From NCBI RefSeq assembly GCF_016907515.1, contig NZ_JAFBBY010000001.1, positions 496,001-560,000 on the forward strand: a stretch of DNA of 64,000 nt, read 5' to 3'. The stretch comes from Nocardioides nitrophenolicus (GTDB lineage Bacteria > Actinomycetota > Actinomycetes > Propionibacteriales > Nocardioidaceae). This document shows positions 1 to 64,000 of the stretch, one piece after another. Numbering within the stretch: the first letter of the stretch is position 1; the number at the start of each line of letters is the position of its first letter. A model generated the notes under the pieces. It was given only the letters and a program-made list of their open reading frames with translations. It had not been told where the DNA came from and made no database searches. Position numbers and translations under genes: made by a program.

Positions 1-279
1 CGCGACGACGTGGCGATCCTGCGCGTCGAGCAGCTCTACCCCTGGCCGACCGAGGCCGTGCAGGCCGAGCTCGCGAAGTACCCGAACGCCACCGTGAAGT
101 GGGTCCAGGACGAGCCCTACAACCAGGGCCCGTGGCCGTCGTTCTACCTGAACGTCGTCCCGCACCTCGGCCGGCCCATCCAGCCCGTCACCCGGGCCGC
201 GTCCTCCACCACGGCCGTCGGCACGGCCAAGCGCCACCAGGAGGAGGCCAAGGTCCTCATCGGCGAGGCCTTCGCCTGA
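1..279 (+). CDS. kgd: 2-oxoglutarate dehydrogenase E1 component, C-terminal end (partial)
   Basis: Only the last 92 codons are present; the frame is open to the left edge. The E1 subunit decarboxylates 2-oxoglutarate in the TCA cycle with thiamine diphosphate; in actinobacteria it is often fused to an E2-like domain (Kgd). What is visible is the transketolase-like C-terminal domain: VAILRVEQLYPWP followed by WVQDEPYNQGPW and an HLGRPIQPVTRAASSTTAVG stretch, matching the end of the SucA/Kgd family. Whether the missing part has the Kgd fusion cannot be seen. The stop overlaps the next gene (TGATG), so the two are probably co-translated. Confidence 0.9.
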   Translation, partial: RDDVAILRVEQLYPWPTEAVQAELAKYPNATVKWVQDEPYNQGPWPSFYLNVVPHLGRPIQPVTRAASSTTAVGTAKRHQEEAKVLIGEAFA

Positions 280-455
280 TGTACTTCACCGACCGCGGGA
301 TCGAGGAGCTCGAGCGGCGCCGGGGCGACGAGGAGGTCACCCTGGCCTGGCTCGGCGAGCGGCTCCAGGAGTTCGTCGACACCCACCCGGAGTTCGAGAC
401 GGCCGTCGAGCGGTTCGCCACCTGGCTGGCCCGCCTCGACGACCCCGAGGACTGA
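279..455 (+). CDS. DUF6104-type small protein
   Basis: A 58-residue protein beginning MYFTDRGIEELERRRG and ending in a charged WLARLDDPED tail; acidic, soluble, apparently helical, with no signal peptide or membrane segment. It resembles the short actinobacterial proteins grouped as DUF6104, commonly found directly after the oxoglutarate dehydrogenase gene. The ATG overlaps the upstream stop, which fixes the start and implies translational coupling with kgd. Function unknown. Transcription probably ends in the hairpin about 35 bp downstream. Confidence 0.75.
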   Translation: MYFTDRGIEELERRRGDEEVTLAWLGERLQEFVDTHPEFETAVERFATWLARLDDPED

Positions 456-590
456 CGCCGACCCGGCACGAAGTTGCGTGAGAATCGCGCCGACCCGGCA
501 GAAAGTTCTGCCGGGTCGGCGGCTTTTTCAGGCAAGTTTCTGCCGGGTCAGCGCAATTCCTGAGCCAGTTTCTGCCGGGTCGGCGCGACC
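456..590. repeat. 32-bp periodic inverted repeat array, copy A
   Basis: Five copies of a core close to CCGACCCGGCAGAAA recur at exactly 32-bp spacing. Two read on the plus strand (cores from 458 and 490). Three read on the minus strand (their complements begin at 509, 541 and 573). The orientation flips at a central hairpin. Each 32-bp unit has a conserved half of about 16 bp and a variable half that tends to end in ATCGCG or TTGCG. The array lies between the convergent DUF6104 and MMPL genes and runs into the last codons of the MMPL gene. A second array of the same design lies at 32556-32736. Not a known element to me. Confidence 0.8.
489..528 (+). terminator. Rho-independent terminator at centre of the array
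   Basis: Arms GCCGACCCGGCAGAA (489-503) and its exact complement (506-520) form a 15-bp stem, followed by GGC and five T residues. It would end the kgd/DUF6104 transcript. Without the T run it could also act on the opposing MMPL transcript. The arms are the two repeat cores that face each other in the array. Confidence 0.8.
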
Positions 591-2692
591 GACGGCACCG
601 ACTCGGAAAGGCCGACCCGGCGGTGCAGGGCCCGCAGCGGCCCCGGCGCCCACCAGGAGCGCTCGCCCAGGAGCCGGACGCTCGCCGGGAGGAGTACGCC
701 GCGGACCAGGGTGGCGTCGATCAGGATGGCCAGCCCGGTGCCGAGGCCGAAGAACTGGATGAAGCTGACCGAGCTCACCAAGAAGGCGAAGAAGCTGATC
801 GCGATCAGCGCCGCCGCCGTGCTGACGATCCGGCCGGTGTGGGCCAGGCCGTGGATCATCGCCTCGTCGTTGGCCAGCCCCCGGTCGCGCATCTCCTTGA
901 TCCGGCTCATCACGAACACCTCGTAGTCCATCGACAGCCCGAAGGCGACGCAGAACAGCAGCACCATCATCGAGCTGTCCATCGGCTGCGGCGTGAAGCC
1001 GAGCACCCCGGACAGGTGGCCGTCCTGGAACACCCACACCATCGCACCGAGGGTGGCGCCCAGCCCAACCGCGTTGAGGACCAGCGCCCGCAGCGGCTGG
1101 ACCACGCTGCCGGTGAACAGGAACAGGATCACGAGCGTCGTCAGCACCAGCCAGCCCGCCACCAGCGGCAGCCGGTCGCCGATCCCCGTCATCTGGTCGT
1201 GCAGCTCGGCGCTCGCACCACCGACCAGCGCCTCGGCGCCGCCCGGCGCCGGCACCGCCCGTACCTCGTCGACCAGGGCCCGCGCGGCCGCGGACATCGG
1301 GTCGAGGTCGGTGACCACCGCGACCAGGTCGGCGTCCCGGCCGGCCTGGACGTCCACCCGGACCACGTCGGGCAGCTGGCCCAACGTCGCGGCGTACGAC
1401 GTCAGCTCGGCCTCCGGAACACTCGTGGTCGTGACCACCTGGATCGGGTGGGTGCCGTCGCCGGCGAAGGACGAGCGCAGTACGTCACCGGCCTGTCGGC
1501 TGGTCGCACTGGTGGGCAGTACGCGGTCGTCCGGCGTACCGAGCTCGATGCCGGCGAGGGGGATCGCCACGACCAGCAGGCCGGCGAGCACGGGCAGCGC
1601 GCTGAGCAGCGGCCGCCGCGCCACGAACCGGGCCAGGCGGGCCCAGGCCGGTGCCTCCTCGCCACGGATGCCACGCACCCGCGGCACCCGCCAGGCGTCG
1701 ATCCGGTCGCCGAGCAGGCTGATGCCCGCCGGGAGGACGACGATCGCGGCGAAGGCGGTGATCAGCATGACGCCGATGCCGGCGTAGGCGAACGAGCGCA
1801 GGAAGTACATCGGGAAGACCAGCAGTGCGGCCAGCGCCACCGCGACCGTGGTCGCGCTGAAGGCGATGGTGCGGCCCGCGGTCTCCACCGCTCGGCGTAC
1901 GGCGTCCGGGTGGGCGCGTCCCGCAGCCCGCTCCTCGCGCACCCGGGCCACCATCAGCAGCCCGTAGTCGACGGCGAGGCCGAGCCCGAGGCCGGTGGTG
2001 AGGTTGACGGCGTAGATCGAGACGTCGGTGACGGAGCCGAGGATCGACAGCTCGGCGAAGGTGCCGAAGATCGCGGCGACGCCGACCGCGAGGGTGACCA
2101 GCGCACCGACGACATTGCCGAACGCGAGCACGAGCAGCACCAGGATGAGCGGGATCGCGATGCTCTCGGCCAACCCGAGGTCCTGGCCGATCCGGGCGCC
2201 GACCTCCTCGCCGACCACCTCGCCGCCGCCGACGTCGACGCTCAGCGGCCCGTCGGCCCCGGCGTACGCGTCGATCACGGCGCCCGGGTCCGCCTCCGTG
2301 CCGGGCGCGAGCGAGGCCGTGACCAGGGCGTAGCGACCGTCGGTCGAGCGCATCGGACCGGCCCGGGTGTCGAAGTACGACGCCACGTCGGCCAGCGCCG
2401 GGTCCGCACGGAGCCGCTCGGTCAGCGCGGCTCCCGCGCGGGCCGCGGCAGGGGCGTCGATGTCGCCGCCGACGGCCTCGACGACGAACACGTAGTCGGC
2501 TCCCCCGGCGAACCGCTCCTCGAGCAGGCTCGCGGCGCGACTGCTCTCCGAGTCGGGGTCGTCGAAGCCGGCCGTCTGCAGCTTGCCGAAGGCGCCGACG
2601 CCGACGACCGCCGCGAGCACCACCCCCAGCAGACCGAGGCCGAGCACCGTGCGCGCCCGCCTCGTCACCACTCCACCTATCCAGCTGAACAT
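548..2692 (-). CDS. MMPL family membrane transporter
   Basis: A 714-residue RND-superfamily protein of the MMPL type, which export lipids or drugs across the actinobacterial membrane using the proton gradient. The N terminus MFSWIGGVVTRRARTVLG enters the first membrane helix, then a large extracytoplasmic loop, a cluster of helices near residues 190-350, a second loop, and a second cluster near 520-680; this two-fold symmetry is the family layout. The start at 2692 has GGAGGA eight bases upstream. It is divergent from a TetR gene, its probable repressor. The extreme C terminus (APTRQKLAQELR) is encoded by the 32-bp repeat array, so the natural end of the protein has apparently been replaced or extended by repeat sequence. 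Confidence 0.88.
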   Translation of the reverse strand: MFSWIGGVVTRRARTVLGLGLLGVVLAAVVGVGAFGKLQTAGFDDPDSESSRAASLLEERFAGGADYVFVVEAVGGDIDAPAAARAGAALTERLRADPALADVASYFDTRAGPMRSTDGRYALVTASLAPGTEADPGAVIDAYAGADGPLSVDVGGGEVVGEEVGARIGQDLGLAESIAIPLILVLLVLAFGNVVGALVTLAVGVAAIFGTFAELSILGSVTDVSIYAVNLTTGLGLGLAVDYGLLMVARVREERAAGRAHPDAVRRAVETAGRTIAFSATTVAVALAALLVFPMYFLRSFAYAGIGVMLITAFAAIVVLPAGISLLGDRIDAWRVPRVRGIRGEEAPAWARLARFVARRPLLSALPVLAGLLVVAIPLAGIELGTPDDRVLPTSATSRQAGDVLRSSFAGDGTHPIQVVTTTSVPEAELTSYAATLGQLPDVVRVDVQAGRDADLVAVVTDLDPMSAAARALVDEVRAVPAPGGAEALVGGASAELHDQMTGIGDRLPLVAGWLVLTTLVILFLFTGSVVQPLRALVLNAVGLGATLGAMVWVFQDGHLSGVLGFTPQPMDSSMMVLLFCVAFGLSMDYEVFVMSRIKEMRDRGLANDEAMIHGLAHTGRIVSTAAALIAISFFAFLVSSVSFIQFFGLGTGLAILIDATLVRGVLLPASVRLLGERSWWAPGPLRALHRRVGLSESVPSVAPTRQKLAQELR

Positions 2693-2764
2693 CGCGCTCC
2701 TCCAATGTGTGCGCCCGTAAACTTTGTGGGTGTTAACTTGGCATGGATGTGTACGGGTGTCAAC
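2693..2764. promoter_or_regulatory. Divergent promoter/operator region, MMPL and TetR
   Basis: A short AT-richer stretch between two divergent starts. Direct repeats GGGTGTTAAC (2728-2737) and GGGTGTCAAC (2755-2764) lie 27 bp apart, the second abutting the TetR ATG, and CCCGTA (2715-2720) pairs with TACGGG (2752-2757). These are candidate operator half-sites for the adjacent TetR protein; assignment is by position only. Confidence 0.45.
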
Positions 2765-3415
2765 ATGTTGCCCGTGACGACCTCGAAGCGGAGCTACCAC
2801 CACGGCGACCTGCGCAATGCGCTGATCCGGGCGGCGGCCGAGCTGGCCGCGACCGGCGGCCCGGACGCGGTCACCATCCGCGGCGCGGCACGCGAGGTGG
2901 GCGTCACCCCGACCGCGGCGTACCGGCACTTCGAGAACCAGGCCGACCTCCTCGAGGCCGCTCGTGCCCTGGCCATGGACGGCATGGTCGCCGCGATGGC
3001 CGACTATCTCGCCGAGGTGCCGACCCAGGGCGACCCCGTCACCCTGGCCGTGGAGCGGCTGCGCTCGACCGGGCGCGGCTACGTCAGGTTCGCGATCGAG
3101 GAGCCGGGGGTGTTCCGCACCTGCTTCACCGGCGGCCTGCGCGACCCCGGCAGCGACGGGATGGGCGAGCCGGCGCCGTACGTCCTGCTCGGGGAGATGC
3201 TCGACCAGCTCGTCGCGGTCGGCTACCTCGCCCCGGAGGACCGGCCCGGCGCGGAGGCCGGTCCGTGGGCCGCGGTCCACGGCCTGGCGATGCTGCTCAC
3301 CGACGGGCCACTGTCCGACCTGGGCCCGGCGGAGCGGGAGACCGCGCTCGAGCGCACCCTCGACCTGGTCAGCCGCGGACTGGCGACCGGCCCGCGCGGG
3401 CGCGCCACCCACTAG
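2765..3415 (+). CDS. TetR/AcrR family transcriptional regulator
   Basis: 216 residues. The N-terminal helix-turn-helix is clear: YHHGDLRNALIRAAAELAATGGPDAVTIRGAAREVGVTPTAAYRHF region, with the recognition helix VTPTAAYRHFENQADLL near residues 50-65. The C-terminal ligand-binding half contains a TetR_C-type domain (FRTCFTGG and similar segments). It is transcribed away from the MMPL transporter gene, the usual arrangement for a repressor that senses the exporter's substrate. The ATG at 2765 was preferred; a GTG at 2774 is the alternative. Its TAG stop at 3413 is part of the -10 of the next gene. Confidence 0.85.
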   Translation: MLPVTTSKRSYHHGDLRNALIRAAAELAATGGPDAVTIRGAAREVGVTPTAAYRHFENQADLLEAARALAMDGMVAAMADYLAEVPTQGDPVTLAVERLRSTGRGYVRFAIEEPGVFRTCFTGGLRDPGSDGMGEPAPYVLLGEMLDQLVAVGYLAPEDRPGAEAGPWAAVHGLAMLLTDGPLSDLGPAERETALERTLDLVSRGLATGPRGRATH

Positions 3416-3418
3416 TGT
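3413..3418 (+). promoter_or_regulatory. -10 hexamer TAGTGT made from the TetR stop codon
   Basis: TAGTGT begins with the TAG stop of the TetR gene and is followed by 7 bases and the GTG of the next gene at 3426. This is the TANNNT-N6/7-start layout of leaderless actinobacterial transcripts. Confidence 0.5.
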
Positions 3419-3425
3419 CACCCGC

Positions 3426-4091
3426 GTGAGCGAGGAGCTGATCGACTACGCGGCCTGGGGCGAGCGGTTCTTCGCCACCGCCGTGACCGCCGAGCGGGTG
3501 CTCGCCGGCGTCAACGTGCTGGCCGGGCGCCCGATCGACGTCGGGCCCCTCGGCGTCGGACCGGGCCGGATCGCCAAGGTCACCGCACGCGGGACCATCG
3601 GCACCGCCACCGGCGAGCGGGTCGGGGCCGACCCGGTGTCCTTCCACGTCGACCTGCCGGTGACCTTGAAGTTCAGCATCGACCTCGGCATGGACAAGCA
3701 GCACTTCGATGCCGAGATCACCGTGCCGCTCGTCATCACCGCCCACGGCCGAGCCGACCTGGCCATCGCGCTCGACGTGACGCCGCCGCCCGCCACCCAG
3801 GTCGTCGTACGACTCAAGGCGCAGGGCCTGCGCGCCTCGCTGACCAGCAAGGCGGCCAACGTCGAGGGCGAGCTGCGCCGGTTCGTGGCGAAGTACGTCG
3901 CCAAGGAGCTCGAGAAGCCCTACGTCCGCCAGGCGACGGTCATCGACGTCGCCGGCGCCGTCGAGAAGGCCGCGGCCGGGCTCGGACCCCGCGAGCAGAG
4001 CCCGATCGCCGACGAGCTGACCGACGACCTGCCGGCCGCCATGGAGGCCGAGCTCGAGCACACCGCGCAGCTCTTCCTGGAGGACCAGTGA
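3426..4091 (+). CDS. conserved hypothetical protein
   Basis: 221 residues, GTG start chosen because a TAGTGT -10 ends 7 bases upstream, giving a leaderless mRNA. No signal peptide or membrane helix. The middle (residues about 55-145) alternates beta-strand-like segments (SFHVDLPVTLKFSIDLG, ITVPLVITAHG), and the last third is helical and charged (RRFVAKYVAKELEKPY). I do not recognise the family; the strand-rich centre recalls lipid-binding or SMP-like folds, but that is a guess. It overlaps the acetoacetate decarboxylase-like gene by GTGA, so the two probably act together. Confidence 0.6.
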   Translation: MSEELIDYAAWGERFFATAVTAERVLAGVNVLAGRPIDVGPLGVGPGRIAKVTARGTIGTATGERVGADPVSFHVDLPVTLKFSIDLGMDKQHFDAEITVPLVITAHGRADLAIALDVTPPPATQVVVRLKAQGLRASLTSKAANVEGELRRFVAKYVAKELEKPYVRQATVIDVAGAVEKAAAGLGPREQSPIADELTDDLPAAMEAELEHTAQLFLEDQ

Positions 4092-4693
4092 CCGCCTATC
4101 CCCCGGCACCCTGGCACATGCACGGGTCGCTCTGGCTCTCGGTGTTCCGCCTCGCGCGCGACATCGACGAGCGGCACTCGGCCGGGACGTACGGCGTCGC
4201 GCTGGTCTCCTATGAGGAGCCCAGCCCCCTGACCTACCACGAGCTGCTGCTCGCCCGGACGGTGAAGAACCAGGCAGGCAAGGGCGCGGTGACGATCACC
4301 GACATCTGGGTCGACTCCCCCGCGTCGCAGGCCGGCGGCCGGGCGCTGTGGGCGATCCCGAAGGAGCTGTGCGACTTCGACCTCGACACCAGCTTCCGCA
4401 GCCCGGTCACCTCCACCGACTGGTCCGCCACCGTCGAGCGGCGACCGATCGTGGAGGCGAGCTTCACCGACATCTCCCGCGCCGCGATCCGGATGCCGTT
4501 CACCGGACTGGTCGAGCAGCCCGGCATCGCCGAGCACCCGGACACCGCGAACGTCGTGATGAAGGGCAGCGCCAAGGCGCTGCCGTGTCGCGGGCGGTGG
4601 ACCTTCGCCGCCGACGGGCCGCTCGGGTTCATGCGGGAGGCCCGTCAGCTGGGGTCGTTCCGGATGGCGGGGTTTCGGCTCGCGTTCGACTGA
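4088..4693 (+). CDS. acetoacetate decarboxylase family protein
   Basis: 201 residues with the ADC-fold signature WVDSPASQAGGRALWAIPKELCDF at residues about 78-101 (written here as its parts: WVDSPAS, GGRALW, IPKEL). In acetoacetate decarboxylase the lysine of this region forms the Schiff base with the beta-keto acid; a lysine is kept here in IPKEL. Many actinobacterial members are annotated only as ADC-like, so the substrate is open. The GTG start overlaps the preceding stop by 4 bp (GTGA), indicating coupled translation with the hypothetical protein upstream. It ends at a pair of strong hairpins facing the next, convergent gene. Confidence 0.75.
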   Translation: MTAYPPAPWHMHGSLWLSVFRLARDIDERHSAGTYGVALVSYEEPSPLTYHELLLARTVKNQAGKGAVTITDIWVDSPASQAGGRALWAIPKELCDFDLDTSFRSPVTSTDWSATVERRPIVEASFTDISRAAIRMPFTGLVEQPGIAEHPDTANVVMKGSAKALPCRGRWTFAADGPLGFMREARQLGSFRMAGFRLAFD

Positions 4694-4708
4694 GTGGAAC
4701 GCGGGAGG

Positions 4709-4773
4709 TTGCGGTTTGGTCCCAAACCGCAACATTTCGGGTCCGGGGCACGCGGTTTGGTCCCAAACCGCAG
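4709..4773. repeat. two copies of a 20-24 nt palindrome (probable bidirectional terminators)
   Basis: The palindrome GCGGTTTGGTCCCAAACCGC occurs at 4711-4730 and again at 4752-4771, 41 bp apart. The first extends to 12-base arms (TTGCGGTTTGG / CCAAACCGCAA with a TC loop). It lies between convergent genes, so either transcript would form hairpins here. No T run follows. The two copies are identical over 20 bases while the spacer is unrelated. Confidence 0.65.
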
Positions 4774-4812
4774 GTGGCCAGACCAGTTGTGCACAGGCTG
4801 GGGACAACCCGC

Positions 4813-5085
4813 CTACTCGGCGACGTCGCCCTCCTCCAACGCCGCCACGTCAGCACCCGGCTCGACCTGGGCGCCACCACCGTGCTCGGCGAGCGCGCGC
4901 TGGGAGGAGTCCTTGATCTCGAAGATCTCGGTGGCGAAGCCGCCGACGGCCGCGGCCACCTCGCCGACGGCGCGGGTCACGATGCTCGCGACCTCGCCGA
5001 CGGTCTGGGCCGCGGCCTCGGCGCCCGCCTGGAGCGCGTCCTTGGTGATCTCGGCCTTGCTGAGGTGGTCGCGTCCGTCGCTCAT
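4813..5085 (-). CDS. small hypothetical protein
   Basis: 90 residues (MSDGRDHLSKAEITKDALQAG...). Alanine- and glutamate-rich, predicted to be almost wholly helical from residue 8 to 60 (repeated AxxVGEVAxxV pattern, amphipathic), then an acidic tail. No signal peptide. It lies 24 bp downstream of the desaturase gene on the same strand and may be the last gene of that operon. The helical pattern resembles small lipid-associated or phasin-like proteins, but this is inference only. Confidence 0.55.
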   Translation of the reverse strand: MSDGRDHLSKAEITKDALQAGAEAAAQTVGEVASIVTRAVGEVAAAVGGFATEIFEIKDSSQRALAEHGGGAQVEPGADVAALEEGDVAE

Positions 5086-5109
5086 GGCGTCAGTGTCCCC
5101 CGCGCGGGC

Positions 5110-6255
5110 TCAGGCCGCCAACGAGTCCTCGGTCACGGTCCCGGGGCCGCGGACCGGCGCGACCTTCGCGTCACCGCCGGGCAGCGAGTAGCGGCAGATC
5201 TTCTTGAAGACGCTCCACAGCTGCTGGTGCAGTCGACCGGTGTTGTAGGGCAGGCCGTAGCGCTCGCAGATCTCCTGGACCTCGACGGCCAGCTCCGGGT
5301 AGCGGCGGGCCGGCAGGTCGGGGAACAGGTGGTGCTCGATCTGGTGCGAGAGGTTGCCGCTCATCAGGTGCATGAGCTTGCCGCCCTTGATGTTGGCCGA
5401 GCCGAGCATCTGGCGCAGGTACCAGTGGCCGCGGGTCTCGTTCGCGGTCTCCTCCTCGGAGAAGGACGCGACGCCGGCCGGGAAGTGGCCGCAGAAGATG
5501 ATGTTGAACGCCCACACGTTGCGGACCAGGTTGGCGACCGCGTTGCCGGCGAAGGTCAGCGGGAAGAGCGGGCCGGTGAGCGCGGGGAACAGGACGTAGT
5601 CCTTGACCGCCTGGCGCCGGATCTTGCGGATCAGGCCGGGGTACAGCGGCTTGTTGTCGGACAGCTTGCGCTTTCCGGACACGATGTTCTCGACCTCGAG
5701 GTCGTGCAGCGCCACGCCCCACTCGAAGAAGGTCATCAGCAAGAACGCGTAGAGCGGGTTGCCGAGGTAGTAGGGGTGCCACTTCTGGTCGGGGTCCATC
5801 CGCAGGATGCCGTAGCCCACGTCGCGGTCCTTGCCGACGATGTTCGTGAACGTGTGGTGGATGTAGTTGTGGCTGTACTTCCACTGCTCGCCGGGGCACA
5901 CGGTGTCCCAGTCGAACATCCGCGAGTTGAACGCCGGGTCGCCCAGGAAGTCGTACTGACCGTGCATCACGTTGTGCCCGATCTCCATGTTGTCGAGGAT
6001 CTTCGACACGCTCAGGCAGGCGACGGCCGGCAGCCAGCCGACGACGGGCAGGTAGAACAGCGCGCGGCCGGCGATCTCCATCTTGCGCTGGGTGGTGACC
6101 ACCTTGCGGAGGTACGCCGCGTCCGCCTCGCCGAGGTCGGCGAGGACCCGCTGGCGCAGCGCGTCGAGCTCGGTTCCGAGCTGCTCGATCTGCTCGGCGG
6201 TGAGGCCGTGGTACTTCTCGTCGGCCAGGGGGGTGCTCAGGGTCTCGGTGCTCAT
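5110..6255 (-). CDS. desA3: acyl-CoA/linoleoyl-CoA desaturase, DesA3-like
   Basis: 381-residue membrane di-iron fatty acid desaturase. Three histidine boxes are present: HNVMH at 94-98, HNYIHH at 129-134 and HQIEHH at 304-309, with membrane segments between (residues about 60-85, 165-185, 220-255). It introduces a cis double bond into saturated acyl-CoA using O2 and electrons from a reductase. The next gene upstream (6266-7429), 10 bp away, encodes such a reductase, the same pairing as M. tuberculosis DesA3 (Rv3229c) with Rv3230c. The start at 6255 has GGAGA seven bases upstream; a longer reading frame to 6288 overlaps the reductase and lacks a ribosome site. Regulation is probably by the divergent TetR at 7559. 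Confidence 0.9.
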   Translation of the reverse strand: MSTETLSTPLADEKYHGLTAEQIEQLGTELDALRQRVLADLGEADAAYLRKVVTTQRKMEIAGRALFYLPVVGWLPAVACLSVSKILDNMEIGHNVMHGQYDFLGDPAFNSRMFDWDTVCPGEQWKYSHNYIHHTFTNIVGKDRDVGYGILRMDPDQKWHPYYLGNPLYAFLLMTFFEWGVALHDLEVENIVSGKRKLSDNKPLYPGLIRKIRRQAVKDYVLFPALTGPLFPLTFAGNAVANLVRNVWAFNIIFCGHFPAGVASFSEEETANETRGHWYLRQMLGSANIKGGKLMHLMSGNLSHQIEHHLFPDLPARRYPELAVEVQEICERYGLPYNTGRLHQQLWSVFKKICRYSLPGGDAKVAPVRGPGTVTEDSLAA

Positions 6256-6265
6256 GGGAGTCTCC

Positions 6266-7429
6266 TCACAGGTCGATGTGGCAGTCACCGGCGGCGGCGG
6301 TGACGCAGATGCGGATCTCCTCGTCCGGCAGGGAGGACTCCTCGCCGGTGAGGACGTTGCGGACGGTGCCGGCGGTCTTGGTGCGGGTGCAGGAGAAGCA
6401 GATGCCCATCCGGCAGCCGAACTCCGGCTTCAGCCCCAGCTCCTCGGCCTGCTCCAGCAGGCTGGCGCCGGTGGCGGCGGCGGTCGCTCCCGAGCGGGTG
6501 AACGACACCTCGCCCGCGACCTCCTCGCCCGGAGCAGCGGCCCGGGCGACGGCGGGCTTGAAGAACTCCATCCGCAGCCGTGGCGAGAGCTCCCTGCTTG
6601 CCGGGTCGGCGTAGGCGTTCTTGACCAGCTCGACGAGGCCCGCGGGGCCGCACAGCCAGGTGTCGGTGTCGCGGAAGTCCGGCACCAGGCGGCGCAGCTC
6701 GAACTCGCTGAACAGCTGGTCGCCGTAGCGCAGGTGGACGTCGACGCCGTTGTCGGCCGCGGCGATCGCGGCGAGCTCGTCGGCGAAGATCTGGTCCTCG
6801 GGGCTGCGGGCGAAGTGCAGGAAGGTCACCTTGCGGCCCGCGTGGCCGTCGTACCCGTCGCGGAGCAGGGTGCGGACCATCGACATGGCCGGGGTGATGC
6901 CGGAGCCACCGGTGATGAACAGCAGCCGGCTGATCGTCGGCGTCGCCGGGCTCTCGACGAGGGTGAACTCGCCCTGCGCCTGGCTGAGGTGGAGCAAGGT
7001 GCCGGGCTGCGCCTCACGGACGAGGTACGACGACACCTGGCCCTCGACGTGCGCTCGGATCGTGAGCGTGAACCGCTCCCCCGGCGCCGACGCGGCCGAG
7101 GAGATGGAGAAAGCGCGGGTGTGCCGCTTGGCCGAGCCGGGGAGCTCGACGCCGACGAGAACGTGCTGGCCGGCGCGGTGGCCGCGCCAGGTGCTGGTGG
7201 GCTGCAGGGTCAGCGTGGCGACCGGGGCGGAGTCGGTCCCGCTGGTCTCGCGGTGGACCGAGACGACGCGGGCGCGCACCTCGTGCGCCGCCCACATCGG
7301 GTTGAGCCGCTCGAGATACCGGTCGACGCCGTGCGGGGTGGTCAGTGCCGCGGCAAGCCGCGAGCGCAGCAGCCGGCCGACCAGCGGACCCGCGCCGCCG
7401 GAGACCGGCGGAGAGATGAGCGCGGACAT
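6266..7429 (-). CDS. ferredoxin-domain NAD(P)H oxidoreductase, desaturase electron donor
   Basis: 387 residues in three parts. A flavin-binding barrel carries RAFSISS near residues 105-120. A nucleotide-binding domain has GGSGITPAMSMVRTLL near 180 and the LCGPAGL motif. A C-terminal plant-type 2Fe-2S domain has CRMGICFSC plus a later cysteine (IRICVTA). This order (reductase, then ferredoxin) is that of Rv3230c-like partners of DesA3, passing NADPH electrons to the di-iron desaturase. Start 7429 is supported by AAGGAGG immediately upstream; an in-frame extension to 7531 runs through the promoter region and was rejected. Confidence 0.88.
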   Translation of the reverse strand: MSALISPPVSGGAGPLVGRLLRSRLAAALTTPHGVDRYLERLNPMWAAHEVRARVVSVHRETSGTDSAPVATLTLQPTSTWRGHRAGQHVLVGVELPGSAKRHTRAFSISSAASAPGERFTLTIRAHVEGQVSSYLVREAQPGTLLHLSQAQGEFTLVESPATPTISRLLFITGGSGITPAMSMVRTLLRDGYDGHAGRKVTFLHFARSPEDQIFADELAAIAAADNGVDVHLRYGDQLFSEFELRRLVPDFRDTDTWLCGPAGLVELVKNAYADPASRELSPRLRMEFFKPAVARAAAPGEEVAGEVSFTRSGATAAATGASLLEQAEELGLKPEFGCRMGICFSCTRTKTAGTVRNVLTGEESSLPDEEIRICVTAAAGDCHIDL

Positions 7430-7558
7430 CGCGCCTCCTTCATTGGCGGAAGTTTGGGTGTACATCCGTACTCCGAAACTCTCTCCCGTCGGCCCAGCAT
7501 TGGTCAACGACCCGACCACGTGACAGTGCACACATGTACACTCACGTAGGATCGGGCC
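7430..7558. promoter_or_regulatory. divergent promoter region, desaturase operon and FabR-like TetR
   Basis: For the TetR gene, TAGGAT (7547-7552) lies 6 bases before the ATG at 7559, giving a leaderless transcript. Operator-like sequence is present twice: GTGTACATCCGTAC (7458-7471) near the reductase start and GCACACATGTACAC near 7528-7541, overlapping the TetR promoter. The shared GTACA/TGTAC elements are plausible half-sites for the encoded repressor. Confidence 0.5.
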
Positions 7559-8185
7559 ATGGCCCAGACCCGCGTGGAGCAGAAGGAGCGGACTCGCCGC
7601 GCCATCCTCGACGCGGCGCTCGACCTGTCCGAGGACTCCACCCTGGTCGCGATCTCGCTACGGCAGGTCGCCAAGGAGGTCGGCATCGTGCCGACCGCCT
7701 TCTACCGCCACTTCCCCTCGATCGAGCACCTCGGCCTGGCGCTGGTCGAGGAGTCCCTCGACACCCTCCGCGCGCTGCTGCGCGAGCTGCGCCACACCGC
7801 CGGGGAGGACGCGGCGACGATCATCGACGGCTCGGTCGCGGTGCTCGTCGAGCAGGTCCGCCACGACCACGCCCACTACGGCTTCATCGCCCGCGAGCGG
7901 TTCGCCGGGCCGGCCGCCGTCCGTACGGCGATCGCCCGCGGCATCGAGCTCGCCGAACGCGAGCTCGCCACCGACATCGCCCACCTGCCCGGCACCGACA
8001 CCTGGTCCGAGCGCGACCTCCAGGTCCTCTCCGAGCTCATCGTGGGCTCCATGGTCACCACCGCCGAGCGCCTGCTCGGCACCGAGCCCGGCTCCGCCGC
8101 CGAGGAGCGGATCGCCGACGCCGCCCGCACCCAGCTGCGGATGATGCTGGTCGGCGCCCGCAACTGGCATTCGCGTACGACGTGA
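7559..8185 (+). CDS. TetR family regulator, FabR/DesT-like
   Basis: 208 residues. The DNA-binding half (EQKERTRRAILDAALDL ... LRQVAKEVGIVPTAFYRHF) and the stretch after it (SIEHLGLALVEES) are strikingly close to E. coli FabR ([20 protein letters not shown] as I recall it), and the C terminus has the FabR-like RMMLVGARNW. FabR and Pseudomonas DesT control unsaturated fatty acid synthesis; DesT sits beside a desaturase and reductase pair, exactly as here. I infer that it senses the saturated/unsaturated acyl-CoA balance and represses the divergent desaturase operon. Leaderless ATG start, set by TAGGAT six bases upstream. Confidence 0.85.
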   Translation: MAQTRVEQKERTRRAILDAALDLSEDSTLVAISLRQVAKEVGIVPTAFYRHFPSIEHLGLALVEESLDTLRALLRELRHTAGEDAATIIDGSVAVLVEQVRHDHAHYGFIARERFAGPAAVRTAIARGIELAERELATDIAHLPGTDTWSERDLQVLSELIVGSMVTTAERLLGTEPGSAAEERIADAARTQLRMMLVGARNWHSRTT

Positions 8186-8250
8186 GGCAACCCCGGCGGG
8201 GTGCGCACGCGTCTTCCAGATGGACCGTCCCCCACCTCCAGGAGCACCCC

Positions 8251-8850
8251 ATGACCGTCCCGGCCCGCCGCACCTCCCCCGCCGTCGCCGCCGTCCTCGC
8301 CCTCGTCGCGGGCCTGCTCGCCACCTTCCTCGTCGCGACGCCGGCCTCGGCGGCGGCCGGCCGCACCCGGGTCGTCGTCAAGGTCGCCGACTGCGAGGGC
8401 TGCCAGGTCTTCGTCCAGCAGGGTCTGCGCGAGCGCTGGTGGGCCAGCAAGACGCGCCCGGTGCGCGACGGCAAGGTCGTCTTCGTGGTGCCGTCGAGCC
8501 GGACCCACGGGCTGTCGATCGGGATCACCGGCACCTGGGAGGCGGCCTCGCCGCACCCGTCCGGCTTCCAGGCCATCGTCGCCCTGCGCTACAAGGGCGT
8601 CCCGGCCGGCAGCGGCATCGACCAGGCCACCGCCGCGACCAAGCACCGCGCCTCGGCCTGCTTCCCCGGCACGAACGCCCACCGCGTCGTCTTTCACGTC
8701 ACCGCCCGCAAGGTCACCATCGCCGGCAACGGCGGCCCGGCCGACACCACGATGGCGTGGGCCGACCCGCAGGTCCGCACGATGCGGGGCACCCTGATGG
8801 AGGTCTTCGACGGCGTGGCCGGCGCACAGGACATCGTCCCCTGCTGGTGA
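8251..8850 (+). CDS. secreted hypothetical protein
   Basis: 199 residues with a classical signal peptide: MTVPARRTSP, a hydrophobic core (VAAVLALVAGLLATFLVA) and cleavage after ATPASA near residue 34. The mature part is basic, predicted beta-rich, and has four cysteines (CEGCQVF near 48-54, ACFPG near 140, and CW at the very end) that could form two disulfides. I do not recognise the family. AGGAG lies eight bases before the ATG. It is 65 bp downstream of the TetR gene on the same strand but has no obvious functional link. Confidence 0.65.
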   Translation: MTVPARRTSPAVAAVLALVAGLLATFLVATPASAAAGRTRVVVKVADCEGCQVFVQQGLRERWWASKTRPVRDGKVVFVVPSSRTHGLSIGITGTWEAASPHPSGFQAIVALRYKGVPAGSGIDQATAATKHRASACFPGTNAHRVVFHVTARKVTIAGNGGPADTTMAWADPQVRTMRGTLMEVFDGVAGAQDIVPCW

Positions 8851-8922
8851 CCGCAATCGGATGAGCGTCACGCTCGTCACGTTCGATGGACGCCCGGTCC
8901 ACCCGGCAGTCACCATGTCGCG

Positions 8923-10017
8923 GTGCCGACCGCGACCGACCTCCTGAGCACCGCCGCCCGCAACGCCTGGGCGATCTCCCCCCTCGGCGACGGCGTCGAG
9001 CAGTACGACGGCCTCCCGGCCACCGTGCTCTGCGACGCCCCGCACCGGCGGCTGGTGCGCTACGACCGGACCACCACCGCCCGGGCGGCCCGCCCGGTGC
9101 TGCTCGTCCCGCCGCTGGCCGTCTCCGCGCGCTGCTTCGACCTGCGCCCGGGCCAGAGCCTCGCCGCCCACCTGCTGGAGGCCGGGCGGGCGACGTACCT
9201 CGTCGACTACGGGCGGATCACCTTCGCCGACCGCGGCATGGGCTTCGAGGCCTGGGTCGACGACATCCTCCCGACCGCGATCCGCGCCGTGCTGGCCGAC
9301 CACGCCGCCGGTGGGGACCACGCCGACGGCGTCGACCTGGTCGGCTGGTCGCTCGGCGGCACGTTGAGCCTGCTCACCGCGGCCGCCCACCCCGACCTGC
9401 CGATCACGTCGCTGACCGCCTTCGGCACGCCCATCGACTACGCGCAGGTCCCGGCCGTCCAGCCGCTGGTCGTCGCCGACCGCCTGCTCGGCAGCCGCGC
9501 CGTCACCGCGCCCACCGCCGCCCTCGGCGGCGTACCCCGGCACCTGGTGCGCGCCAGCTACCGGGCGATGGCGCCCAAGCGCGAGCTCACCAAGGCCGTA
9601 CACCTGGCGAGGAACATCCTCGACACCGAGGCCCTGGCCCGCACCAGCGCCATCGACGACTTCATCGGCGAGATGCCGGGCTACCCGGGCCGGGCGTACC
9701 ACCAGATCCACACTCGGCTGATGGTGCGCAACGAGCTGGCCACCGGCACCGTGCGGCTCAGCCGCAAGCGCGAGATCCGGCTCGGCGAGGTCCGCACGCC
9801 CGTGCTGTTCGTCGGCAGCCGGACCGACAACATCGCCGACGGGCCGGCCGTGCGGGCCGGGGTGGACGTCGTACCCGGCGCCCGGTACGCCGCGGCCGAC
9901 GGCCTCAGCCACCTCGGCCTGGTCGCCGGCCCGAAGGCCGCCGAGGTCAGCTGGCCGCTGCTCGACGCGTTCCTCGATGAGGTCGCTCCAGCCTCATCGG
10001 CCACACTTGACGCGTAG
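8923..10017 (+). CDS. alpha/beta hydrolase, PHA-synthase-like
   Basis: 364 residues. It has an alpha/beta-hydrolase core with PVLLVPPLAVSARCFDL early, a nucleophile elbow GWSLGGTLS near residue 143, an acid region VLFVGSRTDNI near 290 and a histidine in SHLGLVAG near 330. The long first half and the elbow context recall PhaC-type enzymes, but the nucleophile is Ser rather than the Cys of PHA synthases, so a lipase/esterase role on acyl substrates is more likely. GTG start; no strong ribosome site is visible. The gene ends facing a convergent MFS gene across two perfect palindromes. Confidence 0.7.
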   Translation: MPTATDLLSTAARNAWAISPLGDGVEQYDGLPATVLCDAPHRRLVRYDRTTTARAARPVLLVPPLAVSARCFDLRPGQSLAAHLLEAGRATYLVDYGRITFADRGMGFEAWVDDILPTAIRAVLADHAAGGDHADGVDLVGWSLGGTLSLLTAAAHPDLPITSLTAFGTPIDYAQVPAVQPLVVADRLLGSRAVTAPTAALGGVPRHLVRASYRAMAPKRELTKAVHLARNILDTEALARTSAIDDFIGEMPGYPGRAYHQIHTRLMVRNELATGTVRLSRKREIRLGEVRTPVLFVGSRTDNIADGPAVRAGVDVVPGARYAAADGLSHLGLVAGPKAAEVSWPLLDAFLDEVAPASSATLDA

Positions 10018-10023
10018 TTCTGT

Positions 10024-10087
10024 CACTTGTCGGGCGTTGCAACGCCCGACAAGTGCAGGAATCGCCGGTCGACCGGCGATTCCTGCA
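10024..10087. repeat. two back-to-back perfect palindromes between convergent genes
   Basis: 10024-10055 is a perfect 32-nt palindrome (CACTTGTCGGGCGTTG and its exact complement, no loop base). 10054-10087 is a perfect 34-nt palindrome (TGCAGGAATCGCCGGTC and its complement). They share the TG at 10054-10055. Both lie between convergent stops at 10017 and 10103, so they can terminate transcription from either side or extrude as adjacent cruciforms. Neither has a T tract. Confidence 0.75.
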
Positions 10088-10102
10088 CCCCACGCCGAGC
10101 GG

Positions 10103-11587
10103 TCAGTGCCCGCCGTGAGCACCCGCCGGGGTGTCGGCCTTGGCCGGCAGCAGCAGCGACATCGCGATCACCACGACACCGATCACCGCACCCGCGAAGA
10201 ACGCCCACTGCAGGCCGCCCATGAACGCGTCGGCCGGTGAGCTCCCGGACTCGGCGAGGCTCTCGCTGCGGTTGGTCATGATCACGACCAGCAGCGCGGT
10301 GCCGATGGCGCCGGCGACCTGCTGGAGCGTGCCGAGCAGCGAGCTGCCGTGGGAGTACAGCTGCGGCGCAAGGTCGCCCAGGCCGATGGTGAAGACCGGC
10401 GTGAAGATGGTGGCCAGGCTCGCCATCAGCGCGACGTGGAGCGCGACCAGCAGGACGTAGGGCGTGTCGACGCCGATCCGGCTCAGCGCGAACAGCAGCG
10501 CCACCATCGCGACCGAGCCCGGGATCACCAGCGGGCGGGCGCCGATCCGGTCGAACACCTTGCCGACCTGCGGGCCGAGCAGGCCCATTGCCAGGCCACC
10601 GGGCATGACCAGCAGGCCGGTCTGCAGCTCGCTGAGCCCGCGCAGGTTCTGGAAGTAGAGCGGCAGCAGGAGCATCGAGCCGAGGAAGGCCATGAAGCCG
10701 GCCGACATCAGGATCAGCGAGACCGTGAAGTTGCGGACCTTGAGCGTGCGCAGGTCCATCAGCGGCCGGTCCGAGCGCTGCAGGTGGAGCTGGTAGAGCG
10801 CGAAGGCCGCGATCAGCACGACGCCGCCGGCGATGAGCAGCGCGGGCTCGGGCCAGTCGGCGTTGCCGACCTTGCTCAGCCCGAAGACGAAGGTGCTGAA
10901 GCCGCCGGCCGCGAGCACCACGCTGAGCCAGCTGATCGGGCTGCGGTTGGTCTCGCCGACGTTCTCGAGCTGGCGCAGGCCGACGTAGCCGACCAGGACG
11001 GCGATGGGGAGCACCACCGCGAAGATCAGCCGCCACGAGCCGAAGTGCAGCAGGATGCCGGACACCGCCGGGCCCAGCGCCGGGGCGCAGGACATGGCGA
11101 GCGTGACCTGACCCATCACCCGGCCCCGGTCCTCGGCGGCGACCACCGTCATCAGGGTCGTCATCAGCAGCGGCATCATCACGGCGGTGCCGCCCGCCTG
11201 GACCACCCGGCCGACGAGCAGCACGCCGAAGGTCGGGGCCACCGCCGCGACCAGGGTGCCGACGCTGAAGGTGATCATCGCGGTGGCGTACGCCGTGCGC
11301 GTGGTCACCCGCTGGAGGAACCAGCCGGTCACCGGGATGACCGCGGCCATGGTCAGCATGAACACGGTCAGGGACCACTGGGCGGTGGTCTCGGTGATGC
11401 GGAAGTCCTCCATCAGCCGAGGGACCGCGTTGACCAGGGTGGTCTCGTTGAGGATCACGACGAAGGTCGCCGCGACCAGCAGCTTGATGACGAGCGGAGT
11501 CCGTCCCGGGGTCGCCGGGGCGCTCGTGAACTCCTGCTCGAACGCGGCGATGTCGCCGGTCTCAGCGGGTCCGGAGGGCGCAGTCAT
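10103..11587 (-). CDS. MFS drug exporter, DHA2 (EmrB/QacA) type
   Basis: 494 residues, about 14 hydrophobic helices, starting with a 30-residue polar tail and the first helix LVIKLLVAATFVVILNETTL. Motifs fit DHA2 drug:H+ antiporters: the ETTLVNAVPRLMEDF segment in helix 1, RVVQAGGTAVMMPL in the helix 4 region and an ALGPAVSGI motif-C-like turn. Start at 11587 is preceded by AGGA; a longer frame was rejected. The 262 bp upstream (11588-11849) hold no gene; TTCGTCGTACGAATGAA on the minus strand near 11670 is an imperfect palindrome and could be an operator. Confidence 0.85.
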   Translation of the reverse strand: MTAPSGPAETGDIAAFEQEFTSAPATPGRTPLVIKLLVAATFVVILNETTLVNAVPRLMEDFRITETTAQWSLTVFMLTMAAVIPVTGWFLQRVTTRTAYATAMITFSVGTLVAAVAPTFGVLLVGRVVQAGGTAVMMPLLMTTLMTVVAAEDRGRVMGQVTLAMSCAPALGPAVSGILLHFGSWRLIFAVVLPIAVLVGYVGLRQLENVGETNRSPISWLSVVLAAGGFSTFVFGLSKVGNADWPEPALLIAGGVVLIAAFALYQLHLQRSDRPLMDLRTLKVRNFTVSLILMSAGFMAFLGSMLLLPLYFQNLRGLSELQTGLLVMPGGLAMGLLGPQVGKVFDRIGARPLVIPGSVAMVALLFALSRIGVDTPYVLLVALHVALMASLATIFTPVFTIGLGDLAPQLYSHGSSLLGTLQQVAGAIGTALLVVIMTNRSESLAESGSSPADAFMGGLQWAFFAGAVIGVVVIAMSLLLPAKADTPAGAHGGH

Positions 11588-11849
11588 GACAGGTCCTATC
11601 GGTTGGGTGGCAGGGGCTGGCGGTGGCCGACCCTGGGACGCCGGGTGGCTCGGGCTGGCCGTCGCTTCATTCGTACGACGAACCAGCCGTCCCCGATTCG
11701 ACACGGCGGACCGAGGAAGTTCATCGGCCCGCCCCATCGGGCGCTGACAGGAGTCAATCGTCCAGCACCGACAGTCATTCCCGCCAATGGTTAAAAGGGG
11801 TCACCAACCCGAGCCCCGCCATGGCGCCCGCCTCAGCCTGCAGCCCGCC

Positions 11850-12824
11850 TCAGCGCGTGAAGACGATCTTCCCGAACACGTCGCCGCTGGCCATCGCGGC
11901 GAAGCCGTCGCGCGCCTCGGTCATCGGCAGCACCCGGTCGATGACGGGCCGCACGCCGGTGCTGTCGAGCAGGTTGACCAGCGCGGCCAGCTCGCCGCGG
12001 GTGCCCATGGTGGAGCCGACGACGCTGAGCTGGAGGAAGAAGATCCGGGTCAGCTCGGCGTCGTCGAGGTTCGGGCCCGAGGTCGTACCGGAGATCACGA
12101 TCCGGCCGCCCGGACGCAGCGCGCGGATGGAGTGCGACCAGGTCGCGCGACCGACCGTCTCCATCACCGCGTCCACCTTCTCGGGCAGCCGGGCTCCCGA
12201 CTCGAACACCTCGTGGGCGCCCAGCTCGAGCGCCTTGGCCCGCTTCGCCTCGTCGCGCGAGGTCGCGAGCACCCGCAGCCCACCGGCCCGGCCGAGCGCG
12301 ATCAGCGCGGTCGCGACGCCACCGCCGGCGCCCTGCACCAGCACCGTGTCGCCGGCCTTGAGCCCGCCCTGCGTGAACAGCATCCGGTACGCCGTCAGCC
12401 ACGCCGTCGGCAGGCAGGCGGCCTCCTCGAAGGACAGCGAGGCGGGCTTCGGCACCACATTGCGCCGCGGCACGATCACCTGGTCGGCCAGGGTCCCCTG
12501 GTGGCGCTCGGAGAGCAGTGAGCGGCGCGGATCGAAGGTCTCGTCGCCGGTCCAGTCCGGGTCGGAGACGACGGCGTGGACGACGACCTCGTTGCCGTCC
12601 TCGTCGTAGCCCGCCGCGTCGCAGCCGAGGATCATCGGCAGCGCCTCGGCCTTGAGTCCCACTCCGCGCAGCGACCACAGGTCGTGGTGGTTGAGCGAGG
12701 CGGCCTTCACGGTGACGGTGGTCCAGCCCTCGGGGGCGACCGGGTCGGGGCGCTCGCCCAGCACGAGGCCGGTCAGCGGGTCGTCGGCGGAGCTGGCGAA
12801 GGAGTCGGCGTAGACAGCGAACAT
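11850..12824 (-). CDS. zinc-independent alcohol dehydrogenase/quinone oxidoreductase (MDR family)
   Basis: 324 residues. It has a GroES-like N-terminal half (TVKAASLNHHDLWSLRG, LGCDAAGYDEDGNEV) and a Rossmann half with VLVQGAGGGVATALIALGRA near 155-175 and ATSRDEAKRAKALELGAHEV for NADP(H) binding. The cysteine cluster of the structural zinc site of classical ADHs is absent, as in the QOR branch. It probably reduces a quinone or enone with NADPH; substrate unknown. 21 bp separate it from the malic enzyme stop upstream on the same strand, and it may be read from that transcript or from its own promoter. Confidence 0.82.
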   Translation of the reverse strand: MFAVYADSFASSADDPLTGLVLGERPDPVAPEGWTTVTVKAASLNHHDLWSLRGVGLKAEALPMILGCDAAGYDEDGNEVVVHAVVSDPDWTGDETFDPRRSLLSERHQGTLADQVIVPRRNVVPKPASLSFEEAACLPTAWLTAYRMLFTQGGLKAGDTVLVQGAGGGVATALIALGRAGGLRVLATSRDEAKRAKALELGAHEVFESGARLPEKVDAVMETVGRATWSHSIRALRPGGRIVISGTTSGPNLDDAELTRIFFLQLSVVGSTMGTRGELAALVNLLDSTGVRPVIDRVLPMTEARDGFAAMASGDVFGKIVFTR

Positions 12825-12845
12825 GGTGCCGACGCTATCGGGGGA

Positions 12846-14036
<1,191 letters not shown>

Positions 14037-14102
14037 CCATCCTTTCACACCGTCCGCGCGACACAGCGCGGTGTCCGCATGGGACAGGTCACAGCGGCCG
14101 GT

Positions 14103-14426
14103 TCACAGCAGCCGCGGCCGGGGCCACACCCGGCCGCGCACGACGCCCGCCACGTCCGCGTCCGGCACGGCACCCCGGTGCCGGGAGTCCACGCCGGCGT
14201 CCGGGTTGTCGCTGAGCAGCCACCAGCCGCTCCCCCGGCGCTCGGCCACGCGCTTGACGGCGAGGGTGCCGTCGGCGAAGCGTGCGACCACGATCCGGCC
14301 CGGTCGCACCCGGGCGCCGTACGACACCAGGAGCCGCTCGCCGGGCCGCAGCGTGGGCCGCATGGAGTCGCCGCGGACGACGGCGAGTCCCACGCGGGGC
14401 CGACCTCCCGTTGCCGCGCGATCCAT
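14103..14426 (-). CDS. sodX: nickel-type superoxide dismutase maturation protease (S26)
   Basis: 107-residue S26-family peptidase with only the catalytic core. The serine lies in VVRGDSMRPTLRPGERLLV near residue 21, the lysine in TLAVKRVAERR near 57, and the SDNPDAGVDSRHRG segment is typical of the family. There is no clear membrane anchor. Such proteins remove the N-terminal propeptide of NiSOD so that His1 and Cys2 can bind nickel; the sodN gene lies immediately divergent (58 bp). ATG at 14426 gives the normal short length. The upstream in-frame ATGs lie inside the shared promoter. Overlapping -10-like sequences occupy 14427-14440. Confidence 0.88.
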   Translation of the reverse strand: MDRAATGGRPRVGLAVVRGDSMRPTLRPGERLLVSYGARVRPGRIVVARFADGTLAVKRVAERRGSGWWLLSDNPDAGVDSRHRGAVPDADVAGVVRGRVWPRPRLL

Positions 14427-14484
14427 GCCGAGTAGTGTCGCAGGCAGCATTTCCCTACCCGACTGACTCTCTGAGAGGACCGAC

Positions 14485-14910
14485 ATGTTCTCCCGTATCG
14501 CCGACTCGCTTCGCGCGGCCTTCGTGGCCCCCACCGTCGAGGTCTCCGCCCACTGCGACCTGCCCTGCGGCGTCTACGACCCGGCCCAGGCCCGGATCGA
14601 GGCCGAGTCGATCAAGGCCGTCATCGCCAAGGCGCTCGACAGCGACGACCCCGACTTCCGCACCCGCGCCATCCTGATCAAGGAGCAGCGCTCCGAGCTG
14701 GTCAAGCACCACCTCTGGGTGCTGTGGACCGACTACTTCAAGCCCCCGCACTTCGAGGCCTACCCGCAGCTCCACACCCTGGTCAACGAGGCCACCAAGC
14801 TCGCCGGCGCGACCGGCACCAAGGGCACCCTCGACCCGGCCAAGGCCGACGAGCTGCTGGCGAAGATCGACGAGATCGCCGAGATCTTCTGGGCGACGAA
14901 GAAGGGCTGA
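14485..14910 (+). CDS. sodN: nickel superoxide dismutase precursor
   Basis: 141 residues. The nickel hook HCDLPCGVYDP begins at residue 23; His1, Cys2 and Cys6 of the mature enzyme are all present. The 22-residue propeptide (MFSRIADSLRAAFVAPTVEVSA) must be cleaved by the SodX protease encoded next door. The rest is the four-helix-bundle subunit (QARIEAESIKAVIAKAL, LVKHHLWVLWTDYF). It dismutates superoxide as a cytoplasmic hexamer. GAGAGGA lies six bases before the ATG. In Streptomyces sodN is nickel-induced; an equivalent control is expected but no operator is evident to me. Confidence 0.95.
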   Translation: MFSRIADSLRAAFVAPTVEVSAHCDLPCGVYDPAQARIEAESIKAVIAKALDSDDPDFRTRAILIKEQRSELVKHHLWVLWTDYFKPPHFEAYPQLHTLVNEATKLAGATGTKGTLDPAKADELLAKIDEIAEIFWATKKG

Positions 14911-14956
14911 TCCAGAAGGACTAGTCATTCCGGGCCAGAGGGCCCAGAGCTCACGG

Positions 14957-14991
14957 GCCGCACGTCCATTTGACGTGCGGCTTCGTGATTT
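14957..14991 (+). terminator. terminator after sodN
   Basis: GCCGCACGTC (14957-14966) pairs perfectly with GACGTGCGGC (14972-14981) around a 5-base loop, followed by the T-rich TTCGTGATTT. Lies 47 bp after the sodN stop. Confidence 0.75.
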
Positions 14992-15017
14992 CGGCCCCAT
15001 GGGAGGACGAGGTCCCT

Positions 15018-15121
15018 TAGCGTGACGCGGAGTCGGGCAAGTCGTTGCCCGGACCGACATCACCAACCGACCAGGGAGCACGCGGTCGGGGGGACCACAC
15101 CATCCGGAGGGAGAAGCCGCG
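15018..15121 (+). promoter_or_regulatory. promoter and structured 5' leader of secreted protein gene 15122
   Basis: TAGCGT (15018-15023) is a -10. The transcript would then carry a leader of about 90 nt with two stems: CGGGCAA/TTGCCCG (15034-15051, loop GTCG) and CCGACC/GGTCGG (15067-15089), before GGAGGGAG ahead of the ATG. The paralogous gene at 16126 also has TTAGNGTGAC and a GC-rich, foldable leader of about the same length. A riboswitch-like or RNA-thermometer role is possible but not shown. Confidence 0.45.
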
Positions 15122-15946
15122 ATGCATCGCGCCCTTTTCAAGATGTTCATCGGCCTGGCGGTAGCACTGGGCCTGACCTTCACGACGGCGTCCGTCTCGT
15201 CGGCGGCCCCGGCCGCGCCGGCGCGGCAGGAGCCCGCGGCGGACTGCTCCGCGCAGGGCCAGGCGCTCACCAAGGCGTACAACAACTACGGTGCCGCGAA
15301 CGCCTACGTCGCCGCGGCCGACGCCAAGGTCAAGAAGTTCAAGAAGAAGCTCAAGAAGGCCAAGAAGCACCACGCGCCGGCCAAGAAGATCACCAAGCTC
15401 AAGAAGAAGCTCAAGAAGGCGAAGAAGGCCAAGCGGGCCGGCATCGCGTACCGCAACCAGACCGTCGCCGCCTACAACGGCGCCTACGCGGCGTACGCGA
15501 CCTGCAAGGGCCGGCCCAACGCGGCCCCGCCGGCCACGCCCGAGCTGCCGGTCCAGGCGCTGTGCGACCTGGTGCCCCAGCTGCAGCCGCTCTGCGACGC
15601 CTTCGGCAGCGCGCTCGACCCGCTGATGACCACCTTCGACACCTTCTGCGCGATGGCCCCGGCCGAGGCCAAGCCCCTCTGCGACGCCCTCAAGGCCGGT
15701 CTCACCAACCCGACCGGTCTCGTCGACATCCTCCGGGCCACGCTGTCCAACCTCGGCCTCGGCACGGCCGTGGACGCGCTCGACCCGGTCCTCGACCTGC
15801 TCGACACCATCCTCAAGACGCTGGGCGGCGGACTGCCGGGCGGACTGCCCAGCATCCCCGGCCTGCCCAGCCTGCCGGGCCTGCCCGGTGCGGGCGGCGG
15901 CAACCCGCTGTGCTCGCTCGGCCTGCCCCTCCCCGGACTGTGCTGA
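15122..15946 (+). CDS. secreted lysine-rich coiled-coil protein
   Basis: 274 residues. Signal peptide MHRALFKMFIGLAVALGLTFTTASVSSAAP, cleaved near residue 29. Then a cysteine (AADCSAQ), an alanine-rich helix, and a strongly basic stretch of about 40 residues (KKFKKKLKKAKKHH, KKITKLKKKLKKAKKAKR at about 72-108), probably an extended helix able to bind polyanions such as teichoic acid, nucleic acid or acidic glycans. The middle has spaced cysteines (C140, C155, C160, C176, C185 by rough count). The C terminus is a Gly/Leu/Pro low-complexity tail (GLPSLPGLPG) ending in Cys. A paralogue follows at 16126 with the same architecture. Function unknown. Confidence 0.7.
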   Translation: MHRALFKMFIGLAVALGLTFTTASVSSAAPAAPARQEPAADCSAQGQALTKAYNNYGAANAYVAAADAKVKKFKKKLKKAKKHHAPAKKITKLKKKLKKAKKAKRAGIAYRNQTVAAYNGAYAAYATCKGRPNAAPPATPELPVQALCDLVPQLQPLCDAFGSALDPLMTTFDTFCAMAPAEAKPLCDALKAGLTNPTGLVDILRATLSNLGLGTAVDALDPVLDLLDTILKTLGGGLPGGLPSIPGLPSLPGLPGAGGGNPLCSLGLPLPGLC

Positions 15947-15971
15947 CAACGTCCGACTGAGCAACGACAGG

Positions 15972-16003
15972 ACCCCGGGACCGACGTCCCGGGGTTCTTC
16001 GTT
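15972..16003 (+). terminator. terminator after secreted protein gene 15122
   Basis: ACCCCGGGAC pairs with GTCCCGGGGT around CGAC, followed by TCTTCGTT. It lies 26 bp after the stop and separates the two paralogous secreted-protein genes. Confidence 0.8.
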
Positions 16004-16023
16004 GCCGGGGTGCCTCCATGCCT

Positions 16024-16125
16024 TAGGGTGACCCCCGAGCCGGGCGTCCCATGCGTCCGGCCGATTCTCGGCTGTCGCCTATGGGGGGCGAGCGGCTGTC
16101 GACTTCACCTGAGGGAGAAACCGGC
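16024..16125 (+). promoter_or_regulatory. promoter and structured 5' leader of secreted protein gene 16126
   Basis: TAGGGT (16024-16029) is a -10. The leader of about 90 nt can pair CCGAG (16035-16039) with CTCGG (16067-16071) enclosing GCCGG/CCGGC (16039-16061), and ends with GAGGGAGAAACCGGC before the ATG. The -10 context CTTAGGGTGAC matches CTTAGCGTGAC of the paralogue's promoter at 15016, suggesting common control. Confidence 0.45.
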
Positions 16126-16695
16126 ATGAATCGAGCCCTGCTCAAACTGATCCTCGGCGTCGCCGTCGCACTCGGCCTCACGCTGGCCGCTGCTCCGGTG
16201 GCCTCGGCCGCCCCGGCAGCCGCCACCACCGAGCGCGCGGTCGACTGCGTCGCCCAGGCCAAGGCCGTCGACATCGCGACCGCCACCCGGTCCGCGGCCC
16301 GGATCAAGATCCAGAACCTCGCCACCAAGATCTTCAAGCTCGAGAAGAAGATCAAGAAGGCCAAGCGGCACCACCAGGCGGCCAAGGTCAAGAAGCTGAC
16401 CAAGAAGCTCAACAAGGCCAAGCGCAAGATCCGCAAGACCAAGATCCTGCGCGCCAACGCCGCCAAGGCCGTCAGCGGCACCCAGGTGCTGTACGCCTCC
16501 TGCCTGGCCGGCAACGGCGTCCCGCTGCCGACCTCGAAGCCGGACAAGGACAACCTGCTCGACTACGTCGGCGACGCGCTCAACCAGCTGGGCCTCGGCT
16601 TCCTGCTCGACTCGCTCGGTCTCGAGGCCGTTCTCGACCTGCTCGACCAGACCGGCCTGCTCGACCTGCTGGGTCTCGGCGACCTGCGTCCCTGA
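16126..16695 (+). CDS. secreted lysine-rich coiled-coil protein (paralogue of 15122)
   Basis: 189 residues. Signal peptide MNRALLKLILGVAVALGLTLAAAPVASAAP matches the paralogue almost position by position (MHRALFKMFIGLAVALGLT). Mature part: one cysteine (VDCVAQAK), then a basic helical region (KIFKLEKKIKKAKRHH, VKKLTKKLNKAKRKIRKTK) at about 65-110, a second cysteine (YASCLAG), and a leucine/glycine/aspartate-rich tail (LLDSLGLEAVLDLLDQTGLLDLLGLG). It lacks the long Gly/Pro tail of the paralogue. Likely a recent-to-moderate duplication. Function unknown; surface association through the basic helix is inference. Confidence 0.7.
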   Translation: MNRALLKLILGVAVALGLTLAAAPVASAAPAAATTERAVDCVAQAKAVDIATATRSAARIKIQNLATKIFKLEKKIKKAKRHHQAAKVKKLTKKLNKAKRKIRKTKILRANAAKAVSGTQVLYASCLAGNGVPLPTSKPDKDNLLDYVGDALNQLGLGFLLDSLGLEAVLDLLDQTGLLDLLGLGDLRP

Positions 16696-16711
16696 CGCGA
16701 CCCGTCCCCGT

Positions 16712-16745
16712 CCAACGGCCGTGTCCTCCGGGACACGGCCGTTGG
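16712..16745 (+). terminator. terminator after secreted protein gene 16126
   Basis: CCAACGGCCGTGTCC (16712-16726) and its exact complement (16731-16745) form a 15-bp stem with loop TCCG. A TAGGGT -10 for the next operon (16747-16752) follows almost at once. Confidence 0.75.
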
Positions 16746-16794
16746 CGTAGGGTCGTCCCGATCGGTTTTCCCACGCCACCCTGGAGGATGCGGC

Positions 16795-17217
16795 ATGTCG
16801 GAGACGAGCAGCCCCGCTGTCGACGGTACGACGGCCGCCGACCGCCCCGACGAGGTCGAGCTGCGGCTGCCGGCCGACGGCGCCTACGCCTCGGTCCTGC
16901 GCACCCTCACCGCCGGCCTCGCGGCCCGCCTGGACTTCACCATGGACGACATCGAGGACCTGCGGATCGCGGTGTCCGAGGCGGCCGCCATGGTGCTCGA
17001 CGAGGCCGACCCCGACGCCGTCCTCGACTGCCGGTTCCAGCTGGGGGGAAACCAGCTGGCACTCACCATCGCCGCCGACGCCGCGGCTCCCTCCGCTCCC
17101 GACTACGAGAGCTTCGGCTGGCAGGTCCTCGCGACCCTCGCCGACGAGGCCGCGATCGACGCCGTGGCCGGGCGCTACTCCGTCCGTCTCCTCGTTCGGT
17201 CCTCGCTCGCGTCATGA
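16795..17217 (+). CDS. anti-sigma factor, RsbW-like ATPase domain
   Basis: 140 residues with the GHKL/HATPase fold of anti-sigma factors: VELRLPADGAYASVLRTLTAGLAARLDF, then IEDLRIAVSEAAAMVL (N-box position) and ESFGWQVLATLADEA (G-box position). In RsbW kinases the N-box holds an Asn (SEACTNA); here the aligned residue is Met, and the glycine-rich box is reduced to FGWQVL. The actinobacterial UsfX-like branch is similarly degenerate. It overlaps the sigma factor gene by ATGA, so it is the cognate anti-sigma factor. A -10 TAGGGT lies at 16747-16752 and GGAGG eight bases before the ATG. Confidence 0.85.
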   Translation: MSETSSPAVDGTTAADRPDEVELRLPADGAYASVLRTLTAGLAARLDFTMDDIEDLRIAVSEAAAMVLDEADPDAVLDCRFQLGGNQLALTIAADAAAPSAPDYESFGWQVLATLADEAAIDAVAGRYSVRLLVRSSLAS

Positions 17218-18032
17218 CCACCGACCTGTCTCGGGGCGGCGGCCAGCGCGGCACGCCGACGAACGTCGAGGTGACCCGCAAGCGCAGCGCGGAGCTCTTC
17301 GTCGTCCTGCGCGACGAGGACGCCTCCCCCGCCGAGCGCGAGGTGGCCCGTGACTCCCTCGTCCACCTCCACCTGCCGCTCGTCGAGCACTGCGCCCGCC
17401 GCTTCCGCAACCGCGGCGAGCCCTACGAGGACCTGGTGCAGGTCGGCACCATCGGCCTGATCAAGTCCGTCGACCGCTTCGACACCGAGCGCGGGGTCGA
17501 GTTCTCGACGTACGCGACACCGACGATCATCGGCGAGATCAAGCGCTACTTCCGCGACAAGGGCTGGGCGATCCGGGTGCCGCGGCGGCTGCAGGAGCTG
17601 CGCATGCAGATCAGCGCCAGCACCGCCGAGCTCACCCAGTCGCTGGGCCGCTCCCCCACGCCGCGCGAGCTCGCCGACGCGATCGGCTGCTCGGTCGAGG
17701 AGATCGTCGAGGGCCTGGAGTCCAGCAACGCCTACTCCACGCTGTCCCTGGACGCCACCGACGACGACTCCGACGGTGGCAGCGGCCAGAGCATGCTCGA
17801 CGCGATGGGCGTCGACGACGAGGCGCTCGAGCACGTCGAGATCCGCGAGTCGGTCAAGCCGCTGCTGGAGAACCTGCCGCCGCGGGAGAAGAAGATCCTG
17901 CTGCTCAGGTTCTTCAAGAACATGACCCAGTCCCAGATCGCCGAGGAGATCGGCGTCTCCCAGATGCACGTCTCCCGGCTGCTCAGCCGCACCCTCGCCC
18001 AGCTGCGCGAGTCGCTCGAGTCGGAGGCCTGA
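17214..18032 (+). CDS. sigB: SigB/SigF-family RNA polymerase sigma factor
   Basis: 272 residues with regions 2 to 4 of a group 3 sigma-70 factor: LVQVGTIGLIKSVDRFDTERGVEFSTYATPTIIGEIKRYFRDKGWAIRVPRR region (2.1-3.0; DLVQVGTIGL is the core-binding signature), region 3 (ELTQSLGRSPTPRELADAI), an acidic linker (DATDDDSDGGSG), and region 4 with LPPREKKILLLRFFKNMTQSQIAEEIGVSQMHVSRL. The family directs general or osmotic stress and developmental genes from GTTT-N15-GGGTA promoters. It is held by the overlapping anti-sigma partner. A candidate target promoter lies just downstream at 18055. Confidence 0.9.
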   Translation: MTTDLSRGGGQRGTPTNVEVTRKRSAELFVVLRDEDASPAEREVARDSLVHLHLPLVEHCARRFRNRGEPYEDLVQVGTIGLIKSVDRFDTERGVEFSTYATPTIIGEIKRYFRDKGWAIRVPRRLQELRMQISASTAELTQSLGRSPTPRELADAIGCSVEEIVEGLESSNAYSTLSLDATDDDSDGGSGQSMLDAMGVDDEALEHVEIRESVKPLLENLPPREKKILLLRFFKNMTQSQIAEEIGVSQMHVSRLLSRTLAQLRESLESEA

Positions 18033-18054
18033 GCCACTCCGTCGCCGAAGCGGT

Positions 18055-18079
18055 GTTTACCCGGAACGGTCCGGGGCAG
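18055..18079 (+). promoter_or_regulatory. candidate SigB/SigF-type promoter
   Basis: GTTT (18055-18058), 15-bp spacer, GGGCAG (18074-18079): close to the actinobacterial SigB/SigF pattern GNNT-N14/16-GGGTAC. It precedes the secreted-protein gene at 18162 and lies directly behind the sigma factor gene. The -10 deviates at one key base, so the call is tentative. Confidence 0.35.
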
Positions 18080-18161
18080 GAACCCCTGCGTCTCGACTCT
18101 TGACCGGTTCCAGAGACCTCGTCCATGCAGGGGATCGGTCCTTCCCGAAGGAGCTCCTCCC

Positions 18162-18941
18162 ATGCGCAGGCTCGTCTCCGCTGGCGTCATCGCGATCACC
18201 TCGCTCGCGCTCGCCACGCCCGCCCTGACGTCCACCGCCGCGGCGGCCCCGGCCACCGCTGACACCGCCGTCGTGGCCGCCAAGGTCAAGGCCGGCAAGT
18301 TCAAGATCAAGAAGTCGGCCCCCGGCGTCCAGCCCGGCATCAGCAAGCTGGTCCTCACGTCCAAGGGCCTCAGGGGCTCCGGCAAGGTCAAGTACACGAT
18401 CACCGGCGACAACGGCGCCGTGATCAAGGGCAAGGCCAAGGTCAAGAAGGGCAAGGCCAAGTACGTCGTGCCGGCCCTCGGCACCGGCCACTACAAGGTC
18501 AAGGCGAAGTTCAAGGGCCGCAAGGGCAAGACCAAGTTCGAGGTCTACGACTCGGCGATGACCCTCAGCACCACCGCGGTGAGCTGCTTCCGCAGCGACT
18601 TCCGCTCGCCGTACACCAAGAAGAGCACCCAGCTGTCCGGCAGCGTGAAGTACAAGGGCGCCCCGGCGACCTCGGGCTACGTCGACGTCTACCAGAACGG
18701 CAACGCCGCCGGTGGCTCGTCGTCGCCGTACCTGCTGCGCTTCGCGAGCATCAACCCGGCCAACGGCACCTTCAACTTCACCACCGGCTTCTGCTCGGCC
18801 GTCATCAACGGCGGCACCGGCAGCGCCCTCAAGGCGGGCCTGCCCAACGGGCAGTACCAGTTCCAGGCGTACTACACCAAGGACGCCGGCTACGACGACT
18901 ACTTCTCGTCGAACTACATCACGGTGACCGTGGCGGACTGA
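18162..18941 (+). CDS. secreted beta-sandwich (Ig-like) protein
   Basis: 259 residues. Signal peptide MRRLVSAGVIAITSLALATPALTSTAAAAPA, cleaved near 30. The mature part has two sections. The first is a lysine-rich Ig-like domain of bacterial type (GKFKIKKSAPGVQPG, LVLTSKGLRGSGKVKYTI, VVPALGTGHYKVKAKF, KFEVYD; about 45-135). The second, about 140-259, has two cysteines (VSCFRSDF, TGFCSAV), probably disulfide-linked, and a strand-rich end (YQFQAYYTKDAGYDDYFSSNYI). The first section resembles Big_3_5/Ig-like repeats of surface proteins. AAGGAG precedes the start; a strong terminator follows. Confidence 0.7.
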   Translation: MRRLVSAGVIAITSLALATPALTSTAAAAPATADTAVVAAKVKAGKFKIKKSAPGVQPGISKLVLTSKGLRGSGKVKYTITGDNGAVIKGKAKVKKGKAKYVVPALGTGHYKVKAKFKGRKGKTKFEVYDSAMTLSTTAVSCFRSDFRSPYTKKSTQLSGSVKYKGAPATSGYVDVYQNGNAAGGSSSPYLLRFASINPANGTFNFTTGFCSAVINGGTGSALKAGLPNGQYQFQAYYTKDAGYDDYFSSNYITVTVAD

Positions 18942-18956
18942 TCGCCCACGACCCAG

Positions 18957-19000
18957 CGACGGCCCGGTCCCCTCTCGGGGGGATCGGGCCGTCGGCGTTC
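18957..19000 (+). terminator. terminator after secreted Ig-like protein
   Basis: CGACGGCCCG pairs with CGGGCCGTCG and the inner TCCCC with GGGGA, around a small loop, followed by GCGTTCTC. The hairpin lies between convergent genes. Confidence 0.7.
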
Positions 19001-19009
19001 TCGGGAGGG

Positions 19010-19435
19010 CTACTCGTCGTCGCCGGGACGGTCCTCCAGTGCCGCGATGGTGGCGGGGTGGAGCACCGCGGCCACGACGACCAGGGCCACCGCGGCCAGC
19101 CCGAGCGCGACGAGCAGCTCCTCGCGCAGGTTCCAGGCGAGACCGAGGACGATCAGCTGGGTGATCAGCACCGGGCCGCGCGCCCAGCCGTGGCGGCGCC
19201 ACAGCGCGAGGGCGGCGCCGACCAGCACCACGCCGTACGCCGCGAAGAAGACCGCGGTCGACAGGCCGAACCCGAGCCGCTCGGAGGACACGCTGGCCAG
19301 CTCCAGGATCGCGAGGATGAGCAGCACCAGCCCCTGGACCGCGGCCAGCGAGGCGGCCACGGTGAGCTGCGGAGGTCGGTCGGACGGGTGGTCGGACGGG
19401 TGGTCGGACGGGTGGTCGAGGGGCCCTTCGGTCAC
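19010..19435 (-). CDS. integral membrane protein with N-terminal DHPS repeats
   Basis: 141 residues. The N terminus contains three tandem copies of Asp-His-Pro-Ser (12-bp DNA repeat at about 19379-19421), then four membrane helices (AASLAAVQGLVLLILAILEL, TAVFFAAYGVVLVGAALAL, GPVLITQLIVLGLAWNL, VALGLAAVALVVVAAVLH) and a short acidic tail (EDRPGDDE). This matches uncharacterised four-helix actinobacterial membrane proteins. No functional motif is seen. The repeat count is likely to vary between strains. Confidence 0.65.
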   Translation of the reverse strand: MTEGPLDHPSDHPSDHPSDRPPQLTVAASLAAVQGLVLLILAILELASVSSERLGFGLSTAVFFAAYGVVLVGAALALWRRHGWARGPVLITQLIVLGLAWNLREELLVALGLAAVALVVVAAVLHPATIAALEDRPGDDE

Positions 19436-19540
19436 CGCCGCAGCCTAGGCGGTCGGTGTCCAGCATCCGGTTGTGACCCAACAGACCACCCGAATTGCTT
19501 GATTCGCGACGCAATCCTTGGAAACCTTGCCGGAGCGATC

Positions 19541-19554
19541 GTGAAGCCGTTCAC
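19541..19554 (+). promoter_or_regulatory. predicted Crp-type binding site upstream of whiB1
   Basis: GTGAAGCCGTTCAC, a perfect GTGA-N6-TCAC half-site pair as bound by mycobacterial Crp (Rv3676), 68 bp before the whiB1 start. In M. tuberculosis whiB1 is a known Crp target. The preceding 100 bp (19440-19540) are intergenic. Confidence 0.6.
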
Positions 19555-19621
19555 TTTTGCGGCTTCATGCGTGCCCGCTCCAGGGCACCCCCGGTAATGG
19601 AAGAAGAGGGCATCCCCACCC

Positions 19622-19876
19622 ATGGATTGGCGACACCGTTCCGCATGCCTCGACGAGGATCCGGAGCTGTTCTTCCCGATCGGCAACACCGGCCCGGCGA
19701 TCCTCCAGATCGAGGAGGCCAAGGCGGTGTGCCGACGCTGCGACGTGCGCGAGCAGTGTCTCGCCTGGGCGCTCGAGGCGGGACAGGACCACGGTGTCTG
19801 GGGTGGCCTGAGCGAGGACGAGCGCCGCGCGCTCAAGCGCCGCAACGCCCGCGCCCGGGTCCGCACCCCCGTCTGA
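19622..19876 (+). CDS. whiB1: WhiB family transcriptional regulator, WhiB1-like
   Basis: 84 residues. Four cysteines that bind the 4Fe-4S cluster are present: C9 (RSACLDED), then CRRC at 37-40 and C46 (REQCLAWAL). GVWGG at about 59-63 is the sigma-contact turn, followed by the basic tail EDERRALKRRNARARVR for DNA binding. Length and sequence match WhiB1/WblE, an essential NO-responsive repressor or co-regulator that binds region 4 of the housekeeping sigma factor. The neighbour is pdtaS, the same pair as Rv3219-Rv3220c. A Crp-type site lies upstream. Confidence 0.93.
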   Translation: MDWRHRSACLDEDPELFFPIGNTGPAILQIEEAKAVCRRCDVREQCLAWALEAGQDHGVWGGLSEDERRALKRRNARARVRTPV

Positions 19877-19891
19877 CCGACCGGTTCCCGG

Positions 19892-21370
19892 TCACTCGAC
19901 CGGGATGCTGAAGCCTGCCCGGGTGCCACCGCCGGGCGCCCGACCGAGCGTCAGGTGCCCGCCGAGCTCGGACTCCACGAGCGTGCGCACGATCGACAGG
20001 CCCAGGCTGGTCGCGGCGTCGAGGTCGAAGTCCTCGGGCAGCCCTCGGCCGTCGTCCTCGACGGCGACCTCCAGCACGGTGCCGTGCCGCGCCGCCTGGA
20101 TCGCGATCTGGCCGGCCGCGCCCGCGTCGTAGCCGTGCTCGGCGGCGTTCTGCATCAGCTCCATGACGACCATCGCGAGCGGCGTGGCGACCTCCGAGGC
20201 GAGGACGCCGAAGCTGCCCTCGCGACGGACGCCGACCTGGGCGGTGGTCGAGCCGACGTCGACCACCAGCCGGGCCAGCCGGTCGGCGATGTCGTCGAAC
20301 TCGACCGTCTCCTCGACGGCCTGGCTCAGCGTCTCGTGGACGATGGCGATCGAGCCGACCCGGCGCACCGCCTCCTCGAGGGCCGAGGCCGCCTCGGGCG
20401 AGCCGATCCGGCGCGCCTGGAGCCGCAGCAGGGCCGCGACGGTCTGCAGGTTGTTCTTCACCCGGTGGTGGATCTCGCGGATGGTGGCGTCCTTGGTGAC
20501 CAGCTCGCGGTCACGGCGGCGCAGGTCGGTCACGTCGCGCAGCAGGATGATCGCGCCGATGTGGTCGCCCTTGGGCCGCAGCGGGATCGCGCGCACGATC
20601 AGCGCGGCGCCGTCGCCGGGGCCCCCGGAGGCGCCGAGCTCGGTGTCGCGGTGCGCCCGGCCGCCGAGGACCGCGCTCAGCGTCTCCTCGTCGGGGCGCT
20701 TCTTGGGCGGTACCAGCTCCCGGGTCAGGTCGGGCAGCCGGTGACCGGTGAGGTCGCCGGTCAGCCCCAGCTTGCGGTAGGTCGACAGCGCGTTCGGGCT
20801 CGCGTAGATGACCCGGCCGGCGGCGTCGACGCGCAGGAAGCCGTCGCCGACCCGCGGGGAGTCGGCGTGGTCGCTGCGCTGGGCGGTGGACGGGAACAGC
20901 CCGGCGGCGATCATCTGGGACAGGTCGGTGGCGGCCTGGAGGTAGTTGATCTCCAACAGGCTGGGGGTGCGCACGCCGAGCAGGTTGGTGTTGCGGCTGA
21001 TCACCGCGATCACCTTGCCGGCGCGCCGCACCGGGATCGCCTCGACCCGGACCGGCACGTCGTCGCGCCATTCGGGGTCGCCCTCGCGCGCGATCCGGCC
21101 CAGCTCGAAGGCCGCGTCGACCAGCTGGCGGCTGCCGGTGGCGGCGAAGGAGCCCACGATGTCGTCGACGTACGCCGTCGGGCCGGTGGTCGGACGCATC
21201 TGGTCGCCCGCCCAGAAGCCCGCCCCGTTGCGGTCCGGGAGCCACAGGACCAGGTCGGCGAAGGACAGGTCGGCGATCACCTGCCAGTCGGCCTGGATCA
21301 GCTGGAGCCAGGCGATGTCCGCGTCGTCGAGGTCGGTGTGACGCCGGGCGATCGCGGACAGGGAGGGCAC
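19892..21370 (-). CDS. pdtaS: sensor histidine kinase PdtaS
   Basis: 492 residues. It has an N-terminal GAF-like domain (QVIADLSFADLVLWLP..., about 30-160), a PAS-like domain (FLRVDAAGRVIYASPNA, about 225-340), the HisKA_2 phosphoacceptor REIHHRVKNNLQTVAALLRL near 365 with the active histidine in HHRVKNN, and a HATPase domain (MELMQNAAEHGYDAG, VEDDGRGLPEDF, LGLSIVRTLV). PdtaS phosphorylates the RNA-binding antiterminator PdtaR; no pdtaR is in this window. It is a soluble kinase: no membrane helix. GTG start chosen because TATCTT ends 7 bases upstream (leaderless) and the length then equals the M. tuberculosis family member; longer frames run through the promoter. Confidence 0.9.
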   Translation of the reverse strand: MPSLSAIARRHTDLDDADIAWLQLIQADWQVIADLSFADLVLWLPDRNGAGFWAGDQMRPTTGPTAYVDDIVGSFAATGSRQLVDAAFELGRIAREGDPEWRDDVPVRVEAIPVRRAGKVIAVISRNTNLLGVRTPSLLEINYLQAATDLSQMIAAGLFPSTAQRSDHADSPRVGDGFLRVDAAGRVIYASPNALSTYRKLGLTGDLTGHRLPDLTRELVPPKKRPDEETLSAVLGGRAHRDTELGASGGPGDGAALIVRAIPLRPKGDHIGAIILLRDVTDLRRRDRELVTKDATIREIHHRVKNNLQTVAALLRLQARRIGSPEAASALEEAVRRVGSIAIVHETLSQAVEETVEFDDIADRLARLVVDVGSTTAQVGVRREGSFGVLASEVATPLAMVVMELMQNAAEHGYDAGAAGQIAIQAARHGTVLEVAVEDDGRGLPEDFDLDAATSLGLSIVRTLVESELGGHLTLGRAPGGGTRAGFSIPVE

Positions 21371-21377
21371 GGACCCC

Positions 21378-21383
21378 AAGATA
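21378..21383 (-). promoter_or_regulatory. -10 hexamer of pdtaS
   Basis: On the minus strand TATCTT is followed by GGGGTCC and the GTG start: the TANNNT-N7-start leaderless layout. Confidence 0.5.
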
Positions 21384-21480
21384 GGGCCTGGCCCAGCGCC
21401 GCGACTTAGGGTCCCTTCACATTGTTTGGCAGGATGGGCCCGGGGGATGAAGGCTCGGCTGCTCCGGAGGGTGTGGGTTG

Positions 21481-22338
21481 ATGGTGTCGGTGGATTGGGC
21501 TCGCCTCCAGCAGGCCCTCCGCGACGGTGAGCGGCGTCCCCCCGCCGGTCACCCGATCGGCGACCTGACCGCACAGCTGACCCAGATGCTGGGCGACCCG
21601 GACCCCCAGGTCCGCGACGGGATGGCGTACTCCTTCCTGGCGACCTGGATCGAGCACGGCGCGTACGACGACCTGCTGGCCGGACTCGGCGACGGCATGT
21701 GCGCCGGGCTGAACACCGGCATCGGCGAGCGCGACACCGACACGGTGTTCCGGCGCAGCTTCTCGGTGCTGCTGCTCGCCGAGTGCATCCAGCGCGACAC
21801 CCGGATCCGCCGGCTCCCCCCGAGCAAGGTGCTCCACTGGGGCGACCGGATCGCGGCCTGGTACGTCCGCGAGCGGGACCTGCGCGGGTTCGTGCCCGGC
21901 AAGGGCTGGGCCCACGCCGCCGCCCACGGCGCCGACGCGCTGGCCGCGCTGGCCGCCTCGCGCCACTTCGGGATGACCGAGCTGACCGTGCTGCTCGACG
22001 TGATCGCCGACCGGGTGCTCAACCCCGACACCCCGGCCCTGGTCCACGGCGAGCCGGACCGGATCGCCTACGCCGTGATGGAGGTGCTGCGTCGCGACCG
22101 GGTGCCGCTGAGCGTGCTGGAGCCGTGGGTGGTCCGCCTCGAGCAGGGCGCCCGGGCCCGGGCGCGCAGCGGCCGCGATCCCTACCGCGCCACCGGCAAC
22201 GCCCAGCTGGTGCTGCGCGCGCTCTACCTCCAGCTCACCATCTCGCCGCGGCACCCCGCGGTCCGGCCCGACCTGCTGCTGGCGCTGGTCGCCTCGCTGC
22301 GCCGGGTGCATCCGTACTTCCTCGACGACGTCGGCTGA
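21481..22338 (+). CDS. DUF2785 domain protein
   Basis: 285 residues, ATG at 21481 (a TTG one codon earlier is possible). The signature of DUF2785 is present: LRGFVPGKGWAHAAAHGADAL near residues 138-158 (given in parts: GFVPGKGW, AHAAAHGAD). The whole protein is helical and probably an alpha-solenoid: TQMLGDPDPQVRDGMAYSFLATWIE resembles HEAT-type helices. No catalytic motif is recognised; function unknown. It is transcribed divergently from pdtaS; a TAGGGT -10 lies at 21407-21412, about 70 bp upstream. Confidence 0.75.
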   Translation: MVSVDWARLQQALRDGERRPPAGHPIGDLTAQLTQMLGDPDPQVRDGMAYSFLATWIEHGAYDDLLAGLGDGMCAGLNTGIGERDTDTVFRRSFSVLLLAECIQRDTRIRRLPPSKVLHWGDRIAAWYVRERDLRGFVPGKGWAHAAAHGADALAALAASRHFGMTELTVLLDVIADRVLNPDTPALVHGEPDRIAYAVMEVLRRDRVPLSVLEPWVVRLEQGARARARSGRDPYRATGNAQLVLRALYLQLTISPRHPAVRPDLLLALVASLRRVHPYFLDDVG

Positions 22339-22375
22339 CCCGGCTGACCCGGCTGCCTCGGGCGGACCTGGTGGC

Positions 22376-22381
22376 TAGGGT
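22376..22381 (+). promoter_or_regulatory. -10 hexamer of the ThDP enzyme gene
   Basis: TAGGGT ends 6 bases before the GTG at 22388, so the transcript is probably leaderless; no ribosome site is present. Confidence 0.5.
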
Positions 22382-22387
22382 GCGGGA

Positions 22388-24079
22388 GTGACCACCAGCC
22401 CGGACCCCGACCAGCTCACCGGCCACGCCGGGGAGATCGCGACCCAGGTCGCCCGCGCCCACGGCGTGGAGACCATGTTCACCCTGTCGGGAGCCCACGT
22501 GTTCCCGATGTACGACGGCGCGGTCCGCAGCCAGGAGTGGGCCCAGCGCGACGGTCGCGCGCCGGTGCGGCTGGTCGACGTACGCCACGAGCAGACGGCG
22601 GCGTTCGCGGCCGAGGCGACCGGCAAGCTGACCCGGGTGCCGGGGCTCGCGGTGCTCACCGCCGGGCCGGGCGTCACCAACGGCGTCAGCGCGCTGGCGC
22701 AGGCCTCGTTCGCGGGCTCCCCGATGGTCGTCGTCGGCGGCCGGGCACCGGCCAACCGCTGGGGCAGCGGCGCGCTCCAGGAGATCGACCACCTGCCCAT
22801 CGTCGGCCCGGTCACCAAGCACGCGGCCACGCTGATGACGGCGAACGAGGTGGCGGTGGGCTTCGACACCGCGTTCACGCGGGCGCGCAGCTCCCACCGC
22901 GGACCGACCTACGTCGACGTACCGATGGACGCCTTCTTCGACGCCGGCACCGGGCCGGTCCCGGTGCTCGGCGACGACCGCGGCGCGGAGCCCGACAGCG
23001 ACGCGGTCGCCCGGATCGCGGGGCTGGTCGCACGCGCCGCGCGGCCGGTCCTCATCCTCGGAACCGACGTGTGGGCCGACCACGCGGAGGAGGCCGCGCT
23101 GCGGCTGGTCGAGGAGATGCGGCTGCCCGCGATCACCAACGGCATGGGCCGCGGCATCGTCCCCGGCGGCCACGCGCTGCTGGTGACCAAGGCCAGGGGC
23201 GCGGCGCTGGGTGGGGCCGACCTGGTCGTGGTGGTCGGCACCCCGCTCGACTTCCGGCTCGGGTACGGCGTGTTCGGCGGGAAGGACGGCGCCGCGCCGG
23301 CCGCCGTCGTCCACATCGCGGACTCCCCCGGCCAGGTGTCGGGGCACGCCGACCTCGCGGCATCGGTGAGCGGCGACCTGACGGCCGTCCTCGACGGGCT
23401 GCTCGAGGCGCTGGCCGGCGCGGCCCAGCCGGACCGCTCGGCCTGGCTCACGCTCCTGCAGGACACCGTCGCCGCGGCGAGCGCACGCGACGCCGAGCTG
23501 CTCGGCGCCGAGGCCGACCCGGTGCATCCGGCCCGGATCTACGGCGAGCTGGTCCCCCGTCTCGCCGACGACGCGGTCGTGATCGGCGACGGCGGCGACT
23601 TCGTGTCGTTCGCGGGCAAGTTCGTGGAGCCGAAGCGGCCCGGCTGCTGGCTCGACCCCGGACCCTACGGCTGCCTCGGCGCCGGCCTCGGCGCCGCGAT
23701 CGCGGCCCGGATCGCGCGGCCGTCGTCCCAGGTGGTGCTGCTGCTCGGCGACGGCGCGGCCGGCTTCTCGCTGATGGACGTCGACACGCTGGTCCGCCAT
23801 GACCTGCCCGTGGTGATGGTGATGGGCAACAACTCCGCCTGGGGACTGGAGAAGGGGCCGATGCAGATGCTCTACGGCTACGACGTCGCCGCCGACCTGG
23901 CCCCGCGCACGGCGTACGACCAGGTGGTGTCCGCCCTCGGCGGCGCCGGCGAGACCGTCACCGATCCCCGCCAGATCGGGCCGGCTCTGGACCGCGCGTT
24001 CGCCGCCGGCGCGCCGTACCTGGTCAACGTGATCACCGACGTCGACGCGGCGTACCCGCGCGCCACGTTCGGGATCTGA
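22388..24079 (+). CDS. thiamine diphosphate enzyme, acetolactate synthase large-subunit-like
   Basis: 563 residues in the three-domain ThDP arrangement. The N-terminal Pyr domain has the catalytic glutamate in VDVRHEQTAAFAAEA near 68, LTAGPGVTNGV near 92 and the FAGSPMVVVGGRAP loop. A central Rossmann-like domain spans about 195-330 (ARPVLILGTDVW). The C-terminal PP domain has the Mg/ThDP motif LLLGDGAAGFSLMDVDTL...VMGNN near 450-480. It resembles M. tuberculosis IlvG (Rv1820), a paralogue whose substrate is not the classical IlvB one. No regulatory subunit gene is nearby. A hotdog thioesterase-like gene follows after 2 bp, so the substrate may be linked to CoA metabolism. Confidence 0.85.
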   Translation: MTTSPDPDQLTGHAGEIATQVARAHGVETMFTLSGAHVFPMYDGAVRSQEWAQRDGRAPVRLVDVRHEQTAAFAAEATGKLTRVPGLAVLTAGPGVTNGVSALAQASFAGSPMVVVGGRAPANRWGSGALQEIDHLPIVGPVTKHAATLMTANEVAVGFDTAFTRARSSHRGPTYVDVPMDAFFDAGTGPVPVLGDDRGAEPDSDAVARIAGLVARAARPVLILGTDVWADHAEEAALRLVEEMRLPAITNGMGRGIVPGGHALLVTKARGAALGGADLVVVVGTPLDFRLGYGVFGGKDGAAPAAVVHIADSPGQVSGHADLAASVSGDLTAVLDGLLEALAGAAQPDRSAWLTLLQDTVAAASARDAELLGAEADPVHPARIYGELVPRLADDAVVIGDGGDFVSFAGKFVEPKRPGCWLDPGPYGCLGAGLGAAIAARIARPSSQVVLLLGDGAAGFSLMDVDTLVRHDLPVVMVMGNNSAWGLEKGPMQMLYGYDVAADLAPRTAYDQVVSALGGAGETVTDPRQIGPALDRAFAAGAPYLVNVITDVDAAYPRATFGI

Positions 24080-24081
24080 GC

Positions 24082-24465
24082 ATGGCCGAGGCGACCATGA
24101 GGTTCACCGTCGGCGACGACGACACCGCGCTCGCCGTGGGCTCCGGCAGCCTGCCGGTGCTCGGCACGCCGCGGCTGCTCGCCTGGTGCGAGGCGGCCAC
24201 CTGCGCGGCCGTCGAGGCGTCGCTGGGCGAGGGCGAGACGAGCGTCGGCACCCGCGTCGACCTCGAGCACCTCGCCGCCACCGCGGTCGGCGGCAGCATC
24301 GAGGTCACCGCCCGCCAGGTGTACGCCGACGGCCGGCTCAGGCGCTACGCGGTCTCGGCACGAGAGCTGGGCGCCGACGACCGGCCGGGCCGGCTGATCG
24401 GCTCCGGCGAGGTGACCCGGGTCGTGGTCGACGCCGCGCGCTTCCTGGCCCGGCTGCAGGGGTGA
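24082..24465 (+). CDS. hotdog-fold thioesterase-like protein
   Basis: 127 residues: MRFTVGDDDTALAVGSGSLPVLGTPRLLAWCEAAT at the start, a hotdog helix around residues 35-50, and the strand pattern SVGTRVDLEHLAATAVGGSIEVTARQV typical of the FlK/thioesterase-like subfamily; the TSVG/VDLEHL region holds the usual Thr and His. It would hydrolyse a small acyl-CoA or act as an acyl-CoA binder. Only two bases separate it from the ThDP enzyme gene, indicating one transcript and perhaps one pathway. Confidence 0.7.
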   Translation: MAEATMRFTVGDDDTALAVGSGSLPVLGTPRLLAWCEAATCAAVEASLGEGETSVGTRVDLEHLAATAVGGSIEVTARQVYADGRLRRYAVSARELGADDRPGRLIGSGEVTRVVVDAARFLARLQG

Positions 24466-24572
24466 GCCCGTCGCCCGGGCGGATCGCCGGAGGTTGTCCA
24501 CAGGTTCGGGAGACGCGCTGGCTTCGGCGTGAACGGTCTCGTAGGGTCGTGCCCGGACCGAAGGAGACCCTC

Positions 24573-25049
24573 GTGGCATTAACCCAGCAGGACGTCGAGC
24601 GGCGGCTCGACCAGAACCACAACGACATCGCGGGCGCCTACGAGTTGCTCACCGAGGTCAAGACGACCGTCGACGGACACACCGTCGACCTCGCCGAGCT
24701 CAAGACCACCGTCGACGGACACACCGTCGACCTCGCCGAGCTCAAGACCACCGTCGACGGACACACCGTCGACCTCGCCGAGCTCAAGACCACCGTCGAC
24801 GGACACACCGTCGACCTCGCCGAGCTCAAGACCGACATCGGGGTCATCAAGACCGACGTGGCCGAGCTCAAGACCACCGTCAACGGACACACCGTCGACC
24901 TCGCCGAGCTCAAGGCCGATACCGGGGTCATCAAGACCGACGTGGCCGAGCTCAAGACGACCGTCAACGGACACACCGTCGACCTCGCCGACATCAAGGA
25001 GACCCTGACCGAGGTGCTCCGCCGGCTCCCCGAACCACCGGCGGCCTGA
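24573..25049 (+). CDS. coiled-coil protein made of 14-residue repeats
   Basis: 158 residues, GTG start with AAGGAG nine bases upstream and a TAGGGT -10 at 24542-24547. After a 29-residue helical head (QQDVERRLDQNHNDIAGAYELL) come eight consecutive 14-residue units, the commonest being KTTVDGHTVDLAEL; variants are KTTVNGHTVDLAEL, KTDIGVIKTDVAEL and KADTGVIKTDVAEL. Hydrophobic residues at V4, V9 and L11/L14 fit two heptads per unit, so a long parallel coiled coil is expected. The C terminus ends KETLTEVLRRLPEPPAA. No signal peptide. It resembles bacterial and phage coiled-coil stalks but has no phage context. Function unknown. Confidence 0.7.
   Translation: MALTQQDVERRLDQNHNDIAGAYELLTEVKTTVDGHTVDLAELKTTVDGHTVDLAELKTTVDGHTVDLAELKTTVDGHTVDLAELKTDIGVIKTDVAELKTTVNGHTVDLAELKADTGVIKTDVAELKTTVNGHTVDLADIKETLTEVLRRLPEPPAA
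24660..24995 (+). repeat. eight tandem 42-bp units within the coiled-coil gene
   Basis: Units begin at 24660, 24702, 24744, 24786, 24828, 24870, 24912 and 24954. The first four encode identical peptides and differ by one base at most (ACG versus ACC); units 5 and 7 form a second type and units 6 and 8 a third. The near-identity at DNA level indicates recent expansion by slippage or unequal crossing-over. Confidence 0.9.
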
Positions 25050-25126
25050 CCCCGCGCGAGCACCCGGATTTCACCGCTGGGTCCCGGGCTGAGAGAATGG
25101 CTCGATTCACGACTTCAGGAGGAACC

Positions 25127-25201
25127 ATGGGCAAGACCGGCCGCAAGCGCCGCGCGCGCCGCAAGAAGGGCGCGAACCACGGCAAGCGCCCCAACAGCTG
25201 A
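25127..25201 (+). CDS. ribosomal protein bL37
   Basis: 24 residues, MGKTGRKRRARRKKGANHGKRPNS, of which the C-terminal ANHGKRPN and the arginine/lysine block match the tiny actinobacterial large-subunit protein bL37 described from mycobacterial ribosome structures (24 residues there too). AGGAGG lies six bases before the ATG, a strong ribosome site for so short a frame. A terminator follows the stop by 13 bp. The gene sits beside the rshA/sigH pair. Easily missed by gene finders because of its size. Confidence 0.85.
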   Translation: MGKTGRKRRARRKKGANHGKRPNS

Positions 25202-25214
25202 GCGCAGGCACCGA

Positions 25215-25256
25215 CGAACCCCCGAGACCCTCGCGGTCCGGGGGTTCGGCTGTTCT
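25215..25256 (+). terminator. terminator after bL37
   Basis: CGAACCCCCG (25215-25224) pairs with CGGGGGTTCG (25239-25248) around a 14-base loop, followed by GCTGTTCT. It lies between convergent genes. Confidence 0.7.
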
Positions 25257-25319
25257 CCGCGCCCGGCTCCGGGCGCGGCCACAGCCCAGGAGGGGCCGAT
25301 CCGGCGGCGGGTGCCGGGC

Positions 25320-25625
25320 TCAGCCCTCGGTGATCCGGACCTGGATCTGCTGGATCTGGATCCGGACCCGCTCGCGCAGCTCGGCCGGGGCGGTCTCGCC
25401 GCACGAGCGGGCGACGACCGCCTTGACCGTGCGCTGGAGGTCGTAGCGCTCCAGACAGGGGCTGCAGGAGTCGATGTGGGCCCGGACCACGGCACAGTCG
25501 CCGGCCTCGAGCTCGTTGTCGATCAGCCGCACGATGCGCTCGAGGAAGTCGGCGCACTCGGCGTTGCTGGGGTCGTCCGAGACGTGCACGTGGTCGTGAC
25601 CGGCGTGGTCGAAGGACTCGGACAT
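25320..25625 (-). CDS. rshA: zinc-binding redox-sensitive anti-sigma factor (RsrA/RshA)
   Basis: 101 residues. A ZAS-domain core is seen: ECADFLERIVRLIDNELEAGDC, then RAHIDSCSPCLERYDLQ with the HxxxCxxC zinc motif near residues 50-57. In this family the zinc-bound thiols form a disulfide under oxidative stress and release the sigma factor. The N terminus is His/Asp-rich (HAGHDHVHVSDD). The ATG overlaps the sigH stop (TGATG), so it is the dedicated antagonist of the next gene. The same pair and order occur in M. tuberculosis (rshA-sigH) and Streptomyces (rsrA-sigR). Confidence 0.9.
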   Translation of the reverse strand: MSESFDHAGHDHVHVSDDPSNAECADFLERIVRLIDNELEAGDCAVVRAHIDSCSPCLERYDLQRTVKAVVARSCGETAPAELRERVRIQIQQIQVRITEG

Positions 25626-26284
25626 CACTGGCCCCCCTCGAGCGGCGCGTCGCCGCCGGTGCGGACGTAGTCGGACAGCATCTCGCGCAGCTGGCGCCGG
25701 CCGCGGTGGAGGCGGGACATGACCGTCCCGATCGGGGTGTCCATGATCTCGGCGATCTCCTTGTAGGCGAAGCCCTCGACGTCGGCGAGGTAGACCGCGA
25801 GCCGGAACTCCTCGGGGAGTCGCTGCAGGGCGTCCTTCACCTGGCTGTCGGGGAGGTGCTCCAGCGCCTCCATCTCCGCCGACTTCAGCCCGCTCGACGT
25901 GTGCGACTCCGCGCGCGCGAGCTGCCAGTCCTCGACGTCCCCCGTGTCGCCGGCGAGCGCCTGCTGCGGCTGGCGCTGCTTCTTGCGGTAGGAGTTGATG
26001 AAGGTGTTGGTCAGGATCCGGTACAGCCAGGCCTTGAGGTTGGTGCCGGGCTTGAACTGGTGGAACGCGGAGAACGCCTTGGCGAAGGTCTCCTGGACCA
26101 GGTCCTCGGCGTCGGCCGGGTTGCGGGTCATCCGCATCGCGGCGCCGTAGAGCTGGTCGAGGAAGGGCAGGGCGTCGCGCTCGAAGCGCGCGGCCCGCTC
26201 CTCAGGGGTCTCCGACGCGACGTCGACGACCTCGGGGTGGGAGGCGTCGGCGTCCAGGGACGAAAGATCGGAAATCTCGGTCAT
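25625..26284 (-). CDS. sigH: ECF sigma factor SigH/SigR (thiol-oxidative stress)
   Basis: 219 residues from the ATG at 26284. Region 2: [37 protein letters not shown] and [26 protein letters not shown]; region 4: [44 protein letters not shown]. These are close to SigH/SigR, which drives thioredoxin, protease and repair genes from GGAAT-N18-GTT promoters. A perfect copy of that promoter lies upstream (26348-26373), so the gene is autoregulated. A second in-frame ATG at 26338 (MIATLERPG...) sits about 10 bases after that -10 and would give a leaderless form 18 residues longer, reminiscent of the SigR/SigR' pair. Confidence 0.9.
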
Positions 26285-26347
26285 CGCGTCCCAGACTACG
26301 GTGCCCACGGTCCCGGGGCGCTCCAGCGTCGCGATCATGGAAGCCTG

Positions 26348-26373
26348 AACGCCCCGGATCCGGGACTCATTCC
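26348..26373 (-). promoter_or_regulatory. SigH/SigR autoregulatory promoter
   Basis: On the minus strand GGAAT (26373-26369), an 18-bp spacer, GTT (26350-26348): an exact match to the SigR/SigH consensus GGAAT-N18-GTT. Transcription would start near 26341, next to the ATG at 26338. The promoter lies within the 104-bp gap between the upstream hydrolase stop and sigH. Confidence 0.85.
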
Positions 26374-26387
26374 CCACTCCGGCGGAC

Positions 26388-27038
26388 TCAGCCGGCGCCG
26401 ACGACCTCGCGCACGACCCACTCGAGGGTCGACTCGACCACGATGGCCATCGCCTCGGCCTCGGTGAGCGCCCCGCGCTTGGGTACGGCGAGCCCGTGGT
26501 CGGCTCCCGGCACCACGGCCAGGTCGGTGCGGCCGGGCAGCGGGTCGGGGAACTCCTCCGGCCGGCCGAACGGGTCCCGCTCCCCCTGCACCACCAGGGT
26601 CGGCACGCCGGCGCCGGCCAGCTCGTCGAGCCGGGAGCGCTCCGGCCTGCCGGGCGGGTGGAGCGGGAAGGACAGTGCCAGGCAGCCGGCGGCGCCGAGC
26701 TCGACGGCGGTGCGGCACGCCGAGCGGGCGCCGGCGGACCGGCCGCCGACCACGAGCGGACTGCGGACGCGCAGCGTGGCGGCCGCCGCCCGCAGGCCGA
26801 CGTCGAGGGTGGCCGGTGGACTGGCGACCTTGCGCCCGGCCCGGCGCCAGGGCTGCTCGAAGCGGGCCACGCTGATCCCCTGGCCCGGCAGCTGGGCGGC
26901 CAGCGCCTCGAGGTCCCGGGCGTCGATGCCACCACCCGCACCATGGCTGACCAGCAGGGTCGCCATCGGCCGGCGGGCCCGGCGTACGACGAGCCGGCCC
27001 TCGCCGTGGACCGTCTCGACGAACCGCTCGTCGCTCAC
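26388..27038 (-). CDS. alpha/beta hydrolase (TEX30/KANL3-like)
   Basis: 216 residues: [22 protein letters not shown] (oxyanion region), nucleophile elbow [14 protein letters not shown] near residue 100, VQGERDPFG acid loop near 152 and [12 protein letters not shown] with the histidine near 180. It is of the short TEX30/KANL3 dienelactone-hydrolase-like type; its substrate is unknown. GTG start overlapping the SRAP stop by 4 bp (GTGA), so it is translated with the upstream SRAP gene. The sigH promoter begins right after it. Confidence 0.8.
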
Positions 27039-27820
27039 AGCAGGGTGCCCTGTCCGTCGTCACCGGTCTCGTCGGAGAACGGGATCGGCTCGACCAGCTC
27101 GGGCCCGTTGTTGGCGACATTGCCGACCGCCGTCGAGACCGGATACGCCGTCAGGCCGGTCTGCTGCGCGGGCCGCAGCTGCTGGAGCAGGCCGGGCAGG
27201 TCGTCCGCGGGTGTGCGCGGGTCGAGCCAGGCCTGGCGGCGCTCCGGCTCGACGAGCAGCGGCATCCGGTCGTGGATCCGGCCCAGGTCGTCGGTGGCCT
27301 CGGTGGTGAGCACCGTGCAGGTCCAGCGGAACCGGTCGTCGGCGTCCTCGGGCTTGGCGGGGTCGCGCCAGATCTCGTAGAGACCGGCCATGGCCAGGCT
27401 GGAGCCGTCGCCGGGGGTGATGAAGAAGGGCTGCTTCCTCGGCTTCCCGCGGGCGGTGCGCTGCTGGGTCTCGTACCACTCGAAGTAGCCGTCCGCGGGA
27501 AGGATGCAGCGCCGGGCGGCGAAGGCCCTGCGGAAGGCGGGCTTCTCGGCCACCGTCTCCATCCGGGCGTTGATCATCCGGCTGCCGATGCTCGCGTCCT
27601 TGGCCCAGGACGGCACCAGGCCCCAGCGCAGCGCCCGGAGCTGACGAACCGGCTCGTCGCCGTCACGGTCGCGGGAGGCCCGCTCCATGACGGCGTACAC
27701 CTCGTCGGTGGGCGCGACGTTCCAGGAGGGCGGGAGGGCCCGCTCGAGGCGCGGATCGAGGACCTCGAACTCCTCGGCGAGGTCCTCCGGGCTCCGGCTG
27801 GAGGCGTAGCGGCCGCACAT
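27035..27820 (-). CDS. SRAP/HMCES-type abasic-site DNA-protein crosslink protein
   Basis: 261 residues. Start placed at 27820 so that the catalytic Cys is residue 2 (MCGRYASS), which forms a thiazolidine link with abasic sites in single-stranded DNA. Other conserved parts are SWNVAPTDEVYAV, RWGLVPSWAKD, INARMETVAEKPAFR, ILPADGYFEWY (active Glu) and IHDRMPLLVE (active His). The family shields abasic sites at replication forks. A TAGATT -10 ends 7 bases before the ATG, so the mRNA is probably leaderless. A longer in-frame start upstream would bury the Cys and is rejected. Equivalent of Rv3226c. Confidence 0.92.
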   Translation of the reverse strand: MCGRYASSRSPEDLAEEFEVLDPRLERALPPSWNVAPTDEVYAVMERASRDRDGDEPVRQLRALRWGLVPSWAKDASIGSRMINARMETVAEKPAFRRAFAARRCILPADGYFEWYETQQRTARGKPRKQPFFITPGDGSSLAMAGLYEIWRDPAKPEDADDRFRWTCTVLTTEATDDLGRIHDRMPLLVEPERRQAWLDPRTPADDLPGLLQQLRPAQQTGLTAYPVSTAVGNVANNGPELVEPIPFSDETGDDGQGTLL

Positions 27821-27870
27821 GAGCGTCAATCTATCGGTCTGCGCGGACCGGCTCGGGGTACCGAGCGGCC

Positions 27871-28383
27871 ATGGCACTGAGCAGACTCATCGCCCGACCG
27901 CTGCTGGCGTCGTACTTCCTCGCGAACGGCGCCCAGGACCTCCGCGACGCCCCGGCGCTCGCCGCTCAGGCGGCGCCGGTCACCGAGGCCCTCGCCCCCG
28001 CGCTGGACAACGCGACGCCGGACCAGGTGTCCGTGCCCCGCGACCCGGTGCTGTGGGTGCGGGCGAGCGGTGCGGTCCAGGTCGCGGCCGGCCTGGCCCT
28101 GGCGACCGGCCGCTTCCCACGGCTCTCCGCGGCCCTCCTCGGCGCGACCCTGGTGCCGTCGACGGCCGCGCGCTACCGCTTCTGGGAGACCACGGACAAG
28201 GAGCAGCGCCGCGAGCAGCTCACCCACTTCGTGAAGAACACCGCCCTCGCCGGCGGCCTGCTCATCGCCGCGCTCGACACCGCGGGGAAGCCGGGACTGG
28301 CGTGGCGGGCGCGGCACGCCGCGCACGACGCGGGACGCGAGGCGGCGCTCCTCGGCGCCAAGGCGAGGGCGCACCTTCACTAG
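27871..28383 (+). CDS. DoxX family membrane protein
   Basis: 170 residues. The DoxX-like pattern is LIARPLLASYFLANGAQDLRD at the start, then WVRASGAVQVAAGLALATGRFPRLSAALLGATLVPSTAA with helices near 65-105 and a third helix NTALAGGLLIAAL near 130. The C terminus is basic and helical. DoxX proteins are small membrane proteins linked to thiol redox balance in mycobacteria; here the link to sigH is only positional. Its TAG stop forms the first bases of the aroA -10. Confidence 0.8.
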   Translation: MALSRLIARPLLASYFLANGAQDLRDAPALAAQAAPVTEALAPALDNATPDQVSVPRDPVLWVRASGAVQVAAGLALATGRFPRLSAALLGATLVPSTAARYRFWETTDKEQRREQLTHFVKNTALAGGLLIAALDTAGKPGLAWRARHAAHDAGREAALLGAKARAHLH

Positions 28384-28386
28384 ACT
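28381..28386 (+). promoter_or_regulatory. -10 hexamer TAGACT of aroA, built on the DoxX stop
   Basis: TAGACT starts with the DoxX stop codon and lies 10 bases before the aroA ATG, with GGGAG in between. One of three such stop-in-promoter junctions in the window. Confidence 0.45.
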
Positions 28387-28396
28387 CAGCCGGGAG

Positions 28397-29695
28397 ATGA
28401 CGACTCCTGCCCCGCACGCCGACCCCTGGCCCGCGCCCACCACCACCGGACCGCTCCACGCGACCGTGACGCTGCCGGGCAGCAAGTCGCTCACCAACCG
28501 GGCGCTGGTGCTCGCCGCACTGGCCGACGGGCCGTCCGTCGTACGCCGGGCGCTCCGCTCGCGCGACACCCTGCTGATGGCGCAGGCGCTGACCGCGCTC
28601 GGCGCCTCGGTCGACACGTCCGGCGACGACTGGACGGTCGCGCCGCTCCACGGCGCCGTGGCGGGCGAGCGCGCCGCCGTCGACTGCGGCCTCGCCGGCA
28701 CGGTGATGAGGTTCGTGCCGCCGGCCGCCGGGCTGGTGCGCGGTGAGATCGCCTTCGACGGCGACCCCCACATGCGCAAGCGGCCGGTCGGCGAGATCCT
28801 CGACGCGCTGCGCGGGCTCGGGATGGACATCGACGACAGCGACGGCGCCCTGCCCTTCACCGTCCACGGCGCCGGTGCGGTGCCGGGTGGGACGGTCGTG
28901 ATCGACGCGTCGGCGTCCTCGCAGTTCGTCTCGGCGCTGCTGCTCGCGGGCGCGCGCTTCGTCAACGGCGTCGACGTACGCCACGACGGCGGGCCGATCC
29001 CCTCGCTCCCCCACGTCGAGATGACGATCGCGATGCTGCGCGACCGCGGCGTCGCCGTCGACGACGCGGACGCGAACCGGTGGGTGGTGACGCCCGGCCC
29101 GATCGCGGCGTACGACGAGGCGATCGAGCCCGACCTGTCCAACGCCGCGCCCTTCCTGGCGCTCGCGGCCGTCTCCGGTGGCTCCGTGACCGTCCGCGAC
29201 TGGCCGGCCGCGACGACCCAGGCGGGCGACGCGTTGCGCGTCCTGCTCGCGCGGATGGGCTGCGCTGTCGACCGGGTGGACGCCGGGCTCCGGGTCACCG
29301 GGCCCGAGGACGGCTGGCACGGGCTGCGCGGCCTCGACGCCGACCTGCACGACGTCGGCGAGCTCGCCCCCGCGATCGCCGCGCTGTGCGCGCTCGCGCG
29401 CACGCCCTCCCGGCTGACCGGCATCGCCCACATCCGCGGCCACGAGACCGACCGGCTGGCGGCGCTCGCGACCGAGCTCGGCGCGCTCGGGGCGGACGTC
29501 GACGAGCACCCGGACGGGCTGACCATCCGCCCCTCCGAGCTGCGTGCCGGCACCTTCCACACCTATGCCGACCACCGAATGGCGCACGCCGGCGTGATCA
29601 TCGGCGCCGCGGTCCCCGGTGTGCTGGTCGAGAACGTCGCGACGACGAGCAAGACCTTCCCCGACTTCGCCGGCTTCTGGGCCGGGCTGTTCTGA
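28397..29695 (+). CDS. aroA: 3-phosphoshikimate 1-carboxyvinyltransferase (EPSP synthase)
   Basis: 432 residues, full length. It transfers enolpyruvate from PEP to shikimate-3-phosphate, the sixth step of chorismate synthesis. Motifs: LPGSKSLTNRALVLAALADG near 24-43 (shikimate/PEP-binding Lys and Ser), CGLAGTVMRFVPP near 98 (PEP loop), ASASSQFVSALLLAGA near 172, the catalytic EPDLSNAAPFLALAA near 243, and TYADHRMAHAG with VATTSKTFPDF at the end. It is followed after 9 bp by rsgA, the same order as Rv3227-Rv3228. Confidence 0.97.
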   Translation: MTTPAPHADPWPAPTTTGPLHATVTLPGSKSLTNRALVLAALADGPSVVRRALRSRDTLLMAQALTALGASVDTSGDDWTVAPLHGAVAGERAAVDCGLAGTVMRFVPPAAGLVRGEIAFDGDPHMRKRPVGEILDALRGLGMDIDDSDGALPFTVHGAGAVPGGTVVIDASASSQFVSALLLAGARFVNGVDVRHDGGPIPSLPHVEMTIAMLRDRGVAVDDADANRWVVTPGPIAAYDEAIEPDLSNAAPFLALAAVSGGSVTVRDWPAATTQAGDALRVLLARMGCAVDRVDAGLRVTGPEDGWHGLRGLDADLHDVGELAPAIAALCALARTPSRLTGIAHIRGHETDRLAALATELGALGADVDEHPDGLTIRPSELRAGTFHTYADHRMAHAGVIIGAAVPGVLVENVATTSKTFPDFAGFWAGLF

Positions 29696-29704
29696 GGGCC
29701 GCCC

Positions 29705-30706
29705 ATGCCGAGGTACGACGAGCACGACGTCGAGCACTACGACCGGCCGCGTCGTCGTACCCGCCCCCGGACCAAGGAGCGGCCCACCCACGACGACGCC
29801 GTCGAAGGACTCGTCGTCACCGTAGACCGCGGGCGGTTCACGCTGCTGATCGACGGGCGCACCGTCCTCGCGATGAAGGCCCGCCCGCTCGGCCGCAAGG
29901 GCGTGGTCGTGGGCGACCGGGTCCGGGTCGTCGGCGACGTCTCCGGCACCGACGGCTCGCTCGCGCGGATCGTCGAGGTGCTCGAGCGCAGCAGCACGCT
30001 GCGCCGCACCGCCGACGACGACGACCCGGTCGAGCGGGTCATCGTCGCCAACGTCACCCAGCTGGTGGTGGTCACCGCCCTCGCCGACCCCGAGCCGCGG
30101 CCGCGGTGGATCGACCGGGCCCTGGTGGCGGCGTACGACGGCGGGATGGCGCCGCTGCTCTGCCTCACCAAGGCGGACCTGGAGGACCCCGAGACGCTGC
30201 TGTCGACGTACCGGTCGCTGGGGGTGCCGTGGGAGGTCACCCGCCGCGGCCCGGACCGCACCATCATCGGCCTGGACGCGCTGCACGACCGGCTGCGCGG
30301 CGAGACCAGCGTGCTGATCGGGCACAGCGGCGTCGGCAAGTCCACGCTGGTCAACGCGCTGGTGCCCGACGCGCGCCGCGAGACCGGGCACGTCAACGCG
30401 GTGACCGGGCAGGGCCGGCACACCTCGACGTCCGCGCTGATGCTGCCGCTGACCGGGGGCGACGGCTGGATCATCGACACCCCCGGCATCCGCTCGTTCG
30501 GGCTGGCGCACGTGCAGCCCGAGCACCTGATCGAGGCCTTCCCCGACCTCGACGAGATGACCGAGGACTGCCCGCGCGGGTGCACCCACGGCGACGACGA
30601 GCCGGAGTGCGGGCTCGACGAGGCGGTCGCGGCCGGCGAGGCCGACCCGGAGCGGGTGGCGTCCTTCCGCCGGCTGCTCGCCGCGCGGTCGGTCACCGAC
30701 TACTGA
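29705..30706 (+). CDS. rsgA: ribosome small-subunit GTPase RsgA
   Basis: 333 residues. OB-fold N terminus (VEGLVVTVDRGRFTLLIDGR), then a circularly permuted GTPase: G4 TKADL near 157, G1 GHSGVGKSTLVNAL near 207-220, G3 DTPGIRSFG near 257, and a zinc-binding end DCPRGCTHGDDEPECGLDEAV (Cys-Cys-His-Cys). RsgA checks late 30S maturation. The basic tail of MPRYDEHDVEHYDRPRRRTRPRTKERP is longer than in E. coli but usual for actinobacteria. It overlaps the convergent DUF2231 gene by 7 bp. Confidence 0.95.
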   Translation: MPRYDEHDVEHYDRPRRRTRPRTKERPTHDDAVEGLVVTVDRGRFTLLIDGRTVLAMKARPLGRKGVVVGDRVRVVGDVSGTDGSLARIVEVLERSSTLRRTADDDDPVERVIVANVTQLVVVTALADPEPRPRWIDRALVAAYDGGMAPLLCLTKADLEDPETLLSTYRSLGVPWEVTRRGPDRTIIGLDALHDRLRGETSVLIGHSGVGKSTLVNALVPDARRETGHVNAVTGQGRHTSTSALMLPLTGGDGWIIDTPGIRSFGLAHVQPEHLIEAFPDLDEMTEDCPRGCTHGDDEPECGLDEAVAAGEADPERVASFRRLLAARSVTDY

Positions 30707-31146
30707 CCCCAGACCGCCTCGGCGCCGGAGTGACCGGTGACCACGACGATCACCAGCACGGCCAGCGACGTGACCGCGAGCAGTGCGGCCAGCAGCCACC
30801 GCAGCCAGCCCTGGTCCGCCGGGCGCACCGCCCCGATCACGGCGACCACCGCGAAGCCGATCGTCCACCACAGCAGGTAGGTGCCGAGGTCCTCGTGGGT
30901 ACGGAGCCGGTCGGCGAACTCTCCGCTGGCGGTGGAGAACCGGTCGGAGTCGCGGAAGTCGCTCCCGGACAGGTACGCCGCCACCACCGAGACGCATGCG
31001 ACGAGCGCCCCGACGACGACCGGCCAGCGCAGCCGGTCGCGCCAGCGTGGCACCAGGGACGCCAGGGCGAGCAGCGCGGCGAGCGGTGTCAGCACCACCG
31101 CGGCGTGGACGACGAGCGGATGCAGCGGGATGCCGGCGATCTCCAT
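30700..31146 (-). CDS. DUF2231 membrane protein
   Basis: 148 residues. MEIAGIPLHPLVVHAAVVLTPLAALLALASLV is the typical DUF2231 start (HPLxVHxxVxLxPL), followed by three more helices (VVVGALVACVSVVAAYLSG, YLLWWTIGFAVVAVIGAV, WLLAALLAVTSLAVLVIVVVTGHSG). The two early histidines suggest cofactor or haem binding in related proteins. Start at 31146 chosen to match the family; a longer frame to 31185 exists. Function unknown. Confidence 0.8.
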   Translation of the reverse strand: MEIAGIPLHPLVVHAAVVLTPLAALLALASLVPRWRDRLRWPVVVGALVACVSVVAAYLSGSDFRDSDRFSTASGEFADRLRTHEDLGTYLLWWTIGFAVVAVIGAVRPADQGWLRWLLAALLAVTSLAVLVIVVVTGHSGAEAVWGQ

Positions 31147-31204
31147 GGTTGAATCCTGCACGAGCGCCGGTCGCCCGGTCGGCACGTGATCCGGCGCGGC
31201 GCAC

Positions 31205-31210
31205 TAGGGT
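31205..31210 (+). promoter_or_regulatory. -10 hexamer of hisN-like gene
   Basis: TAGGGT ends 6 bases before the GTG at 31217: leaderless layout. Confidence 0.5.
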
Positions 31211-31216
31211 GCCCCT

Positions 31217-32113
31217 GTGGCTGCCCCCGACTACACCGACGACCTGCGTCTGGCACACCTGCTCGCCGACGACGCGGACTCGCTCACCCAGGCCCGCTTC
31301 CGCGCGCTCGACCTGCACGTGATGAGCAAGCCGGACCTCACCCCGGTGACCGACGCCGACCAGGCGGTCGAGGAGTCGATCCGGCGTACCCTCTCGAAGG
31401 CGCGCAGCCGCGACGCCGTCACCGGCGAGGAGCAGGGGACCTCCGGCCACTCCCAGCGCCGCTGGATCGTCGACCCGATCGACGGCACCAAGAACTACGT
31501 GCGCGGCGTACCCGTCTGGGCGACGCTGATCTCGCTGGTCGTCGACGACGAGGTGGTGCTCGGCGTGGTGTCGGCGCCCGCGCTCCAGCGGCGCTGGTGG
31601 GCGTCGGCGGGTCAGGGTGCGTGGACCGGCAAGTCGCTGATGAAGGCGACCGCGTGCCAGGTGTCCGACGTACGACGGCTGGAGGACGCGTCCTTCTCGT
31701 ACTCCTCGATCAGCGGCTGGGAGGACCGGGGGCTCGGCGAGGACATGCTCGCCCTGATGCGCCGGGTCTGGCGAACCCGGGCCTACGGCGACTTCTGGTC
31801 CTACATGCTGCTCGCGGAGGGCGCCGTCGACATCGCCGCCGAGCCCGAGCTGGAGGTCTACGACATGGCCGCGCTCGACATCATCGTGCGCGAGGCGGGC
31901 GGCCGGTTCACCTCGCTGGAGGGCCACGACGGCCCGTGGGGCGGCAATGCGCTCGCCAGCAACGGCCACCTCCACGAGGCCGCCCTGTCCTTCCTCGGCA
32001 GCGTCGGCGACCTCGACGACGACCCCGACTGGCCGCGTACAGGACCGGGCAGCGTGTCCGATCTGCGGTCACGTCGGCAGCGGACCAGTGACGAGGACGA
32101 CGCCTCCGAGTAA
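31217..32113 (+). CDS. hisN: inositol-monophosphatase-family histidinol-phosphatase
   Basis: 298 residues of the Mg-dependent IMPase fold. The metal-binding sites are visible: VTGEEQGTS near 71 (Glu), RRWIVDPIDGTKNYVRGVP near 83-100 (Asp-Pro-Ile-Asp-Gly-Thr), and LEVYDMAALDIIVREAGG near 212 (final Asp). Actinobacterial HisN, which dephosphorylates histidinol phosphate, belongs here; an inositol-phosphate substrate cannot be excluded from sequence alone. The last ~35 residues are a charged, probably disordered tail. GTG start, leaderless. Its TAA stop is part of the next gene's -10. Confidence 0.82.
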   Translation: MAAPDYTDDLRLAHLLADDADSLTQARFRALDLHVMSKPDLTPVTDADQAVEESIRRTLSKARSRDAVTGEEQGTSGHSQRRWIVDPIDGTKNYVRGVPVWATLISLVVDDEVVLGVVSAPALQRRWWASAGQGAWTGKSLMKATACQVSDVRRLEDASFSYSSISGWEDRGLGEDMLALMRRVWRTRAYGDFWSYMLLAEGAVDIAAEPELEVYDMAALDIIVREAGGRFTSLEGHDGPWGGNALASNGHLHEAALSFLGSVGDLDDDPDWPRTGPGSVSDLRSRRQRTSDEDDASE

Positions 32114-32116
32114 CCT
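32111..32116 (+). promoter_or_regulatory. -10 hexamer TAACCT of the CBS gene, built on the hisN stop
   Basis: TAACCT contains the hisN TAA and is followed by 7 bases and the ATG at 32124. Confidence 0.45.
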
Positions 32117-32123
32117 GCGTCAC

Positions 32124-32555
32124 ATGCGCATCGCTGACGTGCTCCAGTCGAAGTCGCTTCGCGACGTGGTCACCATCAGTCCCGAGGCGGGGGTCCGCGA
32201 GCTCCTCGCCGTGCTCTCCGAGCACAACATCGGCGCGGTGGTGGTGAGCGCCGACGGCGCCTCCCTCGACGGGATCGTGTCCGAGCGCGACGTCGTACGC
32301 CGCCTCCACAGCGACGGCACGGTCATCAACAACGTCGTCTCGGCGATCATGACCACCGAGGTCAGCACCTGCTCCCCCGACGACGACCTCGACGAGGTGC
32401 TCGCGGTGATGACCGAGCGCCGGTTCCGCCACATCCCCGCGACCGACGGCGATCGGGTCGTCGGGATCGTGAGCATCGGCGACCTGGTCAAGCACAAGAT
32501 CGACCAGTTGCAGTTCGAGCGCGACCAGCTCGACTCCTACGTGCACCAGTCCTGA
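32124..32555 (+). CDS. CBS-pair domain protein
   Basis: 143 residues made of two CBS motifs and little else: VVTISPEAGVRELLAVLSEHNIGAVVVSADGASLDGIVSERDVVRRL (about 15-62) and ISTEVSTCSPDDDLDEVLAVMTERRFRHIPATDGDRVVGIVSIGDLVKHKI region (about 75-128), then a helical tail. Stand-alone CBS pairs bind adenine nucleotides and act as energy sensors for partner proteins; the partner is not evident here. The ATG is leaderless after TAACCT. The stop abuts the second 32-bp repeat array. Confidence 0.85.
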   Translation: MRIADVLQSKSLRDVVTISPEAGVRELLAVLSEHNIGAVVVSADGASLDGIVSERDVVRRLHSDGTVINNVVSAIMTTEVSTCSPDDDLDEVLAVMTERRFRHIPATDGDRVVGIVSIGDLVKHKIDQLQFERDQLDSYVHQS

Positions 32556-32736
32556 CCGACCCGGCACGAACTGGCTCCCGGATCCCGCCGACCCGGCAGA
32601 AACTCGTCTGCTGAACGCGCTGACCCGGCAGAAAGTGTCCCGCGCACGAGCCACTTTCTGCCGGGTCGGCGCGATCTCGGGGCCACGTTCTGCCGGGTCG
32701 GCGCGAATCCGGAGCTACTTTCTGACGGGTCGCGCG
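32556..32736. repeat. 32-bp periodic inverted repeat array, copy B
   Basis: Six units of the same family as the array at 456-590. Plus-strand cores begin at 32556, 32588 and 32620; minus-strand cores begin (as complements) at 32659, 32691 and 32723. Spacing is 32 bp every time within each half. Cores vary slightly (CCGACCCGGCACGAA, CCGACCCGGCAGAAA, CTGACCCGGCAGAAA). The array fills the whole gap between the convergent CBS and hydrolase genes, begins directly after the CBS stop, and overlaps the last codons of the hydrolase. Each gene's transcript meets the units in the same orientation. Confidence 0.85.
32622..32667. terminator. central hairpin of array B, bidirectional terminator candidate
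   Basis: GACCCGGCAGAAAGTG (32622-32637) and its exact complement (32652-32667) form a 16-bp stem around 14 bases. Symmetric, no T tract; placed between convergent stops. Confidence 0.65.
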
Positions 32737-33695
32737 TGCCGGACCACCCCGTCGACGGCGGCGAGGAAGACCGGCCGCCACCGGTGTACGTCGAAGACCA
32801 CCGACGCGTGGCCACCCGGCGTCTCGTGCACGGTGGCGCCGGGGATCGCGGCGGCGAGGGCGCGCTGGCGGGCGGTCGGGATGGCGTGGTCGCGAGCGGT
32901 GACCACCACGGCCGTGGGTACGTCGATCTCGCCGAGCCAGGGGCGGGCGTCGAAGCGGCCGAGGGCGCCGAGCACCTCGGGCATCGCCCAGGCGCTGGTG
33001 GCGCGGAACTCGCCCCAGGCCCAGGTCGACATCTCGGCGCCGAGGTGCCGGTCGTCGGCGAGGGCCGCGCGCACGTCCAGCACCCGCTCCAGGTAGCGCC
33101 CGCGGAAGCGGTCGTTGACCAGCCCGAGCACCGGGTAGAACATCGCGTCGCCGACGCTCCCCCGCCAGTACGCGGCGGTCGAGGCGAGCACCAGGCCGGC
33201 GGTCCGGTCACGGTGCCGGCGCCAGAAGAGCTGGGCGAGCGCGCCGCCCATGGAGTACCCGACGGCGACCACCGCCCCGATCCCGAGGACGTCGAGCGCC
33301 GCGGCCGCGTCGTCGACGCACTCCTCGAGGGAGAACCGCTCCGAGGCGATGCCGCGACCGTGCCAGCGCTGGTCGAGCATCACCACCCGGTGCGTACGGC
33401 GCAGCTCGTCGAGGGTGCTGAACCAGGTGAGGTACGACGTGGTGGCCAGCCCGTGGAACAGCAGCAGCGTCGGCGCGCCCGGCTCCGGCTCGCCGGTGTC
33501 GACGACGAAGGTCTCGCCGCGCCCGGGCAGGTCGAGCATCCGGCCCTCGGGGAGCGTGGGCAGCTCGGGGAAGCGCTGGGTACGCCGGATGCCGGCGCGC
33601 ACGCCGTGGACGGCGACCCCGCCGGCGGTACGGCCGACGAGCAGGCCGGCGGACAGGCCGGCGGACAGGCCGGCGGACAGGAGCGCGCGGGTCAC
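32715..33695 (-). CDS. alpha/beta hydrolase
   Basis: 326 residues. Canonical lipase/esterase features: LLLFHGLATTSYLTWFSTL, nucleophile elbow VGYSMGGALAQLFWRR near residue 150, VVVTARDHAIP acid loop near 272 and PGGHASVVFD histidine near 303. GTG start overlapping the WS/DGAT stop by 4 bp. The N terminus carries a degenerate 12-bp tandem repeat (LSAGLSAGLSAGLL). The final residues RPVRK are encoded by repeat array B. Last gene of the lipid operon; probably hydrolyses an acyl ester made or used by its neighbours. Confidence 0.82.
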   Translation of the reverse strand: MTRALLSAGLSAGLSAGLLVGRTAGGVAVHGVRAGIRRTQRFPELPTLPEGRMLDLPGRGETFVVDTGEPEPGAPTLLLFHGLATTSYLTWFSTLDELRRTHRVVMLDQRWHGRGIASERFSLEECVDDAAAALDVLGIGAVVAVGYSMGGALAQLFWRRHRDRTAGLVLASTAAYWRGSVGDAMFYPVLGLVNDRFRGRYLERVLDVRAALADDRHLGAEMSTWAWGEFRATSAWAMPEVLGALGRFDARPWLGEIDVPTAVVVTARDHAIPTARQRALAAAIPGATVHETPGGHASVVFDVHRWRPVFLAAVDGVVRHARPVRK

Positions 33696-35143
33696 GCAGG
33701 GTCCCTTCGCAGAGTTGGCGCCGTGGCGGGCGGCGCGAGGTCGAGCTCGGCCAGCGCAGCCGGGAAGTACGACGCCAGGACGTGCACGTCGGGCAGCAGG
33801 TCGGGGCAGGCGAGCAGCGAGAAGTTCATCCGGTCGACATAGGACCAGACGGTGACGTTGAGCCCGATCCCGTCGACGAGCGGTCCGACGCTGAACAGGT
33901 CGGCGAGCCGGGCGCCGCCGACCGTCGCGGGCTCGCGCGGGCCGGGCACGTTGGAGACGATCGCCGAGAAGGCGGCCGGGTGCCAGGAGGCCGCGTTGAG
34001 CCGGGAGTAGGCACGCACGGCGGCCGCGAACGGCCGCGGCGGGGTGAACTGGGACCAGTCGGCGAGGATCGACGTACCGAGCCGGGCCTGGATCCGCTTG
34101 GCGTCGGAGGTCGTCCGGGCGATCGTCCGCAGCCGCTCGACGGGGTCGTCGACGTCCGTCGCCAGGGTGGTGAAGAGGTTGGAGACCCGGTTGCCGCCCA
34201 GCCGCGGGACGGCGTCGCGCTCGTCGGCGCTCACCGGTACGCCGGCCAGCAGTGAAGACGCGGGGCGCTCGTCGTGGTCGGCCAGCCACCGGCGCAGTGC
34301 GCCGGAGACGGTCGCCAGGACCAGGTCGTTGAGGGTGACCCCGTCGTGCTGGGCGCGAATCCGCTTGAGCTCCGGGAGCGACAGCGTGACGGTCGCGAAC
34401 GAGCGCAGCGGCGTCAGCGCGCCGTTGAACGACACTCTCGGCGCGTGCACGACCGGCAGCGGCGAGCGGGCGCCGGCGCGGCGCTCGCGGAGCACGCCGA
34501 GGATCCCGATCAGGGTGCGCCGCAGCAGCCCGGGCAGGCTGCCGACCTGAGCCGCGGCGTCGGCCCAGGCATGGCGCAGCAGGTCGATCCGGCCGGGGAG
34601 GCGGTCGGTGACGGCGTACTCCTCCTGCACCGCCTCGGGCGTCGCTGCGGAGCGGACGTCGGTCACGTTGGCGAGCAGTGCGTTGGCCGCGGCGCCGTCG
34701 GCCAGGGCGTGGTGCATCTTGCCGACGACCGCGACCCGGCCACCATCCAGCCCCTCGCAGTAGTGCAGCTCCCACAGCGGCCGGTCGCGATGGAGCGGCG
34801 TGCTCGCGATCATCCCGATCAGCTGCTCCAGCTCACGCATGCCGCCCGCGCCGTGGGGGCCGCCGACCCGGTGCCGTCGGATGTGGTGGGGCACGTCGAT
34901 CCGCGGTTGGGTCACCCAGACCGGGTGGTTGAGGCCGAACGGCACCTCCACCACGCGCCGGCGCAGGGGCGGGAGCCGCTTGAGCCGGGCGAGCAGGCCG
35001 GCCACGAAGGCGTCGTAGGTCAGGGCGTCGTCGGCCTCGAGGATCGCGATCTTGAGGGTGTGCATGTGCACCGACGGGGTCTCCATGTAGAGGAAGCCCG
35101 CGTCGATGCCCGCCATCCGCTCGATGGCCGGGCGCACGTTCAC
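33692..35143 (-). CDS. wax ester synthase/diacylglycerol acyltransferase (WS/DGAT)
   Basis: 483 residues. The active-site HHxxxDG is present as MHHALADGAAANALL near 143-157. Family context includes GIDAGFLYMETPSVHMHTL at the start, RPLWELHYCEGL before the active site, LNDLVLATVSGALRRWL near 290, and GNRVSNLFTTL plus SAIVSNVPGPREP in the C-terminal domain. These enzymes esterify acyl-CoA to diacylglycerol or fatty alcohols for storage lipid. GTG start overlaps the ligase stop by GTGA. The order ligase, acyltransferase and WS/DGAT in one operon fits a complete route from fatty acid to neutral lipid. Confidence 0.92.
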   Translation of the reverse strand: MNVRPAIERMAGIDAGFLYMETPSVHMHTLKIAILEADDALTYDAFVAGLLARLKRLPPLRRRVVEVPFGLNHPVWVTQPRIDVPHHIRRHRVGGPHGAGGMRELEQLIGMIASTPLHRDRPLWELHYCEGLDGGRVAVVGKMHHALADGAAANALLANVTDVRSAATPEAVQEEYAVTDRLPGRIDLLRHAWADAAAQVGSLPGLLRRTLIGILGVLRERRAGARSPLPVVHAPRVSFNGALTPLRSFATVTLSLPELKRIRAQHDGVTLNDLVLATVSGALRRWLADHDERPASSLLAGVPVSADERDAVPRLGGNRVSNLFTTLATDVDDPVERLRTIARTTSDAKRIQARLGTSILADWSQFTPPRPFAAAVRAYSRLNAASWHPAAFSAIVSNVPGPREPATVGGARLADLFSVGPLVDGIGLNVTVWSYVDRMNFSLLACPDLLPDVHVLASYFPAALAELDLAPPATAPTLRRDPA

Positions 35144-36765
35144 GACGCCACCCCCGGCAGCTCGCGGACCATGATCTTGCCCGAGGCGTTGCGCGGCAGC
35201 GCGTCGAGGACGACGACCTCGCGGGGGACCTTGTAGCCGGCGAGCTGCGCCTTGACGTGCGCCTTCAGGTCGTCGGGCGAGGCCTCGCCGGACAGCGCGA
35301 CGTACGCCGCCAGCCGCTGGCCGTAGGCCTCGTCGTCGACGCCGATCACGACCACCTCGCGGACGGCCGGGTGCGCGCCGAGCACCTTCTCGACCTCGAT
35401 CGGGTAGACGTTCTCGCCGCCCGAGACGATCATGTCGTCGTCGCGGCCGACCACGTAGAGACGCCCGGAGGCGTCGAGGCGACCGACGTCGCCGCTGACC
35501 ATGTAGCCGTCGAGGAACTCCTTCTCCGCGCCGGCGGTGTAGCCGTCGAAGGGCGACGCGCCGCGGACCAGGATCCGCCCGACCACGCCGGGGCCGACCT
35601 CGCGGCCGGCGTCGTCGACGACGCGCAGGAGGGTGCCGCGGACCGGCCGGCCCGCGGTGTCGGCGGCGTGGCGCAGGTCGGCCGGGCGGGCGACGCTGAT
35701 CTGGCCGGCCTCGGTCGCGTTGTAGCTGTTGTGGACCAGGTCGCCGTAGCGGTCCATGAACGCGAGCACCGACTGCGGCCGCATCCGCGAGCCGCTCGCC
35801 GAGACGAAGCGCAGCGAGCGCAGCGAGTAGCGGTCGAGCACGGCCGGGGGCAGGTCCATGATCCGCTCGAGCATGACCGGTACGACGCTCAGCCCGCGCG
35901 CCCGGTGCTCGTCGACGAGCGCGAGCGTCGCCTCCGGGTCGAACCGGCGGCGGGTGACGACCGTGCAGGTCATCGTCGCCGCGATCACGAGCTGCCCGAA
36001 GCCCCACGCGTGGAACATCGGCGCCGCCACGACGACCGTCTCCTCGCCACGCCACGGGATCATCTCGAGCATGCCGGCGAGCTCGTCCGCGCCGCCCCCA
36101 CTGCGGCGCGCGCCCTTGGGCGTCCCGGTGGTGCCGGAGGTGAGCAGCACGACGCGGCCGCGCTGGGCGGGCCGCGGCGGCACCCGCCCGGCGTAGCGGG
36201 CGACCAGGCCCTCGATGCTCAGCACCTCCGTGGAGACCGGGGAGTCGGTCCAGCCGAGCACCTCGACCAGGCCCGGCACCCGGGACCGGGCGTCGGCGAC
36301 GACGCCAGCGAACTCCTCGTCGTAGAGGATCACCCGGGCGCCCTCGCGCTCCATCACGTCGGCGAGCTGGGGTCCGGAGAAGCCGGTGTTGAGCAGCAGC
36401 GCGCTCGCGCCGAGCCGGGAGCTGCCGATCAGCGCGTCCACGAAGCCGCGATGGTTGCGGCACAGGATCGCGACGGTGCCGACCTGGTCGGCGCCGGCCA
36501 CGTCGCGCAGGCCGACGGCGAGCGCGGCGGAGCGGTCCTGCAGGTCCTGCCAGGTCAGCGTGCCGCGCTCGTCGACGAGGGCCGGGCCGTGCGGACGTCG
36601 TACGGCGGCGAGGGCGAAGCTGGTCGTCGCATTGGTCCCCTGCCGGCGCAGGATCCGGACCAGGCGGACGTACTTGGCCGGGCTCATCGGCACCAGCATC
36701 CGGCTGCCGACGAGCATCCGGAGCACCCACAGCTGGGTGCGGAGCCGGGCGAGCGCGCCGCTCAT
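35140..36765 (-). CDS. acyl-CoA synthetase (AMP-binding)
   Basis: 541 residues of the adenylate-forming family: P-loop-like VVLLTSGTTGTPKGARRSGGG near 200-220, AAPMFHAWGFGQLV, YNATEAGQIS near 335 (A5 motif), VSGDVGRLDASGRLYVVGRDDDMIVSGGENVYPIEVE (A7-A8) and the catalytic lysine in LPRNASGKIMVREL at the end. It activates a fatty acid to acyl-CoA with ATP. The N-terminal region has a hydrophobic, basic helix pair (LRTQLWVLRMLVGSRMLVPMSPAKYVRLVRILR) that may associate with the membrane. ATG overlaps the upstream acyltransferase stop (ATGA). Confidence 0.9.
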   Translation of the reverse strand: MSGALARLRTQLWVLRMLVGSRMLVPMSPAKYVRLVRILRRQGTNATTSFALAAVRRPHGPALVDERGTLTWQDLQDRSAALAVGLRDVAGADQVGTVAILCRNHRGFVDALIGSSRLGASALLLNTGFSGPQLADVMEREGARVILYDEEFAGVVADARSRVPGLVEVLGWTDSPVSTEVLSIEGLVARYAGRVPPRPAQRGRVVLLTSGTTGTPKGARRSGGGADELAGMLEMIPWRGEETVVVAAPMFHAWGFGQLVIAATMTCTVVTRRRFDPEATLALVDEHRARGLSVVPVMLERIMDLPPAVLDRYSLRSLRFVSASGSRMRPQSVLAFMDRYGDLVHNSYNATEAGQISVARPADLRHAADTAGRPVRGTLLRVVDDAGREVGPGVVGRILVRGASPFDGYTAGAEKEFLDGYMVSGDVGRLDASGRLYVVGRDDDMIVSGGENVYPIEVEKVLGAHPAVREVVVIGVDDEAYGQRLAAYVALSGEASPDDLKAHVKAQLAGYKVPREVVVLDALPRNASGKIMVRELPGVAS

Positions 36766-37544
36766 CCCAGCACCGGGAACCGGCGCCCACGCGCCAGCGC
36801 GGCCAGCGCGGCCTCCATCCGGCCGCGGACCACGCGGTCGACCTCGACCAGGTCGGGATCCGGGCCGAACTCGGCCTCGAGGTCGATCGGATCGAGCACC
36901 CGGGTGCTGATCTTGGTCGGCAGCGGCAGGTTGAGCGGTGCGGGGACCAGTCCGAACGGGAAGCCGAGGCCGATCGGGAACAGGTCGGTGCGCATCAGCC
37001 GGCGCAGCGGCGAGCGGCGTCCGATCCACTCGCCGCGGGTGAGGAAGAGCTGGGACTCCTGTCCGCCGAGCGACACCACCGGCACGATCGGCACGCCGGC
37101 CCGGAGCGCCGTGCGGAGGTAGCCGGTGCGGCCGTTGAAGTCGACGACCTTCGACTGCAGCGTGGGCCGGAAGGTGTCGTGGTCGCCGCCGGGGAAGACG
37201 ATGGTGACCCCACCGCCGGTGAGGATCTCGTGGGCCGCCTCGCGGGTGGCGTTGACGAAGCCGAACCTGCGCATCACCGGACCGGCGGCCCCCGTGAAGA
37301 GCAGGTCGTGCGCCAGGCAGTAGAGCGGCCGCTCGGCACCGAAGACGTCGGCGAAGGCGACCGCGATGATCGGCACGTCCATCGGCGTCAGGCCGCCGGA
37401 GTGGTTGCCGACGATGAGAGCGCCACCGTCGGGAACCTTCTCCATGCCGCTGACGCTGGAGCGGAAGTAGCCCCTCATCGCGAGCTTGAGCAGCGGCAGC
37501 GCCGCGGCGACGTACGCCGGGTCGCGGCCGGAGAGCGCGCTCAC
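36762..37544 (-). CDS. lysophospholipid acyltransferase family protein (PlsC-like)
   Basis: 260 residues. Acyltransferase block I is present as NHSGGLTPMD near 48-57 (H-x4-D form with the last Asp), block III as FPGGDHDTFRP near 120 and a proline-rich block IV (IVPVVSLGG). It transfers an acyl chain from acyl-CoA to a lyso-lipid. GTG start overlaps the hydrolase stop upstream by 4 bp. The adjacent acyl-CoA synthetase could supply its donor, and the WS/DGAT could act on its product. Confidence 0.85.
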   Translation of the reverse strand: MSALSGRDPAYVAAALPLLKLAMRGYFRSSVSGMEKVPDGGALIVGNHSGGLTPMDVPIIAVAFADVFGAERPLYCLAHDLLFTGAAGPVMRRFGFVNATREAAHEILTGGGVTIVFPGGDHDTFRPTLQSKVVDFNGRTGYLRTALRAGVPIVPVVSLGGQESQLFLTRGEWIGRRSPLRRLMRTDLFPIGLGFPFGLVPAPLNLPLPTKISTRVLDPIDLEAEFGPDPDLVEVDRVVRGRMEAALAALARGRRFPVLG

Positions 37545-38362
37545 GACGCGGTCCCGGCGACCAGCGCGCGGCCGATCCGCGACCAGCCGAACGGCTGCCA
37601 GGCGGCCGGGTCCTGGCGCAGCCGGTCGACCACCACGGAGAGCACCAACGGGCTGGCGACCATGCCGACGTGGCTGCTGACCACCTCGACGTTCTCGGCG
37701 GGCGGGTGGCCGTCGGACCCGTCCCGCTCGTCGACGGTGCAGCCGCGCCACGGGACGATGCCGTCACTCCTGGACCACACGGCGGTGAGCGGCACCGGCA
37801 CCGGGCCGCGGAGCCGCTCGACGATCTCCCGGGCGTCGGCGACGATGCCGTGCTTGGCCCGGGAGCGCTCGAACATGCCGGTCGCGCGGGTCCGCTCCCC
37901 CTCGGCGCGCCACGGCGAGCCGAGGCAGACCACCTGGCGCACCCGGTCGGGACGCTCGTGGGCCAGCCACCGGGCCAGCAGGCCGCCGAAGCTCCAGCCC
38001 ACGACGCTCACCGGCTCGTCGTAGCGCTCCGCGAGCTCGGCGAAGCGCCGCGGCAGGCCGGTGACGATCTGCTCGGTGAGGCCGTGGTTGCGGCCCAGCC
38101 CCCAGCCGTGGACCGCCCAGCCGCGCCGGGCCAGGTGGCCGCGGAGCCGACCGGTGAGTCGGTCGTCGGCCGCGAAGCCCGGCAGCACCAGGACCGGGCG
38201 GCCGGCCCCGAGCTCCCGCTCCCCCGGCAGCAGGTCGACGAGCCGCCCGGCGCCGTACTCCATGGTCCAACGGGGCAGCTCGAGCAGCAGCAGCCCGCGA
38301 TGCGGTCCGCCGCTCGCGGACGCCTCGGCGCCGTGGTCGTGGAAGTCGTACACCTGGCTCAC
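37541..38362 (-). CDS. alpha/beta hydrolase, first gene of the lipid operon
   Basis: 273 residues: PVLVLPGFAADDRLTGRL (oxyanion strand), nucleophile elbow VVGWSFGGLLARWLA near 123, AVWSRSDGIVPW acid loop near 200 and SSHVGMVASPLV with the histidine near 232. It resembles triacylglycerol-lipase-like hydrolases of actinobacteria. GTG start at 38362, seven bases beyond the KstR-like operator, so the transcript has almost no leader. The whole operon (five genes to 32715) is linked by 4-bp overlaps. Confidence 0.82.
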   Translation of the reverse strand: MSQVYDFHDHGAEASASGGPHRGLLLLELPRWTMEYGAGRLVDLLPGERELGAGRPVLVLPGFAADDRLTGRLRGHLARRGWAVHGWGLGRNHGLTEQIVTGLPRRFAELAERYDEPVSVVGWSFGGLLARWLAHERPDRVRQVVCLGSPWRAEGERTRATGMFERSRAKHGIVADAREIVERLRGPVPVPLTAVWSRSDGIVPWRGCTVDERDGSDGHPPAENVEVVSSHVGMVASPLVLSVVVDRLRQDPAAWQPFGWSRIGRALVAGTAS

Positions 38363-38368
38363 CCCATG

Positions 38369-38382
38369 TAGAACACGTTCTA
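38369..38382. promoter_or_regulatory. KstR-type operator
   Basis: TAGAACACGTTCTA is a perfect inverted repeat of TAGAAC around AC and fits the mycobacterial/rhodococcal KstR consensus TNNAACNNGTTNNA. It overlaps the promoter of the lipid operon: on the minus strand TTGCCC (about 38394-38389) could be the -35 and the region after the palindrome the -10. KstR represses sterol side-chain catabolism genes until a 3-oxo-cholestenoyl-CoA ligand binds. No kstR gene is in the window. Confidence 0.65.
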
Positions 38383-38456
38383 ATTTTGGGCAAGTATCCC
38401 CAGGGGTGGGGCCGACGGCAAGCGCGAGGAGCGCCGCGGGACGCAGATCACAGGCG

Positions 38457-40895
38457 TCAGCGGCGCAGCCGACCCGTCAGCCGGCGCCCAGCGGCACGCA
38501 GCCGACGGACCGGACCGAGGCCCGCCAGTCGGCGGCCGAGGCCACGAGCCCGCCGTGCGACCGAGCCGCGGATCCGCGCCAGGCCCGCCCGCCACGGCAC
38601 CGAGGCCAGCGAGAACCGGGCCACGATCCGGCGCCACCACGGGGTGGCCTTGCGGATCCGGCGCAGTGCGGTGTCGACGTCGGACCAGTAGGCCCGGGCC
38701 TCCTCGGGGGTCGGCTCGCCGTCGCCGTAGACGTGGCGGTCGGCGGTGTGGGCCAGGGTGACGACGGGGACGGCGTCGTAGCGCTCGGCGACGGCGTAGG
38801 CGCTCTCGCGCCGGGTGGACCCCGGAGCCGGGCGCACGCCGAGGTCGCGGGTGCGGTCGGCGAGCTCGCGCCAGGCGCCGGTCAGCCGCTGCGTCGTGTC
38901 GCCGGCCCGTCGCCGGCGACGCCGGCGCAGGAACTTGAACAGCAGCACGCCCCACAGCGGCGAGAGCAGCAGCGCGACCTTGGCGACGTCGAAGGCGATG
39001 CCGAGGATGGTGCCGAGCACGGCGAGGACGTCGAGCTCCTTGCGCTTGCCGTCGCCCTGCTGGAGGTTGTCGCTGGCCTCCTTCGGCTCCCCGGGGACGC
39101 GCGGCGGCTGCAGCACCTGCGGCTGCGGGTCCTCGTTCGGGTCGTCATTGGGACGACGCAGCTTCTTGTCCTCGGGCGGAGTCGGGTCGAAGGGCACCCA
39201 GCCCGCGCCGTCGAGCTTGACCTCGGTCCAGGCGCTGATGTTCTCGCCGCGGACGTCGCCGCCGCCCGGCGGCACCTTGAAGCCCATGACCACCCGGATC
39301 GGCAGGCCCATCCGCTGTCCGATCAGCGCCATCGCGGCGGCGTACTGCTCGGCGTCGCCGACCGGCGTCGGCGTCTTGGCGAGCTCGGCCAGCCGACTGG
39401 CGCCGTGGCCGGCGGGCACGTCGTCGTCGATGCCGTCGGAGTAGAAGCCGTGCTCCCGGAAGGCGTCGCGCAGGAACTGCGCGAGCGGGCCGCCGTCGCC
39501 GCCGGCGAAGCCGTCCTCGGCCTGCCAGCGCTTGACCCGCTCGACCAGCTCCTCGGGCACGATCGCGGGCGTCGGCAGCGAGACGGCGTGGTCGGCCGCG
39601 AGGACGGCGATCTCCTCCTCGACCAGGGGCGCGGGCTCGATCGCCTCGACCTCGAAGGTGGTGCCGCTCTCGACGCCGCCGATCTGGGCGACGGTCCCGG
39701 TCTCGCGGTTGATGACCAGCTCCGCGGCGGCCGCGCCATCGGTGCGGCCGTCCTTGAGCGGCGTCATCGACAGCGTCTCGCCGACGCTGGGCACCCACAC
39801 GCCGGTGTAGCCGGTGACGGTGATCTCGGCCCGGACCGTCGCCCGGGCGGCGGCGTCGGGGTCGTTGCGCATCCGCCGAAAGGTGCCGGAGTCATGGACC
39901 GCGTCGGGGCCGCCGGAGACGTTCCAGACGATGCCGTCGTAGGTGTCCATCACCGCGAGCCGCACCAGGGTGCCGGACTCGAGGCCGTCGACGGAGAAGA
40001 GCGACTCCTCGGTGCGCAGCGGCTCCTTCTTGTAGGCACGGAACTTCGCCAGCGGGCTGGGGTAGTCGTGGGGGTCGAACGGCGGGTCGACGTGGTCGCG
40101 CAGCACCACCCGGTTGGCCTCGGGGTCGGCGAGCGCGCCCAGCCCGGTCGCGGCGCCACCGGCCACTCCGACGACCACGAGCGTCGCCAGCACCCGGCGT
40201 CCCCAGCGCGCCCGGACCTGACGCAGCGAGCGCCAACGCAGCCACACCAGGGCGACCGCGGCGCCGGCCAGGCCCCGGGTCAGGGCGGCCTGGGCGGTGA
40301 TGTCACCGAAGGCCGAGGACAGCACCAGCACCAGGGCCAGGACGACGCCCGCCAGGCCCGGCCACCGCGAGCGCCACAGCAGCACCCCGGCCGCCAGCCC
40401 CCCGGCCAGGCCGGTGACCAGCGGGACGATGAGCACGACACCGGTCTCGGCCACCGGCACGGGCAGGGTGAGCGACTCGCGCCACGACTGCACCAGGCCG
40501 ACGACCAGGTCGTGCAGCGAGTCGGCCGTCGGCACGAAGCCGTTGCGGGTCCGGTCGGGTACGGCGACCGCGGAGCCGACCGCGAGATAGCCGGCCGCCG
40601 CCGCCAGGGCGGTGAGCCACGGTCCGAGGCGCCAGCGGGCCCCGGCCCACGCGACGGCCACCCCGAGCACCAGGCCGACCACGACCGCGACCAGCCAGCG
40701 CTGCCCGGCCCAGGCCTGCCCCAGCGGCCAGGCGCACAGCACCCCCAGGCCGACCACCAGGGCGGCGTCGACCAGCACCAGCCACCACGGGGGCAGCGCG
40801 CCCCGGCCGCGGCGGCGGTCCGGGACGATCAGCACCGGCCCGCTCCGGCTCGCGGAGCGCACGGGCGGCGCCGGCGGCGCGCTCGGGTGACTCAT
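38457..40895 (-). CDS. TgpA-like transglutaminase-fold membrane protein lacking the catalytic Cys and His
   Basis: 812 residues. N terminus: about six membrane helices (residues 35-245). Then an extracytoplasmic segment, the transglutaminase-fold domain (about 470-575), a helix near 655-675, and a basic cytoplasmic tail (about 680-812). The domain is easy to align: GDAEQYAAAMALIGQRMGLP is normally GDCEQFA..., ISAWTEVKLDGAGWVPFDP is normally xHAWVEV...GWVPFDP. Residue 515 is Ala (GCC) instead of Cys, residue 554 is Ser (AGC) instead of His, and Asp570 is kept. Spacings (39 and 16 residues) match active enzymes. So it should be inactive as a protease or transglutaminase and may serve as a binding scaffold. 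Overlaps DUF58 by ATGA. Confidence 0.85.
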   Translation of the reverse strand: MSHPSAPPAPPVRSASRSGPVLIVPDRRRGRGALPPWWLVLVDAALVVGLGVLCAWPLGQAWAGQRWLVAVVVGLVLGVAVAWAGARWRLGPWLTALAAAAGYLAVGSAVAVPDRTRNGFVPTADSLHDLVVGLVQSWRESLTLPVPVAETGVVLIVPLVTGLAGGLAAGVLLWRSRWPGLAGVVLALVLVLSSAFGDITAQAALTRGLAGAAVALVWLRWRSLRQVRARWGRRVLATLVVVGVAGGAATGLGALADPEANRVVLRDHVDPPFDPHDYPSPLAKFRAYKKEPLRTEESLFSVDGLESGTLVRLAVMDTYDGIVWNVSGGPDAVHDSGTFRRMRNDPDAAARATVRAEITVTGYTGVWVPSVGETLSMTPLKDGRTDGAAAAELVINRETGTVAQIGGVESGTTFEVEAIEPAPLVEEEIAVLAADHAVSLPTPAIVPEELVERVKRWQAEDGFAGGDGGPLAQFLRDAFREHGFYSDGIDDDVPAGHGASRLAELAKTPTPVGDAEQYAAAMALIGQRMGLPIRVVMGFKVPPGGGDVRGENISAWTEVKLDGAGWVPFDPTPPEDKKLRRPNDDPNEDPQPQVLQPPRVPGEPKEASDNLQQGDGKRKELDVLAVLGTILGIAFDVAKVALLLSPLWGVLLFKFLRRRRRRRAGDTTQRLTGAWRELADRTRDLGVRPAPGSTRRESAYAVAERYDAVPVVTLAHTADRHVYGDGEPTPEEARAYWSDVDTALRRIRKATPWWRRIVARFSLASVPWRAGLARIRGSVARRARGLGRRLAGLGPVRRLRAAGRRLTGRLRR

Positions 40896-42178
40896 GCCGA
40901 CACCCGTCGTACGGCGACCCCGAGCTCCTCGAGGCGGCCCACCGTGGCGACGCCCAGGTCACCCAGCCAGCGCACCGACGGCTCCTCGCCGACCAGGCAG
41001 CGCACCGCGATCACCCGGGTGTCGACCGGAAGGTACTGCCGGGCCCGGCGCAGGTCGGTGATCGAGACGCCCGAGCCGACGCACAGCACCATCACGCTGG
41101 CGGCCAGCTCGTCGCCGCTGAGGTGCCGGGCCACGTCGACCAGCCGCCCGGCCTGCCAGTCGTAGGTCAGTCCGGAGAGCCCGTCGAGGAAGCGCTGGGC
41201 GCTCGAGGCGGGCAGCGAGCCGTGGGAGGAGGCGGCACTGAGCTGCTGGCCGTCGGCGAGCGCCTGGGTCCCGAGGGAGCCGGCGACCGAGATCGCCAGC
41301 TCGAACTGGTCGTCGCTGGCATAGTCCTCGAGCCGCGAGCTGACCATGGTGAGCAGGTGGGAGCGACGCGTCTCCTCGAACTGGCGGACCATGAGGGTGC
41401 CGGTCTTGGCGCTCGACTTCCAGTGGATGTGGCGGCGGTCGTCACCGGAGACGTAGCCGCGCAGCGCGTGGAAGGACACGTCGTTGTCGGACACCTTCGG
41501 TACCGTGCGGCCCTCGAGGTCGCGGACCAGGCCCGCCGCGGAGCCCTCGACCCGAAGCGTCTTGGGGTGGACGTAGAGGGTGTCCATCTCGCTGAGGTGA
41601 CGCTCGCGGCGCAGCAGGCCGAGCGGGTCGGAGCGCACCGCGGTCACCGGCCCGACGTCGAGCACCGCGCGATGCGCGGTGGGGACGGCGAACAGCTCCT
41701 CGTGCTCCGCGCCGGGCGCCAGGCCCGGGAGCTCGAAGGCCGCGCGGCCGGCACCGACCGGGAACTCCACGACCAGCGACCGCGACCGTCGGCCACTCGG
41801 GTTGGCGACGGTGAGGTAGCCGTTGGCCCGCTCCCCCACGATCACCCGGTCCCGGGCGAGGTCCAGCCGGGCCAGCAACGGCAGCCGGCCGATCACGAAC
41901 GCCACCGCGAGCAGCAGCACCGCCCCGAGGAAGGCGCCCGCGACCACCAGCTCGCGCCAGTGCAGCATCGGCCCCGACACCAGCAGCGCGAGCGCCAGCA
42001 CCGCGACCACCCAGCCCGCGGCGGTGACGGTGCGGGTGACCGGCTCGACCGCGCGGCGCACCCGCTGGGTGCGCTCGGCGATGCCGTCGCGCAGCCGACC
42101 TCCCAGTGCCTGACGGCGCCGGGACAGGTCGGTGAGCGTCCGGCGCACGCCGGCCGCCCAGGAGCGGGGACCCTTCAT
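40892..42178 (-). CDS. DUF58 domain protein
   Basis: 428 residues. Two membrane helices near 50-95 (AGWVVAVLALALLVSGPML, VVAGAFLGAVLLLAVAFVIG), a beta-rich extracytoplasmic or peripheral part, and the DUF58 signature DNDVSFHALRGYVSGDDRRHIHWKSSAKTGTLMVRQFEE at about 232-270 (key residues RGYVSGDDRRHIHW). The C-terminal half has a von Willebrand A-like arrangement. DUF58 proteins are encoded with MoxR ATPases and are thought to be their clients or partners. Four bases separate it from the MoxR gene; it overlaps the TgpA-like gene. Confidence 0.88.
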   Translation of the reverse strand: MKGPRSWAAGVRRTLTDLSRRRQALGGRLRDGIAERTQRVRRAVEPVTRTVTAAGWVVAVLALALLVSGPMLHWRELVVAGAFLGAVLLLAVAFVIGRLPLLARLDLARDRVIVGERANGYLTVANPSGRRSRSLVVEFPVGAGRAAFELPGLAPGAEHEELFAVPTAHRAVLDVGPVTAVRSDPLGLLRRERHLSEMDTLYVHPKTLRVEGSAAGLVRDLEGRTVPKVSDNDVSFHALRGYVSGDDRRHIHWKSSAKTGTLMVRQFEETRRSHLLTMVSSRLEDYASDDQFELAISVAGSLGTQALADGQQLSAASSHGSLPASSAQRFLDGLSGLTYDWQAGRLVDVARHLSGDELAASVMVLCVGSGVSITDLRRARQYLPVDTRVIAVRCLVGEEPSVRWLGDLGVATVGRLEELGVAVRRVSA

Positions 42179-42182
42179 CGGC

Positions 42183-43154
42183 TCATCGACCGGCCGGCTC
42201 CAGCGGGACGGAGACCCGCTCCAGGACTCGGCGTACGACGTCCTCGGTGGTCGTGCCGCGGAAGTCCTCCTCGGGGTCGAGGACCATGCGGTGGGCGAGG
42301 ACGGGGACGGCGAGCGTCTTCACGTCGTCGGGCACGACGTAGCTGCGGCCGTACGACAGGGCCTGGGCGCGCGCGGCGCGGACCAGGGCGAGACCCGCCC
42401 GCACGCTGGTGCCGAGGACCACCTCGGGCGCCTCGCGGGTGCCCTCGGTGATGCTGGAGACGTACTCGTAGACGGTCGGCTCGACGTGGACCTGCTGCGC
42501 GAGCCGGATCAGGTGGAGCACGTTGTCGCCGCTGATGATCGGCCGGAGCACCGTCGCCGCCTTGCCCTTCGGCGCGTTCGCGAGGATCTGCACGGTGTTC
42601 TCGTGGTCGGGATAGCCGAGCGAGGTCTTGATCAGGAACCGGTCGAGCTGGGCCTCGGGCAGCCGGTAGGTGCCGGCCTGCTCGATCGGGTTCTGGGTCG
42701 CGATCACCATGAACGGCTGGCCCACCTGGTGGGTCACGCCGTCGACGGTGACCTGGTTCTCCTCCATCACCTCGAGCAGCGCGGACTGGGTCTTCGGCGA
42801 GGCGCGGTTGATCTCGTCGGCCAGCACCACGTTGGAGAAGATCGGTCCCTGGTGGAACTCGAACTGCTGCGAGCGCTGGTCGAAGATCGTCACGCCGGTG
42901 ACGTCGCTGGGCAGCAGGTCGGGGGTGAACTGGATCCGGTGGTGGTCACCCTGGATGGTCTGCGCGATGGCGCGCGCCAGCGACGTCTTGCCGGTGCCGG
43001 GGTAGTCCTCGAGGAGCAGGTGCCCCTCCGCGAGCAACGCGACGAACGCCAGCCGGACGACGTCGGTCTTGCCGACGATCGCCTGCTCGACGTTGGCGAC
43101 GAGCTGGGCGAAGGTCTGCGAGAACCACTCGGTCTCCTCGGTGGTGAGCGACAT
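42183..43154 (-). CDS. MoxR family AAA+ ATPase
   Basis: 323 residues: Walker A LEDYPGTGKTSLARA near 48-62, Walker B NVVLADEINRASPKTQSALLEVMEE near 108-130, sensor 1 MVIATQNPIEQAGTYRLPEAQLDRF near 148-172, and arginine finger region. MoxR ATPases act as chaperone-like remodelers of neighbouring VWA/DUF58 proteins. Start at 43154 with AAAGGA eight bases upstream. A longer open frame upstream overlaps the giant gene and is not real. Operon position between the Ig/FnIII protein and DUF58 matches the PFNA cluster order. Confidence 0.93.
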   Translation of the reverse strand: MSLTTEETEWFSQTFAQLVANVEQAIVGKTDVVRLAFVALLAEGHLLLEDYPGTGKTSLARAIAQTIQGDHHRIQFTPDLLPSDVTGVTIFDQRSQQFEFHQGPIFSNVVLADEINRASPKTQSALLEVMEENQVTVDGVTHQVGQPFMVIATQNPIEQAGTYRLPEAQLDRFLIKTSLGYPDHENTVQILANAPKGKAATVLRPIISGDNVLHLIRLAQQVHVEPTVYEYVSSITEGTREAPEVVLGTSVRAGLALVRAARAQALSYGRSYVVPDDVKTLAVPVLAHRMVLDPEEDFRGTTTEDVVRRVLERVSVPLEPAGR

Positions 43155-43207
43155 GGTGTCCTTTCGTGGCGTGCGGTGGAGCGGTGGAGCGTACGGCGGC
43201 CGAGCCG

Positions 43208-46200
43208 CTAGGGGTTGAAGTCGAGGGGCGCGCTGCGGTTCGCGTCGCGGATGCGGACCTCGGCCGAGCCGGTGCCGACCCAGCGGCAGCCGTCGCCGGC
43301 GTAGAAGGTGAAGCTGCCGTCGGACGTCGAGACGGCGCGGTTGACCGCATTGCACCCGTCGGTGACGGTCTGGGTGAGGCCCGGGGTGGACACGGTGACG
43401 TCCTGGGATCCCTTGAGGAAGCCGGTGCCCTGGATCCGGAGCAGGCAGCCCTTGACGTTGGAGTTGTTGGCGCAGGCGACGAAGCCCACCGTCAGCGTCT
43501 TGGCCTTGGAGTAGGCGGTGAGGGTGACGATGTCGCTGAACTGCCGATCGCCCGTGGCCGTGGACTCCGTCCGGGCCCGGATCGACAGCGCGGCACCGCC
43601 CTCGGGGACCGAGTAGGACTGGTAGAGGTTGCTGACCGGCTCGAACGCGGCGTTGTCGACGCTGACCCAGACGGCCTTGACGTCCTTGCCGTTGCCCTCG
43701 CCCGCCTTGAGCGGGAACACCGCCTTGTACTGGTCGCCGCTGGCCGTGCTGGTCGAGAGCGACGGCGGCGTGGGCTTGCCCCACGTGTCGACCCCGCCGA
43801 GCGACTTCTGCTCACCCATCACCTGGCGGTCGCCGTTGACGGTGACCGCCCACACGGTGACGGTGTGCGGGCCGTCGTTGTCGGGGAACACGATCGACGT
43901 GCCGTTGCCGGGCGCCGAGTCGACCGTGACCGAGGACGACGGGCCGGTCTGCACGACGTAGTGACGGATGGCCAGGCCACCGTTGTCGGCGGGCGGGTCC
44001 CAGGCGATGGTCGCGGTGCGGTCGGCCGGGGACTCCCCCATCTCCCGCAGGTTGCGCACCTCGCCGGCCTTGGTCCACGGCCGGCCCGACACGCTGGGGC
44101 TGCGGTCGCTCGTGCCGGCGTCGTTGATGGCCGCGACGGAGAAGGTGAAGGTCTGCCCCTTCTGGATCCCGTCACTGGGGTCGAAGGTCTTGGAGGTGGT
44201 CGAGCCGTCGACGGTGTACGTCGACCGGTTGCAGCCCGAGCAGGTGATCTCGTAGCCGGAGACCGCGTTGCCGTTGCTCTGCGACTCCGACCAGCGTCCC
44301 CACTCGATCTGCACCCACGGGTCCTGGGTGACCGCGCCGGCCTCGCTGGCCGTGAGCTTCGGCGGGCTTCCGGACTTCATCGGCAGCCCGAATGGCGCCA
44401 CCGCCTTCGACGGTCCCGAGAACTGCCGGCGCGGCTCGACGTCGTTGACCGCGCGGATCTCGAAGGCGTACGGCGTGCCGTTGGTCAGCCCCGGGATCAC
44501 CCGCGAGGTGTCGTTGCCGCCGGCGGTCCAGGTGGTGGAGCTCCCGGCCTCCTTGATCTCGTACGAGGTGATCGGCGATCCCTCGTTGGCCGGCGGCGAC
44601 CAGCGCAGGGTCAGCTGGCGGTCCATCCGGCCACCGGTCGGCTTGGTCTCGACGACGATCGTCGGCGGCGACATCAGCTCCGGCGCCTTGTTGGGGATGA
44701 TCTGCTCCGAGGCCGGACCCTTCTCGCCCCAGCCCTCGCTGTTGCGGGCCCGGACCCGGAAGGTGTAGGCCTGCCCCGGCGTGAGGTTGACCAGACGGCA
44801 GGTGGTGTCGAGGCAGCTCTGCTGGAAGCCGTTGTCGCCGGTGACCTCGTACTCCTCGATCGGCGCGCCGTTGGTCGCCGGCTCCTGCCAGGTCAGCACC
44901 GCGCTGGATGCCTCGACCGACGACAGGAAGGGGCGGTCGGGGGCGTCCGGCACCGCGATCACGGTCACCGTGATCTGCCCGGTGGCGTCGCGCTCGCGGT
45001 CGCCGGAGGCGTCGGCGACCTTGACCCGGACGATCGACGTACCGGTCTCGGTGGGGGTGAAGCGCACCCGGGAGCCGTCGGTCGTGACACCGGCGAGCCG
45101 ACCGCCGCCGCCGTCGACCTTCGCCTCGCGGACCTCCAGCGGCTCCCCCGGATAGGGGTTCACGGCGTAGTCGGCGATGTCGACGGTCTGCTCCTCGTCG
45201 CGGGTCGCCGTCACGCTGATCGCCGGGATCTGCAGCCGCGGACGGTCGCTGCCGACCGCCCGTACCGTCACCAGGCCCTCGTCCTGGCCGCCGTGGCCGT
45301 CGTCGGCGACGACCTTCACCTGGAGCGCGTCGCCGTCCTTGGCGCCACCCCCGACCTTGACGCTGAGGATGCTGCTGTCGGCGCCGACCTTGGCGGTCAG
45401 GTTGCCGTCGGCCGACTCCACCGACCACGTCATCGACTTCAGGTCGTCCTCGTTGGGGTCGCGGGTCAGCCCGGCGAGGTCGAGCTCGCCGGGGTCGCCG
45501 TCGATGGTGACGTCGAGCGAGGCGTCCCGCATCTGCGGCGGCAGGTTGCCGGACGGCTTGACGTCGATCGGGATGGTCAGCAGCGAGGTGAGCGCGGCGT
45601 CCTCGGCGGCGGTGCGCCCGTCGGAGACCTTCACGGTGACCGACGCCGGGCCGACGTGGCCACGCGCCGGGGTGAAGACCAGGGAGGTCGGCGAGCCGGG
45701 CGTGACGTCGACCAGCCCGTTGACGGCCGACGGGAACGAGTCGGGCACGATCCGCGGCTCCCGGCCGGCCCGGGTCACGACGACGTCCTTGAGGTCGAAG
45801 GTGACCGGCTCCCCCGCGAGGGCCTTGACCGGCACCAGGTCCTTGTCGGTGGTCAGCTGCGGGGGCACGTTGTCGGTGCCGGTCACGTAGATCACGCCGA
45901 AGGTGCCCGAGGACTCCTCGTCGGCGTCGTCGAGCTGGTAGAGCACGACCTGGTCCTCGGCGGCGAGCTGTACCCGGACCGTGGCCTCGTCGGCGCCCAC
46001 CTCGCACCGGCCCTTCCGGCCCGCGTCGCAGCCGGTGACCCTCAGGTCGGCCTTGGCGCCGTCGAAGTCGAGGTCGTTGTCGAGCACCGGGACCTCGATC
46101 GTCTCGCCCGGGTCGCGGCCGATGATGTCGCCCAGCTCGGCCACGTCGTCGCGGGCGATCGGGGCGTAGAACGGCGCGTCGCGACTCGCGCTCACCTTGA

Positions 46201-49200
46201 GCACGGCGTTGTCCTCGGCGCCCGCGGCGTCGGCGATGGTGTAGCCGATGTTGGTCGCCCGGACGCCGGACTCGGGGGCGTCGCCGACCTCCAGCTCGAC
46301 GAAGCCGTTGTCGTGCTCGGGCTGTGGCTCGAGGCTGCTGTTGAGCTCCGCGATCCGCAGCGGGTCGTCGTCGGGGTCGACGTCGTTGGCGAGCACGTTG
46401 TAGGAGATGGTGCGGTTGGGCTGGACCAGGACGCTGTCGTCGAGCGCCACCGGCGGCTGGTTCTCGGTCTCCTCGGGGACCACGCCGACCCGGACCTCCG
46501 CCACGCCGCGGGCGCCGTACTTGTCCTGGACGCGGATCTGGAAGAAGTCGGTGCCGGCCTTGCCCTCGAACGCCTCGTAGCGGATCCAGTCGACGCCGGT
46601 CTCGACGATGCGGCCGAGGGACGGGGCGGTGAGGATGCTGTGGAAGGCCACCGAGTCGCCGTCGGGGTCGGCGCCGCCGAGGTCGACGCCGATCACCTTG
46701 GTCCGCCCGGCGATCACCCGGTCGGTGATCGGCTGCGGCAACGGCGGGTGGTTGTTCTTCGCGGAGTCCGGGATCACGAAGATCGAGACCTCGGCCGTGG
46801 CCTTGAGCCCCTCGGCGTCGCGTACGCCGTAGATGACCGAGTAGGTGCCGGGGTCGTCGGGCGCCCGCAGCCGGAGCACGTCGCCGGCAACCCAGACGTC
46901 GAGCTTCTGGTCGTTGCGCAGGTCGGACTGGAACAGCCGCGGCTTGCCGCCGTCGGGGTCGGAGTCGTTGGCGAGCACCGGGATCGTGGTCACCGCGCCG
47001 GCCCGGACCGTCACCTGGTCCTTGTTGGCGATCGGGTGCCGGTTCTCCTTGGTCGAGCGGCGCTGCGTGATCACGAGCTGACCGGTGACGGTGCTGCGGC
47101 CGTCGGAGACCCAGTAGTCGACCGTCGCCGGCTGGCCGGTGAGGTCGACCGCCGAGCTGACCACGGCGAGTCGCTTGTCGACCACCGAGACCTTGACGCC
47201 CGGCACCGACGGCCGGCCGATCCGCTTCACCACGAGCACGTCGCCGTCGGGGTCGAGGTCGTTGAGCAGCAGGTCGACCTGGGCGGTGCCGCCGGGCGTG
47301 ATGGCGGCCTTGTCGCGCACGGCGACCGGCGGGCGGTTGTCCTTCGGCGGCGACTCGATGTCGAGCCGGATCATCGAGGAGCGGGTCGCCGAGGAGTTGT
47401 AGGCGGTGTAGGAGAGGTAGTAGCTGCGCGCCTTGTCGGAGGTGAAGGTGAAGGTCCCCGACTCGAGGTCCTCGATGATCTCGGTGCCGGCGTCGTCGCC
47501 GAGCACCTTCACGTCCTTGAGGGTCAGCTCGGTGCCCTCGGGGTTGCGGTCGTTGGTCAACGGCTGGACCACGACGGCGGTGCCGGCGACGCCCGACGCC
47601 AGGTCGGGCACCAGCTCGGGTGGCGCGGTGTCGCCGAGGATCTCGACCGGCAGCTTGCCGTCGAGCACGGTGGTGCCGTCCTCGATGGTGTAGTCGATCT
47701 CGGTCACCTTGGCGCCGGTGCCGTTGTCGGAGAAGGTGATGGTGCCGTCGGGGCGGTACTCGACCTCGCCACCGCGTGCGTCGGCGTACGTCAGGGTGAG
47801 GTCGTCGCCGTCCTTGTCGAAGAAGTCGGCGAGCAGGTAGTAGCTCGAGCTGGCCCCGCTGGCGACGGTCAGCTTCGGCTCGCGCTTCGGCATCTTCTCG
47901 GGCTTGGAGTTCTGGTCGTTCTCGCGGATGTCGAGGGTGACCGTGGCGTAGACCTGCTCGTTGACCCGGCCGTCGGTGACGTAGTAGCGGAAGGTGGACG
48001 TGCCCGTGACGTCGGCCGGCACCGTGACCTGCAGCTGGGTGCCGCCGCCGACGATCTTGGTCTCGAGGTCGGGACCGCCGACGTGGCTCGTCTTGACGAT
48101 GCTGATGATGTCGCCGTCGGGGTCGTGGTCGTTGAGGGCCACCACGGGCAGCACGGTGGTGCGCCCGCGCCGGGCGCCGAGATGGTCGTCCTGCGGGTCG
48201 GGCGGGCGGTTCTCCTGCTCCGGGACCTCCTCGGTGATCTCCTTGAGCTTGGACTTGTTCTCGTTCTGGGGGTCGACGGCGGGCCAGTTGTCGATCTTGG
48301 CCTTGCCGGGCTCCTGGACCAGCCACGCGTCGCCGGTGACCGAGTCGTTGAGCACGACGACATCGCGGTTGACCCGGAACTGCAGGAAGGCGCCGGGCTG
48401 CATGCCGGGGATCGGGAGGGTGTCGTCGTGGTCGTCGCCGGCGCAGTCGCGCAGGTAGTTGTGGGGCGACTGCGGGTCGGACCAGGCGGCGTAGACGCAG
48501 CCGGTGTCGGTCATCTGGACCGGCGCGGCGGGCCGCCCGGAGACGCTGCCGCGACCGACGTCGTGGACGGCGCCGCCGCTCACGGGGGTGACCAGGAGGC
48601 CCTCCCGGGTGGCGACGTAGACGTCCTCGCTGTCGTCGGAGGGCTGCTGCAGCTCGACCTCGGACGGATCGGCGGTCTCGAGGACGACCGGCTTCGCGTC
48701 GGGGCGGCTCAGCTCCAGCGAGGAGCGGTTGAACAGCACCGGGGTGTCGCCGACCACGGTCAGCGTCACCAGCGCGGGATCGGAGCCGACCCCGTCGCCG
48801 AAGTCGACCGTGTCGCCGGCGACGGCGGCGCCGGACTCGTCGAGGGTGTAGGACCGGGCGGTGCCGTCGCGACCCAGCACCCAGGCCCGGCCGTCGGTGC
48901 CGACCGCGGCGGTGAGCGCGCGCTTGACGTCGGGCGTGGTCTCCTTCGCCGCGAACCCGCGGAAGCGCTCGGCCGAGCGGACCCAGGCGTCACCCGAGAC
49001 CGGGTCCACCACGGCGAAGGTGGTGCCGCCGTTGGCCACCACCGCACCGGTCGGCAGCGTGGTCGGGTCGAGCACGTTGGCCCGGACGATGTCGACCTGC
49101 TTGACCGTGCGCTCGGAGGACACGTCGTCGACGTACAGGCTGGCGGCGCGCTGGAAGATGTCGAAGTCGGCGCTGCCGGCGTCGACGCCCAGGTCGAGCT

Positions 49201-49399
49201 CCTTGATCTGCGGGTTCAGGCGCGCGACCAGGCCGAGCTCGCGGTTGGTGACCCACACCCCGCCGTCGTTGAGGTCGACCTCGGTGAACGGCTTGCCGTC
49301 CTGCTGGAAGGCGATCACCACGAGGGTGCCGAGCACGAGGGCGAGCACGGTCGCGGACGCCGTACGGCGCCACCGGCGGATCCTGGTCATCGTCGTCAC
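43208..49399 (-). CDS. giant Ig-like/fibronectin type III repeat membrane-anchored protein
   Basis: About 2,063 residues. A membrane anchor lies near 14-33 (TASATVLALVLGTLVVIAF). Residues about 45-390 form a beta-rich, propeller-like region (GGVWVTNRELGLVARLNPQ, AWVLGRDGTARSYTL). From about 395 to 1480 there are some ten tandem bacterial Ig/cadherin-like domains, many opening with (N)RPPVAxxD and containing DPDGD calcium-type turns. From about 1486 to 1870 come four fibronectin type III domains (e.g. PDAPDRPFLSSV, PADRTATIAWDPPADNGG). The last ~90 residues hold several cysteines. GTG at 49399 is preferred because it overlaps the kinase stop (GTGA); ATG at 49390 is the alternative. Equivalent to fn3 of the PFNA cluster; a cell-surface binding or sensing protein. 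Confidence 0.88.
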   Translation of the reverse strand: MTTMTRIRRWRRTASATVLALVLGTLVVIAFQQDGKPFTEVDLNDGGVWVTNRELGLVARLNPQIKELDLGVDAGSADFDIFQRAASLYVDDVSSERTVKQVDIVRANVLDPTTLPTGAVVANGGTTFAVVDPVSGDAWVRSAERFRGFAAKETTPDVKRALTAAVGTDGRAWVLGRDGTARSYTLDESGAAVAGDTVDFGDGVGSDPALVTLTVVGDTPVLFNRSSLELSRPDAKPVVLETADPSEVELQQPSDDSEDVYVATREGLLVTPVSGGAVHDVGRGSVSGRPAAPVQMTDTGCVYAAWSDPQSPHNYLRDCAGDDHDDTLPIPGMQPGAFLQFRVNRDVVVLNDSVTGDAWLVQEPGKAKIDNWPAVDPQNENKSKLKEITEEVPEQENRPPDPQDDHLGARRGRTTVLPVVALNDHDPDGDIISIVKTSHVGGPDLETKIVGGGTQLQVTVPADVTGTSTFRYYVTDGRVNEQVYATVTLDIRENDQNSKPEKMPKREPKLTVASGASSSYYLLADFFDKDGDDLTLTYADARGGEVEYRPDGTITFSDNGTGAKVTEIDYTIEDGTTVLDGKLPVEILGDTAPPELVPDLASGVAGTAVVVQPLTNDRNPEGTELTLKDVKVLGDDAGTEIIEDLESGTFTFTSDKARSYYLSYTAYNSSATRSSMIRLDIESPPKDNRPPVAVRDKAAITPGGTAQVDLLLNDLDPDGDVLVVKRIGRPSVPGVKVSVVDKRLAVVSSAVDLTGQPATVDYWVSDGRSTVTGQLVITQRRSTKENRHPIANKDQVTVRAGAVTTIPVLANDSDPDGGKPRLFQSDLRNDQKLDVWVAGDVLRLRAPDDPGTYSVIYGVRDAEGLKATAEVSIFVIPDSAKNNHPPLPQPITDRVIAGRTKVIGVDLGGADPDGDSVAFHSILTAPSLGRIVETGVDWIRYEAFEGKAGTDFFQIRVQDKYGARGVAEVRVGVVPEETENQPPVALDDSVLVQPNRTISYNVLANDVDPDDDPLRIAELNSSLEPQPEHDNGFVELEVGDAPESGVRATNIGYTIADAAGAEDNAVLKVSASRDAPFYAPIARDDVAELGDIIGRDPGETIEVPVLDNDLDFDGAKADLRVTGCDAGRKGRCEVGADEATVRVQLAAEDQVVLYQLDDADEESSGTFGVIYVTGTDNVPPQLTTDKDLVPVKALAGEPVTFDLKDVVVTRAGREPRIVPDSFPSAVNGLVDVTPGSPTSLVFTPARGHVGPASVTVKVSDGRTAAEDAALTSLLTIPIDVKPSGNLPPQMRDASLDVTIDGDPGELDLAGLTRDPNEDDLKSMTWSVESADGNLTAKVGADSSILSVKVGGGAKDGDALQVKVVADDGHGGQDEGLVTVRAVGSDRPRLQIPAISVTATRDEEQTVDIADYAVNPYPGEPLEVREAKVDGGGGRLAGVTTDGSRVRFTPTETGTSIVRVKVADASGDRERDATGQITVTVIAVPDAPDRPFLSSVEASSAVLTWQEPATNGAPIEEYEVTGDNGFQQSCLDTTCRLVNLTPGQAYTFRVRARNSEGWGEKGPASEQIIPNKAPELMSPPTIVVETKPTGGRMDRQLTLRWSPPANEGSPITSYEIKEAGSSTTWTAGGNDTSRVIPGLTNGTPYAFEIRAVNDVEPRRQFSGPSKAVAPFGLPMKSGSPPKLTASEAGAVTQDPWVQIEWGRWSESQSNGNAVSGYEITCSGCNRSTYTVDGSTTSKTFDPSDGIQKGQTFTFSVAAINDAGTSDRSPSVSGRPWTKAGEVRNLREMGESPADRTATIAWDPPADNGGLAIRHYVVQTGPSSSVTVDSAPGNGTSIVFPDNDGPHTVTVWAVTVNGDRQVMGEQKSLGGVDTWGKPTPPSLSTSTASGDQYKAVFPLKAGEGNGKDVKAVWVSVDNAAFEPVSNLYQSYSVPEGGAALSIRARTESTATGDRQFSDIVTLTAYSKAKTLTVGFVACANNSNVKGCLLRIQGTGFLKGSQDVTVSTPGLTQTVTDGCNAVNRAVSTSDGSFTFYAGDGCRWVGTGSAEVRIRDANRSAPLDFNP

Positions 49400-50934
49400 C
49401 CCGTCGCGCAGATCTGCCGGGAGAGGGCCGAGGTCTGGCCCCCACGGGACACCGCCACCTCGACGCACACGGTCGCGTCGCGCGCGATGGTGAGGGTCTT
49501 GCTGGTGGCGTCGGTGTACTCCGCCGGGGTCGGCTGCACGCCGTCGCCCGAGAGCAGCACCTTGAACTCGTCGCCCTGCTGGGGCTCCTCCTGGGTCCAG
49601 GTGAAGGTCCACCGGTTGCCCTTGTGGGACTTGGTCACCACCGGCGCCGGCGGGCGGTCGAGCAGCTCGACCGGGTCGGGCGGATCCTCGCCCCGCAGCG
49701 TGCCGTCCGTGCGGTCGTCGTCGCCGGCGCTGCCCGCGAGCACGGCGTACGCGACGGCGCCGGCGAGGACGGCGACCACGACGCCCACCGCGATCCGGGC
49801 GGGCGCGCCGAGCCGGCGCTCCTCGGAGCGCTGCGGTCCCGAGCGGCGGCCGGAGCGTCCGGCGGACCGGCCGCCGGTGGCGGCCGGGTGCGCCGCGTGG
49901 CCGGAGTGGCCGGAGTGGCCGGAGTGGCCGGAGTGGCCGGAACGGCCTGGGTCGCGGGTGTCCTCGTCGAGACCGGGCTGCACCGGCCCCGGCCGCTCGT
50001 GGACGGCGGCCGGGATGATCACCGACACCGGCCGGACCAGGGTCCGCGCGTCGTTGGGGTGCTCCTCGCCCAGCGCGGACGGGGAGGCGTCCATCACCTC
50101 GAGCCGGGTCGGCGACTGCCGCAGCTCGATCTGGACGTCCTGGAGCTGGCGCCCCAGCACCATCGCCGACACCGGGCGGCGCTCGACCTCCAGCGCCATC
50201 GCCCGGCGCAGCACGTCGACCAGCGAGGCGGGCACGTCGGGCCGGCGCAGCGGCGTGAGCTGGCCGCGCTCGATCCGGGTCATCAAGGTGGCGTTGTCGT
50301 TGGGTGCGTCGCGGCGCTCGAACGGCGGGTGGCCGATGAGCAGGGAGTAGAGGGTCGCGGCCAGGGAGTAGACGTCGCTGCGGACGTCGTGGCTGTCGGC
50401 GCTCAGCGACTCGGGCGGCGACCACGGGATCGACAGTCCCTGCGCCCCGGCGCCGGTCTCCCCCACCACCGAGGCGATGCCGAAGTCGGTGAGCAGGGGG
50501 ACGCCGAAGGTGCTGGTGAGGATGTTGTGGGGCTTGATGTCGCGGTGCAGGATCCCCGCCCGGTGGGCGGTCTCGACCGCGCTGGCGATCTTGACGCCGA
50601 TGTCGAGGACCTCGCCGACCGCGAGCGGCTGCTGGCGGTAGCGCTGCGCCACGTGGGGCGGCGGGCAGTACTCCATCACCAGGAACGCCCGGCCGTCGGA
50701 GCTCACCCCCGCCTGGTAGATCGGCACGATCGAGGGGTGGTTGGACAGCTGGGCCATCACGTTCGCCTCGGCGCGGAACAGCTCGATCGACGCGGCGTCG
50801 CTGCCGCTGCGCAGCACCTTGATCGCGACCTGCCGGGTCGGCAGCTCCTGCTGGTAGCGGAACACGTCGGCGAAGCCGCCCTCGCCGACGAGGTCGACGA
50901 AGGTGAACCCGGGGATCTGCGGTGGCTGCTGCAT
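49396..50934 (-). CDS. membrane serine/threonine protein kinase (Pkn/Pkb2-like)
   Basis: 512 residues. Kinase domain about 1-270: glycine loop VGEGGFADVF, lysine VAIKVL (39), catalytic HRDIKPHNIL near 130, DFGIA near 150 and WSPPE in the activation segment. A juxtamembrane linker contains five tandem Ser-Gly-His triplets. There is a single membrane helix IAVGVVVAVLAGAVAYAVLAG near 375-395, and an extracytoplasmic FnIII-like domain of about 100 residues (APVVTKSHKGNRWTFTWTQEEPQQG...). GGGAGG precedes the ATG. With its PP2C and FHA neighbours it forms a full phosphorylation module; the giant FnIII protein is the likely surface partner. Confidence 0.93.
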   Translation of the reverse strand: MQQPPQIPGFTFVDLVGEGGFADVFRYQQELPTRQVAIKVLRSGSDAASIELFRAEANVMAQLSNHPSIVPIYQAGVSSDGRAFLVMEYCPPPHVAQRYRQQPLAVGEVLDIGVKIASAVETAHRAGILHRDIKPHNILTSTFGVPLLTDFGIASVVGETGAGAQGLSIPWSPPESLSADSHDVRSDVYSLAATLYSLLIGHPPFERRDAPNDNATLMTRIERGQLTPLRRPDVPASLVDVLRRAMALEVERRPVSAMVLGRQLQDVQIELRQSPTRLEVMDASPSALGEEHPNDARTLVRPVSVIIPAAVHERPGPVQPGLDEDTRDPGRSGHSGHSGHSGHSGHAAHPAATGGRSAGRSGRRSGPQRSEERRLGAPARIAVGVVVAVLAGAVAYAVLAGSAGDDDRTDGTLRGEDPPDPVELLDRPPAPVVTKSHKGNRWTFTWTQEEPQQGDEFKVLLSGDGVQPTPAEYTDATSKTLTIARDATVCVEVAVSRGGQTSALSRQICATG

Positions 50935-50944
50935 CGGACCTCCC

Positions 50945-52090
50945 TCAGACCTCGTCCGGTGCGGGCACGACGGTGGCGGTCAGGCCCTTGGAGAGGGTCA
51001 GCACGTCGCCGAGCGCGACGTCGGTCGCGACACCGCGGTCCAGTGGGACCGGGACCCGGCCCTGGCGGGCCAGCAGCGTGCCGTTGGTGGACATGTCGGT
51101 CACCGTCACCCGGCCGCCGTCGGCGGAAACCTCCAGGTGGGTGCTGGACACGTACGGGTCGTCGACGGTGACCAGGGCCGGCAGGTTCTGGCTGCCGCCG
51201 ACCTGCTGGATGCGGGGACTGCGCCCGATCAGGACCCGGCGGCGCACCGGCACCACCCGCCCGGTCGACAGGGCGAGCGCCACGGCCGCGCGCACGGGGA
51301 CCACGGGTGGACGCATGGTCGGCGGGGGCAGGGGCGGCGCGGAGGGTGGCGCGGAGGGTGGCGCGGAGGGTGGCGCGGAGGGTGGCGCGGAGGGTGGCGC
51401 GGAGGGTGGCGCGGAGGGTGGCACGGAGGGTGGCGCGGTGGCGGCACGCAGCGCCTGGAGCTGGGCGGGGGTGATGGTGCGGCCGTCGTGCTCGGGGGAC
51501 GGGTCCGCGCTCGGCCCGGGCTGCCACGACGGCGGCGGGATGGACGGCGGCGGCGCGGGGGCCGCGGGCGGCTCGGGCTGGACGGGCGGCGCCGGTTGCT
51601 GGCTGCCGCGTACGACGGTGTACTCGGACGCCGGGGCGTACTCGGGCGCCGTGGGCGTGGGCGCCGCTGGCGCGGCGGCGACCACCGGGTGCCAGGTGAC
51701 GCCGGCGCTGCGGACCACGCCACCGGTGAGCGGGAGGGTGGGACCGGCGGCCGGTGGGCCGAGGGGCGCGACCTCGACCACCGCCCCGGGACCGAGCGCG
51801 GCCGAGGCCTCGGTCCACAAGGTGGCGTCGCGGCCGTCGACGGCGAACCCGTCGACCCGGACGACGAGTCCGCCGCGGACCAGGATCCGGGCCTCGGCCC
51901 CGTCGACGCGCACCGCGGCGAACTCGGGCAGCGCCCGCAGGTCGCCGCGGGAGAGCACCTCGACGACGGTGGGGGCCTCGAGGTCGCGCTCGCGCAGCGC
52001 GACGACCTCGGCGAGACGGTCGGGGGTGGTGAGGACGACACCCTCGTCGGTGACCAGGGTCGCCAGCTCGCCGGGCAGGTAGCTGGTCAT
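50945..52090 (-). CDS. FHA domain protein with long Pro-rich linker
   Basis: 381 residues. An N-terminal domain (about 1-125) of unknown fold is followed by a Pro/Ala linker that includes seven tandem Ser-Ala-Pro-Pro copies (12-bp DNA repeat, about 51346-51437), then a C-terminal FHA domain (about 285-375). Its phosphothreonine-binding residues are seen in LIGRSP, SSTHLEV and DMSTNGTLL. FHA domains read phosphothreonine made by STKs, so the adjacent kinase is the likely writer. The ATG overlaps the PP2C stop (ATGA). Confidence 0.87.
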   Translation of the reverse strand: MTSYLPGELATLVTDEGVVLTTPDRLAEVVALRERDLEAPTVVEVLSRGDLRALPEFAAVRVDGAEARILVRGGLVVRVDGFAVDGRDATLWTEASAALGPGAVVEVAPLGPPAAGPTLPLTGGVVRSAGVTWHPVVAAAPAAPTPTAPEYAPASEYTVVRGSQQPAPPVQPEPPAAPAPPPSIPPPSWQPGPSADPSPEHDGRTITPAQLQALRAATAPPSVPPSAPPSAPPSAPPSAPPSAPPSAPPSAPPLPPPTMRPPVVPVRAAVALALSTGRVVPVRRRVLIGRSPRIQQVGGSQNLPALVTVDDPYVSSTHLEVSADGGRVTVTDMSTNGTLLARQGRVPVPLDRGVATDVALGDVLTLSKGLTATVVPAPDEV

Positions 52091-52947
52091 CGGCCTCGGC
52101 CCTCCGGGGGGCCGGGGGCGGTGCGCTCGGCCGACGGGGCGCTGGCCCCGACGCCCTCGACGTCGACCACCACGACGGTGACGTTGTCGTGGCCGCCGGC
52201 CGCGACCGCGGCGTCGACCAGGGTCAGCGAGGTGCGGCCGGGGTCCGCGCCCTCGGAGAGGATGTGCAGGATCGCCGTGTCGGACAGCTCCGAGGTGAGC
52301 CCGTCGGAGCACAGCAGCAGCCGCGAGCCCGGCTCGGCCGGGATCAGCGCGAAGTCGGCCTCGGAGCGGGTCAGCGCGCCGATCGCCCGGGTCACGACGT
52401 GGCGCTCCGGATGGCCGAGCGCCTGGTCGCGGGTGAGCCGGCCCGCGTCGATCAGCTCCTGGACCACCGAGTGGTCCTTCGAGATCTGCTCGAGCACGCC
52501 GCCGGCGTAGGTGTAGGCCCGTGAGTCGCCGATGTTGGCGAGCAGCCAGTAGCCGTGTCCGTCCTCGAGGACGTACGCCGCCGTGACCAGCGTCGAGCCC
52601 GGCGCCGAGCTGAACTCCGCGGCCAGGGCGGCGACCCGGGTCTGCGCGGTCGCGATCGCGGCCTCGACGTCGGCGGGCAGCACCTCGTGGAGGCTGGCCA
52701 GCGACTCGAAGGACTCGACGACCAGCCGGCTCGCGACGTCACCGCGGGCGTAGCCGCCCATGCCGTCGGCGATCAGGAAGACCGGCGGCGCCACCAGCGA
52801 GGAGTCCTCGTTGACGCTGCGCACCCGGCCAGGGTGGGTGGCCGCGGCGTGCACCAGGCGGGTGGCACGCCCCGGCGACGACCAGGAGTGCGCACCCGTC
52901 GCGTCGACCCGCACCACTGCCACCCCCGAGACCGTCCCTAGCCCCAT
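52087..52947 (-). CDS. PP2C-type serine/threonine phosphatase
   Basis: 286 residues with all PPM metal-binding motifs: RSVNEDSSLVA, FLIADGMGGYARGD, GSTLVTAAYV, ANIGDSRAYTY, VVTRAIGA, LLLCSDGLTSEL and GGHDNVTVVVVD. Soluble and cytoplasmic. It removes phosphates placed by the kinase two genes downstream, as PrpC does in the PFNA cluster. ATG at 52947 is used; GTG at 52959 and GTGs further in are possible, and a TAGGGA hexamer at about 52941 could be a -10 for a shorter form, so the start is uncertain. First gene of the seven-gene cluster. Confidence 0.9.
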   Translation of the reverse strand: MGLGTVSGVAVVRVDATGAHSWSSPGRATRLVHAAATHPGRVRSVNEDSSLVAPPVFLIADGMGGYARGDVASRLVVESFESLASLHEVLPADVEAAIATAQTRVAALAAEFSSAPGSTLVTAAYVLEDGHGYWLLANIGDSRAYTYAGGVLEQISKDHSVVQELIDAGRLTRDQALGHPERHVVTRAIGALTRSEADFALIPAEPGSRLLLCSDGLTSELSDTAILHILSEGADPGRTSLTLVDAAVAAGGHDNVTVVVVDVEGVGASAPSAERTAPGPPEGRGR

Positions 52948-53042
52948 GTCCCAGGCCACCCGACGGCTGGAACGCTGGGCGCAGCCTAACCCGCACCTCC
53001 GAGTGGTGAGGCATTGGTGGAGAGGGCCCGCGCCCCCTCCTC

Positions 53043-53048
53043 TACGCT
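53043..53048 (+). promoter_or_regulatory. -10 hexamer of the FKBP gene
   Basis: TACGCT ends 6 bases before the ATG at 53055: leaderless layout. It lies in the 107-bp gap between divergent PP2C and FKBP genes. Confidence 0.5.
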
Positions 53049-53054
53049 GGCCGG

Positions 53055-53426
53055 ATGAGCCAGAAGCCCGAGATCGACTTCGTCGACCCCACTCCGCCCA
53101 CCGACCTCGTGATCACCGACCTCACCGTCGGTGACGGTGACGAGGCCACCGCCGGCAGCACCGTGTCGGTCCACTACGTCGGCGTCGCGCTGTCCAGCGG
53201 CGAGGAGTTCGACGCGTCGTACAACCGCGGCACCCCGCTCCAGTTCCGGCTCGGCATCGGCCAGGTCATCCAGGGCTGGGACACCGGCGTGCAGGGCATG
53301 AAGGTCGGCGGCCGCCGCCAGCTGGTCATCCCGCCCCACCTGGGCTACGGCGACCGCGGGGCCGGCGGCGTGATCAAGCCGGGCGAGACGCTGATCTTCG
53401 TGGTCGACCTGCTGGGCGTCAGCTGA
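53055..53426 (+). CDS. FKBP-type peptidyl-prolyl cis-trans isomerase
   Basis: 123 residues, a single FKBP domain: VSVHYVGVALSSGEEFDASYNRGTPLQFRLG, VIQGWDTGVQGMKVGGRRQLVIPPHLGYGDRG and TLIFVVDLLGV at the end. The active-site Tyr, Asp, Trp and Phe of the family are in place. No signal peptide, so it acts in the cytoplasm, unlike lipoprotein FKBPs. The ATG is leaderless after TACGCT. Confidence 0.93.
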   Translation: MSQKPEIDFVDPTPPTDLVITDLTVGDGDEATAGSTVSVHYVGVALSSGEEFDASYNRGTPLQFRLGIGQVIQGWDTGVQGMKVGGRRQLVIPPHLGYGDRGAGGVIKPGETLIFVVDLLGVS

Positions 53427-53442
53427 CGCGCTGCGCGCCGAC

Positions 53443-53676
53443 TCACCAGGGCAGGTTGTCCGGGACGTCGCCGTCGGCGACCCGGGCGGCCTGCCCCTGC
53501 AATTCCACGACGTCTCCCACCCGCAGCTGCCGCCCCCGGCGGGTCTCGACCTCCCCGTTGACCCGGACCAGCCCGTCGGCGATGACCGGCTTGGCCTCGG
53601 CGCCGGACTCGACCAGGTTGGCGAGCTTGAGGAACTGCCCGAGCCGGATCGACTCGTCGCGGATCGCGACGTCCAT
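53443..53676 (-). CDS. S4 RNA-binding domain protein
   Basis: 77 residues: IRLGQFLKLANLVESGAEAKPVIADGLVRVNGEVETRRGRQLRVGDVVEL is the S4 fold (YbcJ/RlbA-like small proteins that bind structured RNA or ribosomal intermediates). Start set at MDVAIRDESIRL (53676); upstream in-frame ATGs fall in the inverted repeat at 53699-53757 and are not credible. It lies downstream of the DUF445 gene on the same strand, separated by that hairpin, and converges with the FKBP gene. Confidence 0.82.
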   Translation of the reverse strand: MDVAIRDESIRLGQFLKLANLVESGAEAKPVIADGLVRVNGEVETRRGRQLRVGDVVELQGQAARVADGDVPDNLPW

Positions 53677-53698
53677 CGGCTCGGCCACTCGCTGAGGA

Positions 53699-53757
53699 TA
53701 GTCCCTGCTCAAAAGCACCGGATACCGGCCGGACTTGGTGCTTTTGAGCAGGGACTA
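53699..53757. repeat. 59-nt inverted repeat with 21-bp perfect arms
   Basis: Arms 53699-53719 and 53737-53757 are exact complements; the 17-nt spacer contains CCGGCCGG. The arms include the AT-richer CTCAAAAGCACC. It lies between two minus-strand genes, 12 bp from the DUF445 stop, so it can act as that gene's terminator; it also occupies the 5' region of the S4 gene. Confidence 0.75.
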
Positions 53758-53769
53758 CCGCAACGGATA

Positions 53770-55038
53770 TCAGTGAAGCACCACCGAGATCGTGTGGATC
53801 AGGACTCCCACCAGGCCGCCCACGATGGTGCCGTTGATCCGGATGAACTGCAGGTCGCGCCCGACGTGCAGCTCGATGCGCCGGGCGGCCTCCTTGCCGT
53901 CCCACCGCTCGATGGTGTGGGTGATGACCGCGGTGAGCTCGGCCCCGTAGCGGTCGACGGCGAAGACGGCGGCGTCGGCCGCCATCCGGTCGAGCCGCTC
54001 CCGCAGCGGCGCGTCCGAGCGCAGCCGGGTCGAGGCGCCCTCGACCTCGACCAGCAGCCGACGGCGTACGGCGCCCGACGGGTCGGCCAGCGACGACAGC
54101 AGCGCCTTGCGCAGGGCCTGCCACAGCGAGACCGCGCTCGCGATCACGGCCGGGTGGTCGAGCACCCGGTCCTTGAGCCGCTCGGCGCGCTCCTGGGTGG
54201 CGGGGTTGGCCAGCAGGTCGTCGGCGAGCTGGCCGAGCATCGAGTCGAGTGCCTTGCGCGCCCGGTGGTCCGGGTTGCCGCGGATCTCGTCGAGCCAGCG
54301 CACCATCTCGAGGTGCAGCCGATTGATGACGTAGGTGTTGACCGAGTCCGGCGCCCACCACGGCGCCCGCTCCCCCAGCACCTCGTGGACGGTGTCGGGG
54401 TTGGCGAGCAGCCAGCCGTGCATCTCCTCGAGCATCAGGTCCACCAGGCCGTGGTGCAGGTCGTCGCGGATCGCCTCGGCGAGCAGCCCGCCGAGCAGCG
54501 GCGCGATCGGCTCCTCGCGGAACCGGGGCACCAGCGCCTCGGTCACCAGCGCCTCGATGTGGTCGTCGCGGACCTTGCCGAGCGCGAGCGCGGCGATCTC
54601 GGAGCCCTCGGTGACGACCCGCTCGGCGTTGGCGGGCACGGCGAGCCAGTCGCCGACGCGCTGCGCGATCTGTACGCCGAGCACCCGCTCGCGGATGATG
54701 TCCTCCTGGAGGAAGTTCTCTCCCACGAACTGCTCGAGCCCCTTGCCGAGGTCGTCCTTGCGCTTGGGGATCAGCGCGGTGTGCGGGATCGGCAGGCCCA
54801 GGGGGTGCTTGAACAGCGCGGTCACCGCGAACCAGTCGGCGATGGCACCGACCATCGAGGCCTCGGCGCCGGCGTTGACGAAGCCCCAGAAGCCGTCCTC
54901 GCCGAGGGTGGCGACGTAGACGGCGGCGGCGAGCAGCAGCAGCGAGACCGCGACGGTGCGCATCCGGCGCAGCGCGCTGCGGCGGACGGCATCGGCCGAC
55001 GGGTCGGAGGGGATCAGCGGGCCGGACACGGGACCCAT
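53770..55038 (-). CDS. DUF445 family membrane protein
   Basis: 422 residues. N-terminal helix MRTVAVSLLLLAAAVYVATL, then the family signature GAEASMVGAIADWFAVTALFKHPLGLPIPHTALIPKRKDDLGKGLEQFVGENFL at about 56-110, a long helical, soluble central part, and a C-terminal hydrophobic helix GTIVGGLVGVLIHTISVVL. DUF445 proteins resemble E. coli YjiN; their role is not established. Starts at ATG 55038; a strong hairpin (55075-55103) just upstream insulates it from the MFS gene. Confidence 0.88.
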   Translation of the reverse strand: MGPVSGPLIPSDPSADAVRRSALRRMRTVAVSLLLLAAAVYVATLGEDGFWGFVNAGAEASMVGAIADWFAVTALFKHPLGLPIPHTALIPKRKDDLGKGLEQFVGENFLQEDIIRERVLGVQIAQRVGDWLAVPANAERVVTEGSEIAALALGKVRDDHIEALVTEALVPRFREEPIAPLLGGLLAEAIRDDLHHGLVDLMLEEMHGWLLANPDTVHEVLGERAPWWAPDSVNTYVINRLHLEMVRWLDEIRGNPDHRARKALDSMLGQLADDLLANPATQERAERLKDRVLDHPAVIASAVSLWQALRKALLSSLADPSGAVRRRLLVEVEGASTRLRSDAPLRERLDRMAADAAVFAVDRYGAELTAVITHTIERWDGKEAARRIELHVGRDLQFIRINGTIVGGLVGVLIHTISVVLH

Positions 55039-55074
55039 CCTTGCCTATCGGCCTGAGGGAGCCGGGGAGGAAGT

Positions 55075-55103
55075 GCGGCCCCGAGGCGGTGCCTCGGGGC
55101 CGC
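55075..55103 (-). terminator. hairpin between MFS and DUF445 genes
   Basis: GCGGCCCCGAGGC (55075-55087) and GCCTCGGGGCCGC (55091-55103) form a perfect 13-bp stem with a 3-base loop. It lies in a 193-bp gap downstream of the MFS stop and upstream of DUF445; on the minus strand it is followed by ACTTCC. The remaining gap shows no gene. Confidence 0.6.
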
Positions 55104-55231
55104 GACGACGGTGCGGAACCCCCCAGTCACCGCAGCGGTCGTACGCCGGGATCAACGACCGGTGCACCGCGAGGTTCCGGATTTACCCGTGATCGCCCGT
55201 CACGGCTATTGAACGGGTGTCAGCACGCCTG

Positions 55232-56677
55232 TCAGTGGGTCGCGGAGGCCCGGGTCCGGGGCACCAGCGCGGCGAGCAGGACGCCGACGAAGGCGGCCGC
55301 GGCGCCCACCCCGAAGCAGATCGCGAAGGCCCGCTCGGTGGGCAGGGCATAGCCGGCCAGGTCGAGGGTCCAGGCGGTCAGGATCGCCGCCATCGCCGCC
55401 GACGACACACTGGTGCCGATGGAGCGCACCAGCCCGTTGATGCCGACCGCCGACCCGGCCTCGGCGAGCGGCACGGACTCCAGGATCAGGGTCGGCATGG
55501 CGGCGTACCCGATGCCGACGCCGGCGGAGGTGATGCAGGTGGCGATCATCAGCTGCCACGGCGCGTCCATCAGGAAGAACGCGAACAGGTAGCCGATGCC
55601 GAGCACGGTGCCACCGATCATCAGCGTCGCCCGGGCGCCGATGACCCGGATGAGGCGGCCCGAGACGGGCGAGAAGGCCATCATCACCAGGCCGCCGGGG
55701 GCCATCCAGAGGCCGGTCTCGAGGAGGCTCTGGCCGAGCCCGTAGCCGGTCGCCGCGGGCGACTGCAGCAGCCGCGGGATGACGATCGCCTGGGCCATCA
55801 TGCCGAAGCCGATCGCGATCGCGGCGAGGTTGGTGAGCAGCACGGGCCGGCGGGCGGTGGTGCGCAGGTCGCACAGCGGGTCGGTGGTGCGCAGCTCGTA
55901 GCCGCCCCACGCGAGCAGCACCAGCACGGCCCCGGCGAGCAGCCCCAGGGTGCGTCCGTCGCCCCAGCCCCACTCGTTGCCCTTCGAGACCGCGACGAGC
56001 AGCGCCACCAGGCCGACCGCGAGGCCGAGCGCGCCGACCATGTCGAACCGGCCGGGCCGGGCGTCGCGCACGTGCGGCACGAGCAGCACCACGGCCAGCA
56101 CGACGACGGCGGCCAGGCCGGTCGACACCCAGAACAGCGTGTGCCAGCTGAAGTCCTGCACGATCCACGCCGACAGGGGCAGGCCCACCGCCCCGCCGAC
56201 GCCGAGGGTGGCGCTCATCGCGGCCATCGCCGTGGCGGTCAGCCGCGGCGGGGTGATCTCGCGCAGCAGCGCGATGCCGACCGGGACGAAGCCCATGGCG
56301 AAGCCCTGGAGCAGGCGGCCGCCGAGCATCGGGACCAGCGAGCCGCTGAGGGCGCACACCAGCGAGCCGAGCACGAGCAGCAGGGCGCTGACCACGAGCA
56401 CCCGCTGCTTGCCGTACAGGTCGGCGAGGCGGCCCGCGATCGGCATCGCCACGGCGCCGGCGACCAGGGTCGCGGTCACCACCCAGGAGGCGTTGGCCTC
56501 GCTGGTGTGGAGCAGTCGGCCGAGCTCGCCCTGGATCGGGATGACCATGGTCTGGGTGAGCGAGGCGGTCAGGCCGCCGAAGCAGAGCACCGCCACGACG
56601 AGCAGCGCGGAGCGGGCGCCCTCGGCGCCCGGACCGGCGCTCGCGCCGCTGGCCGGCGCGGAGGAGATCGCAGTCAC
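55232..56677 (-). CDS. MFS transporter, DHA2 type
   Basis: 481 residues with about 14 helices: ALLVVAVLCFGGLTASLTQTMVIPIQ (helix 1), TATLVAGAVAMPIAGRLADLYGKQRVL (helix 2 and motif A GRLADLYGKQR), GGRLLQGFAMGFVPVGIALL (helix 4) and GVGGAVGLPLSAWIV (motif C-like, helix 5). It probably exports a toxic small molecule by proton antiport. GTG start directly beside the first of two palindromic operators, so it is probably regulated by the divergent TetR gene. Confidence 0.86.
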   Translation of the reverse strand: MTAISSAPASGASAGPGAEGARSALLVVAVLCFGGLTASLTQTMVIPIQGELGRLLHTSEANASWVVTATLVAGAVAMPIAGRLADLYGKQRVLVVSALLLVLGSLVCALSGSLVPMLGGRLLQGFAMGFVPVGIALLREITPPRLTATAMAAMSATLGVGGAVGLPLSAWIVQDFSWHTLFWVSTGLAAVVVLAVVLLVPHVRDARPGRFDMVGALGLAVGLVALLVAVSKGNEWGWGDGRTLGLLAGAVLVLLAWGGYELRTTDPLCDLRTTARRPVLLTNLAAIAIGFGMMAQAIVIPRLLQSPAATGYGLGQSLLETGLWMAPGGLVMMAFSPVSGRLIRVIGARATLMIGGTVLGIGYLFAFFLMDAPWQLMIATCITSAGVGIGYAAMPTLILESVPLAEAGSAVGINGLVRSIGTSVSSAAMAAILTAWTLDLAGYALPTERAFAICFGVGAAAAFVGVLLAALVPRTRASATH

Positions 56678-56686
56678 GAGGGTCGA

Positions 56687-56725
56687 GTCAACGGCGTTGA
56701 CCCGGCCGCTGTCAACAGCGTTGAC
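56687..56725. promoter_or_regulatory. twin palindromic operators, GTCAAC-N3-GTTGAC
   Basis: Two perfect copies, 56687-56701 (spacer GGC) and 56711-56725 (spacer AGC), 24 bp centre to centre. The second includes the -35 TTGACC (56721-56726) of the TetR gene, paired with -10 TACGGT (56743-56748). On the other strand both lie in the MFS promoter. A dimer or dimer pair of the TetR protein bound here would shut off both genes. Confidence 0.8.
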
Positions 56726-56754
56726 CTACGGTGGCCATGCCCTACGGTTGCGGT

Positions 56755-57354
56755 GTGACGAAGACCTCCCCCGACGCGCCGCGCCTGCGTCCCGCCGGCC
56801 TCGCCACCCGCACCGCGATCGAGGAGGCGGCCCGCGGCCTGTTCGCCGAGCGCGGCTTCGACGGCGCCTCGGTGCGCGCGATCGCTGCGGCCGCCGGGGT
56901 CGACCCGGCCCTGGTGATCCGGCACTTCGGCTCCAAGGAGGCGCTCTTCCTGCGCACCGTCGACACCTCGCTCGGCATCGGCACCGTCCTCGACGGCCCG
57001 CTCGAGACCGTCGGCCGCCGCCTCGTGGCGTACTTCCTCGACCCCCGCCGGCCCGTCATCCGGCAGCGTTACGTCGCCCTGGCCCAGGCCGCGCACCACG
57101 ACCAGGTCCGCGAGGAGATGATCCGCCACACCGCCGAGACGTACGTCGGCCCGCTGGCCCCGCGGCTCAGCGGCCCGCACGCCGAGCTCCGGGTCGCGCT
57201 CGCCGTCGCCCAGCTCGGCGGCCTGCTCAACCTGCTCTTCCTCCAACGCGACCCGGTCGTCACCGGTGCCGACCCCGAGGTCGTGATCGCGACCTACGGG
57301 GACGCGATCCAGCGGCTGCTCACCCCGCCCGCCCCTGACCGAGAGGACAGCTGA
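56755..57354 (+). CDS. TetR family transcriptional regulator
   Basis: 199 residues: ATRTAIEEAARGLFAERGFDGASVRAIAAAAGVDPALVIRHFGSKEALF is the helix-turn-helix half; the rest is a TetR_C domain (GRRLVAYFLDPRRPVIRQRYVALAQAAHHDQVREEMIRH...). GTG at 56755 lies 6 bases after the TACGGT -10, so the mRNA is leaderless; upstream in-frame GTG/ATG codons are inside the promoter. Divergent from the MFS gene and bounded by the twin operators. Overlaps the Pr6Pr gene by TGATG. Confidence 0.85.
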   Translation: MTKTSPDAPRLRPAGLATRTAIEEAARGLFAERGFDGASVRAIAAAAGVDPALVIRHFGSKEALFLRTVDTSLGIGTVLDGPLETVGRRLVAYFLDPRRPVIRQRYVALAQAAHHDQVREEMIRHTAETYVGPLAPRLSGPHAELRVALAVAQLGGLLNLLFLQRDPVVTGADPEVVIATYGDAIQRLLTPPAPDREDS

Positions 57355-58013
57355 TGCGCAACGCCCGTGCCTGGCACACCCTGACGGCCGCGCTCACCAT
57401 CGCCGCGCTGGTGCTCCAGCTGGTGCTGGTGATCCAGGGCGGCCGGGTGCTCGACGAGGCGGAGCCGCCCGGCCTCGGCCTGCGGCTGGCGCGCTTCGTC
57501 GCGTACTTCACCATCCAGAGCAACCTGCTGGTCGCGGTCGCCACCACGCTGCTGGCCCGCGACCCGCTCCGCGACGGACCGGCGTTCCGGGCGCTGCGGC
57601 TGGCCTCGACCGTCGGGATCACCGTCACCGGGCTGGTCCACTTCTTCCTGCTCCGGCCGCTGCTCGACCTCCACGGCGCCGACTGGCTGGCCGACAAGAT
57701 GCTGCACATGCTGGTCCCCGTCATCGCGGTGGCGGGCTGGCTCGCCTTCGGACCGCGACCGCGGGTCGACGGGCGGGCGGTCGCGGTGGCCTTCGCCTGG
57801 CCGATCGCCTGGCTGGCGGTGACCCTGGTCGTCGCCGGCGCCACGCGCTGGGTGCCCTATCCCTTCCTCGACTTCCGCGCGGAGGGCTGGGGCTCGGTGA
57901 CCGTGGTCTGTCTCGGCATCACCGCGCTCTTCGCCGCGCTCATCGGCGGCTTCCACCGGATGGACCGGCGCCTCGCCCCCTCTCGACAGGTCGGGCCGCT
58001 CACGGCACCCTGA
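57354..58013 (+). CDS. Pr6Pr family membrane protein
   Basis: 219 residues, six hydrophobic helices: TLTAALTIAALVLQLVLVIQG, LARFVAYFTIQSNLLVAVATTLL (the YFTIQSN motif is characteristic of the FAR-17a/AIG1-like Pr6Pr family), STVGITVTGLVHFFLLRPL, DKMLHMLVPVIAVAGWLAFG, VAFAWPIAWLAVTLVVAG and VTVVCLGITALFAALIGG. Function unknown in bacteria. Start overlaps the TetR stop (TGATG), so it is co-transcribed with the regulator and may belong to its regulon. Confidence 0.8.
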   Translation: MRNARAWHTLTAALTIAALVLQLVLVIQGGRVLDEAEPPGLGLRLARFVAYFTIQSNLLVAVATTLLARDPLRDGPAFRALRLASTVGITVTGLVHFFLLRPLLDLHGADWLADKMLHMLVPVIAVAGWLAFGPRPRVDGRAVAVAFAWPIAWLAVTLVVAGATRWVPYPFLDFRAEGWGSVTVVCLGITALFAALIGGFHRMDRRLAPSRQVGPLTAP

Positions 58014-58017
58014 TCGC

Positions 58018-58437
58018 GTGACCACGCTCTACGAGCAGGCCGGCGGCTTCGACGCCCTCCTCGACCTGTGCGTGCGCTGGCACCACCTGTGCCTCGCCGA
58101 CCCGGTCGCCGCCCATCCCTTCGAGCACGGCCTGCACCCGCGCCACGACGAGCGGCTGGCCGCCTACCTCAGCGAGGCGCTCGGCGGTCCGCCGCTGTAC
58201 ACCGCGGGCTACGGCGACGAGAGCTCGATGCAGCGGCTGCACGCCGGCAACGGCGAGCACCCCGACCTCGACGAGGCGTGCCTGGAGCTGTTCGACCAGG
58301 CCCTCGCCGACGTGGGGATCGACGGCCACACGGGACGCTCCATCTCGGCGTACTTCCGGCGGGCGACCCAGGCGATGAGCGCCTACGCCGACAGCCCGGA
58401 CCAGGTGCCGGACGGGCTGCGCTTCAACCACGCCTGA
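58018..58437 (+). CDS. truncated haemoglobin-like globin
   Basis: 139 residues, GTG start. LYEQAGGFDALLDLCVRWHHLCLADP is the globin A-B region, HPRHDERLAAYLSEALGGPPLY the E-helix region and MQRLHAGNGEHPDLDEACLELFDQAL the F-G region with the probable proximal His in RLHAG. It fits the group II/III truncated globin fold and is often annotated as an oxidoreductase. It would bind O2 or NO. It lies 4 bp after the Pr6Pr stop and is likely in the same transcript. Confidence 0.8.
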   Translation: MTTLYEQAGGFDALLDLCVRWHHLCLADPVAAHPFEHGLHPRHDERLAAYLSEALGGPPLYTAGYGDESSMQRLHAGNGEHPDLDEACLELFDQALADVGIDGHTGRSISAYFRRATQAMSAYADSPDQVPDGLRFNHA

Positions 58438-58443
58438 GCCGGC

Positions 58444-59331
58444 TCAGAGGTCGGCCGCCGCCAGCTTGGCCGGCGCACGCAGCAGGTCGACCCGGACCGC
58501 CCGGTCGCCGGCGACGGTCAGCACCAGCAGCGAGGTGAGCACGCCCGCCTCGCGCAGCCCGATCGCGGGCGCGCCGTTGGCCTCGACCAGCTCCACCTCG
58601 ACGTCGCCGACGTACTTGGCGACCAGGCCGACCAGGAACCGGGCCACCCGCTCGGCGCCCAGGACCGGCCGGCGCGCCGCGTTGACGACGCCACCGCCGT
58701 CGGAGGTGCACACGACGTCGGGGTCGAGCACCTCCAGGAGCGCGGCGAGGTCGCCGCCGGCGGCCGCGGCCAGGAAGCGGCCGAGGACGGCCTCGTGGGC
58801 GCTGCGGTCGATCTCGAAGCGGGCGGGCTGCGCCGTGAGGTGCGCGCGCGCCCGGGAGGCGAGCTGGCGGACGGCGGCCGGGGTGCGGCCCACCACGTCG
58901 GCGACCTCGGCGAAGCCCATCCCGAACACGTCGTGCAGCACCCAGGCGGTCCGCTCGGCCGGCGAGAGGGACTCGAGGACCACGGCCAGCGCATAGCTCA
59001 CCGTCTCGTCGAGGGTGATCCGGTCGGCGGGGTCGGACGCCGCGGCGACATAGGGCTCGGGGAGCCAGGGGCCGACGTACTCCTCGCGCCGGACCCGCGC
59101 CGAGCGCAGCACGTCGGTCGCGGCGCGGGCGACGACGACGGTCAGCCAGCCGGCGAGGTCGCGCACCGGCTCGCGGGCATCGGCCTCGACCAGCCGGGTC
59201 CAGCAGTCGGCGACCACGTCCTCGGCCTCGGCCCGACTGCCGAGGATGGCGTAGGCGACCCGCACCAGCCGCGGCCGGAGGGCGTCGTACTCCGCCGCCA
59301 GCGCCTGGACCCGGGCGACCGGGTCACACAC
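58444..59331 (-). CDS. ECF41-type RNA polymerase sigma factor
   Basis: 295 residues, longer than ordinary ECF factors. Region 2: RVAYAILGSRAEAEDVVADCWTRLVEA; the linker contains WLPEP near 90; region 4: LSPAERTAWVLHDVFGMGFAEVADVVGRTPAAVRQLASRAR. The C-terminal ~110 residues form a SnoaL-like domain (FLAAAAGGDLAALLEVLDPDVVCTSDGGGVV) with the DGGG motif. WLPEP and DGGGK-type motifs define ECF41, in which the SnoaL domain acts as a built-in regulator in place of an anti-sigma factor. GTG start; overlaps the NmrA-like gene, the typical COE partner. Confidence 0.9.
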   Translation of the reverse strand: MCDPVARVQALAAEYDALRPRLVRVAYAILGSRAEAEDVVADCWTRLVEADAREPVRDLAGWLTVVVARAATDVLRSARVRREEYVGPWLPEPYVAAASDPADRITLDETVSYALAVVLESLSPAERTAWVLHDVFGMGFAEVADVVGRTPAAVRQLASRARAHLTAQPARFEIDRSAHEAVLGRFLAAAAGGDLAALLEVLDPDVVCTSDGGGVVNAARRPVLGAERVARFLVGLVAKYVGDVEVELVEANGAPAIGLREAGVLTSLLVLTVAGDRAVRVDLLRAPAKLAAADL

Positions 59332-60067
59332 CGGCCAGCCAGTCGTCGAAGGTCACCTGTCCGAGGGTGGCACCGGCACCCGGCAGCAGGCCACCCTCCG
59401 TCACCTGGCGACCGGCCCGCCCGGCCATCGGTACGGGTACGACGATCCGCCGGCTCCCCCGCGCCCGGACCGTGGCGCGCACCATCCGGCCCAGGTCCTC
59501 GGGTCGTGGCCCGCCCAGGTCGGGCAGCCGCCCGCCGGGCTCGCCCAGCGCGGCCGTCACCAGCGCGGCGGCGACCTCGCGGGCCGCGACCGGCTGGGTG
59601 CGCATCCGCAGCGCCATCGCGAACGGCCGCGGGCTGCGCTCGACCAGCTGGCCGGCGAACTCGTGGAACTGGGTGGCGCGCAGCACCGACCACGGCACCG
59701 GTCCGGTCACGACCAGCTCCTCCTGCCGGCGCTTGCCGAGGTAGTAGGGCAGGTCGACCCGGTCGCAGCCCACGATGGACAGCGCGACGTGGTGGCGCAC
59801 GCCGGCGGCCACGCCGGCCGCGAGCAGGCGCCCGGTCGCCGCCTCGAAGAAGGCGACCGACCGCTTCGCCCTGAGCGTGTCGACATTGCTCGCGTCGATC
59901 ACGGCGTCGACCCCGCCGAGGGCCTCCGCCAGGCCCGCCCCGGTGGTGAGGTCGATCCCCCGCGAGCGGGCGATGACGACCGGCGTGGCGCCCGCCCGCC
60001 GCACCTCCTCGACCACCATCGCGCCGACCAGTCCCGTGCCGCCTGCGACGGCGATGTTTGTGCTCAT
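59324..60067 (-). CDS. NmrA/SDR-type NAD(P)-binding epimerase, ECF41 partner
   Basis: 247 residues. Rossmann start MSTNIAVAGGTGLVGAMVVEEVRRAG with GGTGLVG; then IDASNVDTLRA, HHVALSIVGCDRVDLPYYLGKRRQEELV (Tyr-x3-Lys-like YYLGK) and SVLRATQFHEFAGQL, the atypical-SDR/NmrA pattern. ECF41 sigma factors are consistently encoded next to a carboxymuconolactone decarboxylase, oxidoreductase or epimerase; this is such a gene and probably its main target. It is immediately upstream of and overlaps the sigma factor gene by 8 bp. AGGAGG-like GGAGG is near the ATG. Confidence 0.85.
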   Translation of the reverse strand: MSTNIAVAGGTGLVGAMVVEEVRRAGATPVVIARSRGIDLTTGAGLAEALGGVDAVIDASNVDTLRAKRSVAFFEAATGRLLAAGVAAGVRHHVALSIVGCDRVDLPYYLGKRRQEELVVTGPVPWSVLRATQFHEFAGQLVERSPRPFAMALRMRTQPVAAREVAAALVTAALGEPGGRLPDLGGPRPEDLGRMVRATVRARGSRRIVVPVPMAGRAGRQVTEGGLLPGAGATLGQVTFDDWLAGV

Positions 60068-60108
60068 GCCAGGAGGACGAGACGGGGCGGCGGAATGTGA
60101 CATCGGGA

Positions 60109-62259
60109 TCAGTCCCCGCGGGCCTCCAGCGCGGCGGTGAGCAGCGCGACCAGGGCCTCGGTCTGCAGGTCGATGGCACCGCCCTCGACCTCCTCGCCGG
60201 CGCCGTCGAGCGCCCGGGCGGCGAGCCCGGCCTTCTTGTCGATCAGCTCGGCGATCCGGGTGTCGAGGGTCTGGGTCGCGATCACCCGCCACGCGGTGAC
60301 CGGCTCGGCCTGGCCGATCCGGTGCACCCGGTCGATGGCCTGGGTCTGCTCGGCGTCGGTCCAGGACAGCTCGGCCAGCACCAGGTTGGACGCGACCTGC
60401 AGGTTGAGGCCGACGCCCGCCGCGGTGAGCGAGCAGACCGCGACCTGGACGTCGGGGTCGTTGACGAAGGCGTCGATCTCCTTCTGCCGGGTCGTCGAGG
60501 ACTGGTCGCCGCGCACCGAGCTGTAGCGGATCCCCCGCTCGGCGAAGGTCTTCTCCGCGGTGTCCATCACGTCGATGTGCTTGGCGAAGAAGACGACCTT
60601 GCCGACGTTGCGGGCCAGCTGGGCGGTGTAGTCGGCGGCGAGACCGGCCTTGGCCTGGCCGATGCGGCGCATCATGGTGAAGACGTTCTCGCCGGTCTTG
60701 GTCGAGTTGTCCTCGCGCTCCCAGCCGGCGACCTGGCGGACCAGGCGGTGGTCGATGCCCTCGACCTCGGCGCCGGTGCGGCGGGTGGCGATCGCGGCGT
60801 CGTAGCGCTCCACCATCCGGCGGGCCAGCTCCTGCTCGGCCTTGCGGATGGATCGGCCGGCCTCGCCCTCGAGCTCGACCGGGATGTCGGCGACCCGACG
60901 GGCCGGGATGTCGGACGCGACGTCGATCTTGCGCCGCCGCACGATGCCCTGCTCGATCACCGCGCGGCGAGCGGCCGGGTAGAACGCCGGGTCGGCGGGC
61001 GTCAGACCCGTCTCCTCCAGCGCCTCCATCAGCCGGCCCTGCGGCACGATCTCGTCGATCCAGCCGAGGAACTGCCAGATCGCGCGGAAGTCCTCGATGT
61101 CGTTGATCAGCGGCGTGCCGGTCAGCGCCATCATGAGCGGCCGGGCGATCCGCGAGCGGATCCGCGAGGCGATCTCCAAGACGTTCTGGGAGCGCTGCGA
61201 GGACTTGTTCTTGATGTAGTGGGCCTCGTCGACGATCATCCCGCGGAAGCCGTGGGTGCCGAGCCAGCCGACGTGGCGGTCGAGGATCTCGTAGTTGACC
61301 ACGAACACGTCGGCGAAGCCGTCGGCGTCGTCGCCGTCGCCGTGGAGGACGGTGGCCCGGCGGTTCGGCGTCCAGATCTCGACCTCGCGGGCCCAGTTGG
61401 TCTTGACGACGTTCGGCACCACCGCGAGCAGCGGGAAGGCACCCGCGGCCTCGGCCGCCAGCAGCGCCTGGGCGGTCTTGCCGAGACCCGGCTCGTCGGC
61501 CAGCAGGTAGGTGCGGTGCCCCTCGGCCGCCGACGCGATCAGCTGGGCCTGGTGCTCCATCAGCTCGCGCCCGACCGGGGCGTGCCGGCCGGTGAGGGCG
61601 GTGAGCTGGTCGGCGGGCGGCAGCGGCATGCACGCCGGCGCGTCCGGCGCGGCCCGCTCGAAGGAGCGGAACAGCGGCTCGAGCAGCTCCCAGCCGGCCA
61701 GCCGGCGCGGCGGGACCTTGACCCGGGCGTGCGCGAAGTCGGGGGCGAGGAAGGGATGCGAGAGCTGGTAGGCCTGCACCGAGAGCGGGGTGACCCGCTT
61801 GTCGGCGAGCGCGGCCAGCTCGGGGTCGACGGCCACCGGCGTCGGCTCGGGCTCCGGCTCGTCGACGCCGGCCTTGCGCAGCAGCTCGCGACGCATCGCC
61901 TTGGCCGACTCCGACACCTCGGCGTTCTCGTCGAGCAGCGTGAACAGGGTGCTGTCACGGGCCGCGGTCTGCGCCAGGATCGTCGCGATCCCGTCGAGTC
62001 GCTTGAGCTCCTCGCCGCGCCGGCTGTCGGAGAGCCCTGGGTCGGTCTTGACCCGGGCCCGCTCCTCGCGCGCCAGCAGCGCCACGACCTGGAACTTCGC
62101 GCGCACCTCCGGCATCGCCGAGCGCCGGGCCACGGCCGCCTCGACCTCGCGCACCGCGCGGGCGAGCTGCGGGATGATGCCCTCTTCGTTGCGACGCGTC
62201 CGCGTCGACTGCGAGTTGCGGCGCTGCTGCGTCGCTCCCCGCTGGCCTCCTCGAGCCAC
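60109..62259 (-). CDS. SNF2-family DEAD/DEAH helicase
   Basis: 716 residues, GTG start. A basic and helical N-terminal extension (~220 residues; RRNSQSTRTRRNEEG, then charged helices) is followed by the SF2 motor: motif I LLADEPGLGKTAQALLAAEAAG (normally DEMGLGKT, here DEPGLGKT), motif Ia, motif II VDEAHYIKN, motif III MALTGTPLINDIEDF, and a C-terminal RecA lobe with SSVRGDQSS, LTAAGVGLNLQ and motif VI AIDRVHRIGQAEPV. It resembles SMARCAL1/annealing-helicase-like SNF2 proteins; a role in DNA repair or remodelling is likely but the substrate is not known. In the 258-bp upstream gap GTGCGCT/AGCGCAC (62394-62413) forms an inverted repeat. Confidence 0.88.
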   Translation of the reverse strand: MARGGQRGATQQRRNSQSTRTRRNEEGIIPQLARAVREVEAAVARRSAMPEVRAKFQVVALLAREERARVKTDPGLSDSRRGEELKRLDGIATILAQTAARDSTLFTLLDENAEVSESAKAMRRELLRKAGVDEPEPEPTPVAVDPELAALADKRVTPLSVQAYQLSHPFLAPDFAHARVKVPPRRLAGWELLEPLFRSFERAAPDAPACMPLPPADQLTALTGRHAPVGRELMEHQAQLIASAAEGHRTYLLADEPGLGKTAQALLAAEAAGAFPLLAVVPNVVKTNWAREVEIWTPNRRATVLHGDGDDADGFADVFVVNYEILDRHVGWLGTHGFRGMIVDEAHYIKNKSSQRSQNVLEIASRIRSRIARPLMMALTGTPLINDIEDFRAIWQFLGWIDEIVPQGRLMEALEETGLTPADPAFYPAARRAVIEQGIVRRRKIDVASDIPARRVADIPVELEGEAGRSIRKAEQELARRMVERYDAAIATRRTGAEVEGIDHRLVRQVAGWEREDNSTKTGENVFTMMRRIGQAKAGLAADYTAQLARNVGKVVFFAKHIDVMDTAEKTFAERGIRYSSVRGDQSSTTRQKEIDAFVNDPDVQVAVCSLTAAGVGLNLQVASNLVLAELSWTDAEQTQAIDRVHRIGQAEPVTAWRVIATQTLDTRIAELIDKKAGLAARALDGAGEEVEGGAIDLQTEALVALLTAALEARGD

Positions 62260-62517
62260 AGGTGTCCTTCCCAGCGGCCGCCGCCATACGACGACCCCGG
62301 TTCATCAGCAGGTTCGACCGGCGGCTCGCGCTGCTGCGGGAGGGCACCGATCGGCGTACGTCACCGGGTGCCCGTCGAGGACGGCGTCCGGTGGTGCGCT
62401 CAGCGTAGCGCACCCGACTCACAGGCTCCTGCCAGCGCCACCGCAGCGCGGCCCCAGCCGCCGCCCGGAGGGTCGAGCCAGGCCCGCACCGACGCGGGCC
62501 GGACGAGAGGAGCACCG

Positions 62518-63069
62518 ATGAGCAAGTACCGCATGCGCGCCGCCGCCCTGCTGGCGGCCGGCGCCGTCGCCGGCGGCGTCACGGCCACCGCCCTGGCGGC
62601 CACCGCCGACGACACGACCGGCACGTCCGGCTCCGCCGTCGCCCCGGACCGCCCCGGCGGGCACGGCGGCCCCGGCGGGCACGGCCCGGGCCTGGACTCC
62701 GCGGCGCTGGCGAAGGCGCTGGGCGTGAGCGAGGACGAGGTGAAGGACGCCTTCGACGCCGTGCGCGACCAGCTGAAGCCCGACGACGCCGACCGGCCCG
62801 CGGCGGGCACCGCGCCCACGCCCCCGACCGAGGCGGAGCGGGCCGAGCGCGAGGCGGCGCTCGCGAAGGCACTCGCCGAGAAGCTGGGGGTGAGCGAGGC
62901 GAAGGTGACCGCGGCACTCGACGAGGTGCGCGCGGCCGGCGCCGCCGAGCGCCGTCAGGACCTGTCGGACCGTCTCGACGAGGCGGTCGCCGCCGGCACC
63001 CTGAGCGCCGACGACAAGGCATCCGTGCTCAAGGCGTACGACGCGGGGGTGCTCGGCGGGCCGCGCTGA
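62518..63069 (+). CDS. secreted protein with repeated LGVSE helices
   Basis: 183 residues. Signal peptide MSKYRMRAAALLAAGAVAGGVTATALAA, cleaved near 28. A Gly/His-rich stretch (DRPGGHGGPGGHGPG) is followed by two related helical segments: LAKALGVSEDEVKDAFDAVRDQL and LAEKLGVSEAKVTAALDEVRA, each with the LGVSE..V pattern, separated by a Pro/Thr linker, and a final helical stretch (DLSDRLDEAVAAGTLSADDKASVL). Similar helix pairs occur in secreted actinobacterial proteins of unknown role. The His/Gly stretch could bind metal. GAGAGGAG precedes the ATG. Confidence 0.7.
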   Translation: MSKYRMRAAALLAAGAVAGGVTATALAATADDTTGTSGSAVAPDRPGGHGGPGGHGPGLDSAALAKALGVSEDEVKDAFDAVRDQLKPDDADRPAAGTAPTPPTEAERAEREAALAKALAEKLGVSEAKVTAALDEVRAAGAAERRQDLSDRLDEAVAAGTLSADDKASVLKAYDAGVLGGPR

Positions 63070-63076
63070 GAGACGC

Positions 63077-64000
63077 CTACGACTCCGTGATCGGCACCGG
63101 CTCGCCCAGCGCGTCGGCGCCGAGGTGCACCAGGGTCTGCTCGGGCGAGAAGGGATGGAACTTCGCGGCCCGGATGTCGCGGTAGCACCGCTCGATCACC
63201 GAGCCCCGGAAGTACGCCGGCCCGCCCACGACCTCCATCGCGAGGTCGCAGACCTCGACGCCGGCCCGGGCGACCTCCGCCTTGGCGGTCATCACCGCCA
63301 GCACCGTCGCCCGGGACGGCACCGGGTCGTCGCCGACGAGCGCGAGCGCGCCGTCGAGCGCCCAGCCGGCGACCCGCAGCCGCGACCGCATCACGCCGAC
63401 CTGGCGCTGCACGGCCACATCACCGGACCGGCGTACGGCGGCCGCCACCGCGGCGTCGTACGCCGCCTCGGCGACGCCGAGGTAGGCACCGCAGATGATC
63501 GGGAAGGCGATGCTCGAGATGACCTGCAGCGGCGGGTCGACCACGCCCCACGGGCGGTTCGCGAGCACCTTGTCGTCGGGGACGAACACGTCGACCAGGT
63601 CGATGTCGTGGCTCGCGGTGCCGCGCATCCCCAGGGTGTCCCAGTTGTCGGCGACGGTGACACCTTCGGCACCGACCGGGACGGCCAGGTTGAGGACCCG
63701 CCGGCCCTGCTCGGGATCGTCGTAGCAGGCCATGGTCGCGATGACGGCTCCGTGCCGCGACTGGCTGGCGAACCGCTTGCGACCGGTGACCCGGAAGCCG
63801 CCGTCGACCCGCACCGCCTCCCCCTGCGGCTGGGTGTAGTCGCCGCCGCCGGTCGAGACGAGCAGGATCTGCTCCTCCGCGACCCGGCGCAAGGTGGCCT
63901 CGGCGCCCGGCAGGCCGCGACGGTAGCGCCACGCGGTGAACGCGACGACGTGCTGGTGCATGGCGCTGGCCAGGGCGGTGGCGCCGCAGTGGTGGCCGAG
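63077..64000 (-). CDS. acyl-CoA dehydrogenase (partial, start beyond window)
   Basis: The frame is open to the right edge; 307 codons of the C-terminal part are present. Flavin-domain features: a beta-barrel segment (RVTGRKRFASQSRHGAVIATMACYDD, VADNWDTLGMRGTASHDIDLVDVFVPDDKVL) and the C-terminal helical bundle (ISSIAFPIICGAYLGVAEAAYDAAV... LAVMTAKAEVARAGVEVCDLAMEVVGGPAYFRGSVIERCYRDIRAAKFHPFSP). The final region ends RDIRAAKFHPF rather than the usual REIRGFQIYEGT, suggesting a branch acting on unusual acyl-CoA or a flavin monooxygenase-like member. Substrate unknown. It converges with the secreted-protein gene 7 bp away. Confidence 0.85.
   Translation of the reverse strand, partial: LGHHCGATALASAMHQHVVAFTAWRYRRGLPGAEATLRRVAEEQILLVSTGGGDYTQPQGEAVRVDGGFRVTGRKRFASQSRHGAVIATMACYDDPEQGRRVLNLAVPVGAEGVTVADNWDTLGMRGTASHDIDLVDVFVPDDKVLANRPWGVVDPPLQVISSIAFPIICGAYLGVAEAAYDAAVAAAVRRSGDVAVQRQVGVMRSRLRVAGWALDGALALVGDDPVPSRATVLAVMTAKAEVARAGVEVCDLAMEVVGGPAYFRGSVIERCYRDIRAAKFHPFSPEQTLVHLGADALGEPVPITES

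Follow-up and report, generated by a model that had tools for sequence, protein, structure and literature searches.

The dispersed tandem-repeat arrays of the Nocardioides nitrophenolicus genome probably belong to a repeat system run by a nuclease-like protein in which an AbiEi-like and an EDxHD-type domain are fused; they would be its DNA sites and at the same time its scattered non-autonomous members. Judging from the sequences, the arrays are in all likelihood the cognate sites of this protein, and the chances that the nuclease would also drive their spread and homogenisation appear about even. This reading starts from the observed pairing of gene and arrays, from cores that are linked to the gene, from array positions at gene ends, from strict spacing rules and from conserved candidate active-site residues.

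The window, the whole 64-kb stretch of DNA analysed, contains two arrays, whose cores match the 15-bp CCGACCCGGCAGAAA with at most two mismatches. Array A (456..590) has both orientations and comprises five 32-bp-spaced units, with cores at 458 and 490 (+) and at 505, 537 and 569 (-). It starts directly 3' of the stop codon (453-455) of a converging gene at 279..455 (+), and the converging gene on its right (548..2647, -) has its stop codon within a reverse unit (C-TGA-CCC), both genes being calls of a codon-usage predictor. The central hairpin of array A (488..521) has a perfect 15-bp stem, with the facing cores 15 bp apart, and is followed by GCTTTTT on the plus strand. Array B (32554..32736), with cores at 32556, 32588 and 32620 (+) and at 32655, 32687 and 32719 (-), has a forward-to-reverse distance of 35 bp and is located between two converging predicted genes, 32124..32555 (+), which we take to be CBS-domain-like, and 32715..33695 (-), presumably hydrolase-like. 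The first-pass annotation had placed the plus-strand cores and the 32-bp steps as found here, but its minus-strand cores lay 4 bp higher owing to a different anchor, and the perfect central hairpin that it ascribed to the arrays holds for array A (15 pairs) but is imperfect in array B. In the window alone, a 12-base core with two mismatches returns 19 matches against 9.8 expected, a number reached in 2 of 100 shuffles, and an Rfam scan of the window reports no family above the Rfam threshold. Two further pairs of convergent predicted gene ends in the window (18941-19010 and 25049-25320) are array-free and by eye carry ordinary short G+C hairpins; they could serve as in-genome controls for termination.

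The repeat is confirmed and extends far beyond the window. The exact core GACCCGGCAGAA returns 201 matches (98+103) in the 5,815,017-base genome versus one (1+0) for the reversed pattern, in agreement with the earlier proposal of a defined element. When distances of 22-42 bp are allowed, same-strand neighbours lie at exactly 32 bp in 100 of 100 cases, a result reproduced from the fetched loci, and with the 15-base core at up to two mismatches and neighbours within 15-60 bp, 127 of 128 lie at 32 bp and one at 31. These statistics are taken from the exact-core and two-mismatch counts, not from the units tabulated for array anatomy, where units with 3 or 4 mismatches were accepted only in 32-bp register with a better unit. 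The 32-bp recurrence seen in the window thus holds genome-wide, and the search of the genome and of related species that had been suggested along with it, besides the 201 cores, returned core pairs in five of the six relatives searched (46 of 50 at 32 bp, four at 31 or 33). The profile of 237 units displays a strongly conserved CCGACCCGGCAGAAA, further conserved bases at positions 17 (T) and 19-20 (GC), and then a loose part. The half of the unit described earlier as variable is therefore itself partly conserved. The unit of G098 (Marmoricola) has TTCAC in its second part instead, still with a spacing of 32 bp. CRISPR was set aside on account of the orientation flip and of a variable part that is short and partly conserved.

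The fetched set comprises at least 49 groups of cores in 46 loci of the genome, a count that omits arrays made of diverged cores alone and takes single cores from the matches listed, in the first 100 places. It retains two single cores within predicted genes (L033, at window position 60482, and L047) that look like chance occurrences. Both orientations are found in 40 of the 49 groups, and in 38 of these 40 all forward units precede all reverse units, as the orientation rule proposed from two arrays would have it; the orientations are interleaved in the other two (L049 and L056). According to gene calls from our own simple codon-usage model, 36 of the 49 groups lie between convergent neighbours, compared with 11 of 62 adjacent pairs as the window background, which bears out the expectation of many arrays at convergent gene ends. 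Of 83 gene ends that face an array, 64 by hand count are located between -4 and +15 bp from the outermost core, and at 27 gene ends the stop codon falls within that core (C-TGA-CCC). At L074 (G000 4968500-4973500, positions ~2550-3500), non-coding tandem repeats extend for about 1 kb behind a forward array; by eye their units measure roughly 200-250 bp, and there is no reverse array. Five copies of GACCCGGCACGA, mostly in 15-bp steps, are present at L077 (G000 3456735-3456816); they belong to another family of short tandem repeats, distinct from the core arrays.

We measured how far the first reverse core lies from the last forward one in 42 cases from this genome and in 48 from five relatives, where the search spanned only 15-45 bp and some arrays are common by descent. 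This distance takes values of 15-16 (17 cases), 19 (1), 24-26 (4), 34-37 (59), 45-47 (7, two of which, the 46-47-bp cases L042 and L043, may be 15 plus one worn unit), 77 and 85 bp (one each). Steps of about 10 bases are what proteins sitting on one face of the DNA require, and an RNA hairpin has no need of them; we therefore regard it as very probable that the array system acts on DNA rather than on RNA. The earlier idea of a protein reading a three-turn periodicity is backed by this helical phasing and by a linked gene with a predicted DNA-binding domain. The phasing also weighs on the other reading put forward at the outset, a termination or collision device, in which the arrays would end transcription from either side, as RNA hairpins or as protein roadblocks, and the nuclease gene merely uses them. 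Convergent gene ends, stop codons touching the arrays, strong folding (z -8.7 and -11.3) and one terminator-like site in array A would all fit such a device. However, spacing that follows the DNA helix is needless for RNA, and, in contrast to intrinsic terminators, the arrays combine a G+C hairpin with a T-rich run (at least 5 T in 6) 3' of it on only 6 of 92 sides.

At one locus, L070, a single gene lies in the 1.1 kb that separates the forward from the reverse array half; it is the only close copy of the nuclease-like gene (4,794,719-4,795,690; own-gene locus L125). The gene likewise lies between forward and reverse halves in three loci of other genomes with the same core (L116, L086 and L108). 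Pfam analysis of the N. nitrophenolicus protein reports AbiEi_4, with REase_MTES_1575 below the cut-off. Among 28 members of the family, AbiEi_4 is found in 21, REase_MTES_1575 in 24 and MerR in one (E <= 0.01), with no other Pfam family at this threshold, HUH tyrosine (Y1) transposases included, and all 28 match PADLOC AbiEi profiles. REase_MTES_1575 is named in the accessible part of a HEPN survey (PMC3710099). The AbiEi fold and profile matches cover residues 1-206, and the second domain is most homing-endonuclease-like, resembling the EDxHD homing endonuclease I-Bth0305I among the Foldseek-ranked structures listed as matches. Its E, D, H and D residues, compared without one-by-one superposition, are invariant in alignment A1, which omits L138, L143 and L161 (frame broken or odd) and includes L116 in addition; they are conserved candidate active-site residues of a predicted Vsr-like catalytic domain. 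A profile search of PDB sequences returned nothing below E 0.2.

The two neighbours of the gene in N. nitrophenolicus encode a FAD-binding protein and a short-chain dehydrogenase, and neither of them is an AbiEii toxin gene. When genes with an end within 600 bp are considered, the nuclease gene stands between convergent neighbours in 29 of 30 homologue loci, with 9 neighbour pairs in all and one common pair in 16 of the 30; by eye, we take the neighbour on one side to be RbpA. Besides its close copy, the genome encodes seven distant paralogues (27 to 35 percent identical where they align). Homologues at E <= 1e-30 are present in 223 of 294 genomes of the host's family, and matches at E <= 1e-25 in 10 of 346 genomes of the phylum, its own included. 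A close-pattern scan of viral contigs found no relative, the plasmid set returned five weak records (30 to 36 percent identity), and the phage set one record with a match over 38 percent of the length; from these weak matches, the close nuclease family looks chromosomal.

To a large extent, the nuclease genes are wrapped in arrays of their own. The flanks (300 bp per side) of the 30 best homologues given loci, one per genome (L125, our own, and L133-L161), were compared with 200 dinucleotide shuffles per locus. A tandem period is significant in 28 of the 30 loci, at 32 bp in 22 of them, 31 bp in three, 22 bp in two and 21 bp in one; inverted matches across the gene are significant in 25 of 30, and units occur on both sides in all but L148. 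The shuffles replaced an earlier control at random window positions (99th percentile 64, maximum 137), which was far less clear: the period exceeded its 99th percentile in 8 of 30 loci and its maximum in none, and the inverted matches did so in 18 and 14, respectively. The high values of that control probably stem from a coding repeat in the window. Most derived cores have CCGA(G/C)(T/C)CGGC in common and differ downstream, close relatives having the same cores. As far as the sequences tell, the core changes with the gene. For 36 distant homologues, the period is significant in 8 and the inverted matches in 14. Among the 29 of these loci that come from other genomes, six have a period (L163, L164, L170, L178, L184 and L191), accompanied by inverted matches in L163, L164, L184 and L191; the periods of L170 and L178 look like coding repeats. 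The clear cases outside the host's family are L163, with a period of about 38 bp and an unrelated core, and L164, at 21 bp. At G177:C1:1776844-1777593, the homologue match extends only to residue 250 and then diverges, and the arrays remain; this gene copy is possibly decaying.

Away from the genes, two CCGANYCGGC cores 20 to 42 bp apart return up to 273 matches per genome versus 0 to 8 for the control, and the many dispersed intergenic copies recall REP-like elements. In G078, the gene-side and solo units both read CCGACCCGGCA(G/C)C(A/G)ATGTGC or close to it, and in G249 the CCGAGTCGGCGCATCTTGCCCG found at the gene recurs in the same or close forms on many contigs among the matches listed. 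G146 has two genes and two cores, one gene being enclosed by GCGCCA(C/G)TTCC units and the other by units of the GCATATCTC type, both at 22 bp, and among the matches listed, solo arrays of both kinds are scattered across its chromosome. Of 168 genomes of the same genus, 79 have a homologue at E <= 1e-65, and 57 of these contain at least 10 core pairs; of the 89 other genomes, 13 do (odds ratio 15; Spearman correlation 0.57; kinship ignored and the cut chosen after seeing the data). The remaining 22 of the 79 genomes have a strong homologue (E <= 1e-65) yet fewer than 10 core pairs. Conversely, G220, G227 and G245 hold at least 10 core pairs, and G201 holds 13 cores, with no homologue at E <= 1e-30, which indicates that arrays can persist without a close gene.

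The seven distant paralogues (L126-L132) have arrangements of the same kind. Inverted matches across the gene are significant in each of them and correspond, by eye, to palindromes of a family of its own. Three of the paralogues (L128, L129 and L131) return no Pfam match, but profile comparison relates them to the nuclease family with 96 to 97 percent probability. In about 354 kb of the own genome (partly overlapping), four palindrome families, five genes' worth, also occur away from their gene, and within the same ~354 kb (partly overlapping) the palindromes of L127 and L128 were found at their own gene only. Solo palindromes of the L126 family are located in the window (10022..10088, a composite palindrome between convergent predicted genes and adjoining the left stop codon), in L045 and in L066. 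Those of the L130/L132 family, which have a common core, are present in L052, L065, L077 (2328-2440) and L081, with a single half in L038. The window further contains two L131-family copies 41 bp apart between convergent predicted genes (4699..4771) and an L129-family palindrome between two minus-strand predicted genes (53697..53757), so that two of its three solos lie between convergent genes. Its three fully complementary inverted repeats (at least 18 bp, at most 150 bp apart) are those of array A, the L129 family and the L126 family.

Four gene ends, which we take to be those of rhomboid, CBS, SecA and P5CDH genes, were compared in eight genomes (G000, G105, G204, G243, G265, G270, G280 and G286). 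At the rhomboid end, arrays with the G000 core are present in G000, G204 and G286 and absent from G105, G265 and G280; G243 (L214) and G270 (L218) have a different long palindromic element with TTGTAACTAAGGGTTAC arms 3' of the stop codon. In the filled ends the array begins at the TGA and the sequence 3' of it rejoins CCCCAGGGTT, which in the array-free G265 and G280 lies within about ten bases of the TGA. The CBS end has the G000 core in G000 and G286, the G265/G270 core in G265 and G270, and none in the other four genomes. The SecA end is occupied by the G000 core in G000 and G286; G243 and G265 have another core there, G204 has a palindrome of a different kind, and G105, G270 and G280 have none. 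The P5CDH end has the G000 core in G000 and G204 and other arrays in G265 and G280, with no clear array in G105, G243, G270 and G286. Next to the P5CDH stop codon, L196 (G265) and L193 (G280) have two inverted tandem array families with unrelated cores, GAGTCGTCGCTTGTGACC and CGTCGAGTTGCC. The same ends being filled, empty or differently filled, both arrays and genes are gained and lost where genes converge.

Orthologous ends that are array-free or carry other arrays argue against termination or collision as the main function, as do cores that go with the gene and the wrapping of most nuclease genes in arrays of differing cores. This function, which the first-pass annotation had offered as one possibility, is thus not upheld by the T-rich runs, by the relatives or by the gene-specific cores, and we regard it as unlikely. 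Termination explains neither the phasing nor the gene-linked cores, and stopping or blocking transcription is plausible as a side effect at most. Also improbable is true homing, in which the arrays would be intact homing sites, the gene would have homed into one of them, and the solo arrays would be unfilled targets. The gene does sit between forward and reverse units, where the intact centre would be; its nuclease domain is closest to a homing endonuclease, and I-Bth0305I acts as a dimer on a target of nearly 60 bp, according to the part of a review available to us. However, intact sites should be absent from a genome carrying such an endonuclease, and here about 40 two-orientation arrays, presumably cleavable, accompany one close gene copy; homing moreover leaves the origin of the solo arrays unexplained. 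A further difference from I-Bth0305I is that the DNA-binding part is AbiEi-like, that the gene stands alone between convergent genes with weak phage and plasmid matches, and that many uninterrupted sites share its genome.

An independent REP-like family moved by another mobiliser (RAYT or IS), whose repeats the nuclease genes use as landing sites, is very improbable. The habits are alike, REPs being located mostly between unidirectional and convergent genes and possibly supplying stop codons (PMC3733652, in the text accessible), but an outside mobiliser predicts neither cores that go with the gene nor two genes with two cores in one genome, and the unit profile has no GTAG or CGTC end. That the arrays are decoys keeping inactive a nuclease directed at array-free DNA, e.g. 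incoming phage DNA, is scarcely credible: the AbiEi-like domain (PADLOC, all 28 members) and the coexistence of two-orientation arrays with the nuclease would suit it, but no partner toxin gene is found among the two neighbours in the own genome and array positions are tied to gene ends.

If we return to the arrays as sites and non-autonomous members of the nuclease system, the protein would contact the units through its winged-helix domains, all on one face of the double helix, and would sit as a dimer on an inverted pair, which spans about 50-60 bp. We give less weight to the idea that the nuclease breaks DNA in or close to the centre of an array and that repair templated by a second copy then spreads the arrays and keeps their cores alike. 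Convergent ends right at stop codons would be the places where inserts are least harmful. Since free cutting of intact arrays is hardly compatible with the coexistence of about 40 two-orientation arrays, some restraint must be assumed, such as tight regulation, an activity limited to nicking, or one confined to certain times.

The closest known way of life is, by analogy, that of REP/RAYT. In both, the gene is flanked by two inverted repeat copies (always so for RAYT genes, according to the accessible part of PMC2817692), many solo copies are intergenic, often between convergent genes, and repeats may supply stop codons. In contrast, the enzyme here is of the AbiEi-EDxHD type, whereas RAYT is a HUH/Y1 transposase, the 237-unit profile lacks a GTAG or CGTC end, and the arrays are built from tandem units that keep to the helical register (32, 31, 22 or 21 bp) to either side of the flip. 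With an unrelated enzyme and without the GTAG/CGTC end, the system is not a member of REP/RAYT. It resembles the AbiE type IV toxin-antitoxin systems in the AbiEi fold and profile over residues 1-206, but no AbiEii nucleotidyltransferase is found among the two neighbours here and a nuclease-like domain is fused instead. The main-text words available for a 2025 REP survey (PMC12306157) include neither Nocardioides nor endonuclease, and among the best-ranked open-licence papers listed, at most 20 per search, none showed a description of the core, of Nocardioides repeats, of AbiEi with REP or homing, of DUF559 with palindromes, or of such a system under EDxHD.

We consider it an even prospect that AbiEi-EDxHD proteins and their repeats form a distinct chromosomal selfish class, a nuclease-driven counterpart of REP/RAYT that would be common in Nocardioides and relatives and present in other Actinomycetota. 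In such a class, break-and-copy repair would be the process that inserts helically phased arrays where genes converge, and it would match the arrays in each genome to what the resident nuclease recognises. A single genome may contain eight such genes at once. The system would provide a candidate cognate protein and a testable mechanism for 3'-end palindromes otherwise read as terminators. The many pairs of gene and core, including two in one genome, form a set from which DNA reading by AbiEi-type domains could be learned, and the same set supplies many nucleases whose predicted specificities are related without being identical. The system also suggests that a REP-like lifestyle evolved twice, the second time on the basis of an unrelated nuclease.
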